DNA of 64,000 bases from a bacterium (GTDB lineage: Bacteria > Planctomycetota > Planctomycetia > Pirellulales > Pirellulaceae): NCBI GenBank assembly GCA_030430075.1, contig JAUIGN010000006.1, positions 248,001 through 312,000 on the forward strand, read 5' to 3'. Of the stretch, positions 1-64,000 are shown piece by piece. Each line of letters begins with the position of its first letter. The first letter of the stretch is position 1. The notes under the pieces are model-generated. The model was given only the letters and a program-made list of their open reading frames with translations, was not told where the DNA came from and made no database searches. The position numbers and the translations under genes are program-made.

Positions 1-262
1 CACCCGGCTTCAAACCGCGGACGTTCGGCCCCACTTCTTCGACCACGCCAAACGACTCGTGTCCCAGCACCAGGTACTCGTCGCCGGGAGGTGCGGCGCC
101 GTAGAGCGCGTCATTGATCTCACGGTCTGTCGCGTCGACGCCTACTTTGAGGACACGCACCAGGACGCCTTGGCCATCGGGAATGTCGGATACCGACGGT
201 TTGGGAATGTCTTCCAGGTGGACGCTGTTGGGCTTGCCTGGAGTAACCGCGATCGCTTTCAT
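1..262 (-). CDS. Glucose 1-dehydrogenase-like zinc MDR, N-terminal part
   Basis: This is the N-terminal 87 residues of a zinc-dependent medium-chain dehydrogenase; the gene runs off the left edge. Reading the minus strand from the ATG at 262 gives [20 protein letters not shown], then GVDATDREI and [18 protein letters not shown] is the GroES-fold zinc-site motif of the family. At the first catalytic zinc position, where most alcohol dehydrogenases have Cys in GxCGTD, this protein has Asp (GVDATD). That is known from haloarchaeal-type glucose dehydrogenases, which use Asp, His and Glu. The likely reaction is NAD(P)-dependent oxidation of glucose or a related aldose to the lactone in the cytoplasm. 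A lactonase-fold gene lies at 4.6 kb, but that protein is exported, so a direct link is doubtful. The C-terminal nucleotide-binding domain is not visible, so the substrate is inferred. Confidence 0.75.
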
Positions 263-636
263 GTCGGCTGAATTCACGAGGGTTGGAGGAGAGCGTGGGC
301 ACGAACCACGCAGTATGGCAAGTGCCCGGCAGCTTGACAATGAGGTCGCAAGGCGGGCCGTGAACGAGTTTTTCGGCGGGATTCCGCGTACCACGGCGCG
401 TGCGACGCGGTGCGAAGACAGTCGCAGAGATCCCAATCCGGGGACTTGTCGCGGCATTCACCGCACGACCTGCCGAGCGTTCCGGGATGCACGGCGTCGC
501 TGCCGGGCCGGCGTCAACGAGACGCCGCGGAGGTCAATCTGTGGCGGCCGGACAGTCCAACGGCCAGCCCGCCCCCAACATCTGCCGCTCCCGCCGGCGG
601 TCACGCTGCGGATCACTCCGGATCGGCGGGCGGCGG
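263..636. other. Intergenic stretch, no gene seen
   Basis: This 374-base stretch lies between the dehydrogenase start and the nuclease stop. It contains overlapping open frames on both strands, but their translations are Arg/Ala/Pro-rich with no recognisable motif, as expected of high-GC shadow frames. The promoter of the dehydrogenase should lie just right of 262, but I see no clear -10/-35 pair. Downstream of the nuclease stop at 637 I see no obvious terminator hairpin. Confidence 0.5.
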
Positions 637-1854
637 TCATTCCGCCCGGCCGCGGCCGCTGGGGAAACGAAGATCGACCCAGACAAGGCGATGGTCCGAG
701 GCGGTGATTGCGGCCTGCCCGTCCTCGGCGGGGAGCGGCCAGAAAACGCCGCTGTCGACGATCTCCAGCAGGCGGCTGGGGAGCACGTAATCGAGTCGCA
801 GATTGCCTACGCGCTGATCGTTGGCGAAATCCGACGTATCGTGGGAGGGATCTCCCCGGTGCGTCTCGTTCGCGCCGCCGTCGGTTTTCGCCGCCGCCGT
901 GCCGCCCCGGCTTGCCGGTGCCAGCCCCGCTCGCACGCGAGGATGCCGGAGCAACGCCGTGATGGCTTCCCGGCGGCTGTCACCATCATGCGGGTCGGCA
1001 TTCAAGTCACCGGCGACGACAAACGGGACATTGGACCCCATGCCGCCGCGCCGACCATGGTCGTCATAGATGTAGCGACTCCGCTGCGGATCAAGATAGT
1101 CAGCCAGCAGGCGAATCTCGTCATGGTTGCGCAGTCCGTTCCGGTCTTCAGGACCGTCAAAGACAGGTGGTGTTGGATGCGAGACGATGAAGTGAACCTC
1201 CCGCTCGTCCCATACGATCGGGATGTCCCACAGGTTTTTGGATGCCAGCCGCAGCACGGACCTGGCCGCATCTGAATAGTAGGGCTCGCCGGTGTCCGGA
1301 TCACGGGGCCAGCGGGCGCCCGGCATATCCTTCCAGAGAAAGGTCCGAAAACTGCGGATGCGGTCCTCCGCCAGCGGGAGCCGCGACAGGACCACCATGC
1401 CGTACTGTCCGCCAAAGCGACCGAAGCCGAAGGCGTCACCTGGACCGTTCGTGCGGCCGTCGCCGTCCAGGTCGTGCCCGCTGGGAACGCCTGTATTGAC
1501 CGGCGCCACGTAGCGATGCCGGAATCGAATCGGAACCAGACCGGACCGGCCGACTTCCAGGTAGTTCCGCTGAAACGCATCAATGGCACGGCCGTTGGGG
1601 TCGAAATCGAATTCGTTGAGCAAGAGGACGTCGGGCCGCACCCGCTGGATGATCTCGGCAACCCGGCGCGCCTGCGGGTCGTCGCCCGTCGCCAGGTCGT
1701 CGGCCAGTCGGCCCGCGGCGTCGCGGTAGAGCGAGACGTTGAAGGTGGCAAAACGCACCGTCCCCCGTTCATTGCCCGGCGCCGTCCGTGCGGCTGGCAG
1801 GCCGAGGATCAACAGGAATGTCAACACGGTTGTTTGCCGTACAAGGTTCCGCAT
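637..1854 (-). CDS. Secreted endonuclease/exonuclease/phosphatase-family protein
   Basis: The protein has 405 residues from the ATG at 1854. I chose this start because MRNLVRQTTVLTFLLILGL opens a clear signal peptide ending near PAARTAPG; the 39 extra residues available upstream look non-coding. The mature part carries EEP (DNase I-like) motifs in order: FATFNVSL, LLLNEFDFDP with the metal-binding Glu, VVAGDLNADPHDGD with the catalytic Asp/Asn, and a C-terminal ASDHRLVWVDL with the catalytic His. A phosphodiesterase or nuclease acting in the periplasm or outside the cell is therefore expected. The family includes DNases, sphingomyelinases and inositol phosphatases, and nothing here decides the substrate. 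The gene stands alone, 188 bases from the DUF1501 gene on the same strand. Confidence 0.85.
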   Translation of the reverse strand: MRNLVRQTTVLTFLLILGLPAARTAPGNERGTVRFATFNVSLYRDAAGRLADDLATGDDPQARRVAEIIQRVRPDVLLLNEFDFDPNGRAIDAFQRNYLEVGRSGLVPIRFRHRYVAPVNTGVPSGHDLDGDGRTNGPGDAFGFGRFGGQYGMVVLSRLPLAEDRIRSFRTFLWKDMPGARWPRDPDTGEPYYSDAARSVLRLASKNLWDIPIVWDEREVHFIVSHPTPPVFDGPEDRNGLRNHDEIRLLADYLDPQRSRYIYDDHGRRGGMGSNVPFVVAGDLNADPHDGDSRREAITALLRHPRVRAGLAPASRGGTAAAKTDGGANETHRGDPSHDTSDFANDQRVGNLRLDYVLPSRLLEIVDSGVFWPLPAEDGQAAITASDHRLVWVDLRFPSGRGRAE

Positions 1855-2042
1855 GGGACTGTTCAGCGGCAGGCGGGTGAAGTCTTGCGATCCCACACGG
1901 TACCCTTGGTATGGATTGCCGGTTCCCCGGGCGGGCCACCAGCCGGTTGCGGCAGTCGATGATCCCACCAACCGTGTTGTGCGGCCGGTGCCCGGAACGT
2001 ACTCGGCATATCACCATGCCATCCGCTGTTGGCTGTGCCGTG

Positions 2043-3407
2043 TCAGGTCAATTCCGGAATCGGTAAGGCACCCTGGTCAACCAGGTAGTGCGGCCGCCCC
2101 TGGGCGTCGCGGACCGTCGTCGTGTTGGCGTTGATCCCCAGGTTGCGATAGAGGGTCGAGAAGACTTCGGAGAAGGTCACCGGGCGACTTACGGCCTCGC
2201 CGCCCAGGCGGTCCGTGGCTCCGATCACCTGGCCCATCGGCATTCCGCCGCCGGCCAAGAGCGCCATCGCGACACGCGGCCAGTGATCGCGGCCGACCTG
2301 CTTGCTGATCTTGGGCGTCCGTCCAAACTCGCCCCACACCAAGACCGACACGTCCTTATCCAGGCCGCGCTGATGCAAGTCATCGACGAGCGCCGTGATC
2401 GCCTTGTCAAAGATCGGGAAGTCCTCGCGTTCCCGGTTGAAGATCGTATTGTACGATCCGCCGTGCCAGTCCCACTTGCTGTAGTTTACGGTAACCACGC
2501 GCGCTCCAGCCTCGACCAACCGGCGCGCAGTAAGGAAGCTCTGCGGGACACGGGGGGCACCGTTGCCGTCAATCCGCTTGACGTCGTCACCGGTCCCGTA
2601 GCGGGCAACCGTTTCCGGGTCTTCGCGGGAAAGGTCGAGCGCCTCCGCCAGTTGGGAAGAAGTCAGAATGCCCATCGCCTGCTGCGTGAAGGCATCAAGG
2701 CCCTCCATCTTGCCGCTCGCATCGGCAGCGCGACGAAAACGATCCATGCTGGACAATAACGTCTCCCGGTCGGTCAGCCGGTCGTAGGTGATCCCCTGCA
2801 GTTCCATGTCGGCCCGCGTCGGTCCCATCGGCCGGAATGACGACTGCGAAATCCCCAACATCCCCGGGCCCGGTTCGTTGTAGGGACCGTGGGTGCATTC
2901 ATAGCAGAGGCTGACGAAGGGTGGTGTGGCCGGGTGAACCGGACCCTGGACCTTGCTGACCAGGCTGCCAAACGGAGCCCAGCCGCCGAGCGGCGCTTGG
3001 TCCCGCGGTTTGCGGCCGGTGAAGCACTGAAACGCGTCATGTCCGCTCTGGGCGTCAACCAGCGAGCGGATCACCGCGAACTTGTCCATCATTCGCGCCA
3101 TCTGCGGGAAATGCTCGCAGATTTCGATGCCCGGTACATTCGTTTCGATCGGCCGATGCGGGCCTGCAATCTCGACCGGGGCATGGGGCTTCAGATCGAA
3201 CATGTCCTGGTGCGGGGGACCGCCGACCAGGTAGATCAAAATCACCGACTTGTGAGACTTGCGGATGCCTGCCTTCGCTTCCGCCGCAAGAAGTTGAGGC
3301 AGCGTCAGGCCGGCCGCCCCCAGGGCACCGATCTTGAGGAAGTTGCGGCGGGACACGCCGTCGCAGAACTGGCCGGCTGAGTCGCGCGGGCCGTATATCG
3401 TGAGCAT
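2043..3407 (-). CDS. DUF1501 (sulfatase-like) protein with Tat leader
   Basis: A 454-residue protein of the DUF1501 family, one of the most expanded families in planctomycetes and distantly related to the alkaline phosphatase/sulfatase superfamily. The start at 3407 (MLTIYGPRDSAG) is preceded at good spacing by GGAG on the minus strand. The leader SRRNFLKIGALGAAGLTLP has the twin-arginine pattern, so export in folded form is likely. Inside are VILIYLVGGPPHQDMFDLKP near the N-terminus and VLVWGEFGRTPKISKQVGRD with DHWP near residue 370, both hallmarks of the family. DUF1501 genes often neighbour DUF1549/DUF1553 cytochrome genes; none is next to this one. Biochemical function is unknown. Confidence 0.9.
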   Translation of the reverse strand: MLTIYGPRDSAGQFCDGVSRRNFLKIGALGAAGLTLPQLLAAEAKAGIRKSHKSVILIYLVGGPPHQDMFDLKPHAPVEIAGPHRPIETNVPGIEICEHFPQMARMMDKFAVIRSLVDAQSGHDAFQCFTGRKPRDQAPLGGWAPFGSLVSKVQGPVHPATPPFVSLCYECTHGPYNEPGPGMLGISQSSFRPMGPTRADMELQGITYDRLTDRETLLSSMDRFRRAADASGKMEGLDAFTQQAMGILTSSQLAEALDLSREDPETVARYGTGDDVKRIDGNGAPRVPQSFLTARRLVEAGARVVTVNYSKWDWHGGSYNTIFNREREDFPIFDKAITALVDDLHQRGLDKDVSVLVWGEFGRTPKISKQVGRDHWPRVAMALLAGGGMPMGQVIGATDRLGGEAVSRPVTFSEVFSTLYRNLGINANTTTVRDAQGRPHYLVDQGALPIPELT

Positions 3408-3535
3408 CGTTTTTCTTCTCCGGAGGCCCGGGGGGAGCAACAGGTTTCTACGTCACAAACGTATCAAAGCACGTAGATGCGTGCAATCTTATTCCTGGGC
3501 CGGAGCCTGCGAGCGCCCGGCGAGGCAGGGCGGCG

Positions 3536-4411
3536 TCAGGTCACGGAAATGACGACGGAGATCCCGATCAAGGCCGCCCCGATCAGCCGCATCGTCATCG
3601 TGCGATGGCTGGTCGCCGGCCGGCCGGCTGCCAGCACAGCGTGGCTCAACATCCAGGTCAAGACAACGCCCCAGATCCCGCGAAGCGAGTAAACAATGTT
3701 GACGCGCGTCGCGTCACCGAAGATCCCCAAGGTCACGGTCATCCCGATGGCCTGTAACGCCATCAAGAACGACCCCGCCGACAGCGGCCGGGTCGCCCCC
3801 AATTCTCGCACCGCGGTGGGGCCGTCGACGCGGGAAACGAAGGCCAGGGAGATCAGGCCGGCAAACAGAAACGCAATCGGGAGAAAGTAACCGGCACCCC
3901 AAGCGGGCGCCCACTGCTGAATCAAGAGGTCGAACAGGGTCATCGAGCAGGACGCCAAGAGGGCGAAGCCGACGGCGGCCACGATGTGGGCGCGTTGGAT
4001 TTTCGCGTCTCGCGTCTGCACACATGCGATCCCGGCCACGGCGATGGCCGAAGCGACCCAGATCTTCAGCGGCAACGCCTGCCCCATAAACAACGCGGTC
4101 GCCATCGGCACGAAAAGGACCTTGATTCCCAGCACCGGAGCGGCGATCGAAACATCTCCCCGAGCGACGGCCAACAGGGTGAACAATTGACCGGCCAGGA
4201 AGAGCCCTCCGATGACGGCCGGTTGCCACAGGAGCAGGGCCGGCTGCATCGTGCCACCCATCACGGACAAGACCGGAAAGACGGCGGCGCAGGCCCAGCA
4301 CATCGACACCAGGCAAGTCCACGAAGAAACTCCACATTGCTGGGCCCGCTGCAGGCAGAGCAGGCCGAGCACCACCAGCAGGCTGGAACCGAGGGGCAGC
4401 AGAAGATGAAT
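3536..4411 (-). CDS. EamA/DMT-superfamily transporter, probable non-canonical start
   Basis: A polytopic membrane protein with ten likely hydrophobic segments, arranged as the two five-helix halves of the drug/metabolite transporter superfamily. The second half includes SLRGIWGVVLTWMLSHAVL. The first ATG/GTG/TTG-type start in this frame is GTG at 4375, but it falls inside the first hydrophobic helix and has no Shine-Dalgarno sequence. The frame stays open to a stop at 4415-4417, and the codons up to 4411 read IHLLLPLGSSLLVVLGLLCL, a normal first helix for this family. An ATT at 4411 has GAGG nine bases upstream, so I extend the gene there. An ATT start, or an ATG-to-ATT mutation in a decaying gene, are both possible. 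The substrate is unknown. Confidence 0.65.
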   Translation of the reverse strand: MHLLLPLGSSLLVVLGLLCLQRAQQCGVSSWTCLVSMCWACAAVFPVLSVMGGTMQPALLLWQPAVIGGLFLAGQLFTLLAVARGDVSIAAPVLGIKVLFVPMATALFMGQALPLKIWVASAIAVAGIACVQTRDAKIQRAHIVAAVGFALLASCSMTLFDLLIQQWAPAWGAGYFLPIAFLFAGLISLAFVSRVDGPTAVRELGATRPLSAGSFLMALQAIGMTVTLGIFGDATRVNIVYSLRGIWGVVLTWMLSHAVLAAGRPATSHRTMTMRLIGAALIGISVVISVT

Positions 4412-4633
4412 GTGTCAGGTCCTCGATCCAGAGCGTAAGAATTCGAATCTGCCGACCATGCGCGGCGCCGCCCCAACCGGGGCTCGCCCAACTGTATCCG
4501 CCCCACAGGCAAGATTCCAGGTCCGGCCCGCCGCGGAGCGGCGGCAGGCGGGTCGCGTCGCTTGCCTGCCGCCTGTGCAGCAGGCATACTTTGATCCCCA
4601 ACCGATCCTGCACCCTGGAAGCTCTGAAAGACC

Positions 4634-5908
4634 ATGAATTCGACTCACTGCTCGTATCCCGTATTGCTCCGAACCATGCGGTTGCCGACCGTTGTCCTGA
4701 CGCTGTTGATGGCGTCGGCCTCCAGCGGCCGCGCTGACGAGACCGCCCGGCCGCTGGTTGCCTATGTCGGAACGTACACATCTCCGTTGAAGAACATGCG
4801 GCCGACGCAGGTCGATTTGCCACCCGGTAACGGCCGCGGCATTCATCTTTTCACCGTGGATCGTGTCAGCGGCGCGATGGAACCGTACGGCTTGTACGAG
4901 ATGGGGACCAGTCCCAGTGCGCTCGCCTTCAGCGCCGACGGCACGCGGCTGTACTCGGCCAACGAAACCGAACGCACCGGGCCAAACGAGGCCGGCTCGG
5001 TGAGCGCATTCGCCGTCGACCCGCTGACGGGCAAGCTGAAGCTGTTGAATTCGGTGAGCTCGTTGGGAAAAGGGCCGGCCCACCTCAGCGTCCATCCTTC
5101 GGGCCGCTTTGTCCTGGTGGCGAATTACTTTGGCGGGTCGGTCGCCGTCCTGCCCATCCGACGCGACGGAAGCCTCGGCGCGGCTACGGACTTTCAACAG
5201 GATGCCGGACAGGTTGGCCCGACCAAAGCGCCCCATGCGCCGCCCGGCAGTTTCGCCTTCAGCGGGCACGATCAGCCGCATGCCCACATGATCGAATCCG
5301 ATCCGACCGGCAAGTTCGTGCTGCACGTCGATTTGGGGTTGGACAAGATCTTTGTTTGGAAGTTTGATGCCGAGCTCGGCAAGTTGACGGCCAATGAACC
5401 AGCCTCGGTCGCGCTACCCCCGGGAGACGGGCCCCGACATTTCCACTTTCATCCCCGGGGCCGCTGGTTGTACTCACTGCAGGAGGAAGGCTCGACGATC
5501 GTCCTCTTCGACTACGATGCGGCCGCGGGACGGCTCACCGCACGGCAGACGATTTCCAGCCTGCCGCCCGGCTACGCCGGCAGTAACTTCTGTTCGGGGA
5601 TTCTGGTCTCCGAGGACGGTCGCTTTGTCTATGTCGGAAACCGCTTGCACGACAGTATCGGCATCTTCGCCGTCGGTGAGGACGGCCAACTGTCGTTTGT
5701 GGCCGACGAATGGACACGGGGCAACTATCCGCGCAGCTTCAGTTTCGATCCAACCGGTAACTTCCTCTATTCGTGCAATCAGCGCGCGGACAATATTGCC
5801 GTCTTTCGCGTCGATCGGGCCGCTGGGAAGCTGCAGTTCACCGGACATTACACGCCGGTCGGCAATCCGTCGCAGATCGTGTTCCTGGATCTGCAGGGGG
5901 CGAAGTAA
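4634..5908 (+). CDS. Secreted lactonase-family seven-bladed beta-propeller
   Basis: A 424-residue protein of the 6-phosphogluconolactonase (Pgl/YbhE-type) propeller family. The mature part opens with VAYVGTYTS, typical of the first blade, and repeats the signatures PSALAFSADGTRLYSAN, PAHLSVHPSGRFVLVANY, GPRHFHFHPRGRWLYSL and YPRSFSFDPTGNFLYSCNQ, so the whole barrel is present. A signal peptide (MRLPTVVLTLLMASAS) begins at the second Met, coordinate 4676; this may be the true start, as neither site has a strong Shine-Dalgarno sequence. Export argues against a role in the cytoplasmic pentose phosphate pathway; in planctomycetes these paralogues are numerous and mostly uncharacterised. Dispersed repeat copy A1 lies about 80 bases downstream. 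Confidence 0.88.
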   Translation: MNSTHCSYPVLLRTMRLPTVVLTLLMASASSGRADETARPLVAYVGTYTSPLKNMRPTQVDLPPGNGRGIHLFTVDRVSGAMEPYGLYEMGTSPSALAFSADGTRLYSANETERTGPNEAGSVSAFAVDPLTGKLKLLNSVSSLGKGPAHLSVHPSGRFVLVANYFGGSVAVLPIRRDGSLGAATDFQQDAGQVGPTKAPHAPPGSFAFSGHDQPHAHMIESDPTGKFVLHVDLGLDKIFVWKFDAELGKLTANEPASVALPPGDGPRHFHFHPRGRWLYSLQEEGSTIVLFDYDAAAGRLTARQTISSLPPGYAGSNFCSGILVSEDGRFVYVGNRLHDSIGIFAVGEDGQLSFVADEWTRGNYPRSFSFDPTGNFLYSCNQRADNIAVFRVDRAAGKLQFTGHYTPVGNPSQIVFLDLQGAK

Positions 5909-5990
5909 CGCTGGTCGTAGCTGTTCGCCGTGGCGCTTGGCAGCGGTCCGAGCGACCGGTTGCCGGTCTTGCGCGCGGTTCTGGTGACTT

Positions 5991-6193
5991 GGGGGAGACC
6001 TTCGGTCGGCGGTTTCGGCGGGGTCGGAGACCCGCGCCGAACAGGGGAGAGCCGCGCCGAACAGGGGAGACCCGCGCCGAACAGGGGAGAGCCGCGCCGA
6101 ACAGGGGAGACCCGCGCCGAACAGGGGAGACCCGCGCCGAACAGCGGAGACCTGCGCCGAACAGCGGAGACCTGCGCCGAGCAGCATCGCGCG
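5991..6193 (+). repeat. Dispersed element A, copy 1: core plus eight 20-bp tandem units
   Basis: The copy starts with GGGGGAGACCTTCGGTCGG, continues through a GGCGGTTTCGGCGGGGTC core and then has eight head-to-tail 20-base units beginning GCGCCGAACAGGGGAGA at 6034, 6054, 6074, 6094, 6114, 6134, 6154 and 6174. The last two units carry AGCGGAGACCT variants. The core recurs at 8.1, 14.2, 39.3 and 54.5 kb in this window. The array is intergenic, about 80 bases beyond the lactonase stop. Translations across it (RAEQGRPAPNRGE-type repeats) are artefacts. The rest of 5909-6407 holds nothing else that I recognise. Confidence 0.9.
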
Positions 6194-6407
6194 GTGCGGG
6201 GGATCGGAATTCCGGCCGCGCCGCGGCGAGAGGTTGCCAGTCATACGGGTTGTGACGAGCCTGTTTTCGTGATCTTTTTCCAACCGCCGGGAAACGCTGC
6301 AGAAACGCTTGCGGGATCGGCCATCGTTGGTACAGTCGGGACTTAGGCCAACCTCGCGTTGTGAATGAGGGGGCCGTGTCGTCCGCCACGTTCAGGTAGC
6401 TCTCCAA

Positions 6408-6980
6408 ATGCCGCTCCCCCAGCTCCCCAACGCCGACGAAGTCGAACATCTGATGCTCAACGCCCGGTTGCGCGACGAGCTCGAACCGTATCTGGACGAG
6501 TCCGTCGATCTGCTCAACACGCGGCGCTTGCCCACCCCGGTAGAGAATGAATTTCTGGCCTCCATGTTGGCCTGGGAACGGGCCCCGGTGTTGCCGATCG
6601 GCCAGTGGTTTCATCCGGAACTCACCCTGGCACATCCCGATTCGCTGGATGACGAGCAACTACACGACAAGCTGTGGGAGACGATTCAGCAACTTTATGA
6701 CGTCCGGATCGTCCTTGACTTTACCGACCACCTTTCCGATCGTCAGCTCTACACGTTGATCTTCCGAGACATTCTTCCCTCGCCCGAAAAAAAGGTCGAC
6801 CTGCCCAAGAACTTCCTGCACTGGCATTGCCTGGACTACAGCGACGAACCCGAAACGTGGTTGCGTTACTATGCCAACGAGCGGGAAAGAAAGGAATGGT
6901 ACGCCGAAACGGGCCTGCCATTGCCCAAGTCCGAGCAGCCCCCGTTCGCTCGGAAGATGCCGCGGCGCCCCTCGCCGTAG
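6408..6980 (+). CDS. Conserved-looking hypothetical protein
   Basis: A 190-residue protein I cannot place in a family. It is coherent over its length: acidic-aromatic, no signal peptide, no membrane segment, with stretches such as LLNTRRLPTPVENEFLASML, FHPELTLAHPDSLDDEQLH, LHWHCLDYSDEPETWLRYY and a basic Pro-rich tail. Codon use is ordinary GC-rich coding, and third-position bias supports the frame. The start at 6408 (MPLPQLPNADEVEHLM) is the first Met after an upstream stop; the next Met is at residue 16. It stands alone between repeat copy A1 and the convergent rtcA gene, with only 31 bases between the two stops. A cytoplasmic role is likely, but no function is proposed. Confidence 0.75.
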   Translation: MPLPQLPNADEVEHLMLNARLRDELEPYLDESVDLLNTRRLPTPVENEFLASMLAWERAPVLPIGQWFHPELTLAHPDSLDDEQLHDKLWETIQQLYDVRIVLDFTDHLSDRQLYTLIFRDILPSPEKKVDLPKNFLHWHCLDYSDEPETWLRYYANERERKEWYAETGLPLPKSEQPPFARKMPRRPSP

Positions 6981-7011
6981 CGCGCCGATCAGCGGCTGGT
7001 CCGCCGGCCGG

Positions 7012-8046
7012 TCAACCGCGGATGCGAACCTCGACCGTCTCCGCGGGGGCGTCGGTCACCTCGATCTGCACGTTCAGGAACATACGAATGACGTCCAGGT
7101 GCGTGCGTGCATGCGCGGTCAGTGCCGTGGTGCGGAACGTACCGCCGCCGGCGCCCAGGTGTGCGCTGATGGCCAGGGGTAAGCAGATCTGGTCGGCCAG
7201 GAGAGGTTCCACGGGCGCTTCGGTCAGCAGGTAGTCACTCGCTTGTTGCCAGGCTTCGAGCGCCACCTGTTCAGCCGGTTTTCCGCGTTCGCCGAACCCG
7301 CTGAAGACGGTGGTGACGTTCTCGCAGTGGAGCGTCAGCAAGACGACGTTTCCCGGTCCCTTCGTCCCTTCGGCCCGTTCCACCACCAATGCGCCGGGCG
7401 GCCAATCGACGCGGGCGGCGATCGTGGCGCATTCTCGCTCGGCAATATGTTGAGGTAGCCTGGCGACGATCGCTCGGACCCTGGCCTCAACGAGATTGCC
7501 CCGTTCATGGAGGGCGAATGGCTGCCAACGGCTGGCTGGACGAATCGAGGCGGTCAACTCGCCACCGCCGGCGGGATAGAATCCCGGCCGGATCAGTTCC
7601 ACGTCGACCTGGGGGCCGATCCGGGCGAGCAGCGGCAAGTAGCTGTCGCGAAGAAACTCGAAGGGCGGCGCATGCGAATTGTGCGTCCCCCCGCCCAAGA
7701 CAAGCGACGATGGGCCGTCGGCGAGCATCAGGGCGGGCAAGACCGTCTGCAACACCAAGGTGGCACTTCCGGCGGTCGTCATGGGGAAGCGATACTCGCC
7801 CGGCTGCACCGCCTCCGGCTGGAAGGTGAACCGGGTGCTCCCCAGCGCTGCGCCGCTCAACGTCGCGCCGCTGATCTTGCGCGCCGCCCGGGCTGCGGTC
7901 ACGTGCTGCCGCATCAGCCCCGGTTTCGCTCGCCCAGCCCGAATCCGGCGAATCGTGAACGGCTTTCCGGTGACCAGCGACAGTGCCAGGGACGAGCGAA
8001 CAATCTGCCCACCACCTTCGCCTTGTGAACCGTCGATCTCGATCAT
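7012..8046 (-). CDS. rtcA: RNA 3'-terminal phosphate cyclase
   Basis: RtcA converts RNA 3'-phosphate ends to 2',3'-cyclic phosphate using ATP through an enzyme-AMP intermediate. The 344-residue length matches the family. IEIDGSQGEGGGQIVRSSLA at the N-terminus is the Gly-rich nucleotide-binding segment, and the C-terminal TALTAHARTHLDVIRMFL aligns with the SSHTQTN region of E. coli RtcA, placing the catalytic His at residue 312. I start at the ATG at 8046. The frame runs 55 codons further, but that part translates repeat copy A2 (LIARRGS repeats) and is not coding. No rtcB ligase or rtcR regulator is nearby. The repeat begins about 50 bases upstream of the start codon and so occupies the promoter region. 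Confidence 0.93.
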   Translation of the reverse strand: MIEIDGSQGEGGGQIVRSSLALSLVTGKPFTIRRIRAGRAKPGLMRQHVTAARAARKISGATLSGAALGSTRFTFQPEAVQPGEYRFPMTTAGSATLVLQTVLPALMLADGPSSLVLGGGTHNSHAPPFEFLRDSYLPLLARIGPQVDVELIRPGFYPAGGGELTASIRPASRWQPFALHERGNLVEARVRAIVARLPQHIAERECATIAARVDWPPGALVVERAEGTKGPGNVVLLTLHCENVTTVFSGFGERGKPAEQVALEAWQQASDYLLTEAPVEPLLADQICLPLAISAHLGAGGGTFRTTALTAHARTHLDVIRMFLNVQIEVTDAPAETVEVRIRG

Positions 8047-8096
8047 GGTGTTGCGAGCTGCTGGGGGGTGGGGCGGTACGCCCTGGTGGACAACGT

Positions 8097-8320
8097 GGGG
8101 GAGACCTTCGGTCGGCGGTTTCGGCGGGGTCAGAGACCCGCGCCGAGCAATGAGAGACCCGCGCCGAGCAATGAGAGACCCGCGCCGAGCAATGAGAGAC
8201 GCGCCGAGCACTTGTGGGGCGCGGGTCGCGCTACGCGCTGTGCGCGGGTCGCGCTACGCGCTGTGCGCGGGTCTCCGACCCCGCACACTGGCCGACCGAA
8301 GGTCTCCCCCCTCGCTGCCC
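8097..8320. repeat. Dispersed element A, copy 2: long palindrome with inverted ends
   Basis: The left end reads GGGGGAGACCTTCGGTCGGC and the right end GCCGACCGAAGGTCTCCCCC, a perfect 20-base inverted terminal repeat. The inner flanks (GGGGTCAGAGACCCGCGC on the left, GCGCGGGTCTCCGACCCC on the right) continue the symmetry. Between them are three 21-base units of GACCCGCGCCGAGCAATGAGA type and two units of GCGCGGGTCGCGCTACGCGC type. It lies between the divergently oriented ends of rtcA (its upstream side) and the stop of the SpoIIE phosphatase. No ORF within it encodes a transposase, so it looks like a small non-autonomous element. The remainder of 8047-8402 shows nothing else. Confidence 0.85.
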
Positions 8321-8402
8321 CCAGTCCCCCATGCTCTCCGCCAGCCCCCCAACTCCCTTCCAGAGCCAAGCCGGCGGGTAAAGGTTCGCCGCGCGTCCGC
8401 AA

Positions 8403-9599
8403 TCAGCCTTCCTTGTGACGCTCCAGCAGCACGACCGACGTGTCGTCGTGTCGGCCGCTCCCGCGCGTCGCGGCGTTGGAATCGTCGAACAGTTTCTGCA
8501 GGGCATCTGCCAGGGGCATTTCGCGAGATGCCTGCATCGACTTGATGATGCCTTCGATACCGAATTGCTCGGCATCTTCTTCGTCGGCGGGAAAGGCTTC
8601 GTCGAGCCCATCGGTGAAGATCAGCAGCCGCGAGTTTCGCGGGATCTCCATTTCAACTTCCTCGTAGACCCACTCTTCCTCGATCGCCAGGGGCAAGCCG
8701 CCTTCGTCTTCGCCGCCCATGACTTTGACTTCATTGGTGTCCAGATCCTGCAGGACCGGCATTGGTGCGCCGGCGGCGGTCCAGCTCAACCGGTGGTTCT
8801 CCAGGTCCAGGGTCGAGTAGAGCAGGGTGATAAACCCGCCCTCGTCCTGCACGATGTCGCTCGAACAGAGCCGCCGATTCACTTCGGAGACAAAGTCGAC
8901 CGTGTTCGGATACCGGCGATCGCGGATCATCCGGATCAGCGTGTGCATGGTCATGATCGACATACACGCTTTCACGCCGTGTCCCGACGCATCCCCGACC
9001 AAGAGGATCAACTTGTTTCCATCCAGGTTGAACGCATCGTAGTAGTCACCGCCGGCCATGATGACCGGGTTGCTACCCATGACGCGAATCTGTGAAGGTT
9101 CGTAACGGGCCACGATCTCGTAGCCTTCCGGTGCGGGCAGGTCACGTGGGATCACCGATTCCTGCAGACGTCGGACCGAGTCCACTTCTTCGCGCAGTCG
9201 CTCGGCCAGGATCCGCGATCGTTGGGCCAGAACTGCCGTTTGGGCTGCTTCAATCATGGATGGCAAGAGGAAGATGAAGTCCCCTTCGGTGTCCCGCATC
9301 AGGTGCGAGTGCAGGCCGTGCGAAATCAGTTTGGCGAGATGGCTGAAGTCACCCTGGCGCCAAGCTCCCACGATCGGGATGTTGTCGTGCGTCTCCTGGA
9401 TCTTCAGAAACAGACGCAGCGATTCATCTTCGTTGGGGAAGTTGGTCGCAAACAGGACGATGTCCCAGCCGGCGGAAGTCAGCTTCTCCTCGAAATCTTC
9501 ACCCTCTGTTGAGATTTCAACAACGGTGTCGTCCACATTGAGAATCAGTCCGATCGTTTCGGCTTCAATCGCGTCGTCCCAGCCCACCAACACTCGCAT
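8403..9599 (-). CDS. SpoIIE/PP2C-type phosphatase with degenerate receiver-like domain
   Basis: A 398-residue soluble protein. Residues 1-125 (MRVLVGWDDAIEAETIGLIL onward) look like a response-regulator fold, but I do not see the usual acidic pair plus phosphorylatable Asp clearly, so it may be a pseudo-receiver. A short coiled coil (RILAERLREEVDSVRRLQES) leads into a SpoIIE/PP2C_SIG domain at about 155-395, with metal-site motifs AGGDYYDAF, LVGDASGHGV, IFTDGLDEA and the terminal GRHDDTSVVLL. Such proteins are RsbU-like Ser/Thr phosphatases that control anti-sigma or partner-switching systems. AGGA lies about nine bases upstream of the ATG. It stands alone, with no anti-sigma kinase beside it. 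Confidence 0.9.
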   Translation of the reverse strand: MRVLVGWDDAIEAETIGLILNVDDTVVEISTEGEDFEEKLTSAGWDIVLFATNFPNEDESLRLFLKIQETHDNIPIVGAWRQGDFSHLAKLISHGLHSHLMRDTEGDFIFLLPSMIEAAQTAVLAQRSRILAERLREEVDSVRRLQESVIPRDLPAPEGYEIVARYEPSQIRVMGSNPVIMAGGDYYDAFNLDGNKLILLVGDASGHGVKACMSIMTMHTLIRMIRDRRYPNTVDFVSEVNRRLCSSDIVQDEGGFITLLYSTLDLENHRLSWTAAGAPMPVLQDLDTNEVKVMGGEDEGGLPLAIEEEWVYEEVEMEIPRNSRLLIFTDGLDEAFPADEEDAEQFGIEGIIKSMQASREMPLADALQKLFDDSNAATRGSGRHDDTSVVLLERHKEG

Positions 9600-9850
9600 G
9601 GTCGCTTGTCCTGAACGGTACTTATTGAGAAAAGAAAGCTGATCACAGAACCGTCATGATAAACCAATCGAGGCCTGATTGCACCTCCCACGGTTTCGAG
9701 CCGAGTCGACGCGATGGTGGGCATCGAATAGGATGAGAAACCGGGTTACGAAACCTGTGCGCCCGGCCCCATCGATGGCCGACAGGCCACACCCCGTTGC
9801 CGGGAGACAACCTCACCTCCTACGCGTGACCGCGGGTCCGCGCCCCGCCT

Positions 9851-11239
9851 TTGAATTCGCTTTCCACATCGTCCGGCACGCTTCGCCCCCTGCTGTGGTT
9901 GGCCTGGCCCGTGATGGCCGAAGAGTCGTTGACGCTGCTGGTCGGATATACCGATTGGTGGCTGGCCAGCCGGTTTCTGGAGGGAGCCGAGTACAAGGCG
10001 GCGATGGGGCTCATGTCCTATGTCTTCTGGATGCTTCCCAGCCTCTTCGCCGCCGTCGCAATCGGCGCCACGGCGTTGGTCGCCCGCTCGTACGGAGAAG
10101 GCGACCGGCGGACGGCCCGGCGCGTGGCAAATCAGGCATTCACGGTCGGCAGCCTGTTGGCACTGCTGGCGATGGGGATGACCTGGCTGCTGGCCGATGA
10201 TTTTGTTCGCTGGATGCAGTTGGAGGATCGGGCGGCACGACTGGCGCTGCGGTACGTCATGATCGTGACGCCGGGGATCCCCTTCATCATGGTCGAACAG
10301 GTTGCCGCCGCCAGCTTGCGTGGGGCGGGGGATACGGTCAGCGGTTTTGTCGCCAAGTCGATCGTCAACCTGGTCAATATCACGGTGAGCCCGCTGCTGA
10401 TGCTGGGGATCGGTCCGCTCCCACAGCTCGGCTGGGACGGGATCGCGATCGGTACCGTGTGCGGCCATGTCGTGGGCGGCCTGCTGCTGGGCGGCGCGCT
10501 TGTGCTGGGACGCTCCGGGTTGCGTCTCCGCCTGGTTCGGCTCAAGCCGGACTTCGGGCTGATTCGCCGCATCCTGCGAATCGGGATTCCCGGAGGTGCC
10601 GACGTCCTGGCGGTCCTCGCTTGCCACCTGGTCTACGTTTCCGTGATCAATCGCATGGGCACGGCCGCCGCGGCAGCGCACGGCCTGGGCGTACAGATCG
10701 AGGCACTTGCGTATCTCCCCGGCTCGGCCTTCCTGGTTGCCGCCACAACGATGACCGGCCAGTACCTGGGGGCACGGCAACCGTTGCTCGCCGTGCGCGG
10801 CGTCTACACCACGCTGGCAGTGTCGACCCTGTTCATGACGACCGCCGCCGTGGTCTTTTTCTTCGGTGGCCGTTTCCTGACGACCTTCTTTACCGGCGAC
10901 CCGGATGATCCGACGGCAATCACGACGACGGGCCTCCTCCGCATTGTGGCCTTCGCGACGCCGCCGCTGGGGATTCTGCTGGTTCTCACGGGAGCCCTCC
11001 GCGGTGCCGGCGACACGCGGATGCCCCTGCTGATCACGTTGATTGGTTTAATCGCCGTCCGGATCCCCTTGGCATGCCTGTTCGGCTGGGACACGTTCCA
11101 CCTTGGCGGATTCGAACTCCGTGGATTGGGGTGGGGACTGACCGGCGCGTGGTATGCCATGTTGATTGACGTCGTGGTCCGCAGTCTCCTGATCAGTTGG
11201 CGCTTCCTGCAGGGTGGCTGGAGATCGATCGAGGTGTGA
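9851..11239 (+). CDS. MATE-family efflux transporter
   Basis: A 462-residue inner-membrane protein with about 12 hydrophobic segments in two related halves. N-terminal LRPLLWLAWPVMAEESLTLL, VGYTDWWLASRF and the loop VARSYGEGDRRTARRVANQA are typical of MATE (NorM/DinF) exporters, which expel drugs or metabolites against Na+ or H+. The second half repeats the pattern (GIPGGADVLAVLA, TMTGQYLGARQPLLAVRG, TGALRGAGDTRMPLLIT). No ATG fits the N-terminus. TTG at 9851 is the best start in the frame, which opens after a stop at 9827, though no Shine-Dalgarno sequence is evident. No regulator gene adjoins it; a hairpin lies about 90 bases past the stop. Confidence 0.9.
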   Translation: MNSLSTSSGTLRPLLWLAWPVMAEESLTLLVGYTDWWLASRFLEGAEYKAAMGLMSYVFWMLPSLFAAVAIGATALVARSYGEGDRRTARRVANQAFTVGSLLALLAMGMTWLLADDFVRWMQLEDRAARLALRYVMIVTPGIPFIMVEQVAAASLRGAGDTVSGFVAKSIVNLVNITVSPLLMLGIGPLPQLGWDGIAIGTVCGHVVGGLLLGGALVLGRSGLRLRLVRLKPDFGLIRRILRIGIPGGADVLAVLACHLVYVSVINRMGTAAAAAHGLGVQIEALAYLPGSAFLVAATTMTGQYLGARQPLLAVRGVYTTLAVSTLFMTTAAVVFFFGGRFLTTFFTGDPDDPTAITTTGLLRIVAFATPPLGILLVLTGALRGAGDTRMPLLITLIGLIAVRIPLACLFGWDTFHLGGFELRGLGWGLTGAWYAMLIDVVVRSLLISWRFLQGGWRSIEV

Positions 11240-11331
11240 GCGGTCGGTCGGCAAAGTCCCCGGGAGGCCGGCCGCGCCGGCAAGTTGGTAGGCGGTGGTT
11301 GGTCGCTGAAAAACTGCCATTCCCCGGGCGA

Positions 11332-11365
11332 GCGATTTTTGCTACTTAACCCGCCGAAAAATCGC
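11332..11365. terminator. Perfect 9-bp inverted repeat downstream of MATE gene
   Basis: GCGATTTTT at 11332-11340 and AAAAATCGC at 11357-11365 form a perfect stem with a 16-base loop. It is 93 bases past the MATE stop and about 90 bases before the DUF11 gene. With its T and A runs it could end transcription in either direction, or serve as a protein-binding site. Confidence 0.45.
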
Positions 11366-11453
11366 ACCAAGGGGGCGTCCGGTCGCTTGTCAGCGAACCG
11401 CACCAGACGCCGAGAAGCCCAGCACATTCCTTGTTTTCGCCGGAATTATTGTC

Positions 11454-14129
11454 ATGAAGCGATTATGGGTTCGTCTGTCAGCCGCTGTTGCCGTGGTCGC
11501 CGCACTGGGAGGTGGTGGTTACTATCTTGTCGCCAACGGAACGGATGGCGGCGAGGGAAATCCGACCCAGGTCGCGGACACCGGTGCGCCGACAGCCGAC
11601 GATACGGTTGTTCCGGTGACCGATCAGGGCGATCCACCTGCGGTGGCCTTCGACGCACCTGAGTCGACGCTGGGTGTGGGCGACGCTGCCCAACCTCCGC
11701 GTGAGCCGGCGCAAGCCACCTGGCGCGATCAGCCCAGCCAACCGATCATTCGCCAAGTTTCTGGAAATGACCAGGAAACCGCCTACTCCCATGATCGACC
11801 CTACGGCACGGTGAGCGACGGTGTCGATGGGCAGCCGAGCGGAGATCACGGCTACGCCGCAGGAGGTCCGCCCCCGGTCGATGCTTCGTCCGGCGACTAC
11901 GGTGCCACCGCCACCTACGGCGCCCAGAACTCCTACACGGATACCCGGGCCGCCGCACCGCCGGGAGCCGACGACGGCACGGCAAGCTACGGCGATGCGC
12001 GGGGCTACGGCCAGGCGAATGCCTACGGCGACGCGAGCGGGTATGGTGGCGCGGACGTTCCGGGCGAGGTTGGTGCCGCGGGCGAGGCCGCCGGTGCGCC
12101 GGGCGAATCGGTGGCCGGGGTTGCCGCCGGTGCGGCCATTGGTGCTGCGACCGGCGCTGCCGTGGGGGCGCTGGCAGCCGGTGACGCGTCCTCTGATCCC
12201 TCCGCGCCCGCACTGGGACCGGACCTTTCCTACGGTTCGCCGGCCGAGCGTGGCGGTTCGGAAGCCGAGCCCGATGGAGGCTACCTGGCGACCAGGGAAG
12301 ATCCTGTCGCTGCGCCGAGCCCTGGTGCCGGCGGGTATGCCGCAGCGGTCGGAGACAGTCCCGCACAGCCGCCTGCCGGGTTCGCGGCAGACGCGGTGGC
12401 TCCTCCCCCCAATGTGCCCCGTCAAGATTTGAGCCAACCCGTTGCAGCACCCGACTTCGCCAATGGGGACCCGGTGGCGGCGAGCAACCCGGCACCCGGG
12501 GATCCGGCCGTTTCGCCTGCCGCCGCATCGCCGCCGTCGAACCTGCCGCAGTACGATGCAACGCCCTCGCCCCAATTTGACTCACCGTCGCCAGGCGGAG
12601 TTGCCACTGCGGCGACGGCGCCACCCCAGCCGGCGGCGGTACCCGCGCCCGCTTACGCACCCGCTCCATCGGCGCAGCCGGCCGCCTATCGTTCGGCGGC
12701 GCCGGTTGCGGATACGGCAGGTCTGGTTACCGCCACGCCGGGGCCGCGTGAGTTGGATGGTCCGCAGCTCCCGTCGATCTCGGTCGAGAAACTGGCACCT
12801 GACGATATGCAGGTCGGGAAGCCGGCCGCTTTCAAGACGGTGATTCGAAACGCGGGCCGCGCGACCGCCAAGAACGTGGTCGTCACCGATCGTGTCCCGC
12901 AAGGAACGCAATTGATCGATGTCACGCCCCAGCCGGACCAGGGCGCCGACGGCAGCCTGGTGTGGAAGTTCGCGGCGTTGGAGCCGAACGAAGAAGTCGT
13001 CATTTCGCTCGAGGTGATGCCGCAAATCGAAGGAGAGATCGGCAACCAGGCCTTGGTGACGTTCCAGGCCCAGGCTTCGGCACGCACGATTTGCACCAAG
13101 CCAGAACTGCTTGTGGAACACACGACCGATCCCCAGGTGCTGATCGGTGACGACGTCGTATTCAATATCACGATTTCAAATCCGGGAAGCGGTGACGCGA
13201 CGGGAATTGTTCTCGAGGAGGACGTTCCGCCCGGGCTGACGCATGTCGCCGGGAGTGAACTGGAGTACGAGATCGGGACGCTTCGTCCCGGTGAATCCCG
13301 GCGGCTCGAATTGGTCCTGAAGGCGAGCGAGGCTGGCACGATCAGCAACAAGCTGCGCGTGCGAGGCGACGGGAGCCTGCTTGCCGAACACATGACGCAG
13401 CTCGAAGTGATCGCACCCAAGCTGCAGGTTGGCATGGTCGGGCCGCAACGCCGATATCTGGATCGGCAAGGTACCTACCAGGTGTCGTTCAGCAATACCG
13501 GTACGGCGATCGCCAAGAACGTGGAACTGGCGACCTACATGCCGAAGGGACTGAAGTTTGTTTCCACCGGAGGCAAGGGCCAGTATGACGCGCGTGCCCA
13601 TGCGGTCTATTGGAGCCTCGATCAACTGGCACCGGGCCAACAGGGGACGGTCGACCTGGTCGCGATGCCGATCGCAACCGGCGAACAGAAGCTGCAGACC
13701 GAAGGGACGGCCGATCTCGGGCTGGCCGCAAAATACGAGCACACGACGCAGGTCGACGCGATCACCGCGGTCGTGTTCACGGTCAAGGACACTCAGGATC
13801 CAATCGAGGTCGGCAGTGAAACGACCTACGAGATCTTTGTCGCCAACCACGGGACCAAGACGGGGACGAACGTCCAACTGGTTGCGATCCTGCCGGAAGA
13901 ACTGACTCCTATCAGCGGCGAAGGCACCTCGCGGGTTGCCATCCAGGGTCAACAGATGGTGATGGAGCCGATCGAGCGGATGGGACCGGGGGACGAAGCC
14001 TCGTACAAGATCAAGGTCAAAGGACGGTTGGCCGGTGACCACGTGATTGACGTGCGGCTGGTGTGCGACGAACTCCCGGTTCCCGTCACCAAGCAGGAAA
14101 GCACCAAGGTCTACTCGGACGGCCTCTGA
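11454..14129 (+). CDS. Secreted DUF11-repeat protein with low-complexity N-terminal half
   Basis: An 891-residue surface or periplasmic protein. MKRLWVRLSAAVAVVAALGG is a signal peptide or anchor. Residues about 30-440 are low-complexity (Gly/Ala/Pro/Ser, with Tyr-Gly motifs such as SYGDARGYGQANAYG) and include a Gly-zipper-like stretch, AAGAAIGAATGAAVGALAAG. From about 440 to the end come four to five Ig-like DUF11 repeats, recognisable by DMQVGKPAAFKTVIRNAGRA, VTDRVPQGTQLIDV, DDVVFNITISNPGSGDATGI and ETTYEIFVANHGTKTGTNV. DUF11 repeats also occur in chlamydial OmcB, so a cell-envelope structural role is plausible but inferred. It is monocistronic; repeat copy A3 begins 24 bases after the stop. 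Confidence 0.85.
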   Translation: MKRLWVRLSAAVAVVAALGGGGYYLVANGTDGGEGNPTQVADTGAPTADDTVVPVTDQGDPPAVAFDAPESTLGVGDAAQPPREPAQATWRDQPSQPIIRQVSGNDQETAYSHDRPYGTVSDGVDGQPSGDHGYAAGGPPPVDASSGDYGATATYGAQNSYTDTRAAAPPGADDGTASYGDARGYGQANAYGDASGYGGADVPGEVGAAGEAAGAPGESVAGVAAGAAIGAATGAAVGALAAGDASSDPSAPALGPDLSYGSPAERGGSEAEPDGGYLATREDPVAAPSPGAGGYAAAVGDSPAQPPAGFAADAVAPPPNVPRQDLSQPVAAPDFANGDPVAASNPAPGDPAVSPAAASPPSNLPQYDATPSPQFDSPSPGGVATAATAPPQPAAVPAPAYAPAPSAQPAAYRSAAPVADTAGLVTATPGPRELDGPQLPSISVEKLAPDDMQVGKPAAFKTVIRNAGRATAKNVVVTDRVPQGTQLIDVTPQPDQGADGSLVWKFAALEPNEEVVISLEVMPQIEGEIGNQALVTFQAQASARTICTKPELLVEHTTDPQVLIGDDVVFNITISNPGSGDATGIVLEEDVPPGLTHVAGSELEYEIGTLRPGESRRLELVLKASEAGTISNKLRVRGDGSLLAEHMTQLEVIAPKLQVGMVGPQRRYLDRQGTYQVSFSNTGTAIAKNVELATYMPKGLKFVSTGGKGQYDARAHAVYWSLDQLAPGQQGTVDLVAMPIATGEQKLQTEGTADLGLAAKYEHTTQVDAITAVVFTVKDTQDPIEVGSETTYEIFVANHGTKTGTNVQLVAILPEELTPISGEGTSRVAIQGQQMVMEPIERMGPGDEASYKIKVKGRLAGDHVIDVRLVCDELPVPVTKQESTKVYSDGL

Positions 14130-14152
14130 CCTCCCCCCCGCGTTTGCTCAAT

Positions 14153-14250
14153 TGCTCGGCGCGGGTCCACATCTGCTCGGCGCGGGTCCACAACTGCTCG
14201 GCGCGGGTCTCCGACCCCGCCGAAACCGCCGACCGAAGGTCTCCCCCCAC
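14153..14250 (-). repeat. Dispersed element A, copy 3: solo right end with three 21-bp units
   Basis: Three units starting TGCTCGGCGCGGGTC at 14153, 14174 and 14195 are followed by CCCCGCCGAAACCGCCGACC and GAAGGTCTCCCCCC. This is the reverse complement of the core of copies 1 and 5, without the opposite terminal end. It starts 24 bases after the DUF11 gene stop. Confidence 0.88.
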
Positions 14251-14632
14251 GTCGCCCATTCCTAGGGTGTTGTTTGAAGGGCGTCGTGCGAAAGCGCATC
14301 ACGCGGATCCGTGTCCTGCCGCTTGCTGTCCTGCCCGTTGCTGTCCTGCGTTCTGCGCCGCGCTGGCCGCCGCCGTAATGGCCCGCGTGCTATCCGTCAT
14401 GGCGCAGGTGCTACGTCGTGCGGAACCGGCTGGCTTGCGGAGTTTCTTACTGGGATTTCTTGCTGGGATTTCTTGCGGGGATGTTGGGATTTACTGTGGC
14501 TTCCGGGATTTGACTTGAGTTGCAGGGCCGGGTATCGTGACCGGGTGACTCGACCCGGATTTCTCCTTTCTCATCCGGGTCTCATCGGTCGTCCCTCCCC
14601 AGTGCCTGGTTGACTCACGGAGCGCCCTCCCC
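14251..14632. other. Intergenic stretch with minor direct repeats, no gene seen
   Basis: Between repeat copy A3 and the large multidomain gene there are short direct repeats (GTTGCTGTCCTGC-like around 14320-14350 and GGGATTTCTTGC-like around 14450-14480). No open frame has a credible protein. The promoter of the following gene should lie here; I see no convincing -35/-10 pair. Confidence 0.4.
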
Positions 14633-17600
14633 ATGAAGCGTGTTATGCAGCTCTCGTTTCTTGCCCTCTTCGTTGCCGGATTCCTGGCACCCGTCACTCA
14701 GGCCGCGGATGACGGATACGTTTCGTTGTTCGACGGCCAGTCACTTACCGACTGGGACGGCAACCCCAAGTTCTGGAGCGTCGAAGATGGCGCGATTACC
14801 GGCCGCACGACGCCCGACAATCCCACTCGAGGGAATACGTTTATCATCTGGCGCGGCGGCGAGGTTGGCGATTTCGAGCTGAAGCTGGAGTACCGAATCT
14901 TCGACGGAAACTCCGGCATCCAGTATCGGAGCTTCTCGGTGCCGGACAAGAAGAACCCGGAGAACAAATGGGTGGTGGGCGGCTACCAGGGTGACTTGGA
15001 AGCCGGCGATACTTACTCGGGTATCCTTTACGGTGAGAAGTTTCGCGGCATCCTGGCCAATCGCGGACAGAAGACGGTCATCGGAGAAAACCACAAGCCC
15101 CAGGTGGTCGGCTCGGTCGGCGTCTCCCAGGAGATCCAGGCCAAGATCAAGAAGGAAGACTGGAACGAGTATCACATCACGGCCAAGGGATTCGAATTCA
15201 CCCATCGGATCAACGGCGTGGTCACTTGCCAATGCACCGACGAAGATACGTCGGATCGGCGGTCTACCGGGATCTTGGCGCTGCAACTGCACCAGGGGCC
15301 GCCGATGAAGGTCCAGTTCCGCAACATCCGCATCAAGCACCTGGGTGGTCAGGGTGCGGCAAAGGGCGAAAAAAAAAAGAGTGAACTAGCTGCCGGCGGC
15401 ACCCCAAAGAAGATCGTCTTCGTAGCGGGCAAGCCGAGTCATGGTTACGGTTCGCACGAACATTACGCCGGCTGTGTCCTCCTGGCGAAATCACTCGAAG
15501 CGGCGGTGCCTGGAATCCAGACCGTGGTCACTCAAAACGGCTGGCCCCAAGATGAGGCGGTATTCAAGGATGCGGACGCCGTCGTCATGTATGCCGACGG
15601 TGGCGGACGCCATCCGGTCATCCCGCACTCGGAAACGATGGACAAAATGGCGGACGCCGGAGTCGGGGTGGTCTGCCTGCACTACGGTGTGGAAGTTCCC
15701 AAGGGTGAGCCCGGGGAATACTTTCTCAAGTGGATCGGGGGATACTTCGAACCCCACTGGTCGGTGAACCCACACTGGACCGCGAAGTTCGACAAATTCC
15801 CCGACCATCCCACCACGCGCGGTGTGAAGCCATTCGAGATCAACGATGAATGGTACTACCACATGCGTTTTCGCGAAGGCATGGAGGGTGTGACCCCCAT
15901 CCTGACCGATCTGCCGGGACCGGAGACGTTGACCCGGCCCGATGGTGCGCATAGCGGAAACCCGGCCGTTCGTGCCGCGGTCCTCCAGCGCAAAGAGCCA
16001 CAACATGTGGCCTGGGCAGCCGAACGTCCCAATGGAGGCCGCGGCTTTGGTTTCACCGGCGGCCACAATCACTGGAATTGGGGCGACGAAAACTTTCGCA
16101 AGCTGGTGCTCAACGCCATCGTCTGGGCGGCCCATGGCGAAGTCCCCGCGAATGGGATCGAAGACCAGCCGGTGACTTTGGAGCAACTGGAGCAGAACCA
16201 GGACTACAAGCGACCTGAAAACCTCGATCGGCAAACGATCCGCAAGCGATTCAACTTGACCCGGAACCGGCGGACCGGCAAGGCGATGCGGGCGGCTGGA
16301 CCGGCCCCGAAGCCCAAGTTCTCCTCCGCCGTGGTGACTCCCCAGACGCCCGGCCATGCGGTCGCCATCGACGTTGATCTGAGCGAGGCCAAGAAGTTGT
16401 TCCTGGTCGTCACCGACGGCGGTAACGGCTATTCGTGCGACTGGGCCGATTGGGCCGAACCGATGCTGACCGGCCCCGCCGGCAAGATGAAACTGACCGA
16501 CCTCAAGTGGACATCGGCCAGTGCGGCTTTCGGCCAGGTGCAAATCAACCACAACGTGCAGGGCGGCCCGCTGAAGATCGCCGGGCAGTCGGTCGCTTTC
16601 GGCATCGGGACGCACGCCAATTCTCTGATCGCCTATGATCTGCCGGATGGCTACACCCGGTTCACGGCACGCGGCGGACTGGACAACGGAGGTACCGATC
16701 AGGCCGCTTGCGGCGAAGGTTCTTCGGTTCAGTTTCTCGTTTTCACAGAGCAGCCCCGTTTGCAACTGGCAGCAGCGAATTCGGGCACGCCGGCCAGTCA
16801 CGAAGCGGCCGATGCCGTGGAGCAGCTTGAAGTCCACGAACAGCTGGACGTGGCTCTGTTCGCCGCCGAGCCGCTCATGCTGAACCCGACCAATATCGAC
16901 ATCGACCACTTGGGACGCGTTTGGGTTTGCGAGGTCGTCAACTATCGCCTCTTTCGCAACCAGCGAGAACGCCAGGAGGGCGACCGAATTCTGATTCTGG
17001 AAGACACCGATCATGACGGGAAGGCTGATCAGGCGAGCACCTTCTACCAGGGCCGCGATGTCGACTCGGCACACGGGATATGCGTGCTCGCGACTCCTGG
17101 CGGCAAGGGGACGCGAGCGATCGTCTCCGCCAAAGACAGCGTCTTCTACTTGATCGACGATGACGGCGACATGAAAGCGGATCGCAAAGAGATGCTTTTT
17201 ACCGGCATCGCCGGAACGGAGCATGACCACGGGATCCATGCCGTCGTGTTCGGCCCGGACGGAAAGCTGTATTTCAATTTCGGGAACGCCGGCAAACAGA
17301 TTTGCGACCGGGACGGGAAGCCGATCATCGATCTGGCCGGCAACGAGGTGAATGATCACCGCAAACCGTACCAGCAGGGAATGGTCTTCCGCTGCAACCT
17401 GGATGGCAGCGACTTTGAAACACTGGGGTGGAACTTTCGCAACAACTGGGAAGTCACCGTTGATTCCTTTGGCACGCTGTGGCAATCCGACAACGACGAC
17501 GACGGCAATCGCGGCACGAGAATCAACTTCGTGATGGAGTTCGGAAACTATGGCTACGTTGACGAATTCACGGGTGCCGGCTGGAAGACGGAACGTCCCG

Positions 17601-18718
17601 GCATGCACGAAGAAATCCCGTTGCGGCATTGGCACCTGAACGACCCGGGCGTCGTCCCCAACCTGTTGCAGACCGGCGCAGGCTCGCCGACCGGAATTTG
17701 CGTTTACGAAGGAGACCTGTTGCCGGCCGAGTTTCAAGGGCAGTTGCTCCATACCGATGCCGGACCCAACGTCTGTCGCGCTTACCCCGTCAAGCCGCAG
17801 GGGGCCGGCTATGAGGCTGAGTCCATTGATGTGCTCCGTGGTGCCGGAAATAAGTGGTTCCGGCCGAGTGATGTTTGCGTCGCGCCGGACGGATCCGTGC
17901 TGGTCGCGGACTGGTACGACCCGGGCGTCGGCGGGCACCGGATGGAGGATATCGAACACGGTCGTCTCTTCCGTATCACCCCACGGGGAGAGCAGAGCGA
18001 ATACGTCGTTCCCAAACAGGATTTTCAGTCGCTTGAGGGTATGCTCGCTGCGCTGAACAATCCGAATCTGGCCGTCCGGACGATGGGCTGGACCGCCCTG
18101 CATAAGCAGGGGGCTCGAGCGGAATCCGTGTTGCGGCGTCAATTTGATGACTCGCCGGACCCCCGCGCCCGGGCCCGCGCCCTCTGGCTGCTCGGGAAGA
18201 TCGACGGGCTTGGGTCGAAGTATGTCGAACTGGCCCTGGGCGACCGCGAGCCTGACATTCGCATCGTCGGCCTTCGCCTGGCGCGCCAATTGAAGTTGGA
18301 CCTGATCCCGCTGGCCGAGAAGCTCGCCCGGGATAGCTCGCCCCAGGTTCGGCGCGAAGTCGCCATCGCCATCCGGCATCAGAAATCGGGCAAGGTCCCC
18401 GAACTATGGGCCGAATTGGCTCTGCAGTACGACGGGCAGGATCGCTGGTACCTGGAAGCATTGGGCATCGGGGCGGATCGGCAATGGGATGCCTGCCTGA
18501 GCGCCTGGCTGAAGAAAGTGGGTGACGGGTGGTCGTCTCCGGCCGGACGGGACATCGTGTGGCGCAGCCGAGCGACACAAACGCCGGAGCTGTTGGCAAA
18601 GATCGTGACCGATCCGGACACCCCGGTCGCGACCCATCCGCGCTATATGCGGGCCTTCGATTTCCTCTCCGGACCGAAGAAAGATGAGGCGTTGCAAGCG
18701 ATCCTGTTGGGGCTCTAG
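14633..18718 (+). CDS. DUF1080 / ThuA-like / NPCBM / PVC-type dehydrogenase / HEAT multidomain protein
   Basis: A 1361-residue exported protein. Residues 1-24 are a signal peptide. About 28-237 is a DUF1080 (3-keto-disaccharide hydrolase) beta-sandwich, opening YVSLFDGQSLTDWDG. About 257-520 is a ThuA-like glutamine-amidotransferase-fold domain (KIVFVAGKPSHGYGSHEH, GFGFTGGHNHWNWGDENFRK). About 563-708 resembles an NPCBM carbohydrate-binding module (FGIGTHANSLIAYDLPDGY). About 730-1120 is the PVC-type membrane-bound dehydrogenase propeller (NPTNIDIDHLGRVWVCEVVN, LILEDTDHDGKADQ). The rest is HEAT-like helices. Family relatives usually end with a CxxCH cytochrome domain, absent here but present in the next gene. 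Breakdown or oxidation of an extracellular sugar derivative is inferred. An A10 tract lies in the linker at residues 246-249. Confidence 0.92.
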   Translation: MKRVMQLSFLALFVAGFLAPVTQAADDGYVSLFDGQSLTDWDGNPKFWSVEDGAITGRTTPDNPTRGNTFIIWRGGEVGDFELKLEYRIFDGNSGIQYRSFSVPDKKNPENKWVVGGYQGDLEAGDTYSGILYGEKFRGILANRGQKTVIGENHKPQVVGSVGVSQEIQAKIKKEDWNEYHITAKGFEFTHRINGVVTCQCTDEDTSDRRSTGILALQLHQGPPMKVQFRNIRIKHLGGQGAAKGEKKKSELAAGGTPKKIVFVAGKPSHGYGSHEHYAGCVLLAKSLEAAVPGIQTVVTQNGWPQDEAVFKDADAVVMYADGGGRHPVIPHSETMDKMADAGVGVVCLHYGVEVPKGEPGEYFLKWIGGYFEPHWSVNPHWTAKFDKFPDHPTTRGVKPFEINDEWYYHMRFREGMEGVTPILTDLPGPETLTRPDGAHSGNPAVRAAVLQRKEPQHVAWAAERPNGGRGFGFTGGHNHWNWGDENFRKLVLNAIVWAAHGEVPANGIEDQPVTLEQLEQNQDYKRPENLDRQTIRKRFNLTRNRRTGKAMRAAGPAPKPKFSSAVVTPQTPGHAVAIDVDLSEAKKLFLVVTDGGNGYSCDWADWAEPMLTGPAGKMKLTDLKWTSASAAFGQVQINHNVQGGPLKIAGQSVAFGIGTHANSLIAYDLPDGYTRFTARGGLDNGGTDQAACGEGSSVQFLVFTEQPRLQLAAANSGTPASHEAADAVEQLEVHEQLDVALFAAEPLMLNPTNIDIDHLGRVWVCEVVNYRLFRNQRERQEGDRILILEDTDHDGKADQASTFYQGRDVDSAHGICVLATPGGKGTRAIVSAKDSVFYLIDDDGDMKADRKEMLFTGIAGTEHDHGIHAVVFGPDGKLYFNFGNAGKQICDRDGKPIIDLAGNEVNDHRKPYQQGMVFRCNLDGSDFETLGWNFRNNWEVTVDSFGTLWQSDNDDDGNRGTRINFVMEFGNYGYVDEFTGAGWKTERPGMHEEIPLRHWHLNDPGVVPNLLQTGAGSPTGICVYEGDLLPAEFQGQLLHTDAGPNVCRAYPVKPQGAGYEAESIDVLRGAGNKWFRPSDVCVAPDGSVLVADWYDPGVGGHRMEDIEHGRLFRITPRGEQSEYVVPKQDFQSLEGMLAALNNPNLAVRTMGWTALHKQGARAESVLRRQFDDSPDPRARARALWLLGKIDGLGSKYVELALGDREPDIRIVGLRLARQLKLDLIPLAEKLARDSSPQVRREVAIAIRHQKSGKVPELWAELALQYDGQDRWYLEALGIGADRQWDACLSAWLKKVGDGWSSPAGRDIVWRSRATQTPELLAKIVTDPDTPVATHPRYMRAFDFLSGPKKDEALQAILLGL
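15369..15378 (+). other. A10 slippery tract at the DUF1080/ThuA boundary
   Basis: Ten consecutive A residues span codons GAA AAA AAA AAG (residues 246-249) in the linker between the first two domains. Adding one A gives GAG TGA directly after the tract; losing one A gives AGA GTG AAC TAG. Polymerase or ribosome slippage in either direction would therefore release a DUF1080-only product of about 250 residues. The tract is seen; the slippage is inferred. Confidence 0.5.
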
Positions 18719-18759
18719 CCTGAAACATTCATGCACGCATAACGAATGAGTACCAATTG

Positions 18760-18904
18760 CTGTGTCGCTGTCGATTGCTGCGGATTCACTCGCAGCGTGG
18801 CGCCTATCCGCCGGAACGAGTTATCGTCCGGTTCGTGCAGCGTTCGAGTGAACCGGGGCTAAGGCCCAACGGCTGATGAATGATCCGGGTTAGCGTCCGG
18901 TTCG
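18760..18904 (+). repeat. Dispersed repeat B, copy 1 (divergent)
   Basis: It contains CCGGAACGAGTTATCGTCCGG followed by AACCGGGGCTAAGGCCCAAC and GGCTGATGAATGATCCGGG, then a second short TTAGCGTCCGGTTCG. The pattern matches copies at 20.4, 51.1 and 55.7 kb. It lies in the 304-base gap between the dehydrogenase protein and the cytochrome gene. Apart from the repeat I see nothing in the gap. Confidence 0.75.
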
Positions 18905-19022
18905 CGGTGTCATCAATGGAACCGTGGGCTGACGTCGAGCGGCTGACGGCTCATCCGAGCTGGCTGATAGACGGGCTCGAGTCGCGGCGGGGGGATCCCG
19001 TCCGAATGAAAGTACAAACGTT

Positions 19023-20183
19023 GTGGGGAATCTGATGAAGCGCTGGGTGTTGCCTGTCCTGGTCGCCGTCGTGGTCATCGCGGCCCAGACGCGGATGTAC
19101 GAAATGCGGGCTGACGAGCCGGCCGCTGACGCGGCGCAAGCTGCCCGGGATGCCACCCTGGTGCAGACGGTGCTTCGCCTCAAAGGGATTGATGTCAACT
19201 CGACCCCCAAGCTGCGCGATGCCGTATTGCGACACCTGGGAACCTTGCAGGGGAAACCGGAATATGTCGAGTTGGTGAGAAAGCTCAACGTTCGCGGTGT
19301 CGAGGCGGAATTGCTGCAACTGGCCCTGCAGCGTCCCGACCGTACCGAAGGTGTCGGTGCCGCCGAGCTGCTCCTGAAATTCGGAGAGACGGACCGGCTG
19401 CGCGCCGAGTTGAGGGGAGACGACGCGTCCCAGGCCGCATTGGTCGCGGAAGTGCTGGGGCGGGTGGGAACGCAGTCGGCATTGGAGTTGATTCAGCCTC
19501 TGGTGACCGACAACGATGCCGAGCGTACGGTTCGGACGGCGGCCGCGGCGGCGGTCGGGCGGAATCTGATCGGACAGCGATTCCTGCTGGAACGCGTCAA
19601 GAAGGGACAGTTGCCGGCTGATGTGACGTTTGCCGTTGCCAACGCACTGCTGGCATCACCCGACCCGCGTTTGCGTGCGGAAGCGGCCAAGCATCTGAAG
19701 CTGCCGGCCGCGGCGGAAGGCGTCCCCCTGCCGCCGGTGGCGGAGCTCGCGGCCCGCTCGGGTGATGTCGCCCTTGGGCAACAACTGTTCCAAACCAAGG
19801 GCACGTGCATTAAGTGCCACAAGGTGCGCGGCGAGGGCAAGGAAGTCGGACCTGACCTGTCGGAGATTGGCAGCAAGTTGTCCAAGGAAGCGATGTACGT
19901 CGCGATCCTCGACCCCAGCGCCGGGATCAGTCACAACTACGAAAGTTTCACAGCCGTGCTGGCCAGCGGCAATGTCGTGACGGGCCTGGTGATCAGCCGA
20001 ACGGACGAGCAGATTGTTCTCCGTAACGCGGAGGCGATCGACAAGACCATCTCGCTGACGGAGGTCGACGAGCTCATCAAGAGTCCCGTTTCGATCATGC
20101 CGGCCGACCTCCAGAAGACGATGACGGCGGATGAACTGGTCGACATCGTCGCCTACCTCATTTCGCTGAAGAAAAAGGGGTAA
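19023..20183 (+). CDS. Exported HEAT-repeat c-type cytochrome (PVC heme-binding domain)
   Basis: A 386-residue protein beginning with an export leader (MKRWVLPVLVAVVVIAA; the ATG at 19035 differs from the upstream GTG-type options, and 19023 may be adjusted slightly). Residues about 50-235 are helical HEAT-like repeats. About 240-386 is the planctomycete heme-binding domain: a single CIKCHKVRGEGKEVGPDL site (CxxCH), then LLA-type helices, YVAILDPSAGISHNYESF, VVTGLVISRTDEQIVLRN and a C-terminal ADELVDIVAYLISLKKKG. In many planctomycetes this domain is fused to the C-terminus of the PVC dehydrogenase; here it is a separate gene behind a 304-base repeat-bearing gap. It probably accepts electrons from the upstream dehydrogenase. 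Confidence 0.88.
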   Translation: MGNLMKRWVLPVLVAVVVIAAQTRMYEMRADEPAADAAQAARDATLVQTVLRLKGIDVNSTPKLRDAVLRHLGTLQGKPEYVELVRKLNVRGVEAELLQLALQRPDRTEGVGAAELLLKFGETDRLRAELRGDDASQAALVAEVLGRVGTQSALELIQPLVTDNDAERTVRTAAAAAVGRNLIGQRFLLERVKKGQLPADVTFAVANALLASPDPRLRAEAAKHLKLPAAAEGVPLPPVAELAARSGDVALGQQLFQTKGTCIKCHKVRGEGKEVGPDLSEIGSKLSKEAMYVAILDPSAGISHNYESFTAVLASGNVVTGLVISRTDEQIVLRNAEAIDKTISLTEVDELIKSPVSIMPADLQKTMTADELVDIVAYLISLKKKG

Positions 20184-20191
20184 GCCCCTTT
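20174..20191 (+). terminator. Short hairpin over the cytochrome stop codon
   Basis: AAAGGGG (20174-20180), loop TAAG containing the stop codon, and CCCCTTT (20185-20191) form a perfect 7-bp stem. No long T tract follows, so a terminator role is only possible. Confidence 0.35.
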
Positions 20192-20400
20192 CTGAACGGC
20201 CTGTGGCGATTTCGCAACATGCGGCCTGGGGGCAGCGACCCGTATAATCGGTAAGCTCGACGCAGCCGGACGTGGCGTGCCGAAACCCTCTCTTTTCCCC
20301 ACGTTTTTCTGGCCTGGGACGACGTCACTCCGGCCGTTTGTGACGTAGATTTCCAATATCTCCAAGGTAGCGGGAGAGGTAGCTCGGATTCTTCATGGAT

Positions 20401-20556
20401 GAACGACCATTCAGGGCAAGTCGTCGTGTCGCAATCGCTTGTGGCGAACTTGTCCGAGGCGCCGCGAGTATCGGCCGGAACGCGTTAACGTCCGGCTTTC
20501 GCAACTTTCGACGGAACCGGGGCTAACGCCCAACGGCTGATGAAGAATCCGAGTTA
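20401..20556 (+). repeat. Dispersed repeat B, copy 2
   Basis: It opens with GAACGACCATTCAGGGCAAG and TCGTCGTGTCGCAATCGCTT, then GGCCGGAACGCGTTAACGTC, CGACGGAACCGGGGCTAACG and CCCAACGGCTGATGAAGAAT. Both halves match copy 3 at 51.0 kb closely, so the unit is about 160 bases. It fills most of the 467-base gap 20184-20650; the remainder shows nothing recognisable. Confidence 0.85.
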
Positions 20557-20650
20557 GATAGCTATCGATCCATGGGGCAACCACGGATTCCGGGAGATCA
20601 TGATTGGGCTCAAACGTTCTTGAATCATCAACCACGACAAGACTGAGACG

Positions 20651-21067
20651 ATGCATCGAACCAGAATTCAGCACCGTGCGCGTCGGCCCCGCTACGGCAA
20701 TGCGGCGATTGAGTTGGCGGTGACGTTGCCGATGATGGCCACGATCATTTTCGGATCGGTCGAAGTCTGCAGCCAGATCTATACCAAGCAGGCGATCGAA
20801 TCGGCGGCCTACGAATGTGCTCGAGTTGCCATCTCCAGCGGTGCCACCGAAGACGACGTGGAAGAGAAGATGGAAGAAATTCTCAAGGCGCGAAACATCA
20901 AGGAAGCCAAGCTGAAGGTGAAGCCGGACGACCTCGAGGACGCAGAGCGGGGTGAACGGATCACGATCCGCATCTCTGCGCCCGCCAAGGAGAACTCGAT
21001 GTCGCTGACGCGATTCATCAAGCAGGGCACGATCGAAGCCGAGTGCGTCATGATCAAAGAGCTCTAA
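20651..21067 (+). CDS. TadE-like pseudopilin
   Basis: A 138-residue small membrane protein of the TadE family. A basic N-terminus (HRARRPRYGNAAIELAVTLP) leads into one hydrophobic helix with the conserved Glu of the pseudopilin motif, then a stretch reading SAAYECARVAISSGATEDDV and a periplasmic domain of mixed charge. TadE and TadF/G pseudopilins belong to tight-adherence (Flp) pilus systems. It heads a three-gene plus-strand group with another TadE-like gene 64 bases on and a VWA gene overlapping that one. No Flp pilin, TadA ATPase or RcpA secretin is in the window, so use by another export machine, or a scattered locus, is possible. Confidence 0.88.
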   Translation: MHRTRIQHRARRPRYGNAAIELAVTLPMMATIIFGSVEVCSQIYTKQAIESAAYECARVAISSGATEDDVEEKMEEILKARNIKEAKLKVKPDDLEDAERGERITIRISAPAKENSMSLTRFIKQGTIEAECVMIKEL

Positions 21068-21131
21068 CAGAAACCCTTGAATTCACCTTGCGCCGCGCCC
21101 GCAGCGCGGCCATCCGATCGGCCGAACCCTT

Positions 21132-21548
21132 ATGACCACAGCTCGCAACAACTTTCGGCGGAAGCGCAATCGAGGCAGGCGGCGGCGTGGGTCGGCGGCC
21201 GTCGAGTTTGCGATCGCATTCCCCATTCTGCTGCTGTTTCTGATCTTCATGTGGGAGTTCGCTCGGGCAGAAATGATTCGCCAAACGGCGGAGACGGCCG
21301 CCTACGAAGGTGCTCGACAGGCGATCGTCGTGGGCGGAACGCCCCAGGATGCCCAGAACACGGTCAGAGAAATCATGCAGGCGGTCGGGATCAAAGATAC
21401 CGAAGTGGATGTTTCGCCCAGCGTGATTACCAACACCACGTCGGCGGTTGAAGTGAGCGTGACGGTCCCCATGCGCAGCAATGCCTGGATCACGCCACTG
21501 TTCTTTGAAGACCTGAATGTCCACTCGAAAATGAAACTACTTCGATGA
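21132..21548 (+). CDS. TadE-like pseudopilin, second copy
   Basis: A 138-residue relative of the preceding protein. The very basic N-terminus (RKRNRGRRRRGSAAVEFAIA) is followed by the hydrophobic FPILLLFLIFMWEFARAEM and then TAETAAYEGARQAIVVGGTP, which parallels the upstream copy and suggests duplication. The periplasmic part is rich in Val and Thr. The stop overlaps the start of the VWA gene in ATGA, implying translational coupling. It probably works with its neighbours as minor subunits of a Tad-type assembly. Confidence 0.88.
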   Translation: MTTARNNFRRKRNRGRRRRGSAAVEFAIAFPILLLFLIFMWEFARAEMIRQTAETAAYEGARQAIVVGGTPQDAQNTVREIMQAVGIKDTEVDVSPSVITNTTSAVEVSVTVPMRSNAWITPLFFEDLNVHSKMKLLR

Positions 21549-22744
21549 GGTGCGTAGTGAGTAATCTGGTCAAGGCTGGTGACGGTTCGGTGGTCCTCCG
21601 GCGGGGTCGGCGCGTACGACGCCGGCAGTCGCACGATCACAAGCGGCAGGGTTCGATCTTGATCATGGCCCTGTTCATTATCGTCGTTTGCCTGGCGGCA
21701 GCCGCCTTCGCCATCGATGTCGCTTACATGCAGTTGGTGCAGACCCAGTTGCGGTCGGCGACGGACGCGGCATCGCGAGCCGGCGCGCAAGCCCTCGCCC
21801 AGGGGATGACCCTCGATGATGCACGCAAGCAAGCCAAGAAGATTGCGTCGAAGAACACGGTCGCCGGCGAGGACTTCAGGCTCTACGACGCCGATGTCGT
21901 GTTTGGCACCGCGACCGCCAACCCGGCGGACCGTGATGGACGATTTACCTTCACTCCCGGAACGACCGCGGTGAATGCCGTGCGCGTGCTGGGACGACGA
22001 ACGGCCGATTCCAAGGCTGGGGCCGTCCCCTTGTTCTTTGGATCCCGCCTGTTCGGGACCGGTCCGTTTGAACCGGTCAAGTCGGCGGTCTCCATGATCT
22101 CGGATCGAGATATCGTCGTGGTGGTCGACAAGACGACCTCCATGCGGCGCGAAGACAGCGGCGAAATGCCGGAGGCACTGATCCCGATCTACGGCGGCGA
22201 TCCGACGTATGACGACGATGGAGATGGCAGGCTACGCCGCGGGGAAGCGTTGAAGATTGCCGCCAACGAATTTCGCTTGCTGCTCGAAGAACTGGTCGGC
22301 GAGGAACAGGTGGCGCTGGTCTCGTATTACAAGTACGGCATCACGGAAGCTCCCCTGAACACCGACTTCACGGAATACGCCGACAAGCTTTACAACATGG
22401 AGCTGCAGTACGGAACGAACATCGGGATCGGGATCGATGAAGGATTGGCGGTCCTCTCCGATACCACCCGCGGTCGACGATCCGCCACGCCGGTGATGAT
22501 CGTCATGACCGACGGTCAGCACAACCGGGAGCGTGATCCGGAAGATGCCGCCCGGGATGCCATGGAGGCGATGCCTCGGCTCACGATCCACACGATTACC
22601 TTCAGCGACGATGCCGAAAAAGACCGGATGAGGCGGGTTGCTAAAATCGGTAAAGGAAACCATGTGCATGCCGATGATGTTTCCGATTTGGTGAACGAGT
22701 TCACTTATCTGGCGATGACCGCCGGCGTCAGCTTTATCGAGTGA
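21545..22744 (+). CDS. TadG-like protein with von Willebrand factor A domain
   Basis: A 399-residue membrane-anchored protein. After a basic head, GSILIMALFIIVVCLAAAAF is the TadG-type N-terminal helix, followed by LRSATDAASRAGAQALAQGM, the usual putative Flp-pilus domain. From about 190 it carries a VWA domain: DIVVVVDKTTSM, ALKIAANEFRLLLEEL, LVSYYKYGIT, TNIGIGIDEGLAVLSDT and VMIVMTDGQHNRERDPEDA. The MIDAS motif is DKTTS rather than the common DxSxS, so the first Ser is replaced by Thr. ATG at 21545 overlaps the previous stop; a GTG at 21557 with GAGG six bases upstream is a good alternative start. A surface adhesive or pilus-assembly role is inferred. Confidence 0.88.
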   Translation: MRCVVSNLVKAGDGSVVLRRGRRVRRRQSHDHKRQGSILIMALFIIVVCLAAAAFAIDVAYMQLVQTQLRSATDAASRAGAQALAQGMTLDDARKQAKKIASKNTVAGEDFRLYDADVVFGTATANPADRDGRFTFTPGTTAVNAVRVLGRRTADSKAGAVPLFFGSRLFGTGPFEPVKSAVSMISDRDIVVVVDKTTSMRREDSGEMPEALIPIYGGDPTYDDDGDGRLRRGEALKIAANEFRLLLEELVGEEQVALVSYYKYGITEAPLNTDFTEYADKLYNMELQYGTNIGIGIDEGLAVLSDTTRGRRSATPVMIVMTDGQHNRERDPEDAARDAMEAMPRLTIHTITFSDDAEKDRMRRVAKIGKGNHVHADDVSDLVNEFTYLAMTAGVSFIE

Positions 22745-22924
22745 CGACCGGGGCGGTCGGCCGCCTGGCAACGTGTGCAGCGAGGGTGTGACGCGGCGGC
22801 GCGGACGGTGATTGTCGACGCAGTCCGGATTGCGCTACACTGATGATCTGATTACGGGTCGAATCGGGCGGGCCATGGCACCGCCCCACCCGCGTCGTCG
22901 TATCATCCGACCGTCCCATCCTCG

Positions 22925-24751
22925 GTGAAGCTCATGCACGCTGATTCCCCCTCCCCGCGCCGGCGGGTGTTTGCCACCCTCGGCTTGTTGATTCTCCTGT
23001 CGATCTCACCGGCAGAAACGTCGCAGGTGACCGTCTCTGCCGGCGAACCGGCCCCCAGCGTGCTGCCCGCAACGCTTGACGTCCCCGCGACCGTTCGTTC
23101 CGCGATTGGCGTCACTCGGGACGGAACCCGGATCGACCTTCTGTTGCAGGACGGCGACACCGACCTGGAGACCGAGAAGACGCGTCTGCTGCTGATTGGC
23201 GGTATCGACGGCGACGCGAACAGTGTCGCTGCGGTACTAGACATCATGAAGTGGTTTCACGGCAGCGATGAGGCGGCAAGCTGGCGGCGGCAGATGACAC
23301 TGTCTGCCGTTCCCTGTGCCGATCCCGCCGCCTTGCGTGCCACCAGCGACGCAGCGGCGCGTCCCGCACCGTTGACGTTTCCCTCTGGCGGGAAGGCCTA
23401 CCATGACGGGACGCATCGCGACGAAGGTGCTTATCTATGGCGGTGGCTCGGCATGCACGCCCCCGACCTTGTCATCGATCTGCGCAACGCCCCGACGGTC
23501 TCCTGGCAACGCCCCGAATCGACGCCTGAACTCGAAGGCCTGGCGGCGATGGAGTCCATCGGGGCCGAAGGAGACTTGATCGTCGAATTGGGCCGGCACG
23601 ACGTCTGCCTGTCCGGACCAATGCCGGCCCTCCGCCTCCGAACTCCCGCCGGCAAGGCCGTCGCGAGCGTGCGTTCGTTGTTGAACTGCCTGCCGGGTTC
23701 GGTGTTGGCACGGCCGTCGGCCGCCCGCCTCGCTCTGCAACGGCGGTTGGACCGAAGTCCGACCACCGTCGCCCAACAGTTGTCCAACCATTACGGTCAC
23801 GACCTGAAGCAAGTCGTTTACATTCCGGCGATTGCCCTGATCGGCCAATTGCGGCTGAATGACGCGGACGGGCCGCTGCGGACCGAGCGGGTGAAGGCCA
23901 TCGTGCGCCCCTACTTCGACGGCCAACGGCCCTCGAAGCCGACCAGCGGCAGCGGACTGTCGGGACACTTGATTTTCGGCGAACTGGCCGCGGCCAGCGA
24001 CGGGGCAGAGCGGGCACGATACCTGGAACTCGCTCGGCAGGCGGCCGACATGGGGCTGACGGATGACGGCAAGGTACGGCCGATCATGCCGTTTCACAGC
24101 GAAATGAGCGACGCGGCGTTCATGGGGGGGCCGATTCTCGTCCAGGTCGGTCGGTTGACAGGCGACCCGCGTTACCTGCAGGCCGCCGTGACGCACCTGC
24201 GAGCCATCCGCGCGCTGGATGAACGGCCGGACGGTCTGTACCGCCATTCGCCCTTGGACGAGGCCGCTTGGGGACGCGGCAACGGCTTTCCAGCACTCGG
24301 CCTGGCGATGTGCCTGGCCGACTTTCCGGCGGATCATCCCGGCCGCGACGAATTGCTGCCAGCGTTTCAAAAACACCTCCGGGCACTCGCGCGCCATCAA
24401 GACCCGACCGGCGCCTGGCATCAGGTGATCGATCGCCCGGAAAGCTACCGGGAGCTTACCAGTACCTGCATGATCGCTTACGCCATGGCGTGCGGGATCC
24501 GGCACGGCTGGCTGCCGGCCAACGAGTTTCAACCGTTGCTCGATCGCGCCTGGTATGCGATCCGGACACGGGTCCTGGAAGATGGGCGGTTGGTCGATGT
24601 CTGCACCGGTACCGGCAAGCAGCGTTCCCTCCGCGCTTACTACGATCGGACCGCGATCCTCGGCCGCGACCCGCGCGGCGGCGCCATGGCCCTGCTGGTG
24701 GCCACCGAGATGATGAAGGCGAGGCCGAGCGACAAGAACGCCGCGCCGTAA
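22925..24751 (+). CDS. GH105-type hydrolase fused to a degenerate M14-like domain
   Basis: A 608-residue exported protein (signal peptide near RVFATLGLLILLSISPA; GTG at 22925 or ATG at 22934 could start it). The C-terminal half, about 335-600, looks like a GH88/GH105 (alpha/alpha)6 barrel: SDAAFMGGPILVQVGRLTGD supplies the active-site Asp, WGRGNGFPALGLAMCL is the RGNGW motif, and DPTGAWHQVIDRP follows. That family removes unsaturated uronic acids from pectin fragments released by lyases. The N-terminal half (LLLIGGIDGDANSVAAV, YLWRWLGMHAPDLVIDLRN) resembles an M14 carboxypeptidase fold in which HGDE, the zinc site, is DGDA, so it is probably inactive. The fold call for this half is tentative. 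Confidence 0.78.
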   Translation: MKLMHADSPSPRRRVFATLGLLILLSISPAETSQVTVSAGEPAPSVLPATLDVPATVRSAIGVTRDGTRIDLLLQDGDTDLETEKTRLLLIGGIDGDANSVAAVLDIMKWFHGSDEAASWRRQMTLSAVPCADPAALRATSDAAARPAPLTFPSGGKAYHDGTHRDEGAYLWRWLGMHAPDLVIDLRNAPTVSWQRPESTPELEGLAAMESIGAEGDLIVELGRHDVCLSGPMPALRLRTPAGKAVASVRSLLNCLPGSVLARPSAARLALQRRLDRSPTTVAQQLSNHYGHDLKQVVYIPAIALIGQLRLNDADGPLRTERVKAIVRPYFDGQRPSKPTSGSGLSGHLIFGELAAASDGAERARYLELARQAADMGLTDDGKVRPIMPFHSEMSDAAFMGGPILVQVGRLTGDPRYLQAAVTHLRAIRALDERPDGLYRHSPLDEAAWGRGNGFPALGLAMCLADFPADHPGRDELLPAFQKHLRALARHQDPTGAWHQVIDRPESYRELTSTCMIAYAMACGIRHGWLPANEFQPLLDRAWYAIRTRVLEDGRLVDVCTGTGKQRSLRAYYDRTAILGRDPRGGAMALLVATEMMKARPSDKNAAP

Positions 24752-24804
24752 TCCGAAGGCAACGTCGCGCGTTCGCCCCAAGACCGTTCCATGGGATTCC
24801 GTCA

Positions 24805-24877
24805 TTCCGTAGGTCATGCTGTGCATGACATTCCGTACTTCCCCAGGAATTTGTCATGCACTGCATGACCTACGGAA
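24805..24877. repeat. Dispersed repeat C: large inverted pair between convergent genes
   Basis: TTCCGTAGGTCATGCTGTGC with ATGACA (24805-24830) is matched, with one mismatch, by its reverse complement at 24852-24877, leaving a 21-base loop. Each arm is itself nearly palindromic (GTCATGC-TGT-GCATGAC). It sits between the stops of the GH105 fusion and pdxH, so it could act as a bidirectional terminator. Related copies are at 39.5-39.7 kb. Confidence 0.85.
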
Positions 24878-24984
24878 GTGTGGAACAGCGGCATAACGGC
24901 ACGGCGAGTGGCCCTCAATCGTCATTTGTTCATGAATCATCCAGGGACGTGACTGGTAAGGCGGCGTGTAATCCTGACCGGTTG

Positions 24985-25590
24985 CTACGGGTACAACCGG
25001 CCGACGCTCCATGAGCCGCCTTCCCGTTGTTCGTACACAATGCGCTCGTGCAATCGGTCAGCGCGATTGTGCCAGAATTCGATCCGCCGCGGCTCGACCC
25101 GGTAGCCGCTCCAATGCTCGGGGCGGGGAACCTCGCGAGCCTCAAACTGCTGTTCGAATTTCTCCACCTCGCGGGCCAATGTTTGCATATCGACCAAGGC
25201 TTGCGACTGTTGCGAGGCCCATGCGCCGATCTGGCTGCCTCGCGGGCGCGATGCCCAGTAGGCATCCGCTGCTTCAGGCGAGACGGGGCGGGCGGTTCCC
25301 TCCACACGCAACTGTTCGCCCAACTCGTCCCAGTGGAAACCCAGGGCGACCTGCGGATTTGCGGCCAGATCCTGTCCCTTGGCGCTGTGCGTATTCGTGT
25401 AGAACACGAATCCTGATGCATCGAAGCCGCGGAGCAGAACGACACGGACGGAGGGATGACCGGAAGGGTTCGCTGTCGCCAGCGACATCGCCAGCGGCTC
25501 TCGGAGCGAGGTCTTGCGGGCGCGTTGCAGGAGTGACTCGACCAGTGCAACGGACTCGAGGTACAATGGGTCGGGGGGAAGATCGGTCAT
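24985..25590 (-). CDS. pdxH: Pyridoxamine 5'-phosphate oxidase
   Basis: A 201-residue FMN enzyme that oxidises pyridoxine or pyridoxamine 5'-phosphate to pyridoxal 5'-phosphate. It shows the full family pattern: EPLAMSLATANPSGHPSVRV, VLLRGFDASGFVFYTNTHSA (FMN phosphate contact), KGQDLAANPQVALGFHWDEL, RPRGSQIGAWASQQSQ and the C-terminal RRIEFWHNRADRLHERIVYE with the terminal GRLYP. The start ATG at 25590 is near MTDLPPDPLYLESVALVE, as usual. It lies 27 bases past the last pseudopilin gene on the same strand and may be transcribed with it by read-through, with no obvious functional link. Confidence 0.96.
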   Translation of the reverse strand: MTDLPPDPLYLESVALVESLLQRARKTSLREPLAMSLATANPSGHPSVRVVLLRGFDASGFVFYTNTHSAKGQDLAANPQVALGFHWDELGEQLRVEGTARPVSPEAADAYWASRPRGSQIGAWASQQSQALVDMQTLAREVEKFEQQFEAREVPRPEHWSGYRVEPRRIEFWHNRADRLHERIVYEQREGGSWSVGRLYP

Positions 25591-25616
25591 GTTGGAAATG
25601 CTTCGCAGCGCGGCCG

Positions 25617-27080
25617 CTATTCGGGTGTGAAGTCGGCAGCGACGGTCATCTGTTCGACCTGCCGGCTATCCGGATCGATCATCCGAATGCGGACCTGGAT
25701 CCCGCGGAGTGGGACCGGATAAGGGGGAGACGTTTCTCGTTCCAGCACGTCGTCAACGCCGTTATAAGTACGCATGGTTCCGGGGGTGCCAACCAGGTAG
25801 GCCGTGTCGAAGCCGTCCGTCCCTTCGTCCACCGACGTGGCGTTGGGGTCGGCCAGGCGATTGGGTGCCAGGGGATCGGGCGTTGATACCGGACCATCCT
25901 GGTTGATGCCGTCATGCTCGTAGGAATACGACCAGGTGTCGTAGGTGGGAAGTGCCAGGAAACCGTTGCTGGTGGAAATCCACAGTTGCGAGCGCGGGTG
26001 GGGGGCACCCGAGAATGTCGATGAAGTGCTGCTAGGTGTGGCGTGGTTGAGATCGACGTAGCCCCCGCTGCCGATCGCGGTCCCGCCCGTCGTCGTGTAG
26101 CCGCGGTCGCCGGGCAGCAAGGCGTCGTCGCCCGAAGGGGCCTGACGAACGACCACCGTGGGATCGTAGGCACGGACATCGAATGCCAGCACGTTGGCCA
26201 GTACGACATCCTCGCCGATATGGATGCCCGACTGGGCGTGCACCGGGTTGAGCAATCCGATATACAACGACGGCGACGTGTAAATGTTGTTGATGATGTG
26301 CGGGAAGCCGCCGCGGATGTTGGGCGGCGTCGATGTGTGCGGAACGGGCAAATGGGCGAAGCGATTCTTGCGCACCGTCAGGTCCGCCAGCGAGTTGGCG
26401 ACCAGGCGTTGTGTCGGCGGGTTGGTGGTGTTGTCGATGATCGTGTGCACGGACAGGTCGTTGGCATTCTGGAACGAAACCAGATCAGCAAACCCAGGTA
26501 CGGACGTGCCCGGCAGGAACCCCTCGTCGTTGTTCAGGTCGGGACGAATCAGAAACGTCCGGCGATGCAGCCGAAATCGCTCGCCGATCGCCGGATCCCA
26601 CTGGCCGTTTCCGTTGCGGTCATCCAGCGAGGTCCACCAGACGATTTCGGCCACGTTCGAGAAGAAGGTCGAACTGCCGCCGTTGAGCACCGGGGCGATC
26701 CGTCCCAGGTACGGTTCGCTTGCGCTGCGGGAGGTGAACATGAGGATGTCGTCGACGTCGCCTAAGCTCAAGTCGGCGCGGGCCGCATCATAATCCCGCT
26801 CGGGGCCTTCAAAGTATTCAAAGTAGCCCAGCCCGGATTCCGTCTGCGGCCAGGGACGTACCGGGACCGTGATGCCTTCGATGTCCGGTTGCAGGCGTCG
26901 CGTGACGCCGCGAATCTGGCCGGCCATCTCGATCGCCGCCCGATTGGCACTGATCGTCGTACTGAAATAGGCGAACACCTCGGCCAGGGTCACAACCAAC
27001 AGGAGGGTGATGACCAGGGCAACCATCAATTCGACGAGCGTCAGGCCGTTTCGCCGTGTGCTGCTCACAGTTGTATCCAC
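25617..27080 (-). CDS. GspJ-like pseudopilin with large C-terminal domain
   Basis: A prepilin-type protein of 487 residues. I start at the GTG at 27080, which has AAGGG nine bases upstream and gives a 12-residue leader, MDTTVSSTRRNG, cut before LTLVELMVALVITLLLVVTL. A TTG further up at 27137 is the other option. Glu at position 5 of the mature helix is present. The C-terminal domain is large and Gly/Ser/Thr/Asn-rich, with ILMFTSRSASEPYLGRIAP and WWTSLDDRNGNGQWDPAIGE, and is unlike the small domains of proteobacterial GspJ. It is the last pseudopilin of the minus-strand secretion locus, 96 bases after the giant GspK-like gene. Assembly into a short pseudopilus is inferred. Confidence 0.85.
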   Translation of the reverse strand: MDTTVSSTRRNGLTLVELMVALVITLLLVVTLAEVFAYFSTTISANRAAIEMAGQIRGVTRRLQPDIEGITVPVRPWPQTESGLGYFEYFEGPERDYDAARADLSLGDVDDILMFTSRSASEPYLGRIAPVLNGGSSTFFSNVAEIVWWTSLDDRNGNGQWDPAIGERFRLHRRTFLIRPDLNNDEGFLPGTSVPGFADLVSFQNANDLSVHTIIDNTTNPPTQRLVANSLADLTVRKNRFAHLPVPHTSTPPNIRGGFPHIINNIYTSPSLYIGLLNPVHAQSGIHIGEDVVLANVLAFDVRAYDPTVVVRQAPSGDDALLPGDRGYTTTGGTAIGSGGYVDLNHATPSSTSSTFSGAPHPRSQLWISTSNGFLALPTYDTWSYSYEHDGINQDGPVSTPDPLAPNRLADPNATSVDEGTDGFDTAYLVGTPGTMRTYNGVDDVLERETSPPYPVPLRGIQVRIRMIDPDSRQVEQMTVAADFTPE

Positions 27081-27176
27081 GTGTTTGGACCCTTGAGGTT
27101 GGGTAGGTCGAGCGTCGTTTGGTCGGATGAATCTCAACAGTTCGGTTACGGTGCGTCCGACGCACCGCCCCTGCCA

Positions 27177-30100
27177 CTATTCGATAAACCGGCGAATGCG
27201 GACGGCCCGGTCGACGTTGTGGTTCTCACCCGGCTCGAAGGCGACCGGGATCGAGCGATCAATGACATAGAACGCCCGATGACGTTTCACGTCTCCCGTA
27301 TTCAGCCCCGCCTCCTGGCCCAACGTGCCGGTGACAGGATCGACTTCAAAGTATCCCAGGGTCACCCAGACGGCATACACGTTGGAGCGTGTCGTCACGA
27401 GGTTCCCGAGCCGCTGGAGACTCTGATAGCGGAAGTAAGGGTTGCGAATCGTGTTGACGTGGGACGCGGTGTTGTTGGTCGTAAACAGCGGACGCCCGGC
27501 ACCGCCTCCGGAAATGCTGGCGTCGTTGCGAAGCAGCGTTCCGGCGACGCCGGCGCCGGCCATGTTCGGTACGGGCACCAGGCGGCCGTCCCCGGCACCC
27601 CGGAACGGTCGGGCGAAGAGGGTTGGAATATCCTTGTCGAACGAGATCATGCTGGAGGAGTTGTGCCCATCGTATCCCCGTCGTGCGTCGGCGAAACTAC
27701 GGAAACTCGGCCCTTGACCGGCGACCGCACCTCCGGTTCGGTGCGGGTCGTTACCGCGGAGACAATTCCAAACGAGGCTGTGGTTGATGGTGTTGAGATT
27801 GATCTTGCCGGGATCGCGGAAATTGGAAATCCGGTTGAACGGCGCGTGGCGCAGTTCCGTCCCGGTGCCCGACGCAAACGTCTGCGGATTGAGGATCGTC
27901 TCGGTTCCCACAAAGCGAGACGGCACCCCGGTAAAGTCGAACAGACGATACAGGTCGCCACCAACTCCGCCGGGATTCGAGGATTCAAAAAAGTTGAGCA
28001 GATGCGCGAAATGGGCCGGCTGTCCGACACCGTAGGGATCGTCCATCGCGCCGTAGGCACTGTTGAGCGTGTCGTAGTGCTGCAGCAACTTCGAGGAACT
28101 GCTCTTGGGGACCTGCAACATTTCGTACTGGCTGACGAATGGCCGATTGTTCCAGGTCAGCCAGGGGAAGGGACTGCCCGACGTGTCCGGCGCGCCATAG
28201 AACTGGGCGGCGACACCATCCGAGGCCGAGAGCATGCCCTGGTAGGCCTGATTCAGGTAACCGAGCGTGGCACCCAGCGTGCGGCTGAAGACATGGTTGT
28301 CCGCGCCCATCTGATCCGCGGTCAGCGGCGTCGGAACGACCGGGTTGTAGCTGAGCTGTTTCCACAGTTTGCGAGCGGGATTACCCAAGCCGCGTTGCGT
28401 GGAATTGAAGCGAATGGCCCGCTGATTCGCGGTCACGAACGGGGCTTCGTCGATCGGCGGTGCGGCGGAATTCGGATCGCGAACGCCGTTGAAGGTGGTC
28501 AGATCGACCCGCATTCGATCGACGGTGCGGTAGGGATTGAGGACCGCGTGGAAAGGCAGGAGCGGATTCGCCAGCCGCTGCAGGTAGATGGTCTTGTAGT
28601 TGATCGTCGTCCCGTCGGATTCCAACGCCAGGCCGCGCCCCAGGTCCAAGGGGTGGTCGAGCGTCGGGACGTAGGCCCCTTCGCCGCTGGCCAGGGCCGG
28701 ATCGAAAATCGAACCGCTGGCCATATCGGGATAGCCGTTGAGCGGCTCGGAGACACTCAAGTTCAAACTCTTTGGCGGCCGCGGAGTCGCGGCGGAAGTC
28801 AACTCCTGCGCCGTATCGATCGGCACGGCGATCGTCGGTTGAATCACCGCGGGACGCCGATCCACATTACCGTAGTTGTCGACCACGGTGACCTGGTGAA
28901 CCGACGGGTCCGTATCCGGCGTCAACACGATCCGTTGCGTGTCGGGGATCTTCAGGTCGGTCATCATGTTCGTCTGGCCGTCATCCTCCGAGTCGGTGCG
29001 TCGCCCGATCGTGGTGACAAAGTCTCCGCCGACACGTACTCCGGCCGAACCGACCACCGCATAGCGTCCCGGCATCAGGGGGGCGATCGCCGAGGACGGG
29101 TAGTGGCGTTGGCTGCCATGGCCGCCACCCAACGGCAGGGCCGACGGGTCCGCGAAATAGATGCCCCGTTCGACATCACCAATCTGGAAGGCGGGCGTCG
29201 CCGCCGGGTTGTCCGGATCGAGCGGTTCGCCGGCCGCATTGTGGCTGGCACCGGTCACGACCGTCATCCGCCATACCGGAGCACCGCCGGGTGCCACCTT
29301 GTTGAGCACCACGCCGGGTTGGGCCGTGTTGGCGTTGTTGCGATAAAACTCTGCGGGCACTCGTTCGCTGTCGCTGGCCCAAGGATTGTAAAGTTCGATG
29401 AACAACGAACCTCGCGGCCGCAGCCGCTGGTCGTAGTTGCCTTCACCGGCGGCCCGCATGCCGTCCGGCATCATGGCGTCACTGGCCAGGCCGCCCGGCG
29501 TCGAGAGGTCTTCGGTCCGCCGGTCGTGAAACGCCAGCGTGCTCGAAAGGAGCAGCTCGGGCCGTTCACAACCCCACACCAGGCCGCGGTCAATCCGGGT
29601 CGTATCGTCGGCCGTGTTCAACACACCGTCGACACCCCAGGGGGCGATGTCATCCGAACCCGGCCACATCGCTTCTTCGATGTTGTCGTTTGTCCCGTCG
29701 CCGTCATCATCGTTGCCGGCCACTCCCCAGCCACCGTCCGGGCCTGGCTGTGGCGTAAACGGATGGGTGTCAAACTCGAAGGGCGTCATCAACGAATCCG
29801 CATCGCGGAATTCCACCACGTTGATCACCCACTGGGCGATCGCGTGGGCCGTCTCGATGCGATCGGCGCGCGTCGCCGGTGTGGCGGGCGGCGTCCCATC
29901 CAGGTCGATCTGGAAGTCGACCGGCTTCAGGGCCATCATCAACAGGTAGAGGTGACGGGCATAGTGCTGGCGGGCCAGGAAGGCATCGCTGTCCGTTCCT
30001 GTCACGCCGTCGTTGTCGTGGTCGAAGCTGATCGTCGGCCGCCAGACCCGTTCGTTGAGCGACGCTTCCAACCCCGCACCGGTCGTCACGCCGTGCTCGT

Positions 30101-32582
30101 CCACCACGCCATTGGCGCCGCTCCCATAAGCGTCGTCCTGGCCGTTGCCGAACGGTCGATTGACGTCCATCCGTTGCCCCATGATCAGATCGGGCGAAAC
30201 GAGCGACAGCATCTGACCGCTCAGGTTGGAATCCATCTGCGCGGTAATCGACGAGCTGGTCCAGCCGAAGCCGCGAATCAACTGCCGGCGGAAGATGTCG
30301 GTGGCGTGCCGGGGCAGCGTGCCCAATCCGGGCAAATAGAGGTTGGGGACCGGCAGGTCGTAGCTGTCCGTGGTTACCAGCCGCCGCTGTAGCGCGACGC
30401 TGCCGGAGAGCGAGTCCACGAAGGGTGAGCTGGTAGCCGGCGCCGGCAAGCTGGGATACAGATCCAGCAGACGGCTGGGCAGCATCAACGCATCATGGTC
30501 GCGATAGCGGACCAGCCGCTCGAGCTCCGCCAGTGAAAACGGGGCATCGGCCGAATTCGGCGTCAGTGAACCCCGCGCGGCGTTCTGGTCGAGGTTGATT
30601 TCATACGGGTTGTCGCTGACCAGATCGCCCGGCAGCGCGGCGGTTGCATTTCCCCGCTCGTAGGTCGGCATGCCCCGATGATCCAACCCGAAGGCCAACT
30701 CGCCGCGAAGATCGGGCGGCGACTGGAACGCCCGCAGGTTCAGCGACGGGTTGTTGGCCCGGTCGAAATAGTCTTGCGGGAATTCGAAGAACTTGAGCGA
30801 AGCCAGGGTATCGGCGCCGCGGCGGCCGGGAACCATCACATTCGTGGCGTCAATGCCATAGCGGCCCGGAATCCGGTAGCTGCCGCTCTGGCGGCCGCGC
30901 AACAGCGTTTCGTATTGTGCCTGGTCGCCGAACAGGCTGGCCAGGTTGATTTCCGGGGGGCCGTAACCGAGCCCTTCCGGCATCGTGCTGGACGATACGC
31001 CGCCGGCCAGGTTGGTGGTCGCCGTGGTGTCGGGGAAGGCCCGGGTCGGAAGATGCGATAGTGAACCGTGGGCGTTCAGATTGAGCCGCCCGTCGAGGTC
31101 GGTGATCAGGAAGGCCAGCAGCGGCTTCACCATCCGCCCGTCGGCACCCGTCTGCACGGGGAAGTCGAGGTCGACCCAGATGCTGTCCGCTACGCCATCC
31201 CCGTCGTTGTCCAGGTCGTAGGGGATTCGTACGTAGGGATTGTTCAGAAAGGCGTTGGCCTGCGCGGACCCGCCCATCTGATAATCGGTTCGATACTGAG
31301 CGCCGGCCGCGTCGAGCGCAATGTTGCCGAACGCCGTCGTACTGCCGGTGAAGTTCGGATTGAATTCGGGCAGAGGACGCAGAATGATATCCCGCTTCAG
31401 CTCGGCGATCTGTCGCAATTGGGTCGGCGTCAAAACCCCTTGCTGGGGATCGTCGTTCACACCGGTGGCCGGGTTGTTGCCGAGGATGTTGTCAAAACCG
31501 TAAGGCTGGAGAAAGATCGCCAGGTGTTCCTCCGCAGGGACGGCCGGGGTCAACCAATTGGCGCTGACCCAGTGGAACCAGAAGTTGACCAGGGCCGGGC
31601 GATGGAATGACGGGAGGACGACCAGCGAGCCGTCATCGATCATGGCGGCCAGCGCCAGGTTGTTGTAGTCCGCCACATCGTAGCTCTCATTGGGGCCTCC
31701 ACCCTGGTATGCGGTCACATGCGACGCCGTTCCTTTGAGGAACCGGTTGGGTCGCAAGGCCGTCAGTTGGACGTCGTCCGATCCAGGCCAGCCCGCCTCG
31801 GCCAGGTTGTCCACTTCGTCCGCCTCGTCGATGGCGCCGTCGCCATCGTCGTCGACCCCGGCGCCGTCATCGTCGACTCCGGCGTTCCCGTAGCCGCCGT
31901 CCGGTCCTGGATCGATGCCGTCCAGGGCCTCGCTGGCGGGATTGAAGCCAAATCCGGTTCCGTTAAAGGGACGGCCGTTGACGACAAACTGATCGCCCGC
32001 GGTCAGACTGACATTGGTCGCCCGATCGCTGCTGGGGCGGAGCAGACGGAAGAAACCGTTGCCGCCGGTGTAGGTGTAGCCGACGATCCGCAGGCTGAGC
32101 CCGTGGGCTGTCCCGCTGGTAAACGTCATCACCTGACCGTTGTAGTAGCCGTTGGTGCGGCTGAGGGGAAACCCGCTGCGGAAGACGATGTCGCGGACCA
32201 GTGAGTCGGGGACGCGAACTTCGATGAACTGATCGGCGGTCCCGTCAGGTTGCGAGAGGAACGTCCCGGGCGACCCGGCCCCGCTGATCGATCCCGTGAA
32301 ACCGGTCAGCCCGTACATGTCGCTGAGCAGGTCATGGCCTTGAATGACCGACTTGGAATCCCGCGTGCCGCGGAGCACCTGGTACATGCCCGAGTCGAGC
32401 AGCTTGCGCGGGTGGTCGCCGACCTGCCCGATTCGCGAGGTGGCGATCGCCGTGTTCTGGTACTGCCCGGAGATGACCAGAAACGTCACCATCAACAGGG
32501 CGAACAGCGTCAACAGGCTGAGCACGACCAGGAGGACAATCCCCCGCCGCGGTTTCTTGTTGGTCACGGTCTGACGTTTCAT
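27177..32582 (-). CDS. Giant GspK-like pseudopilin (about 1800 residues)
   Basis: A protein of 1801 residues from the ATG at 32582, which has GGGAG nine bases upstream. The leader ends KKPRRG, followed by IVLLVVLSLLTLFALLMVTF. Glu5 is absent at the fifth position, as known for GspK, the tip subunit of type II pseudopili. Typical GspK is 300-350 residues; here the extracellular part is more than five times larger, Gly/Asn/Asp/Pro-rich, with two copies of an acidic cassette (GPDGG[Y/W]G ... DDDGDG ... WPGSDD) at about residues 226-270 and again near the middle (DNA 31773-31907 and 29646-29744). Phrases such as RFRLHR-type Fn3 motifs are not seen. It probably caps the pseudopilus or presents a surface domain. 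The frame is unbroken. Confidence 0.85.
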   Translation of the reverse strand: MKRQTVTNKKPRRGIVLLVVLSLLTLFALLMVTFLVISGQYQNTAIATSRIGQVGDHPRKLLDSGMYQVLRGTRDSKSVIQGHDLLSDMYGLTGFTGSISGAGSPGTFLSQPDGTADQFIEVRVPDSLVRDIVFRSGFPLSRTNGYYNGQVMTFTSGTAHGLSLRIVGYTYTGGNGFFRLLRPSSDRATNVSLTAGDQFVVNGRPFNGTGFGFNPASEALDGIDPGPDGGYGNAGVDDDGAGVDDDGDGAIDEADEVDNLAEAGWPGSDDVQLTALRPNRFLKGTASHVTAYQGGGPNESYDVADYNNLALAAMIDDGSLVVLPSFHRPALVNFWFHWVSANWLTPAVPAEEHLAIFLQPYGFDNILGNNPATGVNDDPQQGVLTPTQLRQIAELKRDIILRPLPEFNPNFTGSTTAFGNIALDAAGAQYRTDYQMGGSAQANAFLNNPYVRIPYDLDNDGDGVADSIWVDLDFPVQTGADGRMVKPLLAFLITDLDGRLNLNAHGSLSHLPTRAFPDTTATTNLAGGVSSSTMPEGLGYGPPEINLASLFGDQAQYETLLRGRQSGSYRIPGRYGIDATNVMVPGRRGADTLASLKFFEFPQDYFDRANNPSLNLRAFQSPPDLRGELAFGLDHRGMPTYERGNATAALPGDLVSDNPYEINLDQNAARGSLTPNSADAPFSLAELERLVRYRDHDALMLPSRLLDLYPSLPAPATSSPFVDSLSGSVALQRRLVTTDSYDLPVPNLYLPGLGTLPRHATDIFRRQLIRGFGWTSSSITAQMDSNLSGQMLSLVSPDLIMGQRMDVNRPFGNGQDDAYGSGANGVVDEHGVTTGAGLEASLNERVWRPTISFDHDNDGVTGTDSDAFLARQHYARHLYLLMMALKPVDFQIDLDGTPPATPATRADRIETAHAIAQWVINVVEFRDADSLMTPFEFDTHPFTPQPGPDGGWGVAGNDDDGDGTNDNIEEAMWPGSDDIAPWGVDGVLNTADDTTRIDRGLVWGCERPELLLSSTLAFHDRRTEDLSTPGGLASDAMMPDGMRAAGEGNYDQRLRPRGSLFIELYNPWASDSERVPAEFYRNNANTAQPGVVLNKVAPGGAPVWRMTVVTGASHNAAGEPLDPDNPAATPAFQIGDVERGIYFADPSALPLGGGHGSQRHYPSSAIAPLMPGRYAVVGSAGVRVGGDFVTTIGRRTDSEDDGQTNMMTDLKIPDTQRIVLTPDTDPSVHQVTVVDNYGNVDRRPAVIQPTIAVPIDTAQELTSAATPRPPKSLNLSVSEPLNGYPDMASGSIFDPALASGEGAYVPTLDHPLDLGRGLALESDGTTINYKTIYLQRLANPLLPFHAVLNPYRTVDRMRVDLTTFNGVRDPNSAAPPIDEAPFVTANQRAIRFNSTQRGLGNPARKLWKQLSYNPVVPTPLTADQMGADNHVFSRTLGATLGYLNQAYQGMLSASDGVAAQFYGAPDTSGSPFPWLTWNNRPFVSQYEMLQVPKSSSSKLLQHYDTLNSAYGAMDDPYGVGQPAHFAHLLNFFESSNPGGVGGDLYRLFDFTGVPSRFVGTETILNPQTFASGTGTELRHAPFNRISNFRDPGKINLNTINHSLVWNCLRGNDPHRTGGAVAGQGPSFRSFADARRGYDGHNSSSMISFDKDIPTLFARPFRGAGDGRLVPVPNMAGAGVAGTLLRNDASISGGGAGRPLFTTNNTASHVNTIRNPYFRYQSLQRLGNLVTTRSNVYAVWVTLGYFEVDPVTGTLGQEAGLNTGDVKRHRAFYVIDRSIPVAFEPGENHNVDRAVRIRRFIE

Positions 32583-32758
32583 GATTTGGGTCTCCCAGGG
32601 AGCATGCGCTGTCAATCAGGAGCGTTCGATCGTCGGTTGTCGGGATGGTGCACTCGTCTGGCCGGCGAGTGCCGCGTGAGATCCGCCCCAGCCGTTCCGG
32701 ATGGGGTGCAACGAAAACCGGCGTCGTCTGCTACACGGGAAGAATTATCGAATACGAA

Positions 32759-33961
32759 TTACCACAACGAACTGGTTTCCAGGCGAATTGTCTTTTCGTA
32801 AACCGCCACGACACCGGTCACCAGCGTGGCATAAACGACGGGGATTCGCCCGCTGCCGCTGACGTCCGGCCGCCAGTCCGCCGAACTGAGCCACGGCCAG
32901 TCGGCGCCGATCAGGGTGGCGTGTCGTTCGTACATTCCGGGACGGTCCGAATTACCGCTCAGCGACCGGTCAATGGGCCGCCCTTCCAGATAGTTGCTGC
33001 CGTCCCAGTAGGGAGATTCGGTGTCCGCAACCCGATACCAGCGGAACATCGGCGTGAAGGGCTGCGTCGAACGCAGGTTCTGCATCAACATCACCCAGTC
33101 GCCCGAGTTGAGTTCCAGTTCGGCCGCCGTGGCCGCTTCCAAGGTGACGTCCCCGCCACCGAAGCCGTCGCCGTGAAACTGGGGCGCGGCATTCGCGTTG
33201 GAGGAATTCCCGATGATCCAGACCAGCCGTTCGTTGTAGGTCGGGTCTTCTCCCGGATCGACGACGCCGTCCGTGTTGATGTCGTCGAACATCGTCTGGC
33301 TGCGGCCCAAACTTGACGCATCACGGCGGTTGAAGACCACCACCGAGAGCACATAGGTGTCCTTGTAGACGCGATTGTTGTCGATCTTGGGGGTGACGGT
33401 CGCCATCCAGGAGAGGATGCCCTCCGATTCCCGCTTGTCACCGAAGACTTGAACCGGCGGCAACGTTTCGTCGCCGGGAATGTCGAAGGTCAGTTCGTCG
33501 TCCGCGACAAAGATCTGATCCGCCTGCATGGCCGTCATGATGCCGGTCGTGGTGAGCGCCGGGTTCGGCGTCAGGCTGACGCGGCCCATCCGCGGCGGTG
33601 GCGGGACGATCGCGCTGCTGAATTTGATGTACGGAAACAGCGACGCATCGTAGATCGTGTTGTTGAACGTCCCGTTGACCGCGACGAACCGCGGGTCGAT
33701 ACAGAAGGCCTGGTTCAAACCGCGGGGATGCCCCACCACGGCGCCTGTCGGAAACCGCCAGGTCGACGGAGCACGCATGCCCCGCAGGTCGAATTCCGCG
33801 ACGGCGTTCATTCCGACGCGCGAACTACGGTCCGCCATGTTGCCGCGTCCCACCTGGTTCAACGCCAGGGGCAGCACGGCGATCACGCCCAGCAGCCCCA
33901 CGCCGACCACGCCGATGGCGAACATGACCTCCAGCAGACTGACCCCGGAGCGAATTCTCAT
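32759..33961 (-). CDS. GspI/PulG-type pseudopilin
   Basis: A 400-residue prepilin-like protein. The ATG at 33961 follows GAGG at short spacing; the 59 extra upstream codons overlap the previous gene's tail and are non-coding. The six-residue leader MRIRSG is cut before VSLLEVMFAIGVVGVGLLGV, with Glu at position 5. After the helix there are KMADRS-like polar repeats, and the body is Pro/Gly/Asn-rich, ending in a region containing VTGVVAVYEKTIRLETSS. Position and leader fit GspI. It lies 166 bases after GspH and 176 before the giant GspK on the same strand. The exact class (I or V) is inferred. Confidence 0.82.
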   Translation of the reverse strand: MRIRSGVSLLEVMFAIGVVGVGLLGVIAVLPLALNQVGRGNMADRSSRVGMNAVAEFDLRGMRAPSTWRFPTGAVVGHPRGLNQAFCIDPRFVAVNGTFNNTIYDASLFPYIKFSSAIVPPPPRMGRVSLTPNPALTTTGIMTAMQADQIFVADDELTFDIPGDETLPPVQVFGDKRESEGILSWMATVTPKIDNNRVYKDTYVLSVVVFNRRDASSLGRSQTMFDDINTDGVVDPGEDPTYNERLVWIIGNSSNANAAPQFHGDGFGGGDVTLEAATAAELELNSGDWVMLMQNLRSTQPFTPMFRWYRVADTESPYWDGSNYLEGRPIDRSLSGNSDRPGMYERHATLIGADWPWLSSADWRPDVSGSGRIPVVYATLVTGVVAVYEKTIRLETSSLW

Positions 33962-34127
33962 GGCATCCTCACAACTCTGAACCTCTGACTTGGTATCCCA
34001 GCAATCGGGCGCTTCGTAGCGCTCGATCCGTTCATGCCGCCATTCGCTCCGCATCCATGGCGGCGCCGTATTGCTTTCGCGGCACGAAAGGCGACCGGTG
34101 TTGTGACCGTTGTTGCTCGCACGATCC

Positions 34128-35456
34128 TCAGCGCCCACCTACGGTCTGTGTTCGTTGCGCCAGGTCGCGGGCGCTGCGAAAACAATCTCGGAAGTTCGGC
34201 GGTGTCGACAGATCCTCGTCGGGATCGAAGTTCCAACCGTTCTGGGAAGAAGAGATGAGCCCGCTGCGATGCCCTACGGAAATCCAAATACTGTTTGTGT
34301 CAACCAGACTCTCCGAGTGCGGGCAGACATCGTTGTCGACCGGTGACCAGGCAATCGGGTTCGGCGTCTCCGGTGTGTCCTCGGCCAACGTCTCAATCTG
34401 TTCGATCTTGCTGACCAGCAGGTGAATCGTGCCGTTGGGCGAGAACGACGTCCCGGCCACCACCACCCGTTCGACGTCGCCGCTGGGGCGGAAGACAATA
34501 ATCACCGGTCCGGCGGGCGGGCTGAGGCGATTGCCGGCCGGGTTGGTCGGATTGCGGTTATCCCAGAACTCCAGGCCGGTCGGTCCGGGGACGTCCAGGG
34601 CCGTTGTCGGGCAGATGTCGGGGACAATCGTGTCGTCAGTGAAGCCGCCGATACCGGAATACTGCAGATCAATGGCCGTTCCGCCGGGCAACTGCAGCGG
34701 CGGAGAGCTGGAACGGCGCGGATTGAGCAACACCTGATAAGGCAGGGCGACACCGGTCAGCGGCGGCACCCGGGCGGCGTCCGCCGGGTCGAGCTCGAAT
34801 CGGTGCGTCGTCCCGCTGGGAGCGGTCGTGCGACGGCAACGATAGTACTGCCCCTTGTAAGCGAACTTGATCCGAAACTCGTCGCCCGCATTGGGTGCCA
34901 GGACCTCGATCAAGCTGTAGCTGTTGACGAATCCGGGCAGCAACGTGTTGGGCGGATTGGTGCCCGGGATCTCTCGAATCACGAACTTCCCGGTCGAGGT
35001 CTCGTAGTTGATCATCGCGGTGGCGCCCTGCGAATCGCCTCCGTACAACGGGGGCGTTTCGGCCAGATAGAGTTGCACCGCGGCGTTCGACTCGGGAATG
35101 CGTTCGATCCAGACACCGACGGGACGGCCGAGTGCCGCGGCCCGCCCCTTGGCGCCGTCCAGGAAGGCATTGATCTGGCGCGAGGCTTCCCGGATCCGGC
35201 TCTCCTCAATCGCCGGCTTCATCAGCGGCAGGGCGGTCGCCACCAGGAGCGTCAAGATGAAGATGACCACCAGCAACTCGACCAACGTCATCCCGCGCCG
35301 TCCCGGCAACCCGCGCCGTCCCGGTGCCAGGCGCCCGCAACCGGGCTGCGCCAAGACCCGCCGGCCCGTCGGCTGGTGCCCCGTCAACAGGCGGTCGATG
35401 ACAGGCAGGCAACGAGCACGGTCGGCCTGTTCCCGGCCATTCTTATTCCGTCCCAT
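34128..35456 (-). CDS. GspH-like pseudopilin with unusually long leader
   Basis: A 442-residue pseudopilin. ATG at 35456 follows AGGTGA three bases upstream and begins only three bases after the preceding pseudopilin's stop, so the start is well supported. It implies a leader of 55 residues (ending GRRGLPGRRG) before MTLVELLVVIFILTLLVATA; Glu5 is present. Ordinary type IV and II prepilins have leaders of 5-25 residues. The leader contains a duplicated PGRRG from an 18-base DNA repeat near 35292-35328. The C-terminal part is beta-rich, with RIKFAYKGQYYRCRRT and PAGPVIIVFRPSGDVERVVV. A TTG start inside the leader cannot be excluded. It is part of the pseudopilus operon. Confidence 0.8.
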   Translation of the reverse strand: MGRNKNGREQADRARCLPVIDRLLTGHQPTGRRVLAQPGCGRLAPGRRGLPGRRGMTLVELLVVIFILTLLVATALPLMKPAIEESRIREASRQINAFLDGAKGRAAALGRPVGVWIERIPESNAAVQLYLAETPPLYGGDSQGATAMINYETSTGKFVIREIPGTNPPNTLLPGFVNSYSLIEVLAPNAGDEFRIKFAYKGQYYRCRRTTAPSGTTHRFELDPADAARVPPLTGVALPYQVLLNPRRSSSPPLQLPGGTAIDLQYSGIGGFTDDTIVPDICPTTALDVPGPTGLEFWDNRNPTNPAGNRLSPPAGPVIIVFRPSGDVERVVVAGTSFSPNGTIHLLVSKIEQIETLAEDTPETPNPIAWSPVDNDVCPHSESLVDTNSIWISVGHRSGLISSSQNGWNFDPDEDLSTPPNFRDCFRSARDLAQRTQTVGGR

Positions 35457-35459
35457 GGG

Positions 35460-36647
35460 TCACCTCGAGTCGAGCAAATGGTTGGTGATGTTGTCGAAGT
35501 TGCCGTACTCGCCGTCGCCGTTGGAATCAATCGGCTTGCCAAGCTGGTTGTTGCCGATCACCACGTAAGGGTTATTGGGCGGGCAGGTGAAGGCATAGTG
35601 CAACGGCGTGCCGCTGCCGAGTTCGACGGCGATGTCGTACACCGAGTCCTCGCCGGCCGAAAAGATCAGCGGGTAGAGGGCGTACGCCTGGCTGGCAAAG
35701 GGATCGACCTTGAGCGGATCGAAGGGGTCGGGCGAGGCAGCCGGATCACGCGACTGCAACTGCGAATCGTCGTCCGTTCCCGGCCAGCCGATTTCACCAA
35801 TGTCGTTCATCCCGTTCTGACCGTCATCATCCACGCTGGCGTCACCCCAGAAACCGTCCGGGCCTTCGCCCGTGGCGTACCCCGGCGCCCACCGCAGGAA
35901 GGCGATCGGCCGTCCCCACCCGTCGAGGATCTCCGGCATCCCGTCGTCGTCGGTGTCGCCGACCTCTGACTCCTTGAAGAAATCCAACGCGCTGGTATCC
36001 CCGTCGCGAATCGACGAAACGATCAGGTAGAGGCATTCGGCCCCCTGGTGCGACGTCGACCAGTGCGACCGATTGGTCCAGTCTCCGGAAGGGCCGTGCC
36101 GTGCCTTGATCAACGTGTTGGCTTTCCGGCGGTACGATTTCCAGATGGAAGGTTGGGGCAACTGCAGCGTAATCACACGGTTGGTGCCCGGGATTTCGAC
36201 CGGCAGGGCACGGGGCCCATCCTCCAGGTCGGTAATCCGGTCCGGCAGTTCCAGCCGCATCAACTCGCGCAAGGCGAGCAAGCGAATGTAGGCACTCCCG
36301 TAGTTGTAGTAGCCATCGTCATAAATAATTCCAGTCGTCGCCTCCCCCGGATCCCGCCAGCAGTTGCCGTTGGTATCGGAAAACGATTCCGGGCGCGCCT
36401 TCATCCAGCCCGGGATCGGCAGGGGAACCTGGCGGACGCGGTAACTGTCCCACTTGTGCATGATCAGTGAATGCAGCTTGGCAACCTGGGTTCGGGTGCG
36501 GGTCGCCTTGGCTTCGCCGATGATGCCGTACAGGGCGGAGAGCGTCACCGAGCCCAGGATCGCGATGATCAGGACCACGATGAGCAACTCGACCAGGGTG
36601 AACCCCTGGCGGCTGCCGGTGGCCGGCTGGCGTTGGGTTGCGATCAT
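35460..36647 (-). CDS. GspG-like pseudopilin with acidic WPGTDD cassette
   Basis: A 395-residue pseudopilin starting ATG at 36647, overlapping the upstream gene's stop by four bases (ATGA). The leader MIATQRQPATGSRQG is cut before FTLVELLIVVLIIAILGSVT, with Glu5. The globular part contains GDGDTSALDFF, PEILDGWGRPIAFLRWAPG (a motif of GspG-family C-terminal domains, here RWAPG), and then GEGPDGFWG ... DDDGQNGMND ... WPGTDD, the same cassette found twice in the giant GspK-like protein. Near the end, PIDSNGDGEYGNFDNITN could bind calcium, as in GspG. It is co-transcribed with the neighbouring pseudopilins. Being the second GspG-type gene in the locus, it may be the major or a specialised pilin. 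Confidence 0.86.
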   Translation of the reverse strand: MIATQRQPATGSRQGFTLVELLIVVLIIAILGSVTLSALYGIIGEAKATRTRTQVAKLHSLIMHKWDSYRVRQVPLPIPGWMKARPESFSDTNGNCWRDPGEATTGIIYDDGYYNYGSAYIRLLALRELMRLELPDRITDLEDGPRALPVEIPGTNRVITLQLPQPSIWKSYRRKANTLIKARHGPSGDWTNRSHWSTSHQGAECLYLIVSSIRDGDTSALDFFKESEVGDTDDDGMPEILDGWGRPIAFLRWAPGYATGEGPDGFWGDASVDDDGQNGMNDIGEIGWPGTDDDSQLQSRDPAASPDPFDPLKVDPFASQAYALYPLIFSAGEDSVYDIAVELGSGTPLHYAFTCPPNNPYVVIGNNQLGKPIDSNGDGEYGNFDNITNHLLDSR

Positions 36648-37606
36648 GGGATCTTGTCCCCCAGGGTGGACCCTTCACTGAAGTTGGTGAGGTTGTCTCG
36701 GTTCTCGACGTCGTAACCGTTACCGGAGGGAAAGCTCCCGCCTGCCACGCCGTACTCGTTGTCCAGCCCGGCACAAACGATCTGAAACTTGTCTTTGTTC
36801 ATGAAGGCCTGCGTCGGCAGGTCAGAGAAGTAGGCCGTGGCGACTCCCTTGATCGATGTGGAGCCGGCATAGGCGGCCGGCGGGTACTGGGGGGCCGGAA
36901 TCGTGACCGGCCGGGACGCTCCGCCATAGTTCCGCGAATCGAAGTAGACGTAGGGAACGGCTAACCCGTCAGGGAAATAGACGGGGAAGCGATCGTTATC
37001 GGCATAGTTCGACGTATGCAGCTCGAACTCGTCGTTCGACCAGGGCAAGCCGGCCGGGTCGGGATTCCCGTTGCTGATGTCCGCCAGGTAGAGCGACAGG
37101 CGGGCTTCATCAAAGGGGAACTGGGGCGCGTTGCGGTCCGGGTTGGTCACGTAGGTCCCGGAGCTCGTATCGAGCAGAAAGGGGCCGCCCGGTCCGGTAA
37201 ACGGGCGACGGGCATCCGAGCTGAACCCGCCCAGCCAGAAGACCAGCGCTTCGGCCGGATCCAGGAACGAACGGTAGTAGTCGGCCGACGTGCTATCGGT
37301 CGGTTCGACCCAGAAGAAGGTCTGGGCCAAGGCGAACTCTTTGGACGAAATGCTGGGAAAGGCCTTGCGAATGTGGCGTTCCACGATCGGGCGGCTGGAG
37401 AAGTCCGGCGGATAATCCGTGTACTTCGCCTTGTAGGCGTCGACCGCGGAAGCGAGTTGGTTGATCTCGAGTCCAATCTTGGAGTTCTTCGCTTTCCGAA
37501 TCGCCATGCCGACGGTGGGCACCAGGACCGCCATCAAGATCCCGATGATGATGATCACCACCAGCATTTCCACCAATGTAAAGCCGTGTCGCTTGGAGGT
37601 ATCCAT
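36644..37606 (-). CDS. GspG/PulG-type pseudopilin
   Basis: A 320-residue pseudopilin. I use the ATG at 37606 (leader MDTSKRHG, with GAGAGGA about ten bases upstream) rather than the longer frame. The mature helix is FTLVEMLVVIIIIGILMAVL with Glu5, followed by IRKAKNSKIGLEINQLASAV. The globular part is Tyr/Phe/Pro-rich (YKAKYTDYPPDFSSRP) and ends with FQIVCAGLDNEYGVAGGSFP, the loop of GspG-like proteins, where DNEYG and GGNG residues may bind calcium. It lies 147 bases downstream of the PilC gene and heads the pseudopilin series. The major pseudopilin role is inferred from order and leader. Confidence 0.88.
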   Translation of the reverse strand: MDTSKRHGFTLVEMLVVIIIIGILMAVLVPTVGMAIRKAKNSKIGLEINQLASAVDAYKAKYTDYPPDFSSRPIVERHIRKAFPSISSKEFALAQTFFWVEPTDSTSADYYRSFLDPAEALVFWLGGFSSDARRPFTGPGGPFLLDTSSGTYVTNPDRNAPQFPFDEARLSLYLADISNGNPDPAGLPWSNDEFELHTSNYADNDRFPVYFPDGLAVPYVYFDSRNYGGASRPVTIPAPQYPPAAYAGSTSIKGVATAYFSDLPTQAFMNKDKFQIVCAGLDNEYGVAGGSFPSGNGYDVENRDNLTNFSEGSTLGDKIP

Positions 37607-37753
37607 GACCGCCGTATCCTCTCGTTTGGGCGGCTGCCTGTCCCGGAGTGGCAGCCATGTTCGTGTCAGGCATTGGGGGGACCACGTTGTCCCGGACACG
37701 CCTGGGCCCGGTCACCCGAAGGACCGCAGCCGCAGGCCGACCGCTGGGCAACG

Positions 37754-39166
37754 TTACGAAAGACCTTGAATCAGGGCGACCAACGGCATGAAGAGCGAGA
37801 TCACGATGAAACCGACCGCTCCACCGAGGAAGCAGATCATCAGTGGTTCCAACAGAGCCATCAAACCATCGGTCAGTGTCTTGACTTCTTCGTCGAACTG
37901 GTCAGCAACCTTGTAGAGCATGGTATCCAGTTCGCCGGTTTCCTCACCGACGTCCACCATGTTCACGACCAGGTCGTCGACCACGCGGGTCTTGATCTTG
38001 GTGACATACCAGAGGGTCGACAGAATGCCGGCGCCCACCGCCGCCTGGGCGCCCAAGGCGAGCATGAACCCCATGTCTTTCATCGGGGTCAGGCACATCA
38101 TCAAGATGCCCGGCGTGGCGCCCATCAGGAACCAGAACATGGCACACACCGGATGAAAGCCGAGCCGCGAGTATTCGGCCAGCGGGCGGGCAATCGTATT
38201 TCCTTCACGAATCGAATCGGTCACCCGGCCATAGAGCCGTTCAAAAAGCGCGTTGCCGGACGTCTCGCGAGTAATATTCAGCGCTTCCAGGATCGGCACG
38301 CCGCTGGAGATGAGTGTCCCCAGGGTCCGCGTGGTCCGGGCCAGGATGTTCTTTTCGATCAGGTTGCCCATGATCGGCAACTTGAGGATATACATGTCCC
38401 AGCCCATCCGGCCGTGTTTGAATTTGCGCACCAGCTTGATGAACAGCCAGATCGTGAGTGGAATGGCCGGCAGCAGGAACCAATAGCCGACGACAAAGTC
38501 GGAGATCGCGACCAGCAACAAGGTGGGCGCCGGCAAGTCCAGCTCGAATTCGTCAAACATCTTGGCGAACACCGGCACGATCTTCAACATGATGAAGATC
38601 AGGATGCTGACCGCCACCATGATCACCACGACCGGGTAGATCATGGCCCCTTTGACCTTCTTCTTCAGGGACTCGGACCGCTCCATGAAATCGGACAGGC
38701 GTTGCAGAATCACTTCCAACGCACCGCCCGCTTCACCGGCCTTGATCATGTTGATGTAGAGCCGGTTGAAGACCTTCGGGTTCTTGGACATCGCTTCGGA
38801 GAGCGTCGAGCCGGTTTCGATCTCGTCGCAGACATCCATGAGGGCGTTCTTCAGCTTGCCCGGCTTGGCGTTGTTTTCCAGGATCTTCAAGCTGCGAAGG
38901 ATCGGCAAACCGGCGTCCTGCAGGATCGACAACTGCCGGGTGAAGGCGCAGACGAACTTGGTTCCGCCGCCACCGATGGCGAATGATCTCTTGCGTCCTG
39001 CCTTCTGGGTCGTTTCCTGGGCACCCGACTTCTTGACGGAGATCTTCGTGACGAAGTACCCCATCTGCCGGATCGTACCCTGGGCTTCTTCCTCCGTAGC
39101 CGCTTCGATGACGTCCCGGATCTCCTGACCCGTGGCGTCCATGGCTTCAAACTGAAAGGTAGGCAT
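37754..39166 (-). CDS. GspF/PilC-type inner-membrane platform protein with insert
   Basis: A 470-residue polytopic protein with two GspF domains. The first (residues about 70-195) has FTRQLSILQDAGLPILRSLK and NRLYINMIKAGEAGGALEVI, then the long helix VVVIMVAVSILIFIMLK. The second (about 272-470) has RTLGTLISSGVPILEALNI and VVNMVDVGEETGELDTMLYK, ending FIVISLFMPLVALIQGLS. Between HPVC (residue 339) and VVNMV (about 400) there are roughly 58 extra residues, mostly hydrophobic (FWFLMGATPGILMMCL, MGFMLALGAQAAVGAGILST), so two extra membrane segments are likely; family length is usually near 400. It couples the cytoplasmic ATPase to pseudopilus assembly. The gene lies between ATPase and pseudopilin genes. 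Confidence 0.93.
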   Translation of the reverse strand: MPTFQFEAMDATGQEIRDVIEAATEEEAQGTIRQMGYFVTKISVKKSGAQETTQKAGRKRSFAIGGGGTKFVCAFTRQLSILQDAGLPILRSLKILENNAKPGKLKNALMDVCDEIETGSTLSEAMSKNPKVFNRLYINMIKAGEAGGALEVILQRLSDFMERSESLKKKVKGAMIYPVVVIMVAVSILIFIMLKIVPVFAKMFDEFELDLPAPTLLLVAISDFVVGYWFLLPAIPLTIWLFIKLVRKFKHGRMGWDMYILKLPIMGNLIEKNILARTTRTLGTLISSGVPILEALNITRETSGNALFERLYGRVTDSIREGNTIARPLAEYSRLGFHPVCAMFWFLMGATPGILMMCLTPMKDMGFMLALGAQAAVGAGILSTLWYVTKIKTRVVDDLVVNMVDVGEETGELDTMLYKVADQFDEEVKTLTDGLMALLEPLMICFLGGAVGFIVISLFMPLVALIQGLS

Positions 39167-39280
39167 GATTCAAGTTCCGTCTGCTTGGTTCACAGAGAGG
39201 GTGATACGGTTATTTATTTTCGTCGTTAATTCTGTTCGGTTCGTACGATCCGTCATGCTGGCTCCACAACGGCTCGCCAA

Positions 39281-39408
39281 CCACCGCTCGGCGCGGGTCT
39301 CTGACCACCGCTCGCCGCGGGTCTCCAACCACCGCTCGGCGCGGGTCTCTGACCACCGCTCGGCGCGGGTCTCTGACCCCGCCGAAACCGCCGACCGCAG
39401 GTCTCCAC
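39281..39408 (-). repeat. Dispersed element A, copy 4: solo right end with four 24-bp units
   Basis: Four 24-base units (CCACCGCTCGGCGCGGGTCT plus CTGA) at 39281, 39305, 39329 and 39353 run into CCCCGCCGAAACCGCCGACC and GCAGGTCTCCA. The core is the same as in copies 1-3 and 5; the unit period differs. It lies in the gap between the second GspE gene and PilC. The gap 39167-39777 otherwise holds repeat C copies. Confidence 0.88.
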
Positions 39409-39524
39409 TTCCAAATCTGTTGGGCGCTTTATTCGCAACAATGGGTCAATCACTTCCGGAAGCTACGGGCGGATTGCGGCAGTCGTTCTATCGCCATTCC
39501 ATGTTTCGCATTCCATCTTTTTCC

Positions 39525-39664
39525 CTTCCGCAGGTCATGCGATGCATGAGACTTTCTCGTCTTCCTCCTTCGTACGGTCGGCGTGGATTCCGGCATGCAC
39601 AGCATGCCCTACAGAGCCTCATCGGCGATCTTCTTTCCCTTCCGTAGGTCATGCTGTGCATGAC
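39525..39664. repeat. Dispersed repeat C, three copies
   Basis: CTTCCGCAGGTCATGCGATG (from 39525), CGGCATGCACAGCATGCCCT (from 39591, inverted) and TCCGTAGGTCATGCTGTGCA (from 39641) match the GTAGGTCATGCTGTGCATGAC family seen at 24.8 kb. They lie just upstream of the PilC gene, together with copy A4. Confidence 0.75.
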
Positions 39665-39777
39665 GTCGCGCAGCCAGGGATCATGCGGGAACGAAGCATC
39701 AACAACTTCCCGCTCGACCGCGCGGATGCATGTTCGGCAGTTGCTTTTGCTTTCGACTCATTCCTCTGGATGTCTCC

Positions 39778-41496
39778 TTAGGCTTCCAAAATCGTTTCAC
39801 GGATAACTTCATCGGGAGTGGTGACTCCCTCGAACATAAACGCTTCACCGGCGTCGCGGAGCGAAACCATCCCGTGGTTGCGAGCGACATTTCGGACCTG
39901 ATCGACGGGCGAATTGCTGACGATCAGTTCCCGCAGCTCATCATTCATGATCATCAGCTCGAACAATCCCACGCGTCCCTTGTAGCCCGTGCTGTTGCAG
40001 CCCTCGCAACCGGTCCCGCGGTACAGCTTGCGGTCGCCCAGGGTTTCGCGGGTCAATTCCAGCTCCATCAGGATGTCGTCGGTCGGCTCGAGTTCTTCCC
40101 GGCACTGCGTGCAGATCCGGCGAACCAGCCGCTGGGCCAGAATCGCTTCGACGGTGGCCGTGATCAGGAACGTCGGGATCCCCATGTCCTTGAGCCGTGT
40201 TACCGAACTGGGGGCATCATTCGTGTGCAATGTGCTGAACACCATGTGGCCGGTCAGCGAAGCTTGAATGGCAATTTCCGCGGTCTCCAGGTCACGGATT
40301 TCGCCGACCAGGATTCGGTCCGGGTCCTGCCGAAGGATCGATCGCAAGCAGGCGGCAAAGGTGACGTCGATATCGGCGTCGACCGGAATTTGAATGATCC
40401 CGTCAATGTCGTATTCCACCGGATCCTCGGTCGTGATCAACTTTTCTTCGATCACGTTCAGTTCACTCAGGGCCGAATACAGGGTGGTCGTCTTGCCCGA
40501 TCCGGTGGGGCCGGTGACCAGCACGATCCCGTTGGGTTTTTCGATCGTCTCCCGAAACAACTTCATGGTGGGGGCGTCCATCCCGACCTTGTTCAGGTCC
40601 AGCGACACCACCGAGCGGTCCAGGACCCGCATGACCGTGCTTTCGCCGAACATGGTCGGGAGCACGCTGACGCGGAGGTCGACCGAGTGGCCACCGACGA
40701 CCAGTTCGATCCGGCCGTCCTGCGGCATCCGGCGTTCGGCGATGTCCAGGTCCGCCATCACCTTGATCCGGGTAGTGATCGCGAACGCCAGATGTCGCGG
40801 TGGCGGTACCATCTCATAGAGGACCCCGTCCGCCTTGATCCGGATCCGGAACTCCTCTTCAAACGGTTCGAAGTGAATGTCGCTGGCGTGATCCTTGATG
40901 GCCAACAGGAGGATCATGTTGAGCAGCTTGCGGACCGGGGCGCTGTCGGCCAACGCTTCGGCACTCGTCAGGTCAAAGGCGGTCGACTTCTCCATCTCCG
41001 CCGCCAGCTTCTTGAGATCCTCGTCGTTTTCCAATTCTTCCACGATCCGCTCGACGCTCTCGCCGCCGGCGTTGTAGTACTTCTCCAGGGCCGCCGTGAT
41101 CTCCCGCTGGGTTGCCACCAGGGTGCGGATATCGAGCCCCAGGAAGGTGCGCAGATCGTCCTGGATCACCAGGTTTTGCGGTTCGCAGGTGGCGATGGTC
41201 AGCACATCATCGTCCCGGCGAATCGGGATGATGTTGTACATTTGGGCCATTGTCTCGGTGACCTGGTCACGCGTTTCGTCATCCAACTCGAATTCCTCCA
41301 AGCTGATGACCTGCATGTTCATCTGCTCGGCCAACGCCTGGGCAACCTGTTCGTCGGTCACCAGGCCGATCTCTTCGGCCACCTTCCCCAGCTTTTCGCC
41401 GGGCTGACGATCCTGCTCTTCCAGGAGCATTTCAAGCTGGTCGTCATTGATGAATCCCATGTCGACCAGGATTTGTCCGATGCGACGAATCGCCAT
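39778..41496 (-). CDS. GspE/PilB-type assembly ATPase (second copy)
   Basis: A 572-residue cytoplasmic ATPase that powers pseudopilus or pilus assembly. The N-terminal domain (MAIRRIGQILVDMGFINDDQ) is GspE_N-like. The motor has SDIHFEPFEEEFRIRIKADG, Walker A GPTGSGKTTTLYSALSEL, the Asp box TTEDPVEYDIDGIIQI, Walker B ILVGEIRDLETAEIAIQ and the His box GHMVFSTLHTNDAPSS. A tetracysteine zinc site (CTQC ... CEGC) precedes a C-terminal helical part. ATG at 41496 has AAGAGG seven bases upstream; a GTG at 41499 is next to it. It precedes the PilC gene by 612 bases on the same strand. A second GspE homologue is at 43.4 kb. Confidence 0.95.
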   Translation of the reverse strand: MAIRRIGQILVDMGFINDDQLEMLLEEQDRQPGEKLGKVAEEIGLVTDEQVAQALAEQMNMQVISLEEFELDDETRDQVTETMAQMYNIIPIRRDDDVLTIATCEPQNLVIQDDLRTFLGLDIRTLVATQREITAALEKYYNAGGESVERIVEELENDEDLKKLAAEMEKSTAFDLTSAEALADSAPVRKLLNMILLLAIKDHASDIHFEPFEEEFRIRIKADGVLYEMVPPPRHLAFAITTRIKVMADLDIAERRMPQDGRIELVVGGHSVDLRVSVLPTMFGESTVMRVLDRSVVSLDLNKVGMDAPTMKLFRETIEKPNGIVLVTGPTGSGKTTTLYSALSELNVIEEKLITTEDPVEYDIDGIIQIPVDADIDVTFAACLRSILRQDPDRILVGEIRDLETAEIAIQASLTGHMVFSTLHTNDAPSSVTRLKDMGIPTFLITATVEAILAQRLVRRICTQCREELEPTDDILMELELTRETLGDRKLYRGTGCEGCNSTGYKGRVGLFELMIMNDELRELIVSNSPVDQVRNVARNHGMVSLRDAGEAFMFEGVTTPDEVIRETILEA

Positions 41497-41636
41497 CACA
41501 TTGCCTCTTGTTGCTCGATGAATCGCACGATCCGGCAGGTAGCTGGACCGCTGTCAGGAAATCGCCTCTGTCTGTTCGACGGTCTGTCTGTCTATCTATC
41601 GATCCGGGTCTGGTTGGTCTTGCCTGGCCCGCAATA

Positions 41637-41678
41637 TCAACGTTCCAAGATTTCAACGTTCCAGGATTTCAACGTTCC
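41637..41678. repeat. Three 16-bp direct repeats with AACGTT palindromes
   Basis: TCAACGTTCC occurs at 41637, 41653 and 41669, spaced exactly 16 bases (unit TCAACGTTCCAAGATT, last one CCAAGG). The centre AACGTT is palindromic. They are 141-183 bases upstream of the GspE2 start, between it and pilT. The stretch 41500-41866 also has a TCTG/TATC tetranucleotide run near 41576-41604; nothing else is recognisable in it. Confidence 0.7.
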
Positions 41679-41866
41679 AAGGTGTCATGTGCCGGCCCGT
41701 TTCGCGTCGGGAAGGCACCACTCTCCAGGGGCAGGCGTCCCCCGGGGTAGGACGCCGCCGGACGGAACCGGCATCGATCTGCGTCGCTCGCTACCAACGG
41801 TGGGCTCCTCGCCGCCGTATCCACGGCGATCGCCGCCGCCTGGACCGCTCGCCGGCCTCACGGCCA

Positions 41867-42994
41867 TCAATCCAAGCCGTCGTCGTCGTCTTCGTCCTCG
41901 TCTTCGCTCGCTTCTTCCGCCATCATCCGCTTCGCATTCACCACTTTCTTGGCCAGGTCATCGGGATTCTGGGCCTTGGCCAGGATGTCTTCGACCGACA
42001 CCAGTTCCTGCTTCCAGAGCTTGAAGAGGGCGTCATCCATCAACTGCATGCCGAACTTACCGCCGGTCTGGATCGCCGAGTTGATACGAAAAGTCTTGTT
42101 TTCCCGGATCAGGTTGGCGATACCCGGCGACACGATCAGCACTTCGTAGGCGGCACAGCGGCCACCGCCGATCCGTGGGACCAGGGTCTGGGCCACCACG
42201 CCGATCAACGAGGTGGAGAGCTGGGTGCGGATCTGGTCCTGCAGGTTACCCGGGAAGGCATCGATGACGCGGTTGACGGTCCCCTGGGCACTGTTGGTGT
42301 GCAGCGTGCCGAACACGACGTGCCCCGTTTCCGCGGCCGAGATGGCCGCTTCAATGGTTTCCAGGTCCCGCAATTCACCCACCAGGATCACGTCCGGGTC
42401 CTGCCGCAAGGCACGCCGCAGGGCCTCCGAGAAGCTGGGCACGTCGACCCCGACTTCGCGTTGATTCACGGTCGACTTGATGTGCTCGTGATAAAACTCG
42501 ATCGGGTCTTCAATCGTAATGATGTGGTGATCGCACGTCTCATTGATGTAGTTCACCAGACTGGCCAGGGTGGTGCTCTTGCCGGAACCGGTCGGGCCGG
42601 TCACCAAGAACAATCCCCGTGGTCGCATCACCAACTTGACCACCTGCTCGGGCAGGCCGAGCTGTTCGGGGGTCAGTTTGTCGGTCGGGATCTGCCGCAA
42701 CACCATCGAGATGTTGCCCCGCTGCTTAAAGACGGAAACCCGAAATCGAGCCAGCTCGCCGAAGGCGAAACCAAAGTCGGTGCTGCCGTTCTCTTGAAGT
42801 TCGCGCTGGCAACGTTCGGGCGTGATACTCTTCATCAGCCCGACCGCGTCGTCCGGGTCGAGGGTTTTCGTCTCGAGCCGCCGCATCCGGCCATGGAGTC
42901 GGAAGACGGGCGGTTGGCCGACGACGATATGGATATCGCTGGCACCTTGCTTCACGGCTGCCTGCAGCAGCTTGTCAATCAGAATTGTGGCCAT
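41867..42994 (-). CDS. pilT: PilT-type retraction ATPase
   Basis: A 375-residue hexameric ATPase of the PilT family, normally the retraction motor of type IV pili. Motifs: N-terminal ATILIDKLLQAAVKQGASDIHI, VFRLHGRMRRL, Walker A LVTGPTGSGKSTTLASLV, Asp box IEDPIEFYHEHIKSTVNQRE, Walker B DVILVGELRDLETIEAAISA, His box TGHVVFGTLHTNSAQGTVNR and the C-terminal IRENKTFRI region. The last 15 residues are a very acidic tail (EASEDEDEDDDDGLD). It sits between the two GspE-like ATPase genes, which is unusual for a pure type II secretion locus and points to a T4P/T2SS hybrid. No strong Shine-Dalgarno sequence is seen before the ATG at 42994. Confidence 0.94.
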   Translation of the reverse strand: MATILIDKLLQAAVKQGASDIHIVVGQPPVFRLHGRMRRLETKTLDPDDAVGLMKSITPERCQRELQENGSTDFGFAFGELARFRVSVFKQRGNISMVLRQIPTDKLTPEQLGLPEQVVKLVMRPRGLFLVTGPTGSGKSTTLASLVNYINETCDHHIITIEDPIEFYHEHIKSTVNQREVGVDVPSFSEALRRALRQDPDVILVGELRDLETIEAAISAAETGHVVFGTLHTNSAQGTVNRVIDAFPGNLQDQIRTQLSTSLIGVVAQTLVPRIGGGRCAAYEVLIVSPGIANLIRENKTFRINSAIQTGGKFGMQLMDDALFKLWKQELVSVEDILAKAQNPDDLAKKVVNAKRMMAEEASEDEDEDDDDGLD

Positions 42995-43439
42995 GGTACG
43001 GAATCACTCGTTTCAATGCAGGTAAGGGGAAGATCACCAAATGAATACAGGCCGCCCGATGCTGAATGCCTGAGATGAGCGAGCGGAACCGGTCGTGCGA
43101 TTGCACGGTCATTTGATGGGCCACCGAATTTCCCCGGCGAGCAATGGGATTATTGGCAGCCGGTCGTGGTGACTCAAGAAAATTGCAGCTTGGGCCACGA
43201 CGGCGGCCCAATCTGCCCCGCGTTTCCGCGTTCCGCCGCTCGCCGTTGCGTCGCCCGCGGCGATTCAACGTCGGGGAATATCTGACGAGCCTTTCGCTAA
43301 TGGATGAAGAGCCTTTGGCAACTGGATATCGGGTGCAGTGGACTGGGTTGGCCGACCTTGGTCCCGCCCCCGCGGGCAGGATGCGGGCCCCGTTGGGCTG
43401 CGTCCCGCCTCGCTCACCGGGCGGTCGCATCCACGTCTG
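42995..43439. other. Intergenic stretch, no gene seen
   Basis: This is 445 bases between the pilT start and the stop of the GspE1 gene. Frames in it yield Arg/Pro-rich translations without motifs. No repeat of families A, B or C and no clear hairpin is present; the pilT promoter is expected here, but no strong box pair is visible. Confidence 0.4.
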
Positions 43440-45185
43440 CTAGGCAGACTCGACAATCGCATCCTGCTCGGACTTCTTGGCGATTCGGTAGACCTCATCC
43501 AGGGTTGTGATCCCATTCAGGACCGATCGCAATCCATCGCGGTAAAGCGTGTCCATGCCTTCGCTTATGGCGTGTGTGCGGATTTCCTGTGTGGGGCTTC
43601 CGGCGAAGATGTGCTGGCGAATGCCGGGTGAGACCATCATCAGTTCGTAAATGCCTTTCCGGCCCCGGTAGCCTTTCTTCTGGCAGTAGTTACATCCCTT
43701 GCCGCGGGACATGTTGCCGTTGGCCACCGCCTCGGGGCTTAGCCCGGCTTCGGCGATGATCGCCGGCGTCGGTTCGTAGGGCGCCTTGCACCGCTCGCAA
43801 ATGACCCGCACCAGCCGCTGGGCCAGCACCGCGATCACGCTGCTGGCGACCAGGTATCCGGGAACTCCCATGTCGACCATGCGCGTTACAGCGCTGGGCG
43901 CATCGTTCGTATGTAGTGTACTGAAAACCAAGTGTCCAGTCAAAGAAGCTTGGATTCCCATCGAAGCGGTCTCGGTATCTCGCATTTCGCCCACCAGGAT
44001 GATGTTCGGGGCCTGCCGCAACATGGCCCGAATGATGCGGGCAAAATCGAGCCCGATGTTGTGGCGAACTTCGACCTGGTTGATGCCCGGCAGGTAATAT
44101 TCGACCGGATCTTCGGCCGTAATGATCTTTCTGTCGGGCCGGTTGAGGAAGTTCAGGCAGGCGTAGAGCGTGGTGGTCTTCCCCGATCCGGTGGGTCCGG
44201 TCACCAGGACGATTCCGTTGGGACGCTTGATCAGGTTCATGATGCCGGCGAACGTATGTTCACCAAATCCGAGTTGGCGGAGGCCGACCTTGATGTTGTC
44301 CTTGTCCAGCAACCGCATGACGACCGACTGACCGTGGTTGGTCGGGATCACGCTGACCCGGAGATCCAGTTCCTTCTCTCCCACGGTCACCTTGATCCGC
44401 CCGTCCTGGGGGCGCCGACGTTCGGCGATATCCAGCTTGGAGAGGATCTTGATGCGCGAGAGGATCGCGGAGAGGAGGCGACGGGGCGGGCTGTCCCGCT
44501 CGACCAGCCGACCGTCGATCCGGTAGCGGATCCGCACGCGATCTTCGAATGGCTCCACGTGGATATCAGAAGCCCGCAACTGCACCGCTTCGCTTATCAT
44601 CAGGTGGACCAGCCGGACCACGGGGGCACTGTTTTCGTCGACCCCTTCTTCCTGCCCTCCCGAATCATCCGTCGTTTCGGTGAAGTCGATGGCCGTGTCG
44701 GTGAACTCCTGGAGCATCGAGTCGGCCGATTCCCCTTCGACCTGGCCGTAGTACTTGTTGATCGCTTCGTTGATGTTCTCGGTGGGCGCCAGGGCCACCT
44801 CGACACGACGATTGAGGATGAATCGCAGTTTCTCGATGGTTTCCAGGTCGAGCGGGTCGCTCATGATGACGACCAGCGCATCGTCCATTTCCTTCATCGG
44901 GAGAATGGTGTTTTCGCGCGAAACCGACTCGGGAACGAGCTCGATGATCTCTTCAGGAATGGCAACTTCGCTCAGATCGACGTATTCGAGCTTATGTTGC
45001 TCGGCCATCGCCCGCATGACTTCCTCGCCGGTGGCGTAGCCCAGTTCGACGAGGCACTTGGCGACGGACGTCTTTTCGACCCCAGTGTGTTCCCGGTTCC
45101 GCTGCTCCGCTTCCGAAAGCTGATCCAAGCTGATGACACCGCGACGGAGAAGGATGTCGCTGAAATCACCTAATTGGTTAGCCAT
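43440..45185 (-). CDS. GspE/PilB-type assembly ATPase (first copy)
   Basis: A 581-residue ATPase of the GspE/PilB family. The N-terminal GspE_N-type domain starts MANQLGDFSDILLRRGVISL, followed by a degenerate acidic linker (DSGGQEEGVDENSAP), SDIHVEPFEDRVRIRYRIDG, Walker A GPTGSGKTTTLYACLNFL, Asp box ITAEDPVEYYLPGINQVEV, Walker B NIILVGEMRDTETASMGIQ and His box GHLVFSTLHTNDAPSAVTR. Two CxxC pairs (CERC ... CNYC) form the zinc site. The ATG at 45185 is preceded by GAGGAG. It is the most upstream of the minus-strand secretion genes and is separated from pilT by 445 bases. The relation to GspE2 (both keep all motor motifs) suggests two assembly motors in one locus. Confidence 0.95.
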   Translation of the reverse strand: MANQLGDFSDILLRRGVISLDQLSEAEQRNREHTGVEKTSVAKCLVELGYATGEEVMRAMAEQHKLEYVDLSEVAIPEEIIELVPESVSRENTILPMKEMDDALVVIMSDPLDLETIEKLRFILNRRVEVALAPTENINEAINKYYGQVEGESADSMLQEFTDTAIDFTETTDDSGGQEEGVDENSAPVVRLVHLMISEAVQLRASDIHVEPFEDRVRIRYRIDGRLVERDSPPRRLLSAILSRIKILSKLDIAERRRPQDGRIKVTVGEKELDLRVSVIPTNHGQSVVMRLLDKDNIKVGLRQLGFGEHTFAGIMNLIKRPNGIVLVTGPTGSGKTTTLYACLNFLNRPDRKIITAEDPVEYYLPGINQVEVRHNIGLDFARIIRAMLRQAPNIILVGEMRDTETASMGIQASLTGHLVFSTLHTNDAPSAVTRMVDMGVPGYLVASSVIAVLAQRLVRVICERCKAPYEPTPAIIAEAGLSPEAVANGNMSRGKGCNYCQKKGYRGRKGIYELMMVSPGIRQHIFAGSPTQEIRTHAISEGMDTLYRDGLRSVLNGITTLDEVYRIAKKSEQDAIVESA

Positions 45186-45434
45186 AAAATCTCCTCGACG
45201 AATCCAAGGACCGGGGGCGCTGAACGGCGCCGCGACAGGTCGAACAACGACTGGGGAAAAGTTTACCGGTTGTTTCGATGCGGCAAAACAAACCTCTCCC
45301 TCAATCTTGCTCTATGAGGGGTGGGGTTGTCAATAAAGTCCCTGGTAGCAAGGACTTTCCGACCACAGAACGCAGTCGGGATATTCACCCTGGAGGGGCC
45401 TCGCGAGGCGCGCCCGGCGATGCCTGGCGGGGCC

Positions 45435-46070
45435 TCAGTCGGCGGCTGAGATCATTTCCGCTTCGGCTTCCAGGAGGAGCGCCAGGCCGGCCAGGCGCTG
45501 TTGTCGAGCGACAGCGCCGAGCTGCTGCGCGGCGTCGGCCTCTGCGGCCAGTAAGCTCGCCGTCTCCCGCATCGCCTCCGCCAATTCGGCGTTCGCCCCA
45601 GGAGGCTCGCCACTGCCGGGCACCGCCACCAACGGTCGCGGCGCACCGGTCGGCTCGGCGACGGCTGCGGGACGCGGTCGGCCCGCCCCTTCGTCGTCGC
45701 CGTTGCCGGGTTGGTCCGTCACCGGAAGTCCAGCCGTCTCACGCAAAATGGTGTCGAACAACGTGGCGTTCGCGTTCGCGTCGGCTGCCAGTTCACTGTC
45801 GTTCAGCACCGAGCCGAATTGGGCGCGCAGATCGAGGATTGTGTCGACGGCCACCGCCGGATCGGCCGGTGCCGGCAGCTCGCGCGGCGCCTGGCCAGCG
45901 ACGCGGGGCGCGGCGTCTGCCACCGCCTCACCCAGCGACAGTGAAACGAGCTGCGGGGCCCGATCAGCGGCGGCGCCCCGATTTCGGGTCTGCCGCCAGA
46001 GGCCGAACGTGGTAACCACGCAGACGGCCACGAGGGTCAAGACGATCAGCAAGTTGCGGCGAGCGGACAT
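45435..46070 (-). CDS. Hypothetical single-pass membrane protein, Ala/Pro-rich
   Basis: A 211-residue protein starting at ATG 46070. A strong AAGGAGG lies seven bases upstream of this Met; a Met two codons earlier (46076) is only one base from that Shine-Dalgarno sequence, so 46070 is preferred. N-terminal basic residues lead into NLLIVLTLVAVCVVTTFGLW, one membrane anchor. The rest is Ala/Pro/Glu-rich with short helical stretches (ILRETAGLPVT, ELAEAMRETASLLAAEADAA) near the end. No known domain is visible. It is on the same strand as the secretion locus, 249 bases upstream of GspE1, which may hint at an accessory role, but this is only position. Function is unknown. Confidence 0.7.
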   Translation of the reverse strand: MSARRNLLIVLTLVAVCVVTTFGLWRQTRNRGAAADRAPQLVSLSLGEAVADAAPRVAGQAPRELPAPADPAVAVDTILDLRAQFGSVLNDSELAADANANATLFDTILRETAGLPVTDQPGNGDDEGAGRPRPAAVAEPTGAPRPLVAVPGSGEPPGANAELAEAMRETASLLAAEADAAQQLGAVARQQRLAGLALLLEAEAEMISAAD

Positions 46071-46222
46071 CGACATTCCTCCTTGAATGATGACGGGCCC
46101 GATTATACGCCCGTCGCTCTCTGGGCAGAATGCGGATTTCGCCCCGGTATGAGAGGTGGGGGCGCCCCTTGGTGCTGCTGCGACCGATCCTGGTATCCGC
46201 TGCCGCCGCGAGTCGGAACGCA

Positions 46223-46257
46223 ACAAGGGCCAGGACAGCGAGTGCCCTGGCCCTTGT
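46223..46257 (-). terminator. Perfect 12-bp hairpin after the SHD1 gene
   Basis: ACAAGGGCCAGG (46223-46234), an 11-base loop and CCTGGCCCTTGT (46246-46257) form a GC-rich perfect stem 55 bases past the SHD1-gene stop on the minus strand. It looks like a strong factor-independent terminator, although the T run after it is weak. Confidence 0.65.
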
Positions 46258-46311
46258 GAAGCCATCGTCAATTCGCTCCGCAATCAAGGGCGAAGCGAGT
46301 TTGCTGCCGGT

Positions 46312-47949
46312 CTAACGGCTGGCGAGTTGGTCCACGATCGTGTGACCCATCGACAGCGCGACTTGCTGCACGTACTCCATGTCGACTGCCGACAGGCGAC
46401 GGAATTCGACCGTGCAGGTACGGCCGTTCGTCTTCGTCAACCGGACCTTTCCGTCCAGAATCGTCGTCAGACGCCCTTTGACCTCGTACAGGCCCGTGTT
46501 GTCGCGCCACGTGCGAACCAGCAATTCGGTCGCCGGCAGCTTCTCGGCGGCGCTGAACGGATCGTCGTCGGCCGGTGCTGCGGCTGGCTCGGCAGCCGGT
46601 TCCGCGGCCGGTTCGCCAAACAGGTCATCCAGACCACCGTCTTCGTCGGCCATTTCCTCTGTCGCCGGTTCTGCCGGCGCGTCACCGAACAGGTCGTCCA
46701 AGCCGGCATCTTCGGCGGGTGCCGAGGTCGGCTCGGTCGCCGCCTCGTCACCAAACAGGTCACCGAGCGGATCAGCAGCGGCCGGCTCTGCGGCGGCAGC
46801 GTCGTCGGCCGGCTCCGCGGCAGGTGCATCACCGAACAGGTCGTCGGCGGCCGGCTCCGGGGCGGGTTCGGCAGCGGGTTCGGCAGCCGGCGCATCACCG
46901 AACAGATCTCCCAGTGGGTCGGCTTCCGGTTCGGCAGCGGGCTCGGCTGCAGGGGCGTCCCCAAACAGATCATCCGCTGCAGGTTCTGCGGCCGGCTCGG
47001 CGGCCGGTTCCGCGGCCGGTTCGGCCGCCGCGTCGTCACCGAACAGATCACCCAGTGGATCCGCGGCCGGCTCGGCAGCCGGTTCTGCGGCGGGCTCAGC
47101 GGCCGGCGCGTCGCCGAACAGGTCGTCGGCCGCCGGTTCTGGAGCCGGTTCGGCCGCAGGTTCGGCCGCCGGTTGTGCCTCCGGGGTGTCGCCAAAGAGG
47201 TCGCCGAGCGGGTCGGCTGCTGGTGCCGCGTCCGGTTCGGCGGGCATGGCGGCCGGGTCTGCGGCTGGTTCCGGTGCGGGTTCGGCGGCAGGCGTGTCGC
47301 CAAAGAGGTCGCCCAGCGGATCGGCAGCCGGTTCGGCTGCCGGTTCTGCGGCGGGTTCTGCGGCGGGTTCTGCTGCCGGGGTATCGCCGAACAGATCATC
47401 CAGCGGGTCGGCGGCCGGCTTCGGCTCCGGTGCCGGTTCTGGTGCCGGTTCGGGCGCGGGCTCGGGTGCCGGTTCTGGTGCCGGTTCGGGCGCGGGCTCC
47501 GGGGCAGGTGCCGGCTCCGGTGCAGGTGCCGGCTCGGGTTCCGGCGCAGGGGCCGGTTCGGGCGCAGGTGCAGGCTCCGGTTCCGGGGCGGGTGCGGGCT
47601 CTGGTTCCGGCGCCGGGGCGGGTGCGGGCTCCGGTGCCGGCGCGGGCTCCGGCTCGGGCATCGGTTGAGGCTCTGGTGCGGGCGGCGGCACCGGCAACGG
47701 CTCGGCTTGACCTGCGCCGCTTCCTTCGTCGACCGCCCCACCGGCCGAATCTCCGCCTGCCCCGTTGTCCATGTCTGAGGGGTACGTCATGATGACCCCG
47801 TCGCCCGCAGGCATGCAGTAGTAGGCGTGGTACTGAATTCGAGCCCGTCGTCGAAAGCACTTACAGGCGAGTGCCGTGTCGATTGTGAGCAGCCCCACGA
47901 CTGTCCAAATCAGACAAACTTGTACGATTCGTCGCGTATTCTTTAACAT
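46312..47949 (-). CDS. Exported SHD1-domain protein with DLFGD repeat array
   Basis: A 545-residue protein from the ATG at 47949, with GGAGG nine bases upstream. The leader IVQVCLIWTVVGLLTIDTAL is followed by ACKC; ALAC may be a lipobox-like site, so a lipoprotein is possible. Residues about 80-430 are low-complexity: Pro/Ala/Glu blocks (PEPAPAPEPAP type) and then 10 DLFGD plus one DLFGE motifs, several as DPLGDLFGD, separated by Ala/Glu/Pro spacers. The C-terminal part, LLVRTWRDNTGLYEVKGRL through the LSAVDMEYVQQ region, fits SHD1 (Sla1 homology domain 1), common in planctomycetes. The yeast domain binds NPFxD peptides. The gene's DNA is strongly repetitive and GC-rich, but the frame is intact; antisense translations of it are artefacts. 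Function unknown. Confidence 0.82.
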   Translation of the reverse strand: MLKNTRRIVQVCLIWTVVGLLTIDTALACKCFRRRARIQYHAYYCMPAGDGVIMTYPSDMDNGAGGDSAGGAVDEGSGAGQAEPLPVPPPAPEPQPMPEPEPAPAPEPAPAPAPEPEPAPAPEPEPAPAPEPAPAPEPEPAPAPEPAPAPEPAPEPAPEPAPEPAPEPAPEPAPEPKPAADPLDDLFGDTPAAEPAAEPAAEPAAEPAADPLGDLFGDTPAAEPAPEPAADPAAMPAEPDAAPAADPLGDLFGDTPEAQPAAEPAAEPAPEPAADDLFGDAPAAEPAAEPAAEPAADPLGDLFGDDAAAEPAAEPAAEPAAEPAADDLFGDAPAAEPAAEPEADPLGDLFGDAPAAEPAAEPAPEPAADDLFGDAPAAEPADDAAAAEPAAADPLGDLFGDEAATEPTSAPAEDAGLDDLFGDAPAEPATEEMADEDGGLDDLFGEPAAEPAAEPAAAPADDDPFSAAEKLPATELLVRTWRDNTGLYEVKGRLTTILDGKVRLTKTNGRTCTVEFRRLSAVDMEYVQQVALSMGHTIVDQLASR

Positions 47950-48501
47950 CGCAGTGAGCCTCCGGTCTGGATCAATCCAGGACAACGTTTTGTTTTGCTT
48001 GGGCAGTCAGGGGCGGGTGATGTGGTCGGTTGACCGCGGTGGGTGCGCCAACTTGCGCAGGGCACGTGTAGCCTACAGCACCCTATGCTACTCTGCCCTA
48101 ATTACCTATGCAACCATTTAAGCCAACTGCGAAATCGAATCAACAGATTCAAATCCGCTGACCGGCAGATGCCGTAATCCTTCGGTGGCCTACTCAGTCA
48201 AATTGTCGGCAGGTCTCCCGGGAACCCACAACGCTGGTTGATCCGTTAGTCTCCTTTTTCGCAGGGCGGTCAAACTAATCGGCACAGGTACGGCAATCCG
48301 CACGGTGCATGTTCCCTTTCCCACGAGCCGCCACCGTTTCGGCCCGCATTTCCGGGCAACTCGGCGGTGCGGTTGGGGATGCCGAGCATGAGGCGAGGGG
48401 GGCCTGCGAGCCGCGCCGCGGCTCGCGCCATGGGAGCAACGCACCACGGTCCGCGGACAACATTCCCTTCTGGCAAGCATCCGTTCAGACGAGTCCATCA
48501 C
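47950..48501. other. Intergenic stretch, no gene seen
   Basis: This 552-base region separates the divergent SHD1 and M20 genes and must hold promoters for both. It has AT-rich parts (around 47960-48000 and 48100-48170) that suit promoters, but I cannot place boxes confidently. Frames here look non-coding (for example a short Arg-rich product). No tRNA-like fold was noticed. Confidence 0.4.
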
Positions 48502-49689
48502 ATGCAGCTCACCGAAGTCCGCCAAGAGGCGTTGGAAATCCAGGACTGGATCGTCGGCTTGCGGCGGCAGATCCACCGTCACCCCGAAGTCATGTACGAA
48601 GAGGTAAAGACGAGCCAGTTAGTCCGCACGTCGCTGGACGCCCTTGGGATCCCTTACCAGTTTCCCGTCGCGGAAACGGGTGTCCTGGCCACGATCGGCA
48701 ACGGCCGTGGTCCCTGCGTAGCACTCCGAGCCGACATGGACGCGTTGCCGATCCACGAGGAGGCGGATGTCTCGTTCCGCAGCCAGGTGGACGGCAAGAT
48801 GCATGCCTGTGGGCACGACTGCCACACGGCCATGTTGCTGGGGGCGGCTCGCCTCTTGAAGGCGCGGGAAGCCGAACTCGGAGGGACGGTCAAGCTGATC
48901 TTTCAGCCGGCGGAAGAGGGTGGCGCGGGAGGCCAACGGATCCGCGACGCGGGTGCATTGGAGAACCCGGCCGTGCAGCGGATCTTCGGGTTGCACGTCT
49001 GGCCCCGGTTGCCAGTCGGCAGTTTTGGTTCGCGCGACGGCGTCTTTCTGGCGGCTGCCGGCTGCGTCGAGATTGCGATCCAAGGACGGGGTGGGCATGC
49101 CGCCATGCCGCACCTGGCGATTGACCCGGTTGTCTGCGCCGCGGCGGTGGTGACCGAGTTGCAGACGATTGTTTCACGCGAGATCGACCCGCTGCACTCG
49201 GCCGTCATCAGCATCACGATGATCCACGGCGGCGAGGCCTACAATGTGATTCCGGAAACGGTCGCCTTGCGAGGAACGATCCGGGCGACGTCTCTGGAAG
49301 CGTTGCAACATCTTCAGCAACGGGTCCGCGAGGTCGCCTCTGGTGTCGCGGGATCGCACCGGTGCGAAGCCAACGTCTCCTTTCCCGGCGTCGACTACCC
49401 GCCAACGGTCAACGACGCGACGTGTTGGCAGGTGGCTCGCAAGCTGGCTTCCTCGCTGGCCGGTGACGAGTGCGTTGCCGAGCTCGACATCACGATGGGT
49501 GGTGAGGATTTTGCGTTTTATACCGAGCAGGTCCCCGGTTGTTTCGTTGCCCTGGGTGTCCGCAACGAAGAGGAGGGTGCCATCTACAACGTGCACCATC
49601 CCAAGTTCAAGGTGGATGAAGATGCCTTGCCGTTAGGGGCCGCATTGCACGTCGCGTTTGCCCTCCAGTCGCTCGACGACTTGCGCTAA
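48502..49689 (+). CDS. M20D-family amidohydrolase
   Basis: A 395-residue cytoplasmic zinc hydrolase. I start at ATG 48502 ([20 protein letters not shown]); the 45 codons before are non-coding in character. Zinc-binding motifs: [11 protein letters not shown], the Cys and His of [26 protein letters not shown] with the catalytic Glu, [26 protein letters not shown] in the lid domain, and [15 protein letters not shown] with [12 protein letters not shown] near the C-terminus. The family cleaves amide bonds of N-acyl amino acids, hippurate or indole-3-acetyl amino acids. It is a single gene without a transporter or regulator beside it. Substrate not assignable. Confidence 0.93.
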
Positions 49690-49929
49690 CGCACACGCCT
49701 CACCGGCCGGTTCGCCGGCAGCATACCGGACAGGCTTACGCCGCGGTGGCCGGTAAAGTTTGCTCAATGCGCACAACGCATCGTCAATCTGTAAGGGCGG
49801 TGCGGGTTAGTTGCGCGCCGATCAATTAACCGAAACTTATTCGACCGTGGGCCGATCATCACACTGTTGAGAACTAACAGGCAATTTCGAAACGGAATGC
49901 CCCACACGCATTGTTTTAAGGAAGAAACC

Positions 49930-50889
49930 ATGAACGCAAAACAGAGAATTGTTGCCTGGCTGGCAAGTCTCGCAATGGCGATTCTGTTGGCGCCGTCGAT
50001 GGCCGGTGCTGAAGAGATGAGCTATTCGGCGCTGATGGCGCGGATCGACGCTTTGGAAGCAGAGCTGCATCAGCAACGGGCCGACTTCGTCTCCTACGAA
50101 ATGGGCGGCGCCCAGAAAGACGGTGACCACGGAAAGGGAAATGGCAAGGGGAACGGGAAAGGCAAAGGGGGCGCCGGTGGCCGCTCGATCTATGCCGGAT
50201 ACGAAGCGACCGTCCTGCGGCCGTATGCCAGCAGCAACACGGCCAACTATTTTGGTGGCGCCGGATGGGATGACGAGTACGGGGTTGGTCACCGGTTCAC
50301 CGTTGGTGGAGAAAACGCCAACGGTGTCGGGCTCCGCCTGCGGTACTGGATGTTCAATCACGGCCACGATACGGTTCCCGCCTCGACAACGCTCAGCCTT
50401 GACATGGACGTGATCGATCTGGAAGCCACGTTGAGCGAAACGCTGTGCAACACGGACCTGCTCCTCTCCGGCGGTATCCGTTACGGTCGCGCCGGTCTTG
50501 GGTTTGGCCCGGACGAGGTCTACTTCGAAGGGACGGGACCGACGGTTGCCCTCCAGGCCAGCCGCGACATCGGCTCGCGCGGGTTCCACCTGATCGGCAA
50601 CGTCCGCGGCTCGTTCCTGATGGGCGAGATTCATGATCCGGCCGACTTGATCGCCGCGCCGGTTGTCGGCGATACCGTCGATGACGAAATCACGACCGTC
50701 TTGGAGAGCCAGTTGGGTATCGGTTGGTCGCGCTGCACCGGCCTGGGCCTGCTGTCGGTTCGGGCGCTGTGGGAAACCCAGTTCTGGGTGAATGACACGC
50801 TGGCCAACGACATCGTGACTCCGGGCGGTGGAGCTGCCAGCAACCTGGCGCTCAGCGGTGCCACGTTCGCCGTGGAACTGCGTCGCTAA
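49930..50889 (+). CDS. Outer-membrane barrel, Lpg1974-like
   Basis: A 319-residue exported protein from the ATG at 49930, which has AAGGA seven bases upstream. The signal peptide (VAWLASLAMAILLAPSMAGA) is followed by a short coiled coil (MARIDALEAELHQQRADF), a Gly/Lys-rich linker (GKGNGKGNGKGKGGAGG), and then alternating hydrophobic-aromatic strands, beginning YAGYEATVLRPYASSNTANY and ending LALSGATFAVELRR. The layout is typical of Lpg1974-type pore-forming outer-membrane proteins, which are abundant in planctomycetes. The coiled coil may form a trimeric periplasmic bundle. A GC-rich terminator hairpin follows at 50958, so the gene is monocistronic. Pore function is inferred. Confidence 0.78.
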   Translation: MNAKQRIVAWLASLAMAILLAPSMAGAEEMSYSALMARIDALEAELHQQRADFVSYEMGGAQKDGDHGKGNGKGNGKGKGGAGGRSIYAGYEATVLRPYASSNTANYFGGAGWDDEYGVGHRFTVGGENANGVGLRLRYWMFNHGHDTVPASTTLSLDMDVIDLEATLSETLCNTDLLLSGGIRYGRAGLGFGPDEVYFEGTGPTVALQASRDIGSRGFHLIGNVRGSFLMGEIHDPADLIAAPVVGDTVDDEITTVLESQLGIGWSRCTGLGLLSVRALWETQFWVNDTLANDIVTPGGGAASNLALSGATFAVELRR

Positions 50890-50957
50890 GCGTCGAATTC
50901 GCGATGCCGGTTCGCCACGTTGCTTGAGGGGCGAACGGAACGCGTCGCCGATCAGAA

Positions 50958-50992
50958 ATCGGGGAGGTCACCCATGCGGAGGCCTCCCCGAT
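50958..50992 (+). terminator. Intrinsic terminator-like hairpin after the barrel gene
   Basis: ATCGGGGAGG (50958-50967) pairs perfectly with CCTCCCCGAT (50983-50992) over a 15-base loop; CTTCGTTCTT follows. It lies 69 bases beyond the stop. The U-tract is weak, but stem and position support termination. Confidence 0.65.
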
Positions 50993-51029
50993 CTTCGTTC
51001 TTGGGTTTCCCGGCCGGGATCATTTCATG

Positions 51030-51215
51030 AGCGACCATCCATTCAGGGCGAGTCGTCGGGTCGCAATCGATTGTGGGGGACTTGCCAGAAACGGCTTGCC
51101 GATCAGCCGGAACCGGTTCGCGTCCGGTTGGTGCAGCTTTCGACGGAACCGGGGCTAACGCCCAACGGCTGATGAATCATCGGGGCAAACGCCTGACGGC
51201 TGACGAATCATCCGG
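51030..51215 (+). repeat. Dispersed repeat B, copy 3
   Basis: The left part, GCGACCATCCATTCAGGGCG through CGGGTCGCAATCGATTG, matches copy 2; then AGCCGGAACCGGTTCGCGTC, CGACGGAACCGGGGCTAACG and GCCCAACGGCTGATGAATCA. A second degenerate GGCAAACGCCTGACGGCTGA follows. It fills most of the 400-base gap 50890-51289 after the terminator. Confidence 0.85.
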
Positions 51216-51289
51216 GCCTGCGACCGTGTTGCGGTAAGCCATGGAACCCCGCGCCTGCAGGCTGTGAAACGGGCGATTAGAATAGGGGG

Positions 51290-51781
51290 ATGGTCACAGC
51301 TTCCGGTGAACAGGCCAGCGCACGAATTCGTGTACCCGAGACGATTCAGATCGTGAATTGGCCATTGCGCGACGAGGGCCTGCGCATCTGGTTGGTCGGG
51401 CTGGTGATGATCGGCATCGGGATGCTGGCGGCTGAGATCTCCAACAGTGCCGCCATGGGCACTTTCTGCGGCGCGGCCCTGTTGCTTTCGACTTGGCGGT
51501 TCTGGTTGCCGGTGACCTTCGAGCTGGGCACGAAGGGGCTTGTCCAGTCGACACTGATCTTCCGCTGGCGAATTCCCTGGCGGTGCTTCGCCCGCTTCGA
51601 GACACGGCCGCAGGGAGTGTGGCTGATGCGGGATGCCGAGCCCACGCCCTGGTCAAGCATGCGGGGAATCCACGTGCAGTGCCGGGACCAACAAGAGCAG
51701 GTGTTGGACTCACTGCGGTTCTTTCTGGCGGCCCGGCGGCAGCGGGCGGCAAATACGACGCGGACGTTCACCTCCGAATGA
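51290..51781 (+). CDS. Hypothetical two-helix membrane protein
   Basis: A 163-residue protein with two membrane helices (LVGLVMIGIGMLAAEI and MGTFCGAALLLSTWRFWLPV) followed by a cytoplasmic beta-rich part containing LPVTFELGTKGLVQSTLIFR and IPWRCFARFETRPQGVWLMR. That pattern resembles bacterial PH-like domains appended to double helices, but I cannot confirm this by eye. The C-terminus is basic. The start at 51290 lies directly behind a G run; no clear Shine-Dalgarno sequence is seen. No neighbours on the same strand are obviously related. Function is unknown. Confidence 0.65.
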   Translation: MVTASGEQASARIRVPETIQIVNWPLRDEGLRIWLVGLVMIGIGMLAAEISNSAAMGTFCGAALLLSTWRFWLPVTFELGTKGLVQSTLIFRWRIPWRCFARFETRPQGVWLMRDAEPTPWSSMRGIHVQCRDQQEQVLDSLRFFLAARRQRAANTTRTFTSE

Positions 51782-52195
51782 GAGCGCGGCCGCGTGACTG
51801 CAGGCCGGCCGGCGAGATCGCGTGCGGACGGCGCCAAGCAAAAACGCCTGGCGAAGCGAGAAAGCCAAATAGACGCCGGATTCAGGCTTTTTCGAACAGC
51901 TCAGCATTTCCCTTCCCGTGGCGGGTGGACTACAATGGTCGGCAACGGAATGGATATTACGGCAGGTTGCCCTTCGTTCCATGCGCCATTCGGTCGCCAA
52001 GCGGGACCTGTCGGACTCAAGGATTGTTCGATCTCTTCTTGCATTTTTAATCTACGTTTCTGCTGTGGTGGGCGTCGCGTTCATCGGTCGCGCCAATTGT
52101 GCGTTCATGATCACTCCGTGGTTCGATGCAGGCACGACGGGGCGATTCCTCTTCGCGGCACCGCGTTGACTTCCGTACTCATGACGAGAAAAGTT
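51782..52195. other. Intergenic stretch, no firm gene
   Basis: The 414 bases before the ArsR gene contain open frames whose translations do not look like conserved proteins. One (from about 51981, MRHSVAKRDLSDSRIV...) has a hydrophobic stretch, LLAFLIYVSAVVGVAF, and could be a tiny membrane protein, but nothing else supports it. The ArsR promoter is expected here. Confidence 0.35.
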
Positions 52196-52708
52196 ATGTC
52201 GGCAACGACTTGCGAAGAGGATACCGGTGTGGATGAATCCAAACAGGACGGCCATCCGCGGCAGCAACGGGACGCATCAGGAGACGCCTCAACCAACCAT
52301 TCGCCGGCTGGTCCGCGGGAGACTGACGGCTCGGTGTCACAGCGAGCGGCAACCCGTCTTGATGAATCACGCGACGACATCACCGACCTGGTCGCTGTGT
52401 TCAAACTGCTCTCGGATGAGACGCGCCTCAAGATCCTCTATGTGCTGCGTGACACCGACGAGATGAATGTGCTCGAGCTGTGCGGCATTCTCAAACAACG
52501 CCAACCGTCGGTCAGCCACCACTTGGCGCTGCTGAGAAGCAAGGGCTTGATTGGAATGCGGCGGGACGGCAAACACAACTTCTACCACATGCTCCCCGCG
52601 CGGCTGGACAAGGTTGCGGCGGCGGTTTTGCAGGTGGCCCCAGGATCCCAAGGGGGCTCCGGCATCGGAGCGGGTGACGGCTTTGTTCCGGGCGATGGCG
52701 TGGTCTAG
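52196..52708 (+). CDS. ArsR-family winged-helix regulator
   Basis: A 170-residue DNA-binding protein. ATG at 52196 (MSATTCEEDTGVDESKQDG) is my choice; an ATG at 52181 is in the same frame, and the frame runs further back without a good start. The first about 70 residues are polar and disordered, then the HTH core: ITDLVAVFKLLSDETRLKIL, LELCGILKQRQPSVSHHLAL and LRSKGLIGMRRDGKHNFYHM. The helix-turn-helix recognition part is QPSVSHHLALLRSKGL. No conserved metal-binding Cys pair (ELCVCDL) is present; CGIL has one Cys, so metal sensing is doubtful. It stands alone, so its target genes are unknown. Confidence 0.85.
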   Translation: MSATTCEEDTGVDESKQDGHPRQQRDASGDASTNHSPAGPRETDGSVSQRAATRLDESRDDITDLVAVFKLLSDETRLKILYVLRDTDEMNVLELCGILKQRQPSVSHHLALLRSKGLIGMRRDGKHNFYHMLPARLDKVAAAVLQVAPGSQGGSGIGAGDGFVPGDGVV

Positions 52709-52800
52709 CACGGCAACCGGTGACGGCCCCGACGGATATCCGCAGTCCGACTCCGACATGGCAGGCGGAACCCGCGTAGCCGACCGTGTAGAATGGGGCG

Positions 52801-53301
52801 ATGGCTGATTTCGTTCATCAACGGCACAAGCCGCTGGCCCACCTGGATCGGGCTCGAGAATTGGTGCTGGTATGCGCCCCTCTCCGCAGTAACGTGAATC
52901 TGTCGCGGATCGTGCGGGCGGCCAGTTGCAGCGGCGTGACGCGGTTGATCGCCTGCGGCAATCCAAAGATCGATGCTCGCATTGCGCGGACCGAACGGCA
53001 GGCATTCGACGTGGAGATCCGCCGTTCCTTATCCCCGGTGCTGAAGAAGCTGAAGGCGGCCGGTTATCAACTGGTCGGTCTGGAGCAGACGACGCATTCG
53101 CATAACATTCACGACTTCGCGTTTGCCCGGCGGACGGCGCTGGTCGTCGGCAATGAGCGGCTCGGCTTGACCGCAGAGACGCTCGACGTGCTGGACGCCA
53201 CGGTTGAGATTCCGGTTTACGGGTTGCCGTTTAGTTTCAATGTCGCGACCGCCACCGCCATGGCCTTGTATGAGTATTGCCGGCAGTTTCCCCGCGGATA
53301 G
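52801..53301 (+). CDS. SpoU/TrmH-family RNA methyltransferase
   Basis: A 166-residue compact SPOUT 2'-O-methyltransferase, using S-adenosylmethionine. The three SpoU motifs are present: RSNVNLSRIVRAASCSG (motif 1 with the Asn and Arg), ALVVGNERLGL (motif 2, the trefoil-knot loop) and EIPVYGLPFSFNVATATAMA (motif 3). It has only the catalytic domain, without the N-terminal RNA-binding domain of TrmH or RlmB, so it may be closer to TrmL-type tRNA methyltransferases. ATG at 52801 directly begins MADFVHQRHKPLAHLDRARE. It is monocistronic and precedes an alpha/beta hydrolase gene by 200 bases. Exact RNA target unknown. Confidence 0.92.
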   Translation: MADFVHQRHKPLAHLDRARELVLVCAPLRSNVNLSRIVRAASCSGVTRLIACGNPKIDARIARTERQAFDVEIRRSLSPVLKKLKAAGYQLVGLEQTTHSHNIHDFAFARRTALVVGNERLGLTAETLDVLDATVEIPVYGLPFSFNVATATAMALYEYCRQFPRG

Positions 53302-53314
53302 CGAGACGTGGGCG

Positions 53315-53350
53315 GTGGTTGGAACTGCCCGCGTGGTTGGAACTGCCCGC
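53315..53350 (+). repeat. Two tandem 18-bp units
   Basis: GTGGTTGGAACTGCCCGC occurs twice in direct succession (53315-53332 and 53333-53350), just after the SpoU gene stop. It is a small local duplication that appears nowhere else in the window. Confidence 0.85.
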
Positions 53351-53501
53351 GTGCGGCAAGACATCCCGGTATGCCGACCGCGTGCCTGCCGGCCCGATGT
53401 GTTACCATACGCGGCTGGCGGTGGCAGCAACCGAAACGGCGGACGCCGGCGAACCACCGCCGTTATTCTTGAGCCACCCGGCCGTTAGCGAGGAACGCTG
53501 T

Positions 53502-54374
53502 ATGACTCGTCTTCTGCTTGTGTTGTCAACGATCTCTTTCTTGTTCCTGGGCGTGGTTTCGCTCGCGTCGGCGGTTCCGCCCGGCGCGCCCCACGTTTAC
53601 AAGACGGTGGAGGGGCGGTCATTGCAACTCTACGTAACCAAGCCACCAGGGTGGACTTCTGCGGACCAACGCCCGGCGATCGTTTTCTTTCACGGCGGCG
53701 GCTGGACGGGCGGGGCGCCGGGACAATTCACAGAACACAGCAAGTACCTCGCATCGCGCGGCATGGTTGCGGTGCAAGTCGAGTATCGCCTGTTGGATCG
53801 CAAGCGGAAGGATCCGCCGATCGTCTGCTGCCGGGATGCAAAATCCGCCATGCGGTGGGTTCGCGGTCACGCCCGGGAGTTGGGCGTCGACCCGGTGCGG
53901 ATCGCCTCGGCCGGCGGCTCCGCCGGGGGCCATCTGGCCTCGTTTGTGGCGATGGTCGACGGCGGTGACGACCCGCTCGACGACCTCACCATTTCTCCGA
54001 AGCCGAATGCCCAGGTCCTCTTCAACGCCGTCTTCGACAACGGACCCGATGGCTGGGGGCAAGCTCGCGTGGGAGACCGGTACCGTGAATTCTCCCCGCT
54101 GCATAACATCAGCCGTGACGATCCACCCGCCCTGGTGTTCCTGGGCTCTGCCGACAAGTTGATCCCGGTCAAGACGGCACACCAGTTTCAGGCCAAGATG
54201 CAGCAGGCCGGCGTTGCCTGCGAGGTCATGATCTTTCCCGGCAAGCCCCACGGGTTCTTCAACCATGGTCGCAATGAGAATCGGGACTACCTCAAGACCG
54301 TGATCGCCATGGACCGGTTCTTGGCCGGACTGGGGTGGGTCACCGGCGAGCCAACGCTGGCCGCACCGGAATAG
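53502..54374 (+). CDS. Exported alpha/beta hydrolase (BD-FAE/esterase type)
   Basis: A 290-residue protein. The ATG at 53502 has GAGGA seven bases upstream and starts a signal peptide (MTRLLLVLSTISFLFLGVVS, ending near ASAV); the 75 codons before are non-coding. The catalytic machinery: oxyanion loop FFHGGGWTGGAPGQF, nucleophile elbow ASAGGSAGGHLASF with Ser, acid GSADKLIPVKTAHQF with Asp, and His in FPGKPHGFFNHGR. HGGGW plus GxSxGG is typical of the hormone-sensitive lipase/BD-FAE group of carboxylesterases, some of which remove acetyl or feruloyl groups from plant polysaccharides. Such a role would fit the sugar-active neighbours at 14 and 23 kb, but it is inferred. Repeat copy A5 lies about 100 bases after the stop. 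Confidence 0.92.
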   Translation: MTRLLLVLSTISFLFLGVVSLASAVPPGAPHVYKTVEGRSLQLYVTKPPGWTSADQRPAIVFFHGGGWTGGAPGQFTEHSKYLASRGMVAVQVEYRLLDRKRKDPPIVCCRDAKSAMRWVRGHARELGVDPVRIASAGGSAGGHLASFVAMVDGGDDPLDDLTISPKPNAQVLFNAVFDNGPDGWGQARVGDRYREFSPLHNISRDDPPALVFLGSADKLIPVKTAHQFQAKMQQAGVACEVMIFPGKPHGFFNHGRNENRDYLKTVIAMDRFLAGLGWVTGEPTLAAPE

Positions 54375-54479
54375 GCCGGAAAGGGCTGGAGTCGCGGGGG
54401 CGCGGGATGGGGCGGGTCGGTGAGCACTGGGGACGACGGGGGAGAGTTGCGGTTGGGAGGGGGGGGTTGCGGTTGGGGA

Positions 54480-54532
54480 GGGGAGACCTTCGGTCGGCGG
54501 TTTCGGCGGGGTCGGAGACCCGCGCCGAGCAA
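54480..54532 (+). repeat. Dispersed element A, copy 5: solo left end
   Basis: GGGGAGACCTTCGGTCGGCG, then GTTTCGGCGGGGTCGGAGAC and CCGCGCCGAGCA are identical to copy 1 except for the tail; only a degenerate GCGCCGCGTAGATCG follows instead of a tandem array. It lies in the 280-base convergent gap between the alpha/beta hydrolase and pncC stops. Confidence 0.88.
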
Positions 54533-54654
54533 GAGCAGCGCACGTGATCCGCGCCGCGTAGATCGTGCGACCCGTGCTGAGCAGCGAACGCAACTCCGCG
54601 CCGGGCAATGACTGCGACACAGCGATGTGAACCGGACTGTTTTTCCTACACGCA

Positions 54655-55167
54655 TCATCCGGGGTCACCGGATGCGGTGAGTGCGCCGACCAGTTCTGAC
54701 AGCACGCTGGCGGCGGCCTCAGCCTGGCGTTGGTCGCGGGCGGACGACGTCAGTTGGTGTCGCCGGACCCACGTGTGGGGCGCCCCGTCGTCGTCGGCCC
54801 GCCTTGCGATGCCGATAAACACCAGGCCGTCCAGCGGCTGGGGCGCGTGCGGCCCAAGATGCCCCGTGACGGAAAGCGCCAGGTTGGCCTCGGTGGTCCG
54901 GGCAAGCGCCCCCGTCGCCATTTGTCGGGCCACCTGTTCGCTTACCGGACCAGGCGCGTGCAAGAGGCTGGCCGAGACGCCCAGCCAATCTTGCTTCGAC
55001 CGGTTGCGATACGTGACGAACGAACCGCAGTGAAATTCCGAGATGCCGGGGACCGTCGCCAGTTCGGCAGAAACCAGCCCGGCGGTGCAACTCTCTGCGA
55101 AGACGACGCGGCGACGGGTCCGTTGGAGCTGCTCGGCGGCTGCCTGGACGGCTGCGGATAAATCCAC
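54655..55167 (-). CDS. pncC: CinA C-terminal-type nicotinamide-nucleotide amidase
   Basis: A 170-residue protein of the CinA C-terminal (PncC) family, which deamidates nicotinamide mononucleotide to nicotinate mononucleotide in NAD recycling. The GTG at 55167 has an ideal AGGAGG seven bases upstream and starts the product as MDLSAAVQAAAEQLQRTRRR; longer frames upstream are non-coding. Family motifs: VVFAESCTAGLVSAELATVP, ISEFHCGSFVTYRNRSKQDW, VSEQVARQMATGALARTTEA and ALSVTGHLGPHAPQPLDG. No N-terminal CinA (MoCF-like) domain is fused. The neighbours (a 66-residue membrane protein upstream on the minus strand, a hydrolase convergent) give no pathway clue. Catalysis is inferred. Confidence 0.93.
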   Translation of the reverse strand: MDLSAAVQAAAEQLQRTRRRVVFAESCTAGLVSAELATVPGISEFHCGSFVTYRNRSKQDWLGVSASLLHAPGPVSEQVARQMATGALARTTEANLALSVTGHLGPHAPQPLDGLVFIGIARRADDDGAPHTWVRRHQLTSSARDQRQAEAAASVLSELVGALTASGDPG

Positions 55168-55297
55168 GGGGGCACCTCCTGATTCATTGGATGGCCGTTT
55201 GGGCAGTCGAAGCGCCAGGCCGGCAATCATTGCGTCCGCCGGCCCTCGGGGTGACCGCCCCGGCGAGTGACAAGCCGCTCTCGGAGGGAAAGCGAAA

Positions 55298-55498
55298 TTA
55301 CCGAGGCAGATGCCGACCGGGTGACAGATCATAGTAGGGAGCCGTTTCCAGGAATTGGATCCGCCGCTTGGCTTCCAAAAGTTCCATTTGCAGCCGCCGT
55401 CGGTCACACCACCAGCCAATCATGGCAGCGACCAGGGCCATCAGTAGCAAGTAGGTCTTGAGGCTGTATTGCCATTTATGGCGGGTGGTGTTCTTCAT
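55298..55498 (-). CDS. Small single-pass membrane protein with coiled coil
   Basis: A 66-residue protein, MKNTTRHKWQYSLKTYLLLM onward. It has a basic N-terminus, one hydrophobic helix (TYLLLMALVAAMIGWW) and a charged helix RRRLQMELLEAKRRIQFLE that could be a coiled coil, then a short Pro/Arg tail. I start at the ATG at 55498; a longer open frame extends back to 55627 but is Arg/Pro-rich and improbable. The YSLKTYLLLMALVAAMIGWW pattern is common in planctomycete small proteins of unknown role. It may share a transcript with pncC (131 bases downstream). Confidence 0.6.
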   Translation of the reverse strand: MKNTTRHKWQYSLKTYLLLMALVAAMIGWWCDRRRLQMELLEAKRRIQFLETAPYYDLSPGRHLPR

Positions 55499-55713
55499 GC
55501 GATCCGTCTCACGGTCTTGCTCGCAGCGCCCCGCCGCGACCGGAGTCCCGGGCTGGGCCCGATCAGGTTTCCCCCTTTGCTTTGGCCTTGCCGGGGTCGC
55601 CCAAGCCCAAAGTATAGCCCGGATCATCCATCAACGAACCACGATCCACTGCAAGCCGCAGTGCCGCAGTGCCGCAATCGTTGATGGCCAACGTACCAAC
55701 GGGGCCGCGCATC

Positions 55714-55800
55714 TCAGCCGGAACGCGTCAGCATCCTGTTCGCACGGCGATCAACGGACCCGGGGCAAATCGCCAACGGCCGCAGAACGAGCCGGGTTCG
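55714..55800 (+). repeat. Dispersed repeat B, copy 4 (degenerate)
   Basis: CAGCCGGAACGCGTCAGCAT, then GATCAACGGACCCGGGGCAA and ATCGCCAACGGCCGCAGAAC follow the same order as copies 2 and 3 with more changes. It lies 40 bases before the second EamA gene start. Confidence 0.65.
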
Positions 55801-55841
55801 CTCGCTATTGGTCCGAGGCCCTGCCTCGTTAGAATACTCGG

Positions 55842-57050
55842 GTGAACCCAGCCCCTGCATCTCGTCATGACTCTTCTTCCGACGCCGGTCGCCGGCTTGT
55901 TTTGATCGGTGCGCTGCTGGGGTGCGTGTCAGCGGTCGGTTACACGGCTGCCAACGGGTTCTTGAAGGCCTCAGCGGAGGCGGCCCTCGATCCGATCTGG
56001 GTTTCGACGATCAAGACGCTGCCAACCATCCTGGGGGCCTTTCCCTGGCTCGCCTGGTCCTGGTGGCGCGGGCAGCGTCTCTTCCCGCCGTGGCGGGTGG
56101 TCTTCGAATTACTGATTGCCGGCCTGTTCGGCCAACTGGCCGGAAATGTCCTCTTTCAGTGGTCTCTGGGCGCGCTGGGGTTGGCAATCACGGTGCCCCT
56201 TTGCTTCGGCGCGATCATCTGTTCGAGCGTGCTGCTAGGACGGATCTGGCTTCACGAATCGGTGACGCCGCGGACGCTGGGCTCGGTCGGCCTGATCGTG
56301 GCTGCGATCTGGATCCTTTCCCTAAGCGCGCGTGATGTACACGGTCTGCCGTCATCACCGCAGGCGACACCGACGTACCTGGTTGTCTTGTCGATTGGTG
56401 CGGCCTGTGTGTCGGGCAGCGCCTATGGCGTGCTGGGCATGGTGATTCGCCGGGCCGCCATGGAGGGCGCTTCGGTGGCGGCGACCACGTTTCTGGTGGC
56501 CGGCGTGGGCACGGTCAGCTTGAGCCTGCTCAGCTTTCAGCAACACGGATTTGGCCATCTCCAGCAGACAACGGTCGAGCAATGGGGCGTGATGGTCGCC
56601 GCCGGTGTCTGCAACTTCATCGCCTTTGTGGCACTTACCCGGGCACTCCAGGTGACGTCGTTGATCTTTGTGAACGCGATCAATGCGACCCAGGTTGCCC
56701 TTGCATCTGTGCTGGGCGTCGTCCTGTTCGGCGAGCCGGTTTCGGTGGGGTTGATTCTGGGTGCCACACTGACCGCGTGCGGCCTGCTGATCATGCCCCG
56801 CAAGACGGCTCGATCGGCCGGCCGTCCGCAGCCACCCGACGTGCCATACCGCGACTCCCTGGAGAGTTACTTGCGACCCAGTGCGGAGGACAGCGACTTG
56901 GGGGTGCGGAAGTCCGAAAACCGTGACTCCAGCGATGAAAGCTGCGTGTCGAGCCAGCCGGAAAAGGCTTCATCCGAGCCGCGCAGTGAGACTCCGTCTT
57001 TGAACGCCGAGCTGACGTTGGCAGACGAGTTTTCGTCAGGTGCCGAATAG
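55842..57050 (+). CDS. EamA/DMT-superfamily transporter
   Basis: A 402-residue inner-membrane protein with ten hydrophobic segments in two EamA halves (AVGYTAANGFLKASAEAALD; LGLAITVPLCFGAIICSSVL; RALQVTSLIFVNAINATQVA; LASVLGVVLFGEPVSVGLIL). It starts at a GTG at 55842, since no ATG suits the frame. After the last helix it has an unusual 75-residue cytosolic tail that is acidic and Ser-rich (ESYLRPSAEDSDLG, SSQPEKASSEPRSETPS). It is a different gene from the EamA at 3.5 kb and shows only family-level likeness. Substrate unknown; monocistronic, with repeat copy B4 just upstream. Confidence 0.88.
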   Translation: MNPAPASRHDSSSDAGRRLVLIGALLGCVSAVGYTAANGFLKASAEAALDPIWVSTIKTLPTILGAFPWLAWSWWRGQRLFPPWRVVFELLIAGLFGQLAGNVLFQWSLGALGLAITVPLCFGAIICSSVLLGRIWLHESVTPRTLGSVGLIVAAIWILSLSARDVHGLPSSPQATPTYLVVLSIGAACVSGSAYGVLGMVIRRAAMEGASVAATTFLVAGVGTVSLSLLSFQQHGFGHLQQTTVEQWGVMVAAGVCNFIAFVALTRALQVTSLIFVNAINATQVALASVLGVVLFGEPVSVGLILGATLTACGLLIMPRKTARSAGRPQPPDVPYRDSLESYLRPSAEDSDLGVRKSENRDSSDESCVSSQPEKASSEPRSETPSLNAELTLADEFSSGAE

Positions 57051-57152
57051 TTGGGGAGTGGCGCCATTTCCCTTCTCCTGCGTCGCGGCCAGTTCCGGTT
57101 GGGCCATCAACGCTCAAGTCCTTGCCGCTGAAGCGGGCCGTCCAGGCCGGTG

Positions 57153-57170
57153 ACTGTCCGAACGGACAGT
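57153..57170. terminator. Small perfect hairpin downstream of the EamA gene
   Basis: ACTGTCC (57153-57159), loop GAAC, and GGACAGT (57164-57170) form a perfect stem 100 bases after the EamA stop. There is no T tract, so termination is uncertain; it could equally be a binding site. Confidence 0.3.
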
Positions 57171-57249
57171 GGAATCACGGGCGAACGTGTCTGGGAATTC
57201 TAGCAAGCAACTGCCATGCCGTCACTGCTGGCAGTTTGCGTCGAGCGGG

Positions 57250-57279
57250 TTAACGTCTTTCTCTTGAACGGCTTACAAT
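57250..57279 (+). promoter_or_regulatory. Candidate sigma-70-like promoter
   Basis: TTAACG (57250-57255) and TACAAT (57274-57279) are separated by 18 bases, ahead of a T-rich run. They lie 70 bases before a possible small gene at 57320 and 320 bases before the coiled-coil protein gene. The -35 box is only a partial match to TTGACA. Confidence 0.3.
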
Positions 57280-57319
57280 TTTTTTGTGGGGCCAGGTCTC
57301 CCCGCTTCCCTTGTGACTT

Positions 57320-57544
57320 TTGCCAACAGCCTGTGCAACATTTCGCGCCGCAAATCGGGCGGATCCCTTATATTGGTTGTCCTGGATTGCCTACGTGTTT
57401 TCGTTGGCTGTGGGCCTGATCGGGCACGCCACCCGGCAACTCGGAAATCTCGTCAAAAAAAGATTCAAGCCGAAGGCGAAACTTTCCAATAGTCCCGAAT
57501 CGGACGCGAACACCACCTTAGAGGTCCGGATGCCAGTCAGCTAA
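57320..57544 (+). CDS. Possible small membrane protein
   Basis: A 74-residue open frame whose middle reads PLYWLSWIAYVFSLAVGLIG followed by HATRQLGNLVKKRFKPKAK, which looks like one membrane helix with a basic flank and is better organised than most shadow frames here. The N-terminal part (MPTACATFRAANRAD) is not convincing and the real start may be later. It precedes the coiled-coil protein gene by 58 bases on the same strand. No homologue is known to me. The rest of the 552-base gap 57051-57602 holds the hairpin and promoter candidates noted separately. Confidence 0.3.
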   Translation: MPTACATFRAANRADPLYWLSWIAYVFSLAVGLIGHATRQLGNLVKKRFKPKAKLSNSPESDANTTLEVRMPVS

Positions 57545-57602
57545 CCCCTGCAACGAAACAAATTTAACGCAAAGCCACTACTTTTTTGGGAGGATCGGAG
57601 AG

Positions 57603-58400
57603 ATGTTAAAGAAAACTGCGATTGTCGGAGCCGCTGTGACCTTATTGGCAGTCTTGTTGGCCGGACGCAGTCACGTTCGGACGGCTTGGACGGAAGTCAA
57701 AGACACGGTCAAGAACAACGTGTCGCTGGAATTCGAGCTCAAGCGGGCGCGGGGAATGATTGAAGATCTTCGTCCTGAGATCGAGAAAAATCTCCGCCGC
57801 ATTGCCCAAGAGGAAGTGGAAGTCGCACGCCTCGAGAAACACGTTGCCACATCGGAAGAGAAGTTGGCCCAGGATCGGGCGGATATCCTGCGTCTGAAGG
57901 ACGACCTCGACTCGGGATCGGAAGTCTTCGTCTACGCGGGCCGGAGCTTCACCGCCAAGCAGGTCACGGCCGATCTGACGTCTCGCTTCAATCAGTTCAA
58001 GACCCAGGAAGCGACGACTCAGGCGAAGCAGCAGATTCTGCTCGCCCGTCAGCAAGGCCTGAAGGCTGCCCGCGAGAAGCTGGAGTCGATGTTGGATGCC
58101 AAGCGTCAGTTGGAAGTTGACGTGGAGAACTTGGAAGCTCGGCTGACGATGGTCGAAGTTGCTCAGACGAGCAGCGCCTTCAAGTTCGACGACAGTCAAC
58201 TGTCGCGGACCCAGGAGTTGATCTCTGACATCGGAACGCGGATCGAAGTCGCCGAGCGACTGGTGAACGTCGACGCCGGACAGATCGACCGGATCCCGCT
58301 CGACGAGCCCGCAGCGGACCGTGATGTGTCGGAGGAGATCGCCGAATACTTCAGCACGAGTCTGCCGGAAGTCGAAGCGTTCGTAAACTCCAGCAAGTAG
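57603..58400 (+). CDS. Membrane-anchored coiled-coil protein
   Basis: A 265-residue protein with an N-terminal hydrophobic anchor (TAIVGAAVTLLAVLLAGRSH) and then a long helical stretch rich in Lys, Glu, Leu and Arg (EIEKNLRRIAQEEVEVARLE, SEEKLAQDRADILRLKDDL, KAAREKLESMLDAKRQLE), a coiled coil of about 130 residues interrupted near VFVYAGRSFTAKQV. The end is acidic (DVSEEIAEYFSTSLPEVEAF). The layout recalls PspA-like or other stress scaffolding proteins, but I see no signature. GGGAGG lies just upstream of the ATG, and a strong intrinsic terminator follows, so it is transcribed alone or with the short frame before it. Function unknown. Confidence 0.85.
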   Translation: MLKKTAIVGAAVTLLAVLLAGRSHVRTAWTEVKDTVKNNVSLEFELKRARGMIEDLRPEIEKNLRRIAQEEVEVARLEKHVATSEEKLAQDRADILRLKDDLDSGSEVFVYAGRSFTAKQVTADLTSRFNQFKTQEATTQAKQQILLARQQGLKAAREKLESMLDAKRQLEVDVENLEARLTMVEVAQTSSAFKFDDSQLSRTQELISDIGTRIEVAERLVNVDAGQIDRIPLDEPAADRDVSEEIAEYFSTSLPEVEAFVNSSK

Positions 58401-58417
58401 TTCATGACCAAGGCCCC

Positions 58418-58452
58418 GGGGGCTCAGGTGATCGGCCTGAGCCCCCTTTTTT
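58418..58452 (+). terminator. Strong intrinsic terminator
   Basis: GGGGGCTCAGG (58418-58428), a 7-base loop and CCTGAGCCCCC (58436-58446) give a perfect 11-bp stem followed by TTTTTT (58447-58452). It lies 18 bases past the coiled-coil gene stop and insulates the FHA-kinase group behind it. Confidence 0.93.
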
Positions 58453-58597
58453 AACACGTGTTGCTAACTCACCGGCGAATCTTTTAGGAACGCGAGCACG
58501 GCGAAACGACGAGCGTCTTTGACCTCGTCCAAACGGCAGACCGCAGGTCGCCAAGTTCGGTTGTGTTCGGCGTTCTTAGCAACTCACGGTCGAAATC

Positions 58598-59986
58598 ATG
58601 TTCCAGACCTGGCGACTGAAAGTACGAGAAGCCGAGGAAGCGTTGAACGCGGGGCGGCTCAACGAGGCGCACCAGAGTCTCGTGAGCAACGACCTGACTC
58701 AGTTCCTGCCTGGCAAGCGGTTGGCGGCCAGGATCGCCACGCGATTGGCCGAGCGTGCCCAGCAGAGTGCCTGCGATGCGGATCTCACGGCCGGCTGGCG
58801 CGACCTGCAGGCGGCGACGGATGTTGCGGGAGAAACCCCCGAACTGCTGGCAGCCCGCCGCGTCTTGGCCGAATCCTCATTGCGGCAGGCGGAGAAGCTC
58901 TTATCGAGCGGCGATACGGCACGCGCGATCGGCAAGCTGGAAGAATTGCAGAAGGCCGGTCATGCCATCCCGCGGCTCGATACCCTGATGCAGATCGCTC
59001 GCCGCATGCTGTCGGCCGAACACCTTGGTCGACGGGGGAAGTTCTCGGACGCCGAGGCGCAGTTGTCGGCCGCCGTGGCGCTCGAGCCCAGTCTGCATTT
59101 CCTGGAGGCCAAGCGAACACTCTGCCACCAGAAGCTGACGCGGAGCCGCGAACTGACGGCCGACCTGCACCGGGCAATCTCCGATTCGGCCTGGTCGGAC
59201 GCCCTGTCGCTGGCGGACTCGCTGCTGGAGCTGGCGCCGGAGAGCCAGTTGGCCCGTGACGCACGTCGCCGCGCGTGGGCCAAGGTGGGGACACGCCTGG
59301 CGGATTCCTATCAGCCCAAGCAAACTCAAGAATGGATCCCCAGTCGTCACCCGGGCAAAGAGCAACCGGTGACGGCCGGTCCGCGCTTCGTCTTGTGGGT
59401 CGATGGGGTCGGTGGGTATCTGGTCTGTTTGGCGGAGGAGGTCGTGATTGGCCAGGCCGTCGACGGCAACGGAGTCGACATTCCGATCTTGGGAGACCTC
59501 TCACGGCGGCACGCGCGGATTCGTCGCGAGGGCGAAGGCTACGTATTGGATCCACTGCATGCGGTCCGCGTGGCCGGCAGGCCGGTGCAGACGAAGACCC
59601 TGCTGAATGACGGCGACGAGATTGAACTGGGCGAGGGAATTCGCCTGCAGTTTCGTCGTCCACATTCGCTCAGTGGATCGGCCCGGTTGGATTTTGTCAG
59701 CCGGCACCGAACCCAGCCTTGGGCGGATGGTGTCCTGTTGATGGCCGAATCGTGTGTCTTGGGACCGCGCTGGCAGAATCATGTTGTCTGCCGAGATTGG
59801 TCCGGAGACGTGGTTCTCTACCGTCAAGATGACGAACTGTATTGTCGAGCGATGGATTCCATCGAGATCGACGGTGCCTTGTGCGATGGTCGAGGTCGGC
59901 TGGACGTGAATTCTCACGTCGTCGGCAGCGATTTCTCCATGAGTCTGGAGGAACTAGACAAATGCTCAATACAGCCGCTACTCTAG
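58598..59986 (+). CDS. FHA-domain protein with TPR-like N-terminal half
   Basis: A 462-residue cytoplasmic protein. Residues about 1-240 are helical repeats of TPR type (EALNAGRLNEAHQSLVSN, RAIGKLEELQKAGHAIPRL, AEAQLSAAVALEPSLHFLEA). About 275-360 is a forkhead-associated domain: LAEEVVIGQAVDGNGVDIPI, LGDLSRRHARIRREGEGYVL (SRxH phosphothreonine site present) and LLNDGDEIELGEGIRLQF. A further beta-rich segment (VLGPRWQNHVVCRDWSGDVV) follows. FHA domains bind phosphothreonine peptides, so its partner is likely the kinase whose gene overlaps it by 25 bases. The start at 58598 has a weak Shine-Dalgarno sequence. A scaffold or kinase substrate role is inferred. Confidence 0.9.
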   Translation: MFQTWRLKVREAEEALNAGRLNEAHQSLVSNDLTQFLPGKRLAARIATRLAERAQQSACDADLTAGWRDLQAATDVAGETPELLAARRVLAESSLRQAEKLLSSGDTARAIGKLEELQKAGHAIPRLDTLMQIARRMLSAEHLGRRGKFSDAEAQLSAAVALEPSLHFLEAKRTLCHQKLTRSRELTADLHRAISDSAWSDALSLADSLLELAPESQLARDARRRAWAKVGTRLADSYQPKQTQEWIPSRHPGKEQPVTAGPRFVLWVDGVGGYLVCLAEEVVIGQAVDGNGVDIPILGDLSRRHARIRREGEGYVLDPLHAVRVAGRPVQTKTLLNDGDEIELGEGIRLQFRRPHSLSGSARLDFVSRHRTQPWADGVLLMAESCVLGPRWQNHVVCRDWSGDVVLYRQDDELYCRAMDSIEIDGALCDGRGRLDVNSHVVGSDFSMSLEELDKCSIQPLL

Positions 59987-62052
59987 ATGAAGGCGGCCCG
60001 TCGGTGACCCAAGCCGCAAATGACAACCAGGGAAAACTGCCCAGAGGCGGCGCCATGAAGTTCGCTTACGCGACCGGTTCACGCCCGCTCAGCGGATACA
60101 CGATCAAACGTGGTATCGGCGTTGGTGGCTTTGGTGATGTCTATTTCGCGATCAGCGATGCGGGCAAAGAGGTCGCCCTGAAGCGGGTCCAGCGCAGCAT
60201 GGACGTCGAAGTCCGTGGTGTCAGCCAATGCCTGAATCTGAAGCACGTCAACTTGATCTCGCTCTTCGACATCAAGTACGACGACGAGGGCCAGGCTTGG
60301 GTCGTGATGGAGTACGTCACCGGCGAGAGCCTGAAGGACGTGATCGATCGCAACCCGCACGGCATGCCGCTGGCGGACGTGGAGGATTGGTTTGGCCAGA
60401 TCGCCAGCGGCGTCGCCTATTTGCACGACCATGGCATCGTCCACCGGGATCTCAAGCCGGGCAACATTTTCTTCGATGAAGATGTCGTCAAGATCGGCGA
60501 CTACGGCCTCTCGAAGTACATTTCCTGCAGCCGCCGCAGCGGGCAGACCGAAAGCGTCGGCACGTTTCACTACATGGCGCCGGAGATCGGCAAAGGGGTT
60601 TACGGTAAGGAGATCGATGTCTATGCCCTGGGCATCATGCTCTACGAAATGCTCTCCGGGACCGTTCCCTTCGACGGCGAGAGCAGCCAGGAAATCATCA
60701 TGAAACATCTCACGGCGGAACCCAATGTGGACGCCGTCGAGGAACGATTTCAACCCGTCATTCGGAAGGCCCTTCACAAGGACCCGGAACAGCGGTTCAG
60801 CAGCGTCACGGAGATGCTGCGGGCTTTCAACACGGTGGAGGCGTCCCCGGCGCCGAAGTCCCCGAGCCGGGAACTGCCGCCGGTCCGGGTGCCGCTGGCT
60901 GAGGCCACCGAAACGCTGTACATCATGGATGACAGCGAGGGCATCGAGTTCGGTCCGCTCAAAGAGGTCGTTCCGACCTCGACCAAGACCGGAACCTCGC
61001 GCGGCCGGACGGCCAATTCAGCACCCCGAACAGGGGCCGAATCGCGGCCCGAGCCGATCGCACTTGCCTTTCGTCAGGGCAGCTCCAGTGCCATGGCCTG
61101 GTGGCGCGATTCCAACTTATCCATGCCCCTCAAGCTGGTTGTCATCCTGGCAATTGCGACCGTGTTTATCTTCAACGCCGGTTGGCTGGTCCCGCTGGGG
61201 ATCGTCATGGGGGCTGCCTACCTGGTCTACTTCGGCATCTACTCGCTGGTCACCGTCAGCGGCGAGGCAGCGCCCAGCCCTTCCCGGCCGGCGCAGGCGG
61301 AAGGGGCCGCCGTCGCCCGCCAGCAGCGGCACTCGGCCGCGCGACGCAAACGGAAATGGCGACAGATCGCTCGGGAATCGCTCAACGCAAAACACGGCAC
61401 CGAACGGCTGGCCGAGCTGAATGGGTCATTCCTCGTTTCCGCGGTCGCCGCCGCGTCGCTCGGATTTGTCATGCTGTGGGTTGGACAGGTGCCGATCTTC
61501 ACGAACGCATCGGTCTACGCCTGGTCGCTGTACGCCTGGCTGGGCATCGTTTGTGCCGTCTGCAGTTGGGCCATTCTGTCGGTCAGCAAGCGTTGGGAAG
61601 GATACGATGGGAGCCCGCTCAAGCGGCGTTTGGTGCTGCTCGTCGCGGGGCTCCTCATGGGTGGACTGGCGTACCTGGTCAGCGATTTCGTCGACGTTCG
61701 CCAAGCTGGGTTTCTGGCCCTTGATTCGATGCAAGGGTATCGCAGCTGGCCAACCTTGTACGGTGCCGACGGGCAACCCGAGCTGTGGGTCTTCATGATC
61801 CACTTTGCGGCCATGTTCTTTCTGCCTCGCTGGTGGCAGCAGGCGGACCCGCTGCGGCGAACACGGCTCAGCGTCTTCCGCACCGGCGGTTGTGTGTTGA
61901 TTGCCTGGATTCTTCACCTGATCCTGCCATTTCCCCAACCTTGGGGCATTCTCATGGCCGCTGGCCTCTCCGTGACCGTCCAGCTTTCGTCACCTTACCT
62001 GGCGAAAAAAGATCGAGAACGATTCCAACAGCAAGCCTTGCAGCAGGCCTGA
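59962..62052 (+). CDS. Membrane Ser/Thr protein kinase
   Basis: A 696-residue protein; ATG at 59962 follows GGAGGA nine bases upstream and overlaps the FHA gene. The kinase domain (about 46-290) has GIGVGGFGDVYFA (Gly loop), KEVALKRVQRSM (Lys), HGIVHRDLKPGNIFFDED, GDYGLSKYISC (DYG in place of the usual DFG), YMAPEIGKGVYGKEIDV and a C-terminal region MKHLTAEPNVDAVEERF. About 290-370 is a linker rich in Pro/Ser/Thr, then at least six hydrophobic helices (KLVVILAIATVFIFNAGWLV; LVSAVAAASLGFVMLWVG; LLVAGLLMGGLAYLV; CVLIAWILHLILPFPQPW). A membrane-bound Hanks-type kinase with a C-terminal sensor or channel-like part is likely. Phosphorylation of the FHA partner is inferred. Confidence 0.93.
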   Translation: MLNTAATLDEGGPSVTQAANDNQGKLPRGGAMKFAYATGSRPLSGYTIKRGIGVGGFGDVYFAISDAGKEVALKRVQRSMDVEVRGVSQCLNLKHVNLISLFDIKYDDEGQAWVVMEYVTGESLKDVIDRNPHGMPLADVEDWFGQIASGVAYLHDHGIVHRDLKPGNIFFDEDVVKIGDYGLSKYISCSRRSGQTESVGTFHYMAPEIGKGVYGKEIDVYALGIMLYEMLSGTVPFDGESSQEIIMKHLTAEPNVDAVEERFQPVIRKALHKDPEQRFSSVTEMLRAFNTVEASPAPKSPSRELPPVRVPLAEATETLYIMDDSEGIEFGPLKEVVPTSTKTGTSRGRTANSAPRTGAESRPEPIALAFRQGSSSAMAWWRDSNLSMPLKLVVILAIATVFIFNAGWLVPLGIVMGAAYLVYFGIYSLVTVSGEAAPSPSRPAQAEGAAVARQQRHSAARRKRKWRQIARESLNAKHGTERLAELNGSFLVSAVAAASLGFVMLWVGQVPIFTNASVYAWSLYAWLGIVCAVCSWAILSVSKRWEGYDGSPLKRRLVLLVAGLLMGGLAYLVSDFVDVRQAGFLALDSMQGYRSWPTLYGADGQPELWVFMIHFAAMFFLPRWWQQADPLRRTRLSVFRTGGCVLIAWILHLILPFPQPWGILMAAGLSVTVQLSSPYLAKKDRERFQQQALQQA

Positions 62053-62154
62053 GCAGCCGCGGACGAGGCGCGTGAAACCTGCGGCGCCGGTTCCCAGTTC
62101 GGACGCGCCGCACGAACGGATTTGATAGTTCAAGCGAAAGAGTAGGTGATTCAA

Positions 62155-63300
62155 ATGATCACACTGTTTTTCATTGTCATCGTTGCGTCGTTGACGCTGG
62201 CGGCTTCTCGAGCTGAAGGTATGCGACCGCTGGGTTTGGCATTGGTCGGGATGACCAGCATGGTCCTGGGCGTTCAGGCCACTGCCGTGTTTACCGACTC
62301 CGCCATTGCCCCGCTGTTGACCTCCGTAGCCTCCGCTCAGGAGACGCCGGCAACTGCGGCGGAAAGTCCAGAGAACGCCGAGGACAAAGCGGAGGACGTG
62401 TCGGCAGCCGCGGAAGCGACGGACTCCGATGCTGCCAGCCGCTCGGCAGCCGATGAAACTCCCGCCGCCGAGTCACCTGGTTTGACAAGCGCGGCCGAAG
62501 AGGGCACCGGTTCTGAGACGGCCGCCGAGCCGGACGAGGTGACCGCAGACGGCGGCGACGTTGAGGACGCGACAGACGCTTCGGCTCCCGTCGGGTCCCC
62601 ACCGGAGCCGGCTGCGCCGGCGGCCGAGGAACCTGCCGATACGGTGGAGGACGCGGTCGAGGACGAGCGCCCGGCCGACGCGTCGTCGGCAGCGCCCCGG
62701 CAACTTTCCTCGCCGACGACCGTCGAGAAAATCACGAACGTAACGTATGTCGATCGCGAGGGAGAGGATACGCCGGAGTGGCTTGAGAAGAAGCCCTGGA
62801 CCCAGGACGGAGTGCACTTCGTTCCGGTCACCTCGCGGATTCAGATCACCGAGGCCGACTGTGCGACGGCACTCGACAGCGAAGTTGAAGCGGCCACCGC
62901 AAAGTACGTCAACCGCCTGCTTAAGAACAAGTTGGCCACGACGTTGCTCGATCTGAACTCCTCCGCAGCCGCTCCAAAAGTCATGGGGAGTTTTGACGAA
63001 GAGGTGGTGTTGACAGCTGGGACCATGTATCAGTCCCATGTGCTGCTTTCCTTCGACAAGGACTTCCACGAGGCGATCCAGGCGGAATGGAACGAAGTGC
63101 GGGTGACCAGCCGGCTAATGCAGACCGGGCTGGGCGCGGCGGTTGTGCTGCTGCTTCTGGGAACCATGTTTAGCTACTTCAGGTTGGACACCGCGACGCG
63201 CGGCTACTATACCGGGCGGTTGCAGTTTGCGGCGGCGGCAGCGATACTAACCGTGATCGCTGTGGGCGTCCTGTTTGCGAATTACGTTCCCTGGATGTAG
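62155..63300 (+). CDS. Hypothetical membrane protein with acidic low-complexity loop
   Basis: A 381-residue protein. I use ATG 62155 (AGGTGA five bases upstream); GTG 62146 is an alternative. Two N-terminal helices (MITLFFIVIVASLTLAASRA; LGLALVGMTSMVLGVQATAV) are followed by about 120 residues rich in Ala, Glu, Asp and Ser (PENAEDKAEDVSAAAEATDS), then a domain with KKPWTQDGVHFVPVTSRIQI and ATAKYVNRLLKNKLATTLLD, and two C-terminal helices (AAVVLLLLGTMFSY; AAAAILTVIAVGVLFANYV). No known domain is recognised. It is the third gene of the plus-strand FHA-kinase group, 102 bases after the kinase. Function is unknown; a signalling link is by position only. Confidence 0.75.
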   Translation: MITLFFIVIVASLTLAASRAEGMRPLGLALVGMTSMVLGVQATAVFTDSAIAPLLTSVASAQETPATAAESPENAEDKAEDVSAAAEATDSDAASRSAADETPAAESPGLTSAAEEGTGSETAAEPDEVTADGGDVEDATDASAPVGSPPEPAAPAAEEPADTVEDAVEDERPADASSAAPRQLSSPTTVEKITNVTYVDREGEDTPEWLEKKPWTQDGVHFVPVTSRIQITEADCATALDSEVEAATAKYVNRLLKNKLATTLLDLNSSAAAPKVMGSFDEEVVLTAGTMYQSHVLLSFDKDFHEAIQAEWNEVRVTSRLMQTGLGAAVVLLLLGTMFSYFRLDTATRGYYTGRLQFAAAAAILTVIAVGVLFANYVPWM

Positions 63301-63394
63301 TACGGCGAGACGCCCGGAACACGCTCGTGGTCCGATTGCTTGGATGACTCTCGGGCCCTGGCGGAATCGCCTGTTATTGATCCGTGAACTCCCC

Positions 63395-64000
63395 ATGAAC
63401 CCTGCTACGGAAACAGATCGCCTGCTCGTCCAGCGGATTCGGAGCGGAGATGGAGACGCTTGGGGCGATCTGATCTCGCGTTACGAGGGCCGATTGCTGG
63501 CGTTTGTTGAGAGCCGCATCGGTCGCCGGGCGGTCAGCGAAGACATTGTCCAGGAGGCCTTTGTGGGCTTTCTGACCAGCCTCCCGAATTACGACGGGCG
63601 GCGACCTCTGGAAAGCTATCTGTTTTCCATTTGTGCTTACAAGCTGACCGACCACATGCGCCGCGAGGGCCGCCGCCCCGCGTTGCCGTTGTCCGCGGGT
63701 TCCGATTCCGGCGGTGAATGGCAATTGGCGTCGTCTGCCCGCGCGGCCAGTAGCATCGCCCGGAGCGGCGAACGCAAGAACCTCGAAGAGACAGCCATCG
63801 TCGAGGCGCTCCAGCAGCAGGTGAGCCGTTGGAAGGAACGGGGTGACTGGGTCAAGCTACAGTGCATTGAGCTGCTGTTCGTGCGCGGGTGGGCGAACAA
63901 GGCGGTGGCCGCCGAGCTGGGGATCACCGAGCAGCAGGTGGCGAACTTCAAGTTCGATTTCCTCGCCAGGATGCGTTCGATCATCCGCAAGCAGGGATTG
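63395..64000 (+). CDS. ECF-type sigma factor, C-terminal end cut by window edge
   Basis: The frame from ATG 63395 is open to the last base of the window (202 codons). It starts MNPATETDRLLVQRIRSGDG, has the region 2 pattern EDIVQEAFVGFLTSLPNYDG and YLFSICAYKLTDHMRREGRR, then after a variable loop (residues about 95-150) the region 4 helix-turn-helix ELGITEQQVANFKFDFLARM. The -10-binding region 2.4 is not clearly separable by eye. It follows the FHA, kinase and membrane-protein genes on the same strand, a grouping also known for planctomycete ECF factors associated with Hanks-type kinases. I expect the kinase or FHA partner to regulate it. Its 3' end is outside the window. Confidence 0.85.
   Translation, partial: MNPATETDRLLVQRIRSGDGDAWGDLISRYEGRLLAFVESRIGRRAVSEDIVQEAFVGFLTSLPNYDGRRPLESYLFSICAYKLTDHMRREGRRPALPLSAGSDSGGEWQLASSARAASSIARSGERKNLEETAIVEALQQQVSRWKERGDWVKLQCIELLFVRGWANKAVAAELGITEQQVANFKFDFLARMRSIIRKQGL

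Follow-up and report, generated by a model that had tools for sequence, protein, structure and literature searches.

Our analyses indicate that the palindromic element at positions 8100-8307 of the window (the whole stretch of 64,000 nucleotides analysed here, G000:C48:248001-312000, part of a 9.24-Mb draft genome in 101 contigs, G000) very probably belongs to a REP/REPIN family, that is, a family of double-hairpin extragenic repeats using in trans a REP-associated tyrosine transposase (RAYT) of the HuH-Y1 type, whose gene lies outside the window at C8:200476-201021 of G000. The family is new, but it is of the known REP/REPIN class and not an unknown mobile element. Judging from the sequence comparisons presented here, the several hundred elements of G000 were most likely spread by this single REP transposase encoded elsewhere in the genome.

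The earlier note on this DNA had described a MITE-like repeat whose ends recur in both orientations and always between genes. The recurrence was borne out: the core GGCGGTTTCGGCGGGGTC has five exact matches in the window, at 6008(+), 8114(+), 14213(-), 39375(-) and 54496(+), and seven when up to three mismatches are allowed (0.31 expected; seven were reached in 0 of 100 shuffles), while throughout G000 it has 183 exact copies, 95 in forward and 88 in reverse orientation; the reversed-pattern control matched nowhere. A search with 37 nt of the repeat unit, hereafter the head, yielded 347 near copies in the genome at three mismatches or fewer. The dispersed repeat in G000 is real and far above chance. 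The placement between genes held as well: in about 1.1 Mb of G000 all 98 heads of one count lay outside called genes, and none of the 101 heads of either subtype in a second count fell inside one, the genes being our own calls from a simple codon-usage gene caller. The heads are short palindromic extragenic repeats in high copy number, as is characteristic of REP/REPIN elements. A search of Rfam with positions 5800-8500 of the window gave no match.

Alignment of 71 copies defined a 49-nt block with sharp edges, GGAGACCTNCGGTCGGCGGTTTCGGCGGGGTCRGAGACCCGCGCCGAGC, which begins with GGAGACC-TNC-GGTC, continues through a linker into a covarying stem around GGTC-RGA-GACC, and ends in ARC. With regard to target-site duplications, the flanks of these copies are unrelated to one another, save for a weak G-rich GGRRKK just upstream. 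Each head folds into two hairpins, one small (GACC-TNC-GGTC) and the other larger and bulged (hairpin 2; TCGGCG GGGTC-RGA-GACCC G CGCCGA), and the stem of the latter occurs in versions in which both sides change together (TCGGCG/CGCCGA, TGTGCG/CGCACA, AATGCG/CGCATA and GGGGCG/CGCCCA), the pair at the base of its GGTC likewise being G-C, A-T or T-A. Among 35 distinct sequences, 91% of the cells of hairpin 2 were paired and 39 cells carried double changes against 14.1 in shuffles, a signal that disappeared when the partner was slid; the shuffles leave the relatedness of the sequences in, and the slid-partner control keeps it. Because the stems covary, the hairpin is kept by selection, as in REP/REPIN elements. 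In the genomes of genus g10 (L091-L110, L116, L126) the head sits within longer arms, GAGGCGGTAACAARACNGG ... CCGTTTTGTTACCGCCTC, giving a hairpin of about 95 nt.

The 20-nt arms of the element at 8100-8307, copy 2 of the window (8097-8116 and 8291-8310, with 174 nt between them), are indeed 100% complementary, as the earlier note had it, and the inverted ends stand; the conserved unit starts at GGAGACC (8100) and not at the preceding GGG. Copy 2 is composed of two heads of different subtypes, A and B, lying tail to tail, although inverted pairs are usually head-to-head, and its inverted ends correspond to the opening bases that all heads conserve, what had been taken for the right terminal inverted repeat being the 5' end of head B. 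The inner flanks, described before as symmetric, are two independent tandem arrays, and each supposed solo core is a complete 49-nt head with an array of its own behind it, the one at 54.5 kb being degenerate.

Table 1. Heads and tandem arrays of the family in the window.
Feature	Positions	Strand	Basis
Copy 1, head A	5994..6042	+	
Copy 1, array of 8 units, spacer AGGGGA / AGCGGA	6026..6184	+	
Copy 2, head A, GGAGACCTTCGGTCGGCGGTTTCGGCGGGGTCAGAGACCCGCGCCGAGC	8100..8148	+	Sequence; edges from 71-copy consensus
Copy 2, array of head A, spacer AATGAGA	8132..8210	+	Period-21 repeats, spacer listing
Copy 2, array of head B, unit GACCCGCGCACAGC + GCGTAGCGC, period 23	8214..8275	-	Sequence, repeats
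Copy 2, head B, stem TGTGCG/CGCACA, tail to tail with head A	8260..8307	-	
Copy 3, head A, array of 3 units down to ~14148	14196..14244	-	
Copy 4, head A, array of 4 units down to ~39285	39358..39406	-	
Copy 5, head A, degenerate array to ~54610	54482..54530	+	

The suggested decay into half-elements finds a parallel in the REP singlets of Pseudomonas fluorescens SBW25, which are regarded as defunct REPIN remnants (PMC3116915), but the heads themselves are not incomplete halves, single heads being complete units with sharp boundaries. G001, a genome of the same genus, has an orthologous gap between an RNA-cyclase gene and a SpoIIE-domain gene that is much shorter and does not contain the copy 2 element, and this gap has diverged to the point that the junction at the empty site is not readable. 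The gene directly beside copy 2 in the window (7012-8046, minus strand) encodes an RNA 3'-terminal phosphate cyclase of the RtcA family (PF01137).

The 101 heads found in about 1.1 Mb of G000 divide into 88 of subtype A and 13 of subtype B. All 11 head-to-head pairs in this sample unite an A with a B, and the other pairs are seven head-to-tail and four tail-to-tail. Head-to-head is also the predominant arrangement of close pairs elsewhere, with 14 of 16 in G001 and 25 of 35 in named MAGs, and a head-to-head pair folds far better than its own shuffles (z = -8.2). The head-to-head A+B pair corresponds to the REPIN arrangement, in which the inverted pair is the higher unit; most heads of G000 are nevertheless single.

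Genes lying between ten close head pairs carried no Pfam transposase domain, and one of them, L061:476-1021 (= C8:200476-201021), later turned out to be the RAYT. An early hint pointed away from RAYTs: the Pfam model Y1_Tnp (PF01797) found between 9 and 12 HuH genes in G000, none with heads beside it, and no gene between heads in the head-bearing genomes, because this model misses or under-scores the cognate RAYTs. A looser transposase profile identified a gene exactly between two inverted heads in a Gemmataceae MAG (L390) and likewise in a MAG labelled Anaerolineaceae, Chloroflexota (L365), the two proteins being 48% identical. Searching with both proteins led to the G000 counterpart, which matched at 231.9 bits, while a second, different RAYT of the same genome reached 42.6 bits. 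The counterpart, a protein of 181 aa, is encoded between two A/B head-to-head pairs and, although it received no label from Pfam, the NCBIfam model REP_Tyr_transpos recognises it as a REP-associated tyrosine transposase (92.4 bits; cut-off 80). A transposase matching the repeat, for which the earlier note had advised looking, is present in G000 in the form of this RAYT between two head pairs.

At the class level, 11 of 398 genomes searched contained this head-linked RAYT subfamily, with one strong match per genome, and the cognate RAYT is a single-copy gene, as in REP/REPIN-RAYT systems. All finds together amount to 15 intact members and one broken member (G270 and G452, which have an identical RAYT gene at the same contig position, were counted once); the intact members come from planctomycetes, one MAG labelled Verrucomicrobia and one labelled Anaerolineaceae. 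Head hairpins, some partly degenerate or interrupted, stand on both sides of the RAYT in 15 of 15 intact members, while a complete head was found within about 1.5 kb of only one of 138 other HuH-transposase loci, some of them overlapping. The RAYT gene is adjacent to the same repeats, again as in the REP/REPIN-RAYT class. A quick tree placed the head-flanked RAYTs on one side of a weakly supported branch (one change; 13.8 in shuffles). Another RAYT of G000, on C101, adjoins GTAG-type REPs and not heads, and was used as positive control for the method. Several head-bearing genomes, among them G001, G010, G225 and G226, yielded no cognate RAYT; some of these are incomplete, and in the others the heads may be orphan repeats. 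Long TnpA-like proteins of G001, G226 and G000 (346-400 aa, YVDLNP type) were discarded as candidates, having no heads beside them, and so was a Fuerstiella transposase, which has its own repeat, GTTTAACCCGTGGTCGCAGACCAGG.

We propose that the RAYT would recognise the head as folded single-stranded DNA and would move head-to-head A+B pairs, the REPINs. Many copies would then persist as single heads or as pairs that have been rearranged, of which the tail-to-tail element at 8100-8307 is an example. Following insertion, the 3' arm of the larger hairpin, together with a few bases of neighbouring DNA, would often undergo tandem copying, for which slippage at the hairpin is the probable mechanism.

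The arrays in fact follow most copies: 49 of 61 in G000 have at least two units behind them, each unit consisting of the 3' arm of hairpin 2 (GACCCGCGCCGAGC) and a spacer, mostly about 4-17 nt long, that recurs from unit to unit but differs from one locus to another. This locus specificity shows that the arrays arose locally, presumably once the head had inserted, and slippage at the hairpin would explain them most simply. The same REP family could have had its arrays built by the RAYT itself, through cutting and rejoining instead of replication slippage, and the exact start of the arrays at the 3' part of the head, their presence behind most copies and their locus-specific spacers would all agree with this. 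We consider it unlikely, since the point at which the unit restarts differs among loci (RGAGACC, GACC and others), as slippage predicts, and since there is precedent for REP/REPIN tandem arrays in which flanking sequence is included (PMC3116915). We give an equally low probability to a broader proposal, in which a RAYT lineage across Planctomycetota, and in single MAGs labelled Verrucomicrobia and Chloroflexota, would read a two-hairpin REP through a guide other than GTAG, perhaps GGAG, with an activity that also builds the locus-specific arrays. If the RAYT did build the arrays, the enzyme would generate repeats as well as disperse them. At another locus (L079 10064-10392, G000:C4:370064-370409) a unit of about 107 bp is present four times in tandem, each time with a GGAGACC head and a GTAG-type REP, both REP families being joined in one locally amplified unit.

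Several points count against a REP family mobilised by a RAYT, namely that neither the GTAG nor the CGTC tag is present, that some head-bearing genomes yielded no cognate RAYT, that most G000 heads are unpaired and that divergence has made the junction at the empty site in G001 unreadable. The heads might instead be structural or regulatory repeats of the host under selection (nucleoid or gyrase sites, transcript 3' ends or terminators), to which the RAYT link would be secondary. Their strong hairpins and purely intergenic location fit such a role, and so does the distribution of 62 placed heads over gap types (32 tandem, 21 convergent and 9 divergent), in which convergent gaps, about 16% of the intergenic length, are over-used and divergent gaps, about 30%, under-used. 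However, avoidance of promoters is equally expected of a tolerated mobile repeat, relatives differ widely in copy number, some having hundreds and others none, and heads flank the RAYT in every intact case, all of which makes a host role very improbable. The placed heads of G000 also show no orientation bias with respect to transcription (17 versus 15), and on this ground we rejected the reading of heads as terminators. Least credible of all is the view that the repeat is a MITE whose ancestor was a classical insertion sequence bounded by 20-bp terminal inverted repeats and whose copies have for the most part decayed to half-elements, which we regard as highly improbable: the perfect inverted ends of copy 2 and the dispersed non-coding copies would suit it, but the unit is the single head, complete and sharply bounded, and is not delimited by the inverted repeats, those ends come from two different subtypes each with its own array, and the genes between close heads, with the exception of the RAYT, are housekeeping genes. 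From the initial description, a non-coding, dispersed, intergenic, palindromic, non-autonomous and probably mobile family survives, and the MITE with 20-bp terminal inverted repeats does not.

A generalised pattern of the head found the family, among the matches listed, in planctomycetes (Pirellulales, Gemmataceae and others) and in MAGs labelled, as deposited, Verrucomicrobia, Chloroflexota, Armatimonadetes and Abditibacteriales. The search of related planctomycete genomes suggested earlier was in this sense positive, with the very uneven copy number already mentioned. The matches in two of these MAGs are not single stray ones, since the one labelled Anaerolineaceae contains 14 copies, which form a subtype of their own, and the one labelled Armatimonadetes contains nine. 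Other REP-like families were encountered. A second dispersed palindrome of the window, GTAGGTCATGCTGTGCATGAC (24809-24873 and 39592-39664; four matches in the window, none expected), is a GTAG-type REP whose likely RAYT, at G000:C101:4118-4558, has copies on both sides. In the Fuerstiella MAG (L360 712-1965) a different HuH transposase of 206 aa lies between 30-bp inverted repeats, TTGTTTAACCCGTGGTCGCAGACCAGG, which represent another REP-like family with a GGTC-GCA-GACC hairpin, and in G229 (L294 1180-1905) a truncated TnpA-like gene beside several GAGCCCCAAGCGTAAGCGCGGGG palindromes marks a further planctomycete REP-like family.

These results define the boundary and the structure of a planctomycete repeat family and provide its cognate enzyme, and REP/RAYT pairs that lack the GTAG tag, have two hairpins and pair as heterodimers extend beyond one phylum. 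The covarying stems and matched RAYTs make the rule of RAYT recognition directly testable, and in the arrays, through their locus-specific spacers, tandem duplication next to hairpins has left a natural local record.

The open literature searched on these hairpins and on REPs of planctomycetes named no planctomycete family with this sequence, in agreement with the earlier note, and gave no description of the head family, although subscription journals may contain one. Fungal mitochondrial DNA contains double-hairpin elements that are mobile and made of two adjacent hairpins; they are organellar, are not known to have any RAYT link, and share with the heads a resemblance only. Much closer is the REPIN/RAYT system of P. 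fluorescens SBW25 (Bertels and Rainey 2011), in which hundreds of inverted REP pairs lie outside genes, a RAYT stands beside each type and tandem arrays include flanks (PMC3116915), all of which is found here. Unlike SBW25 REPINs, the heads have two hairpins and start with GGAGACC without GTAG, their head-to-head pairs are A+B heterodimers, and arrays stand behind most single units. The GTAG and CGTC REP superfamilies (Di Nocera et al. 2013; PMC3733652) also consist of short stem-loops, with head-to-head dimers predominating and often being heterodimers, and the heads resemble both in forming short stem-loops and head-to-head heterodimers. The 5' GTAG (or GTGG) tag at the hairpin foot of the former, whose repeats RAYTs adjoin (PMC3733652), is absent from the 49-nt consensus, and so are the CGTC end and CCA tail of the latter, which is characterised by a terminal CGTC tag, a stem of 8-9 bp, a CCA tail and no transposase (PMC3733652); unlike CGTC REPs, the heads are RAYT-linked. 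Because both tags are absent, the consensus places the head family outside the two superfamilies. As for the enzyme, TnpA-Y1 subclass 2.6 / RAYT group 5, reported mainly from Bacteroidetes, has atypical secondary structures, the motifs NH[LIV]H, WQ and YIH[QN]NP and about 179 aa (PMC6006769). The Anaerolineaceae RAYT fits these motifs and this length (NHLH, WQ, YIHQNP, 187 aa) and the planctomycete RAYTs come close (THLH, WQ, YLHxNP, about 181 aa), so that membership, compared by published motifs only, is a lead. Those defining features of the REP/REPIN-RAYT class that were tested (PMC3116915, PMC6006769) are all present in the head family.
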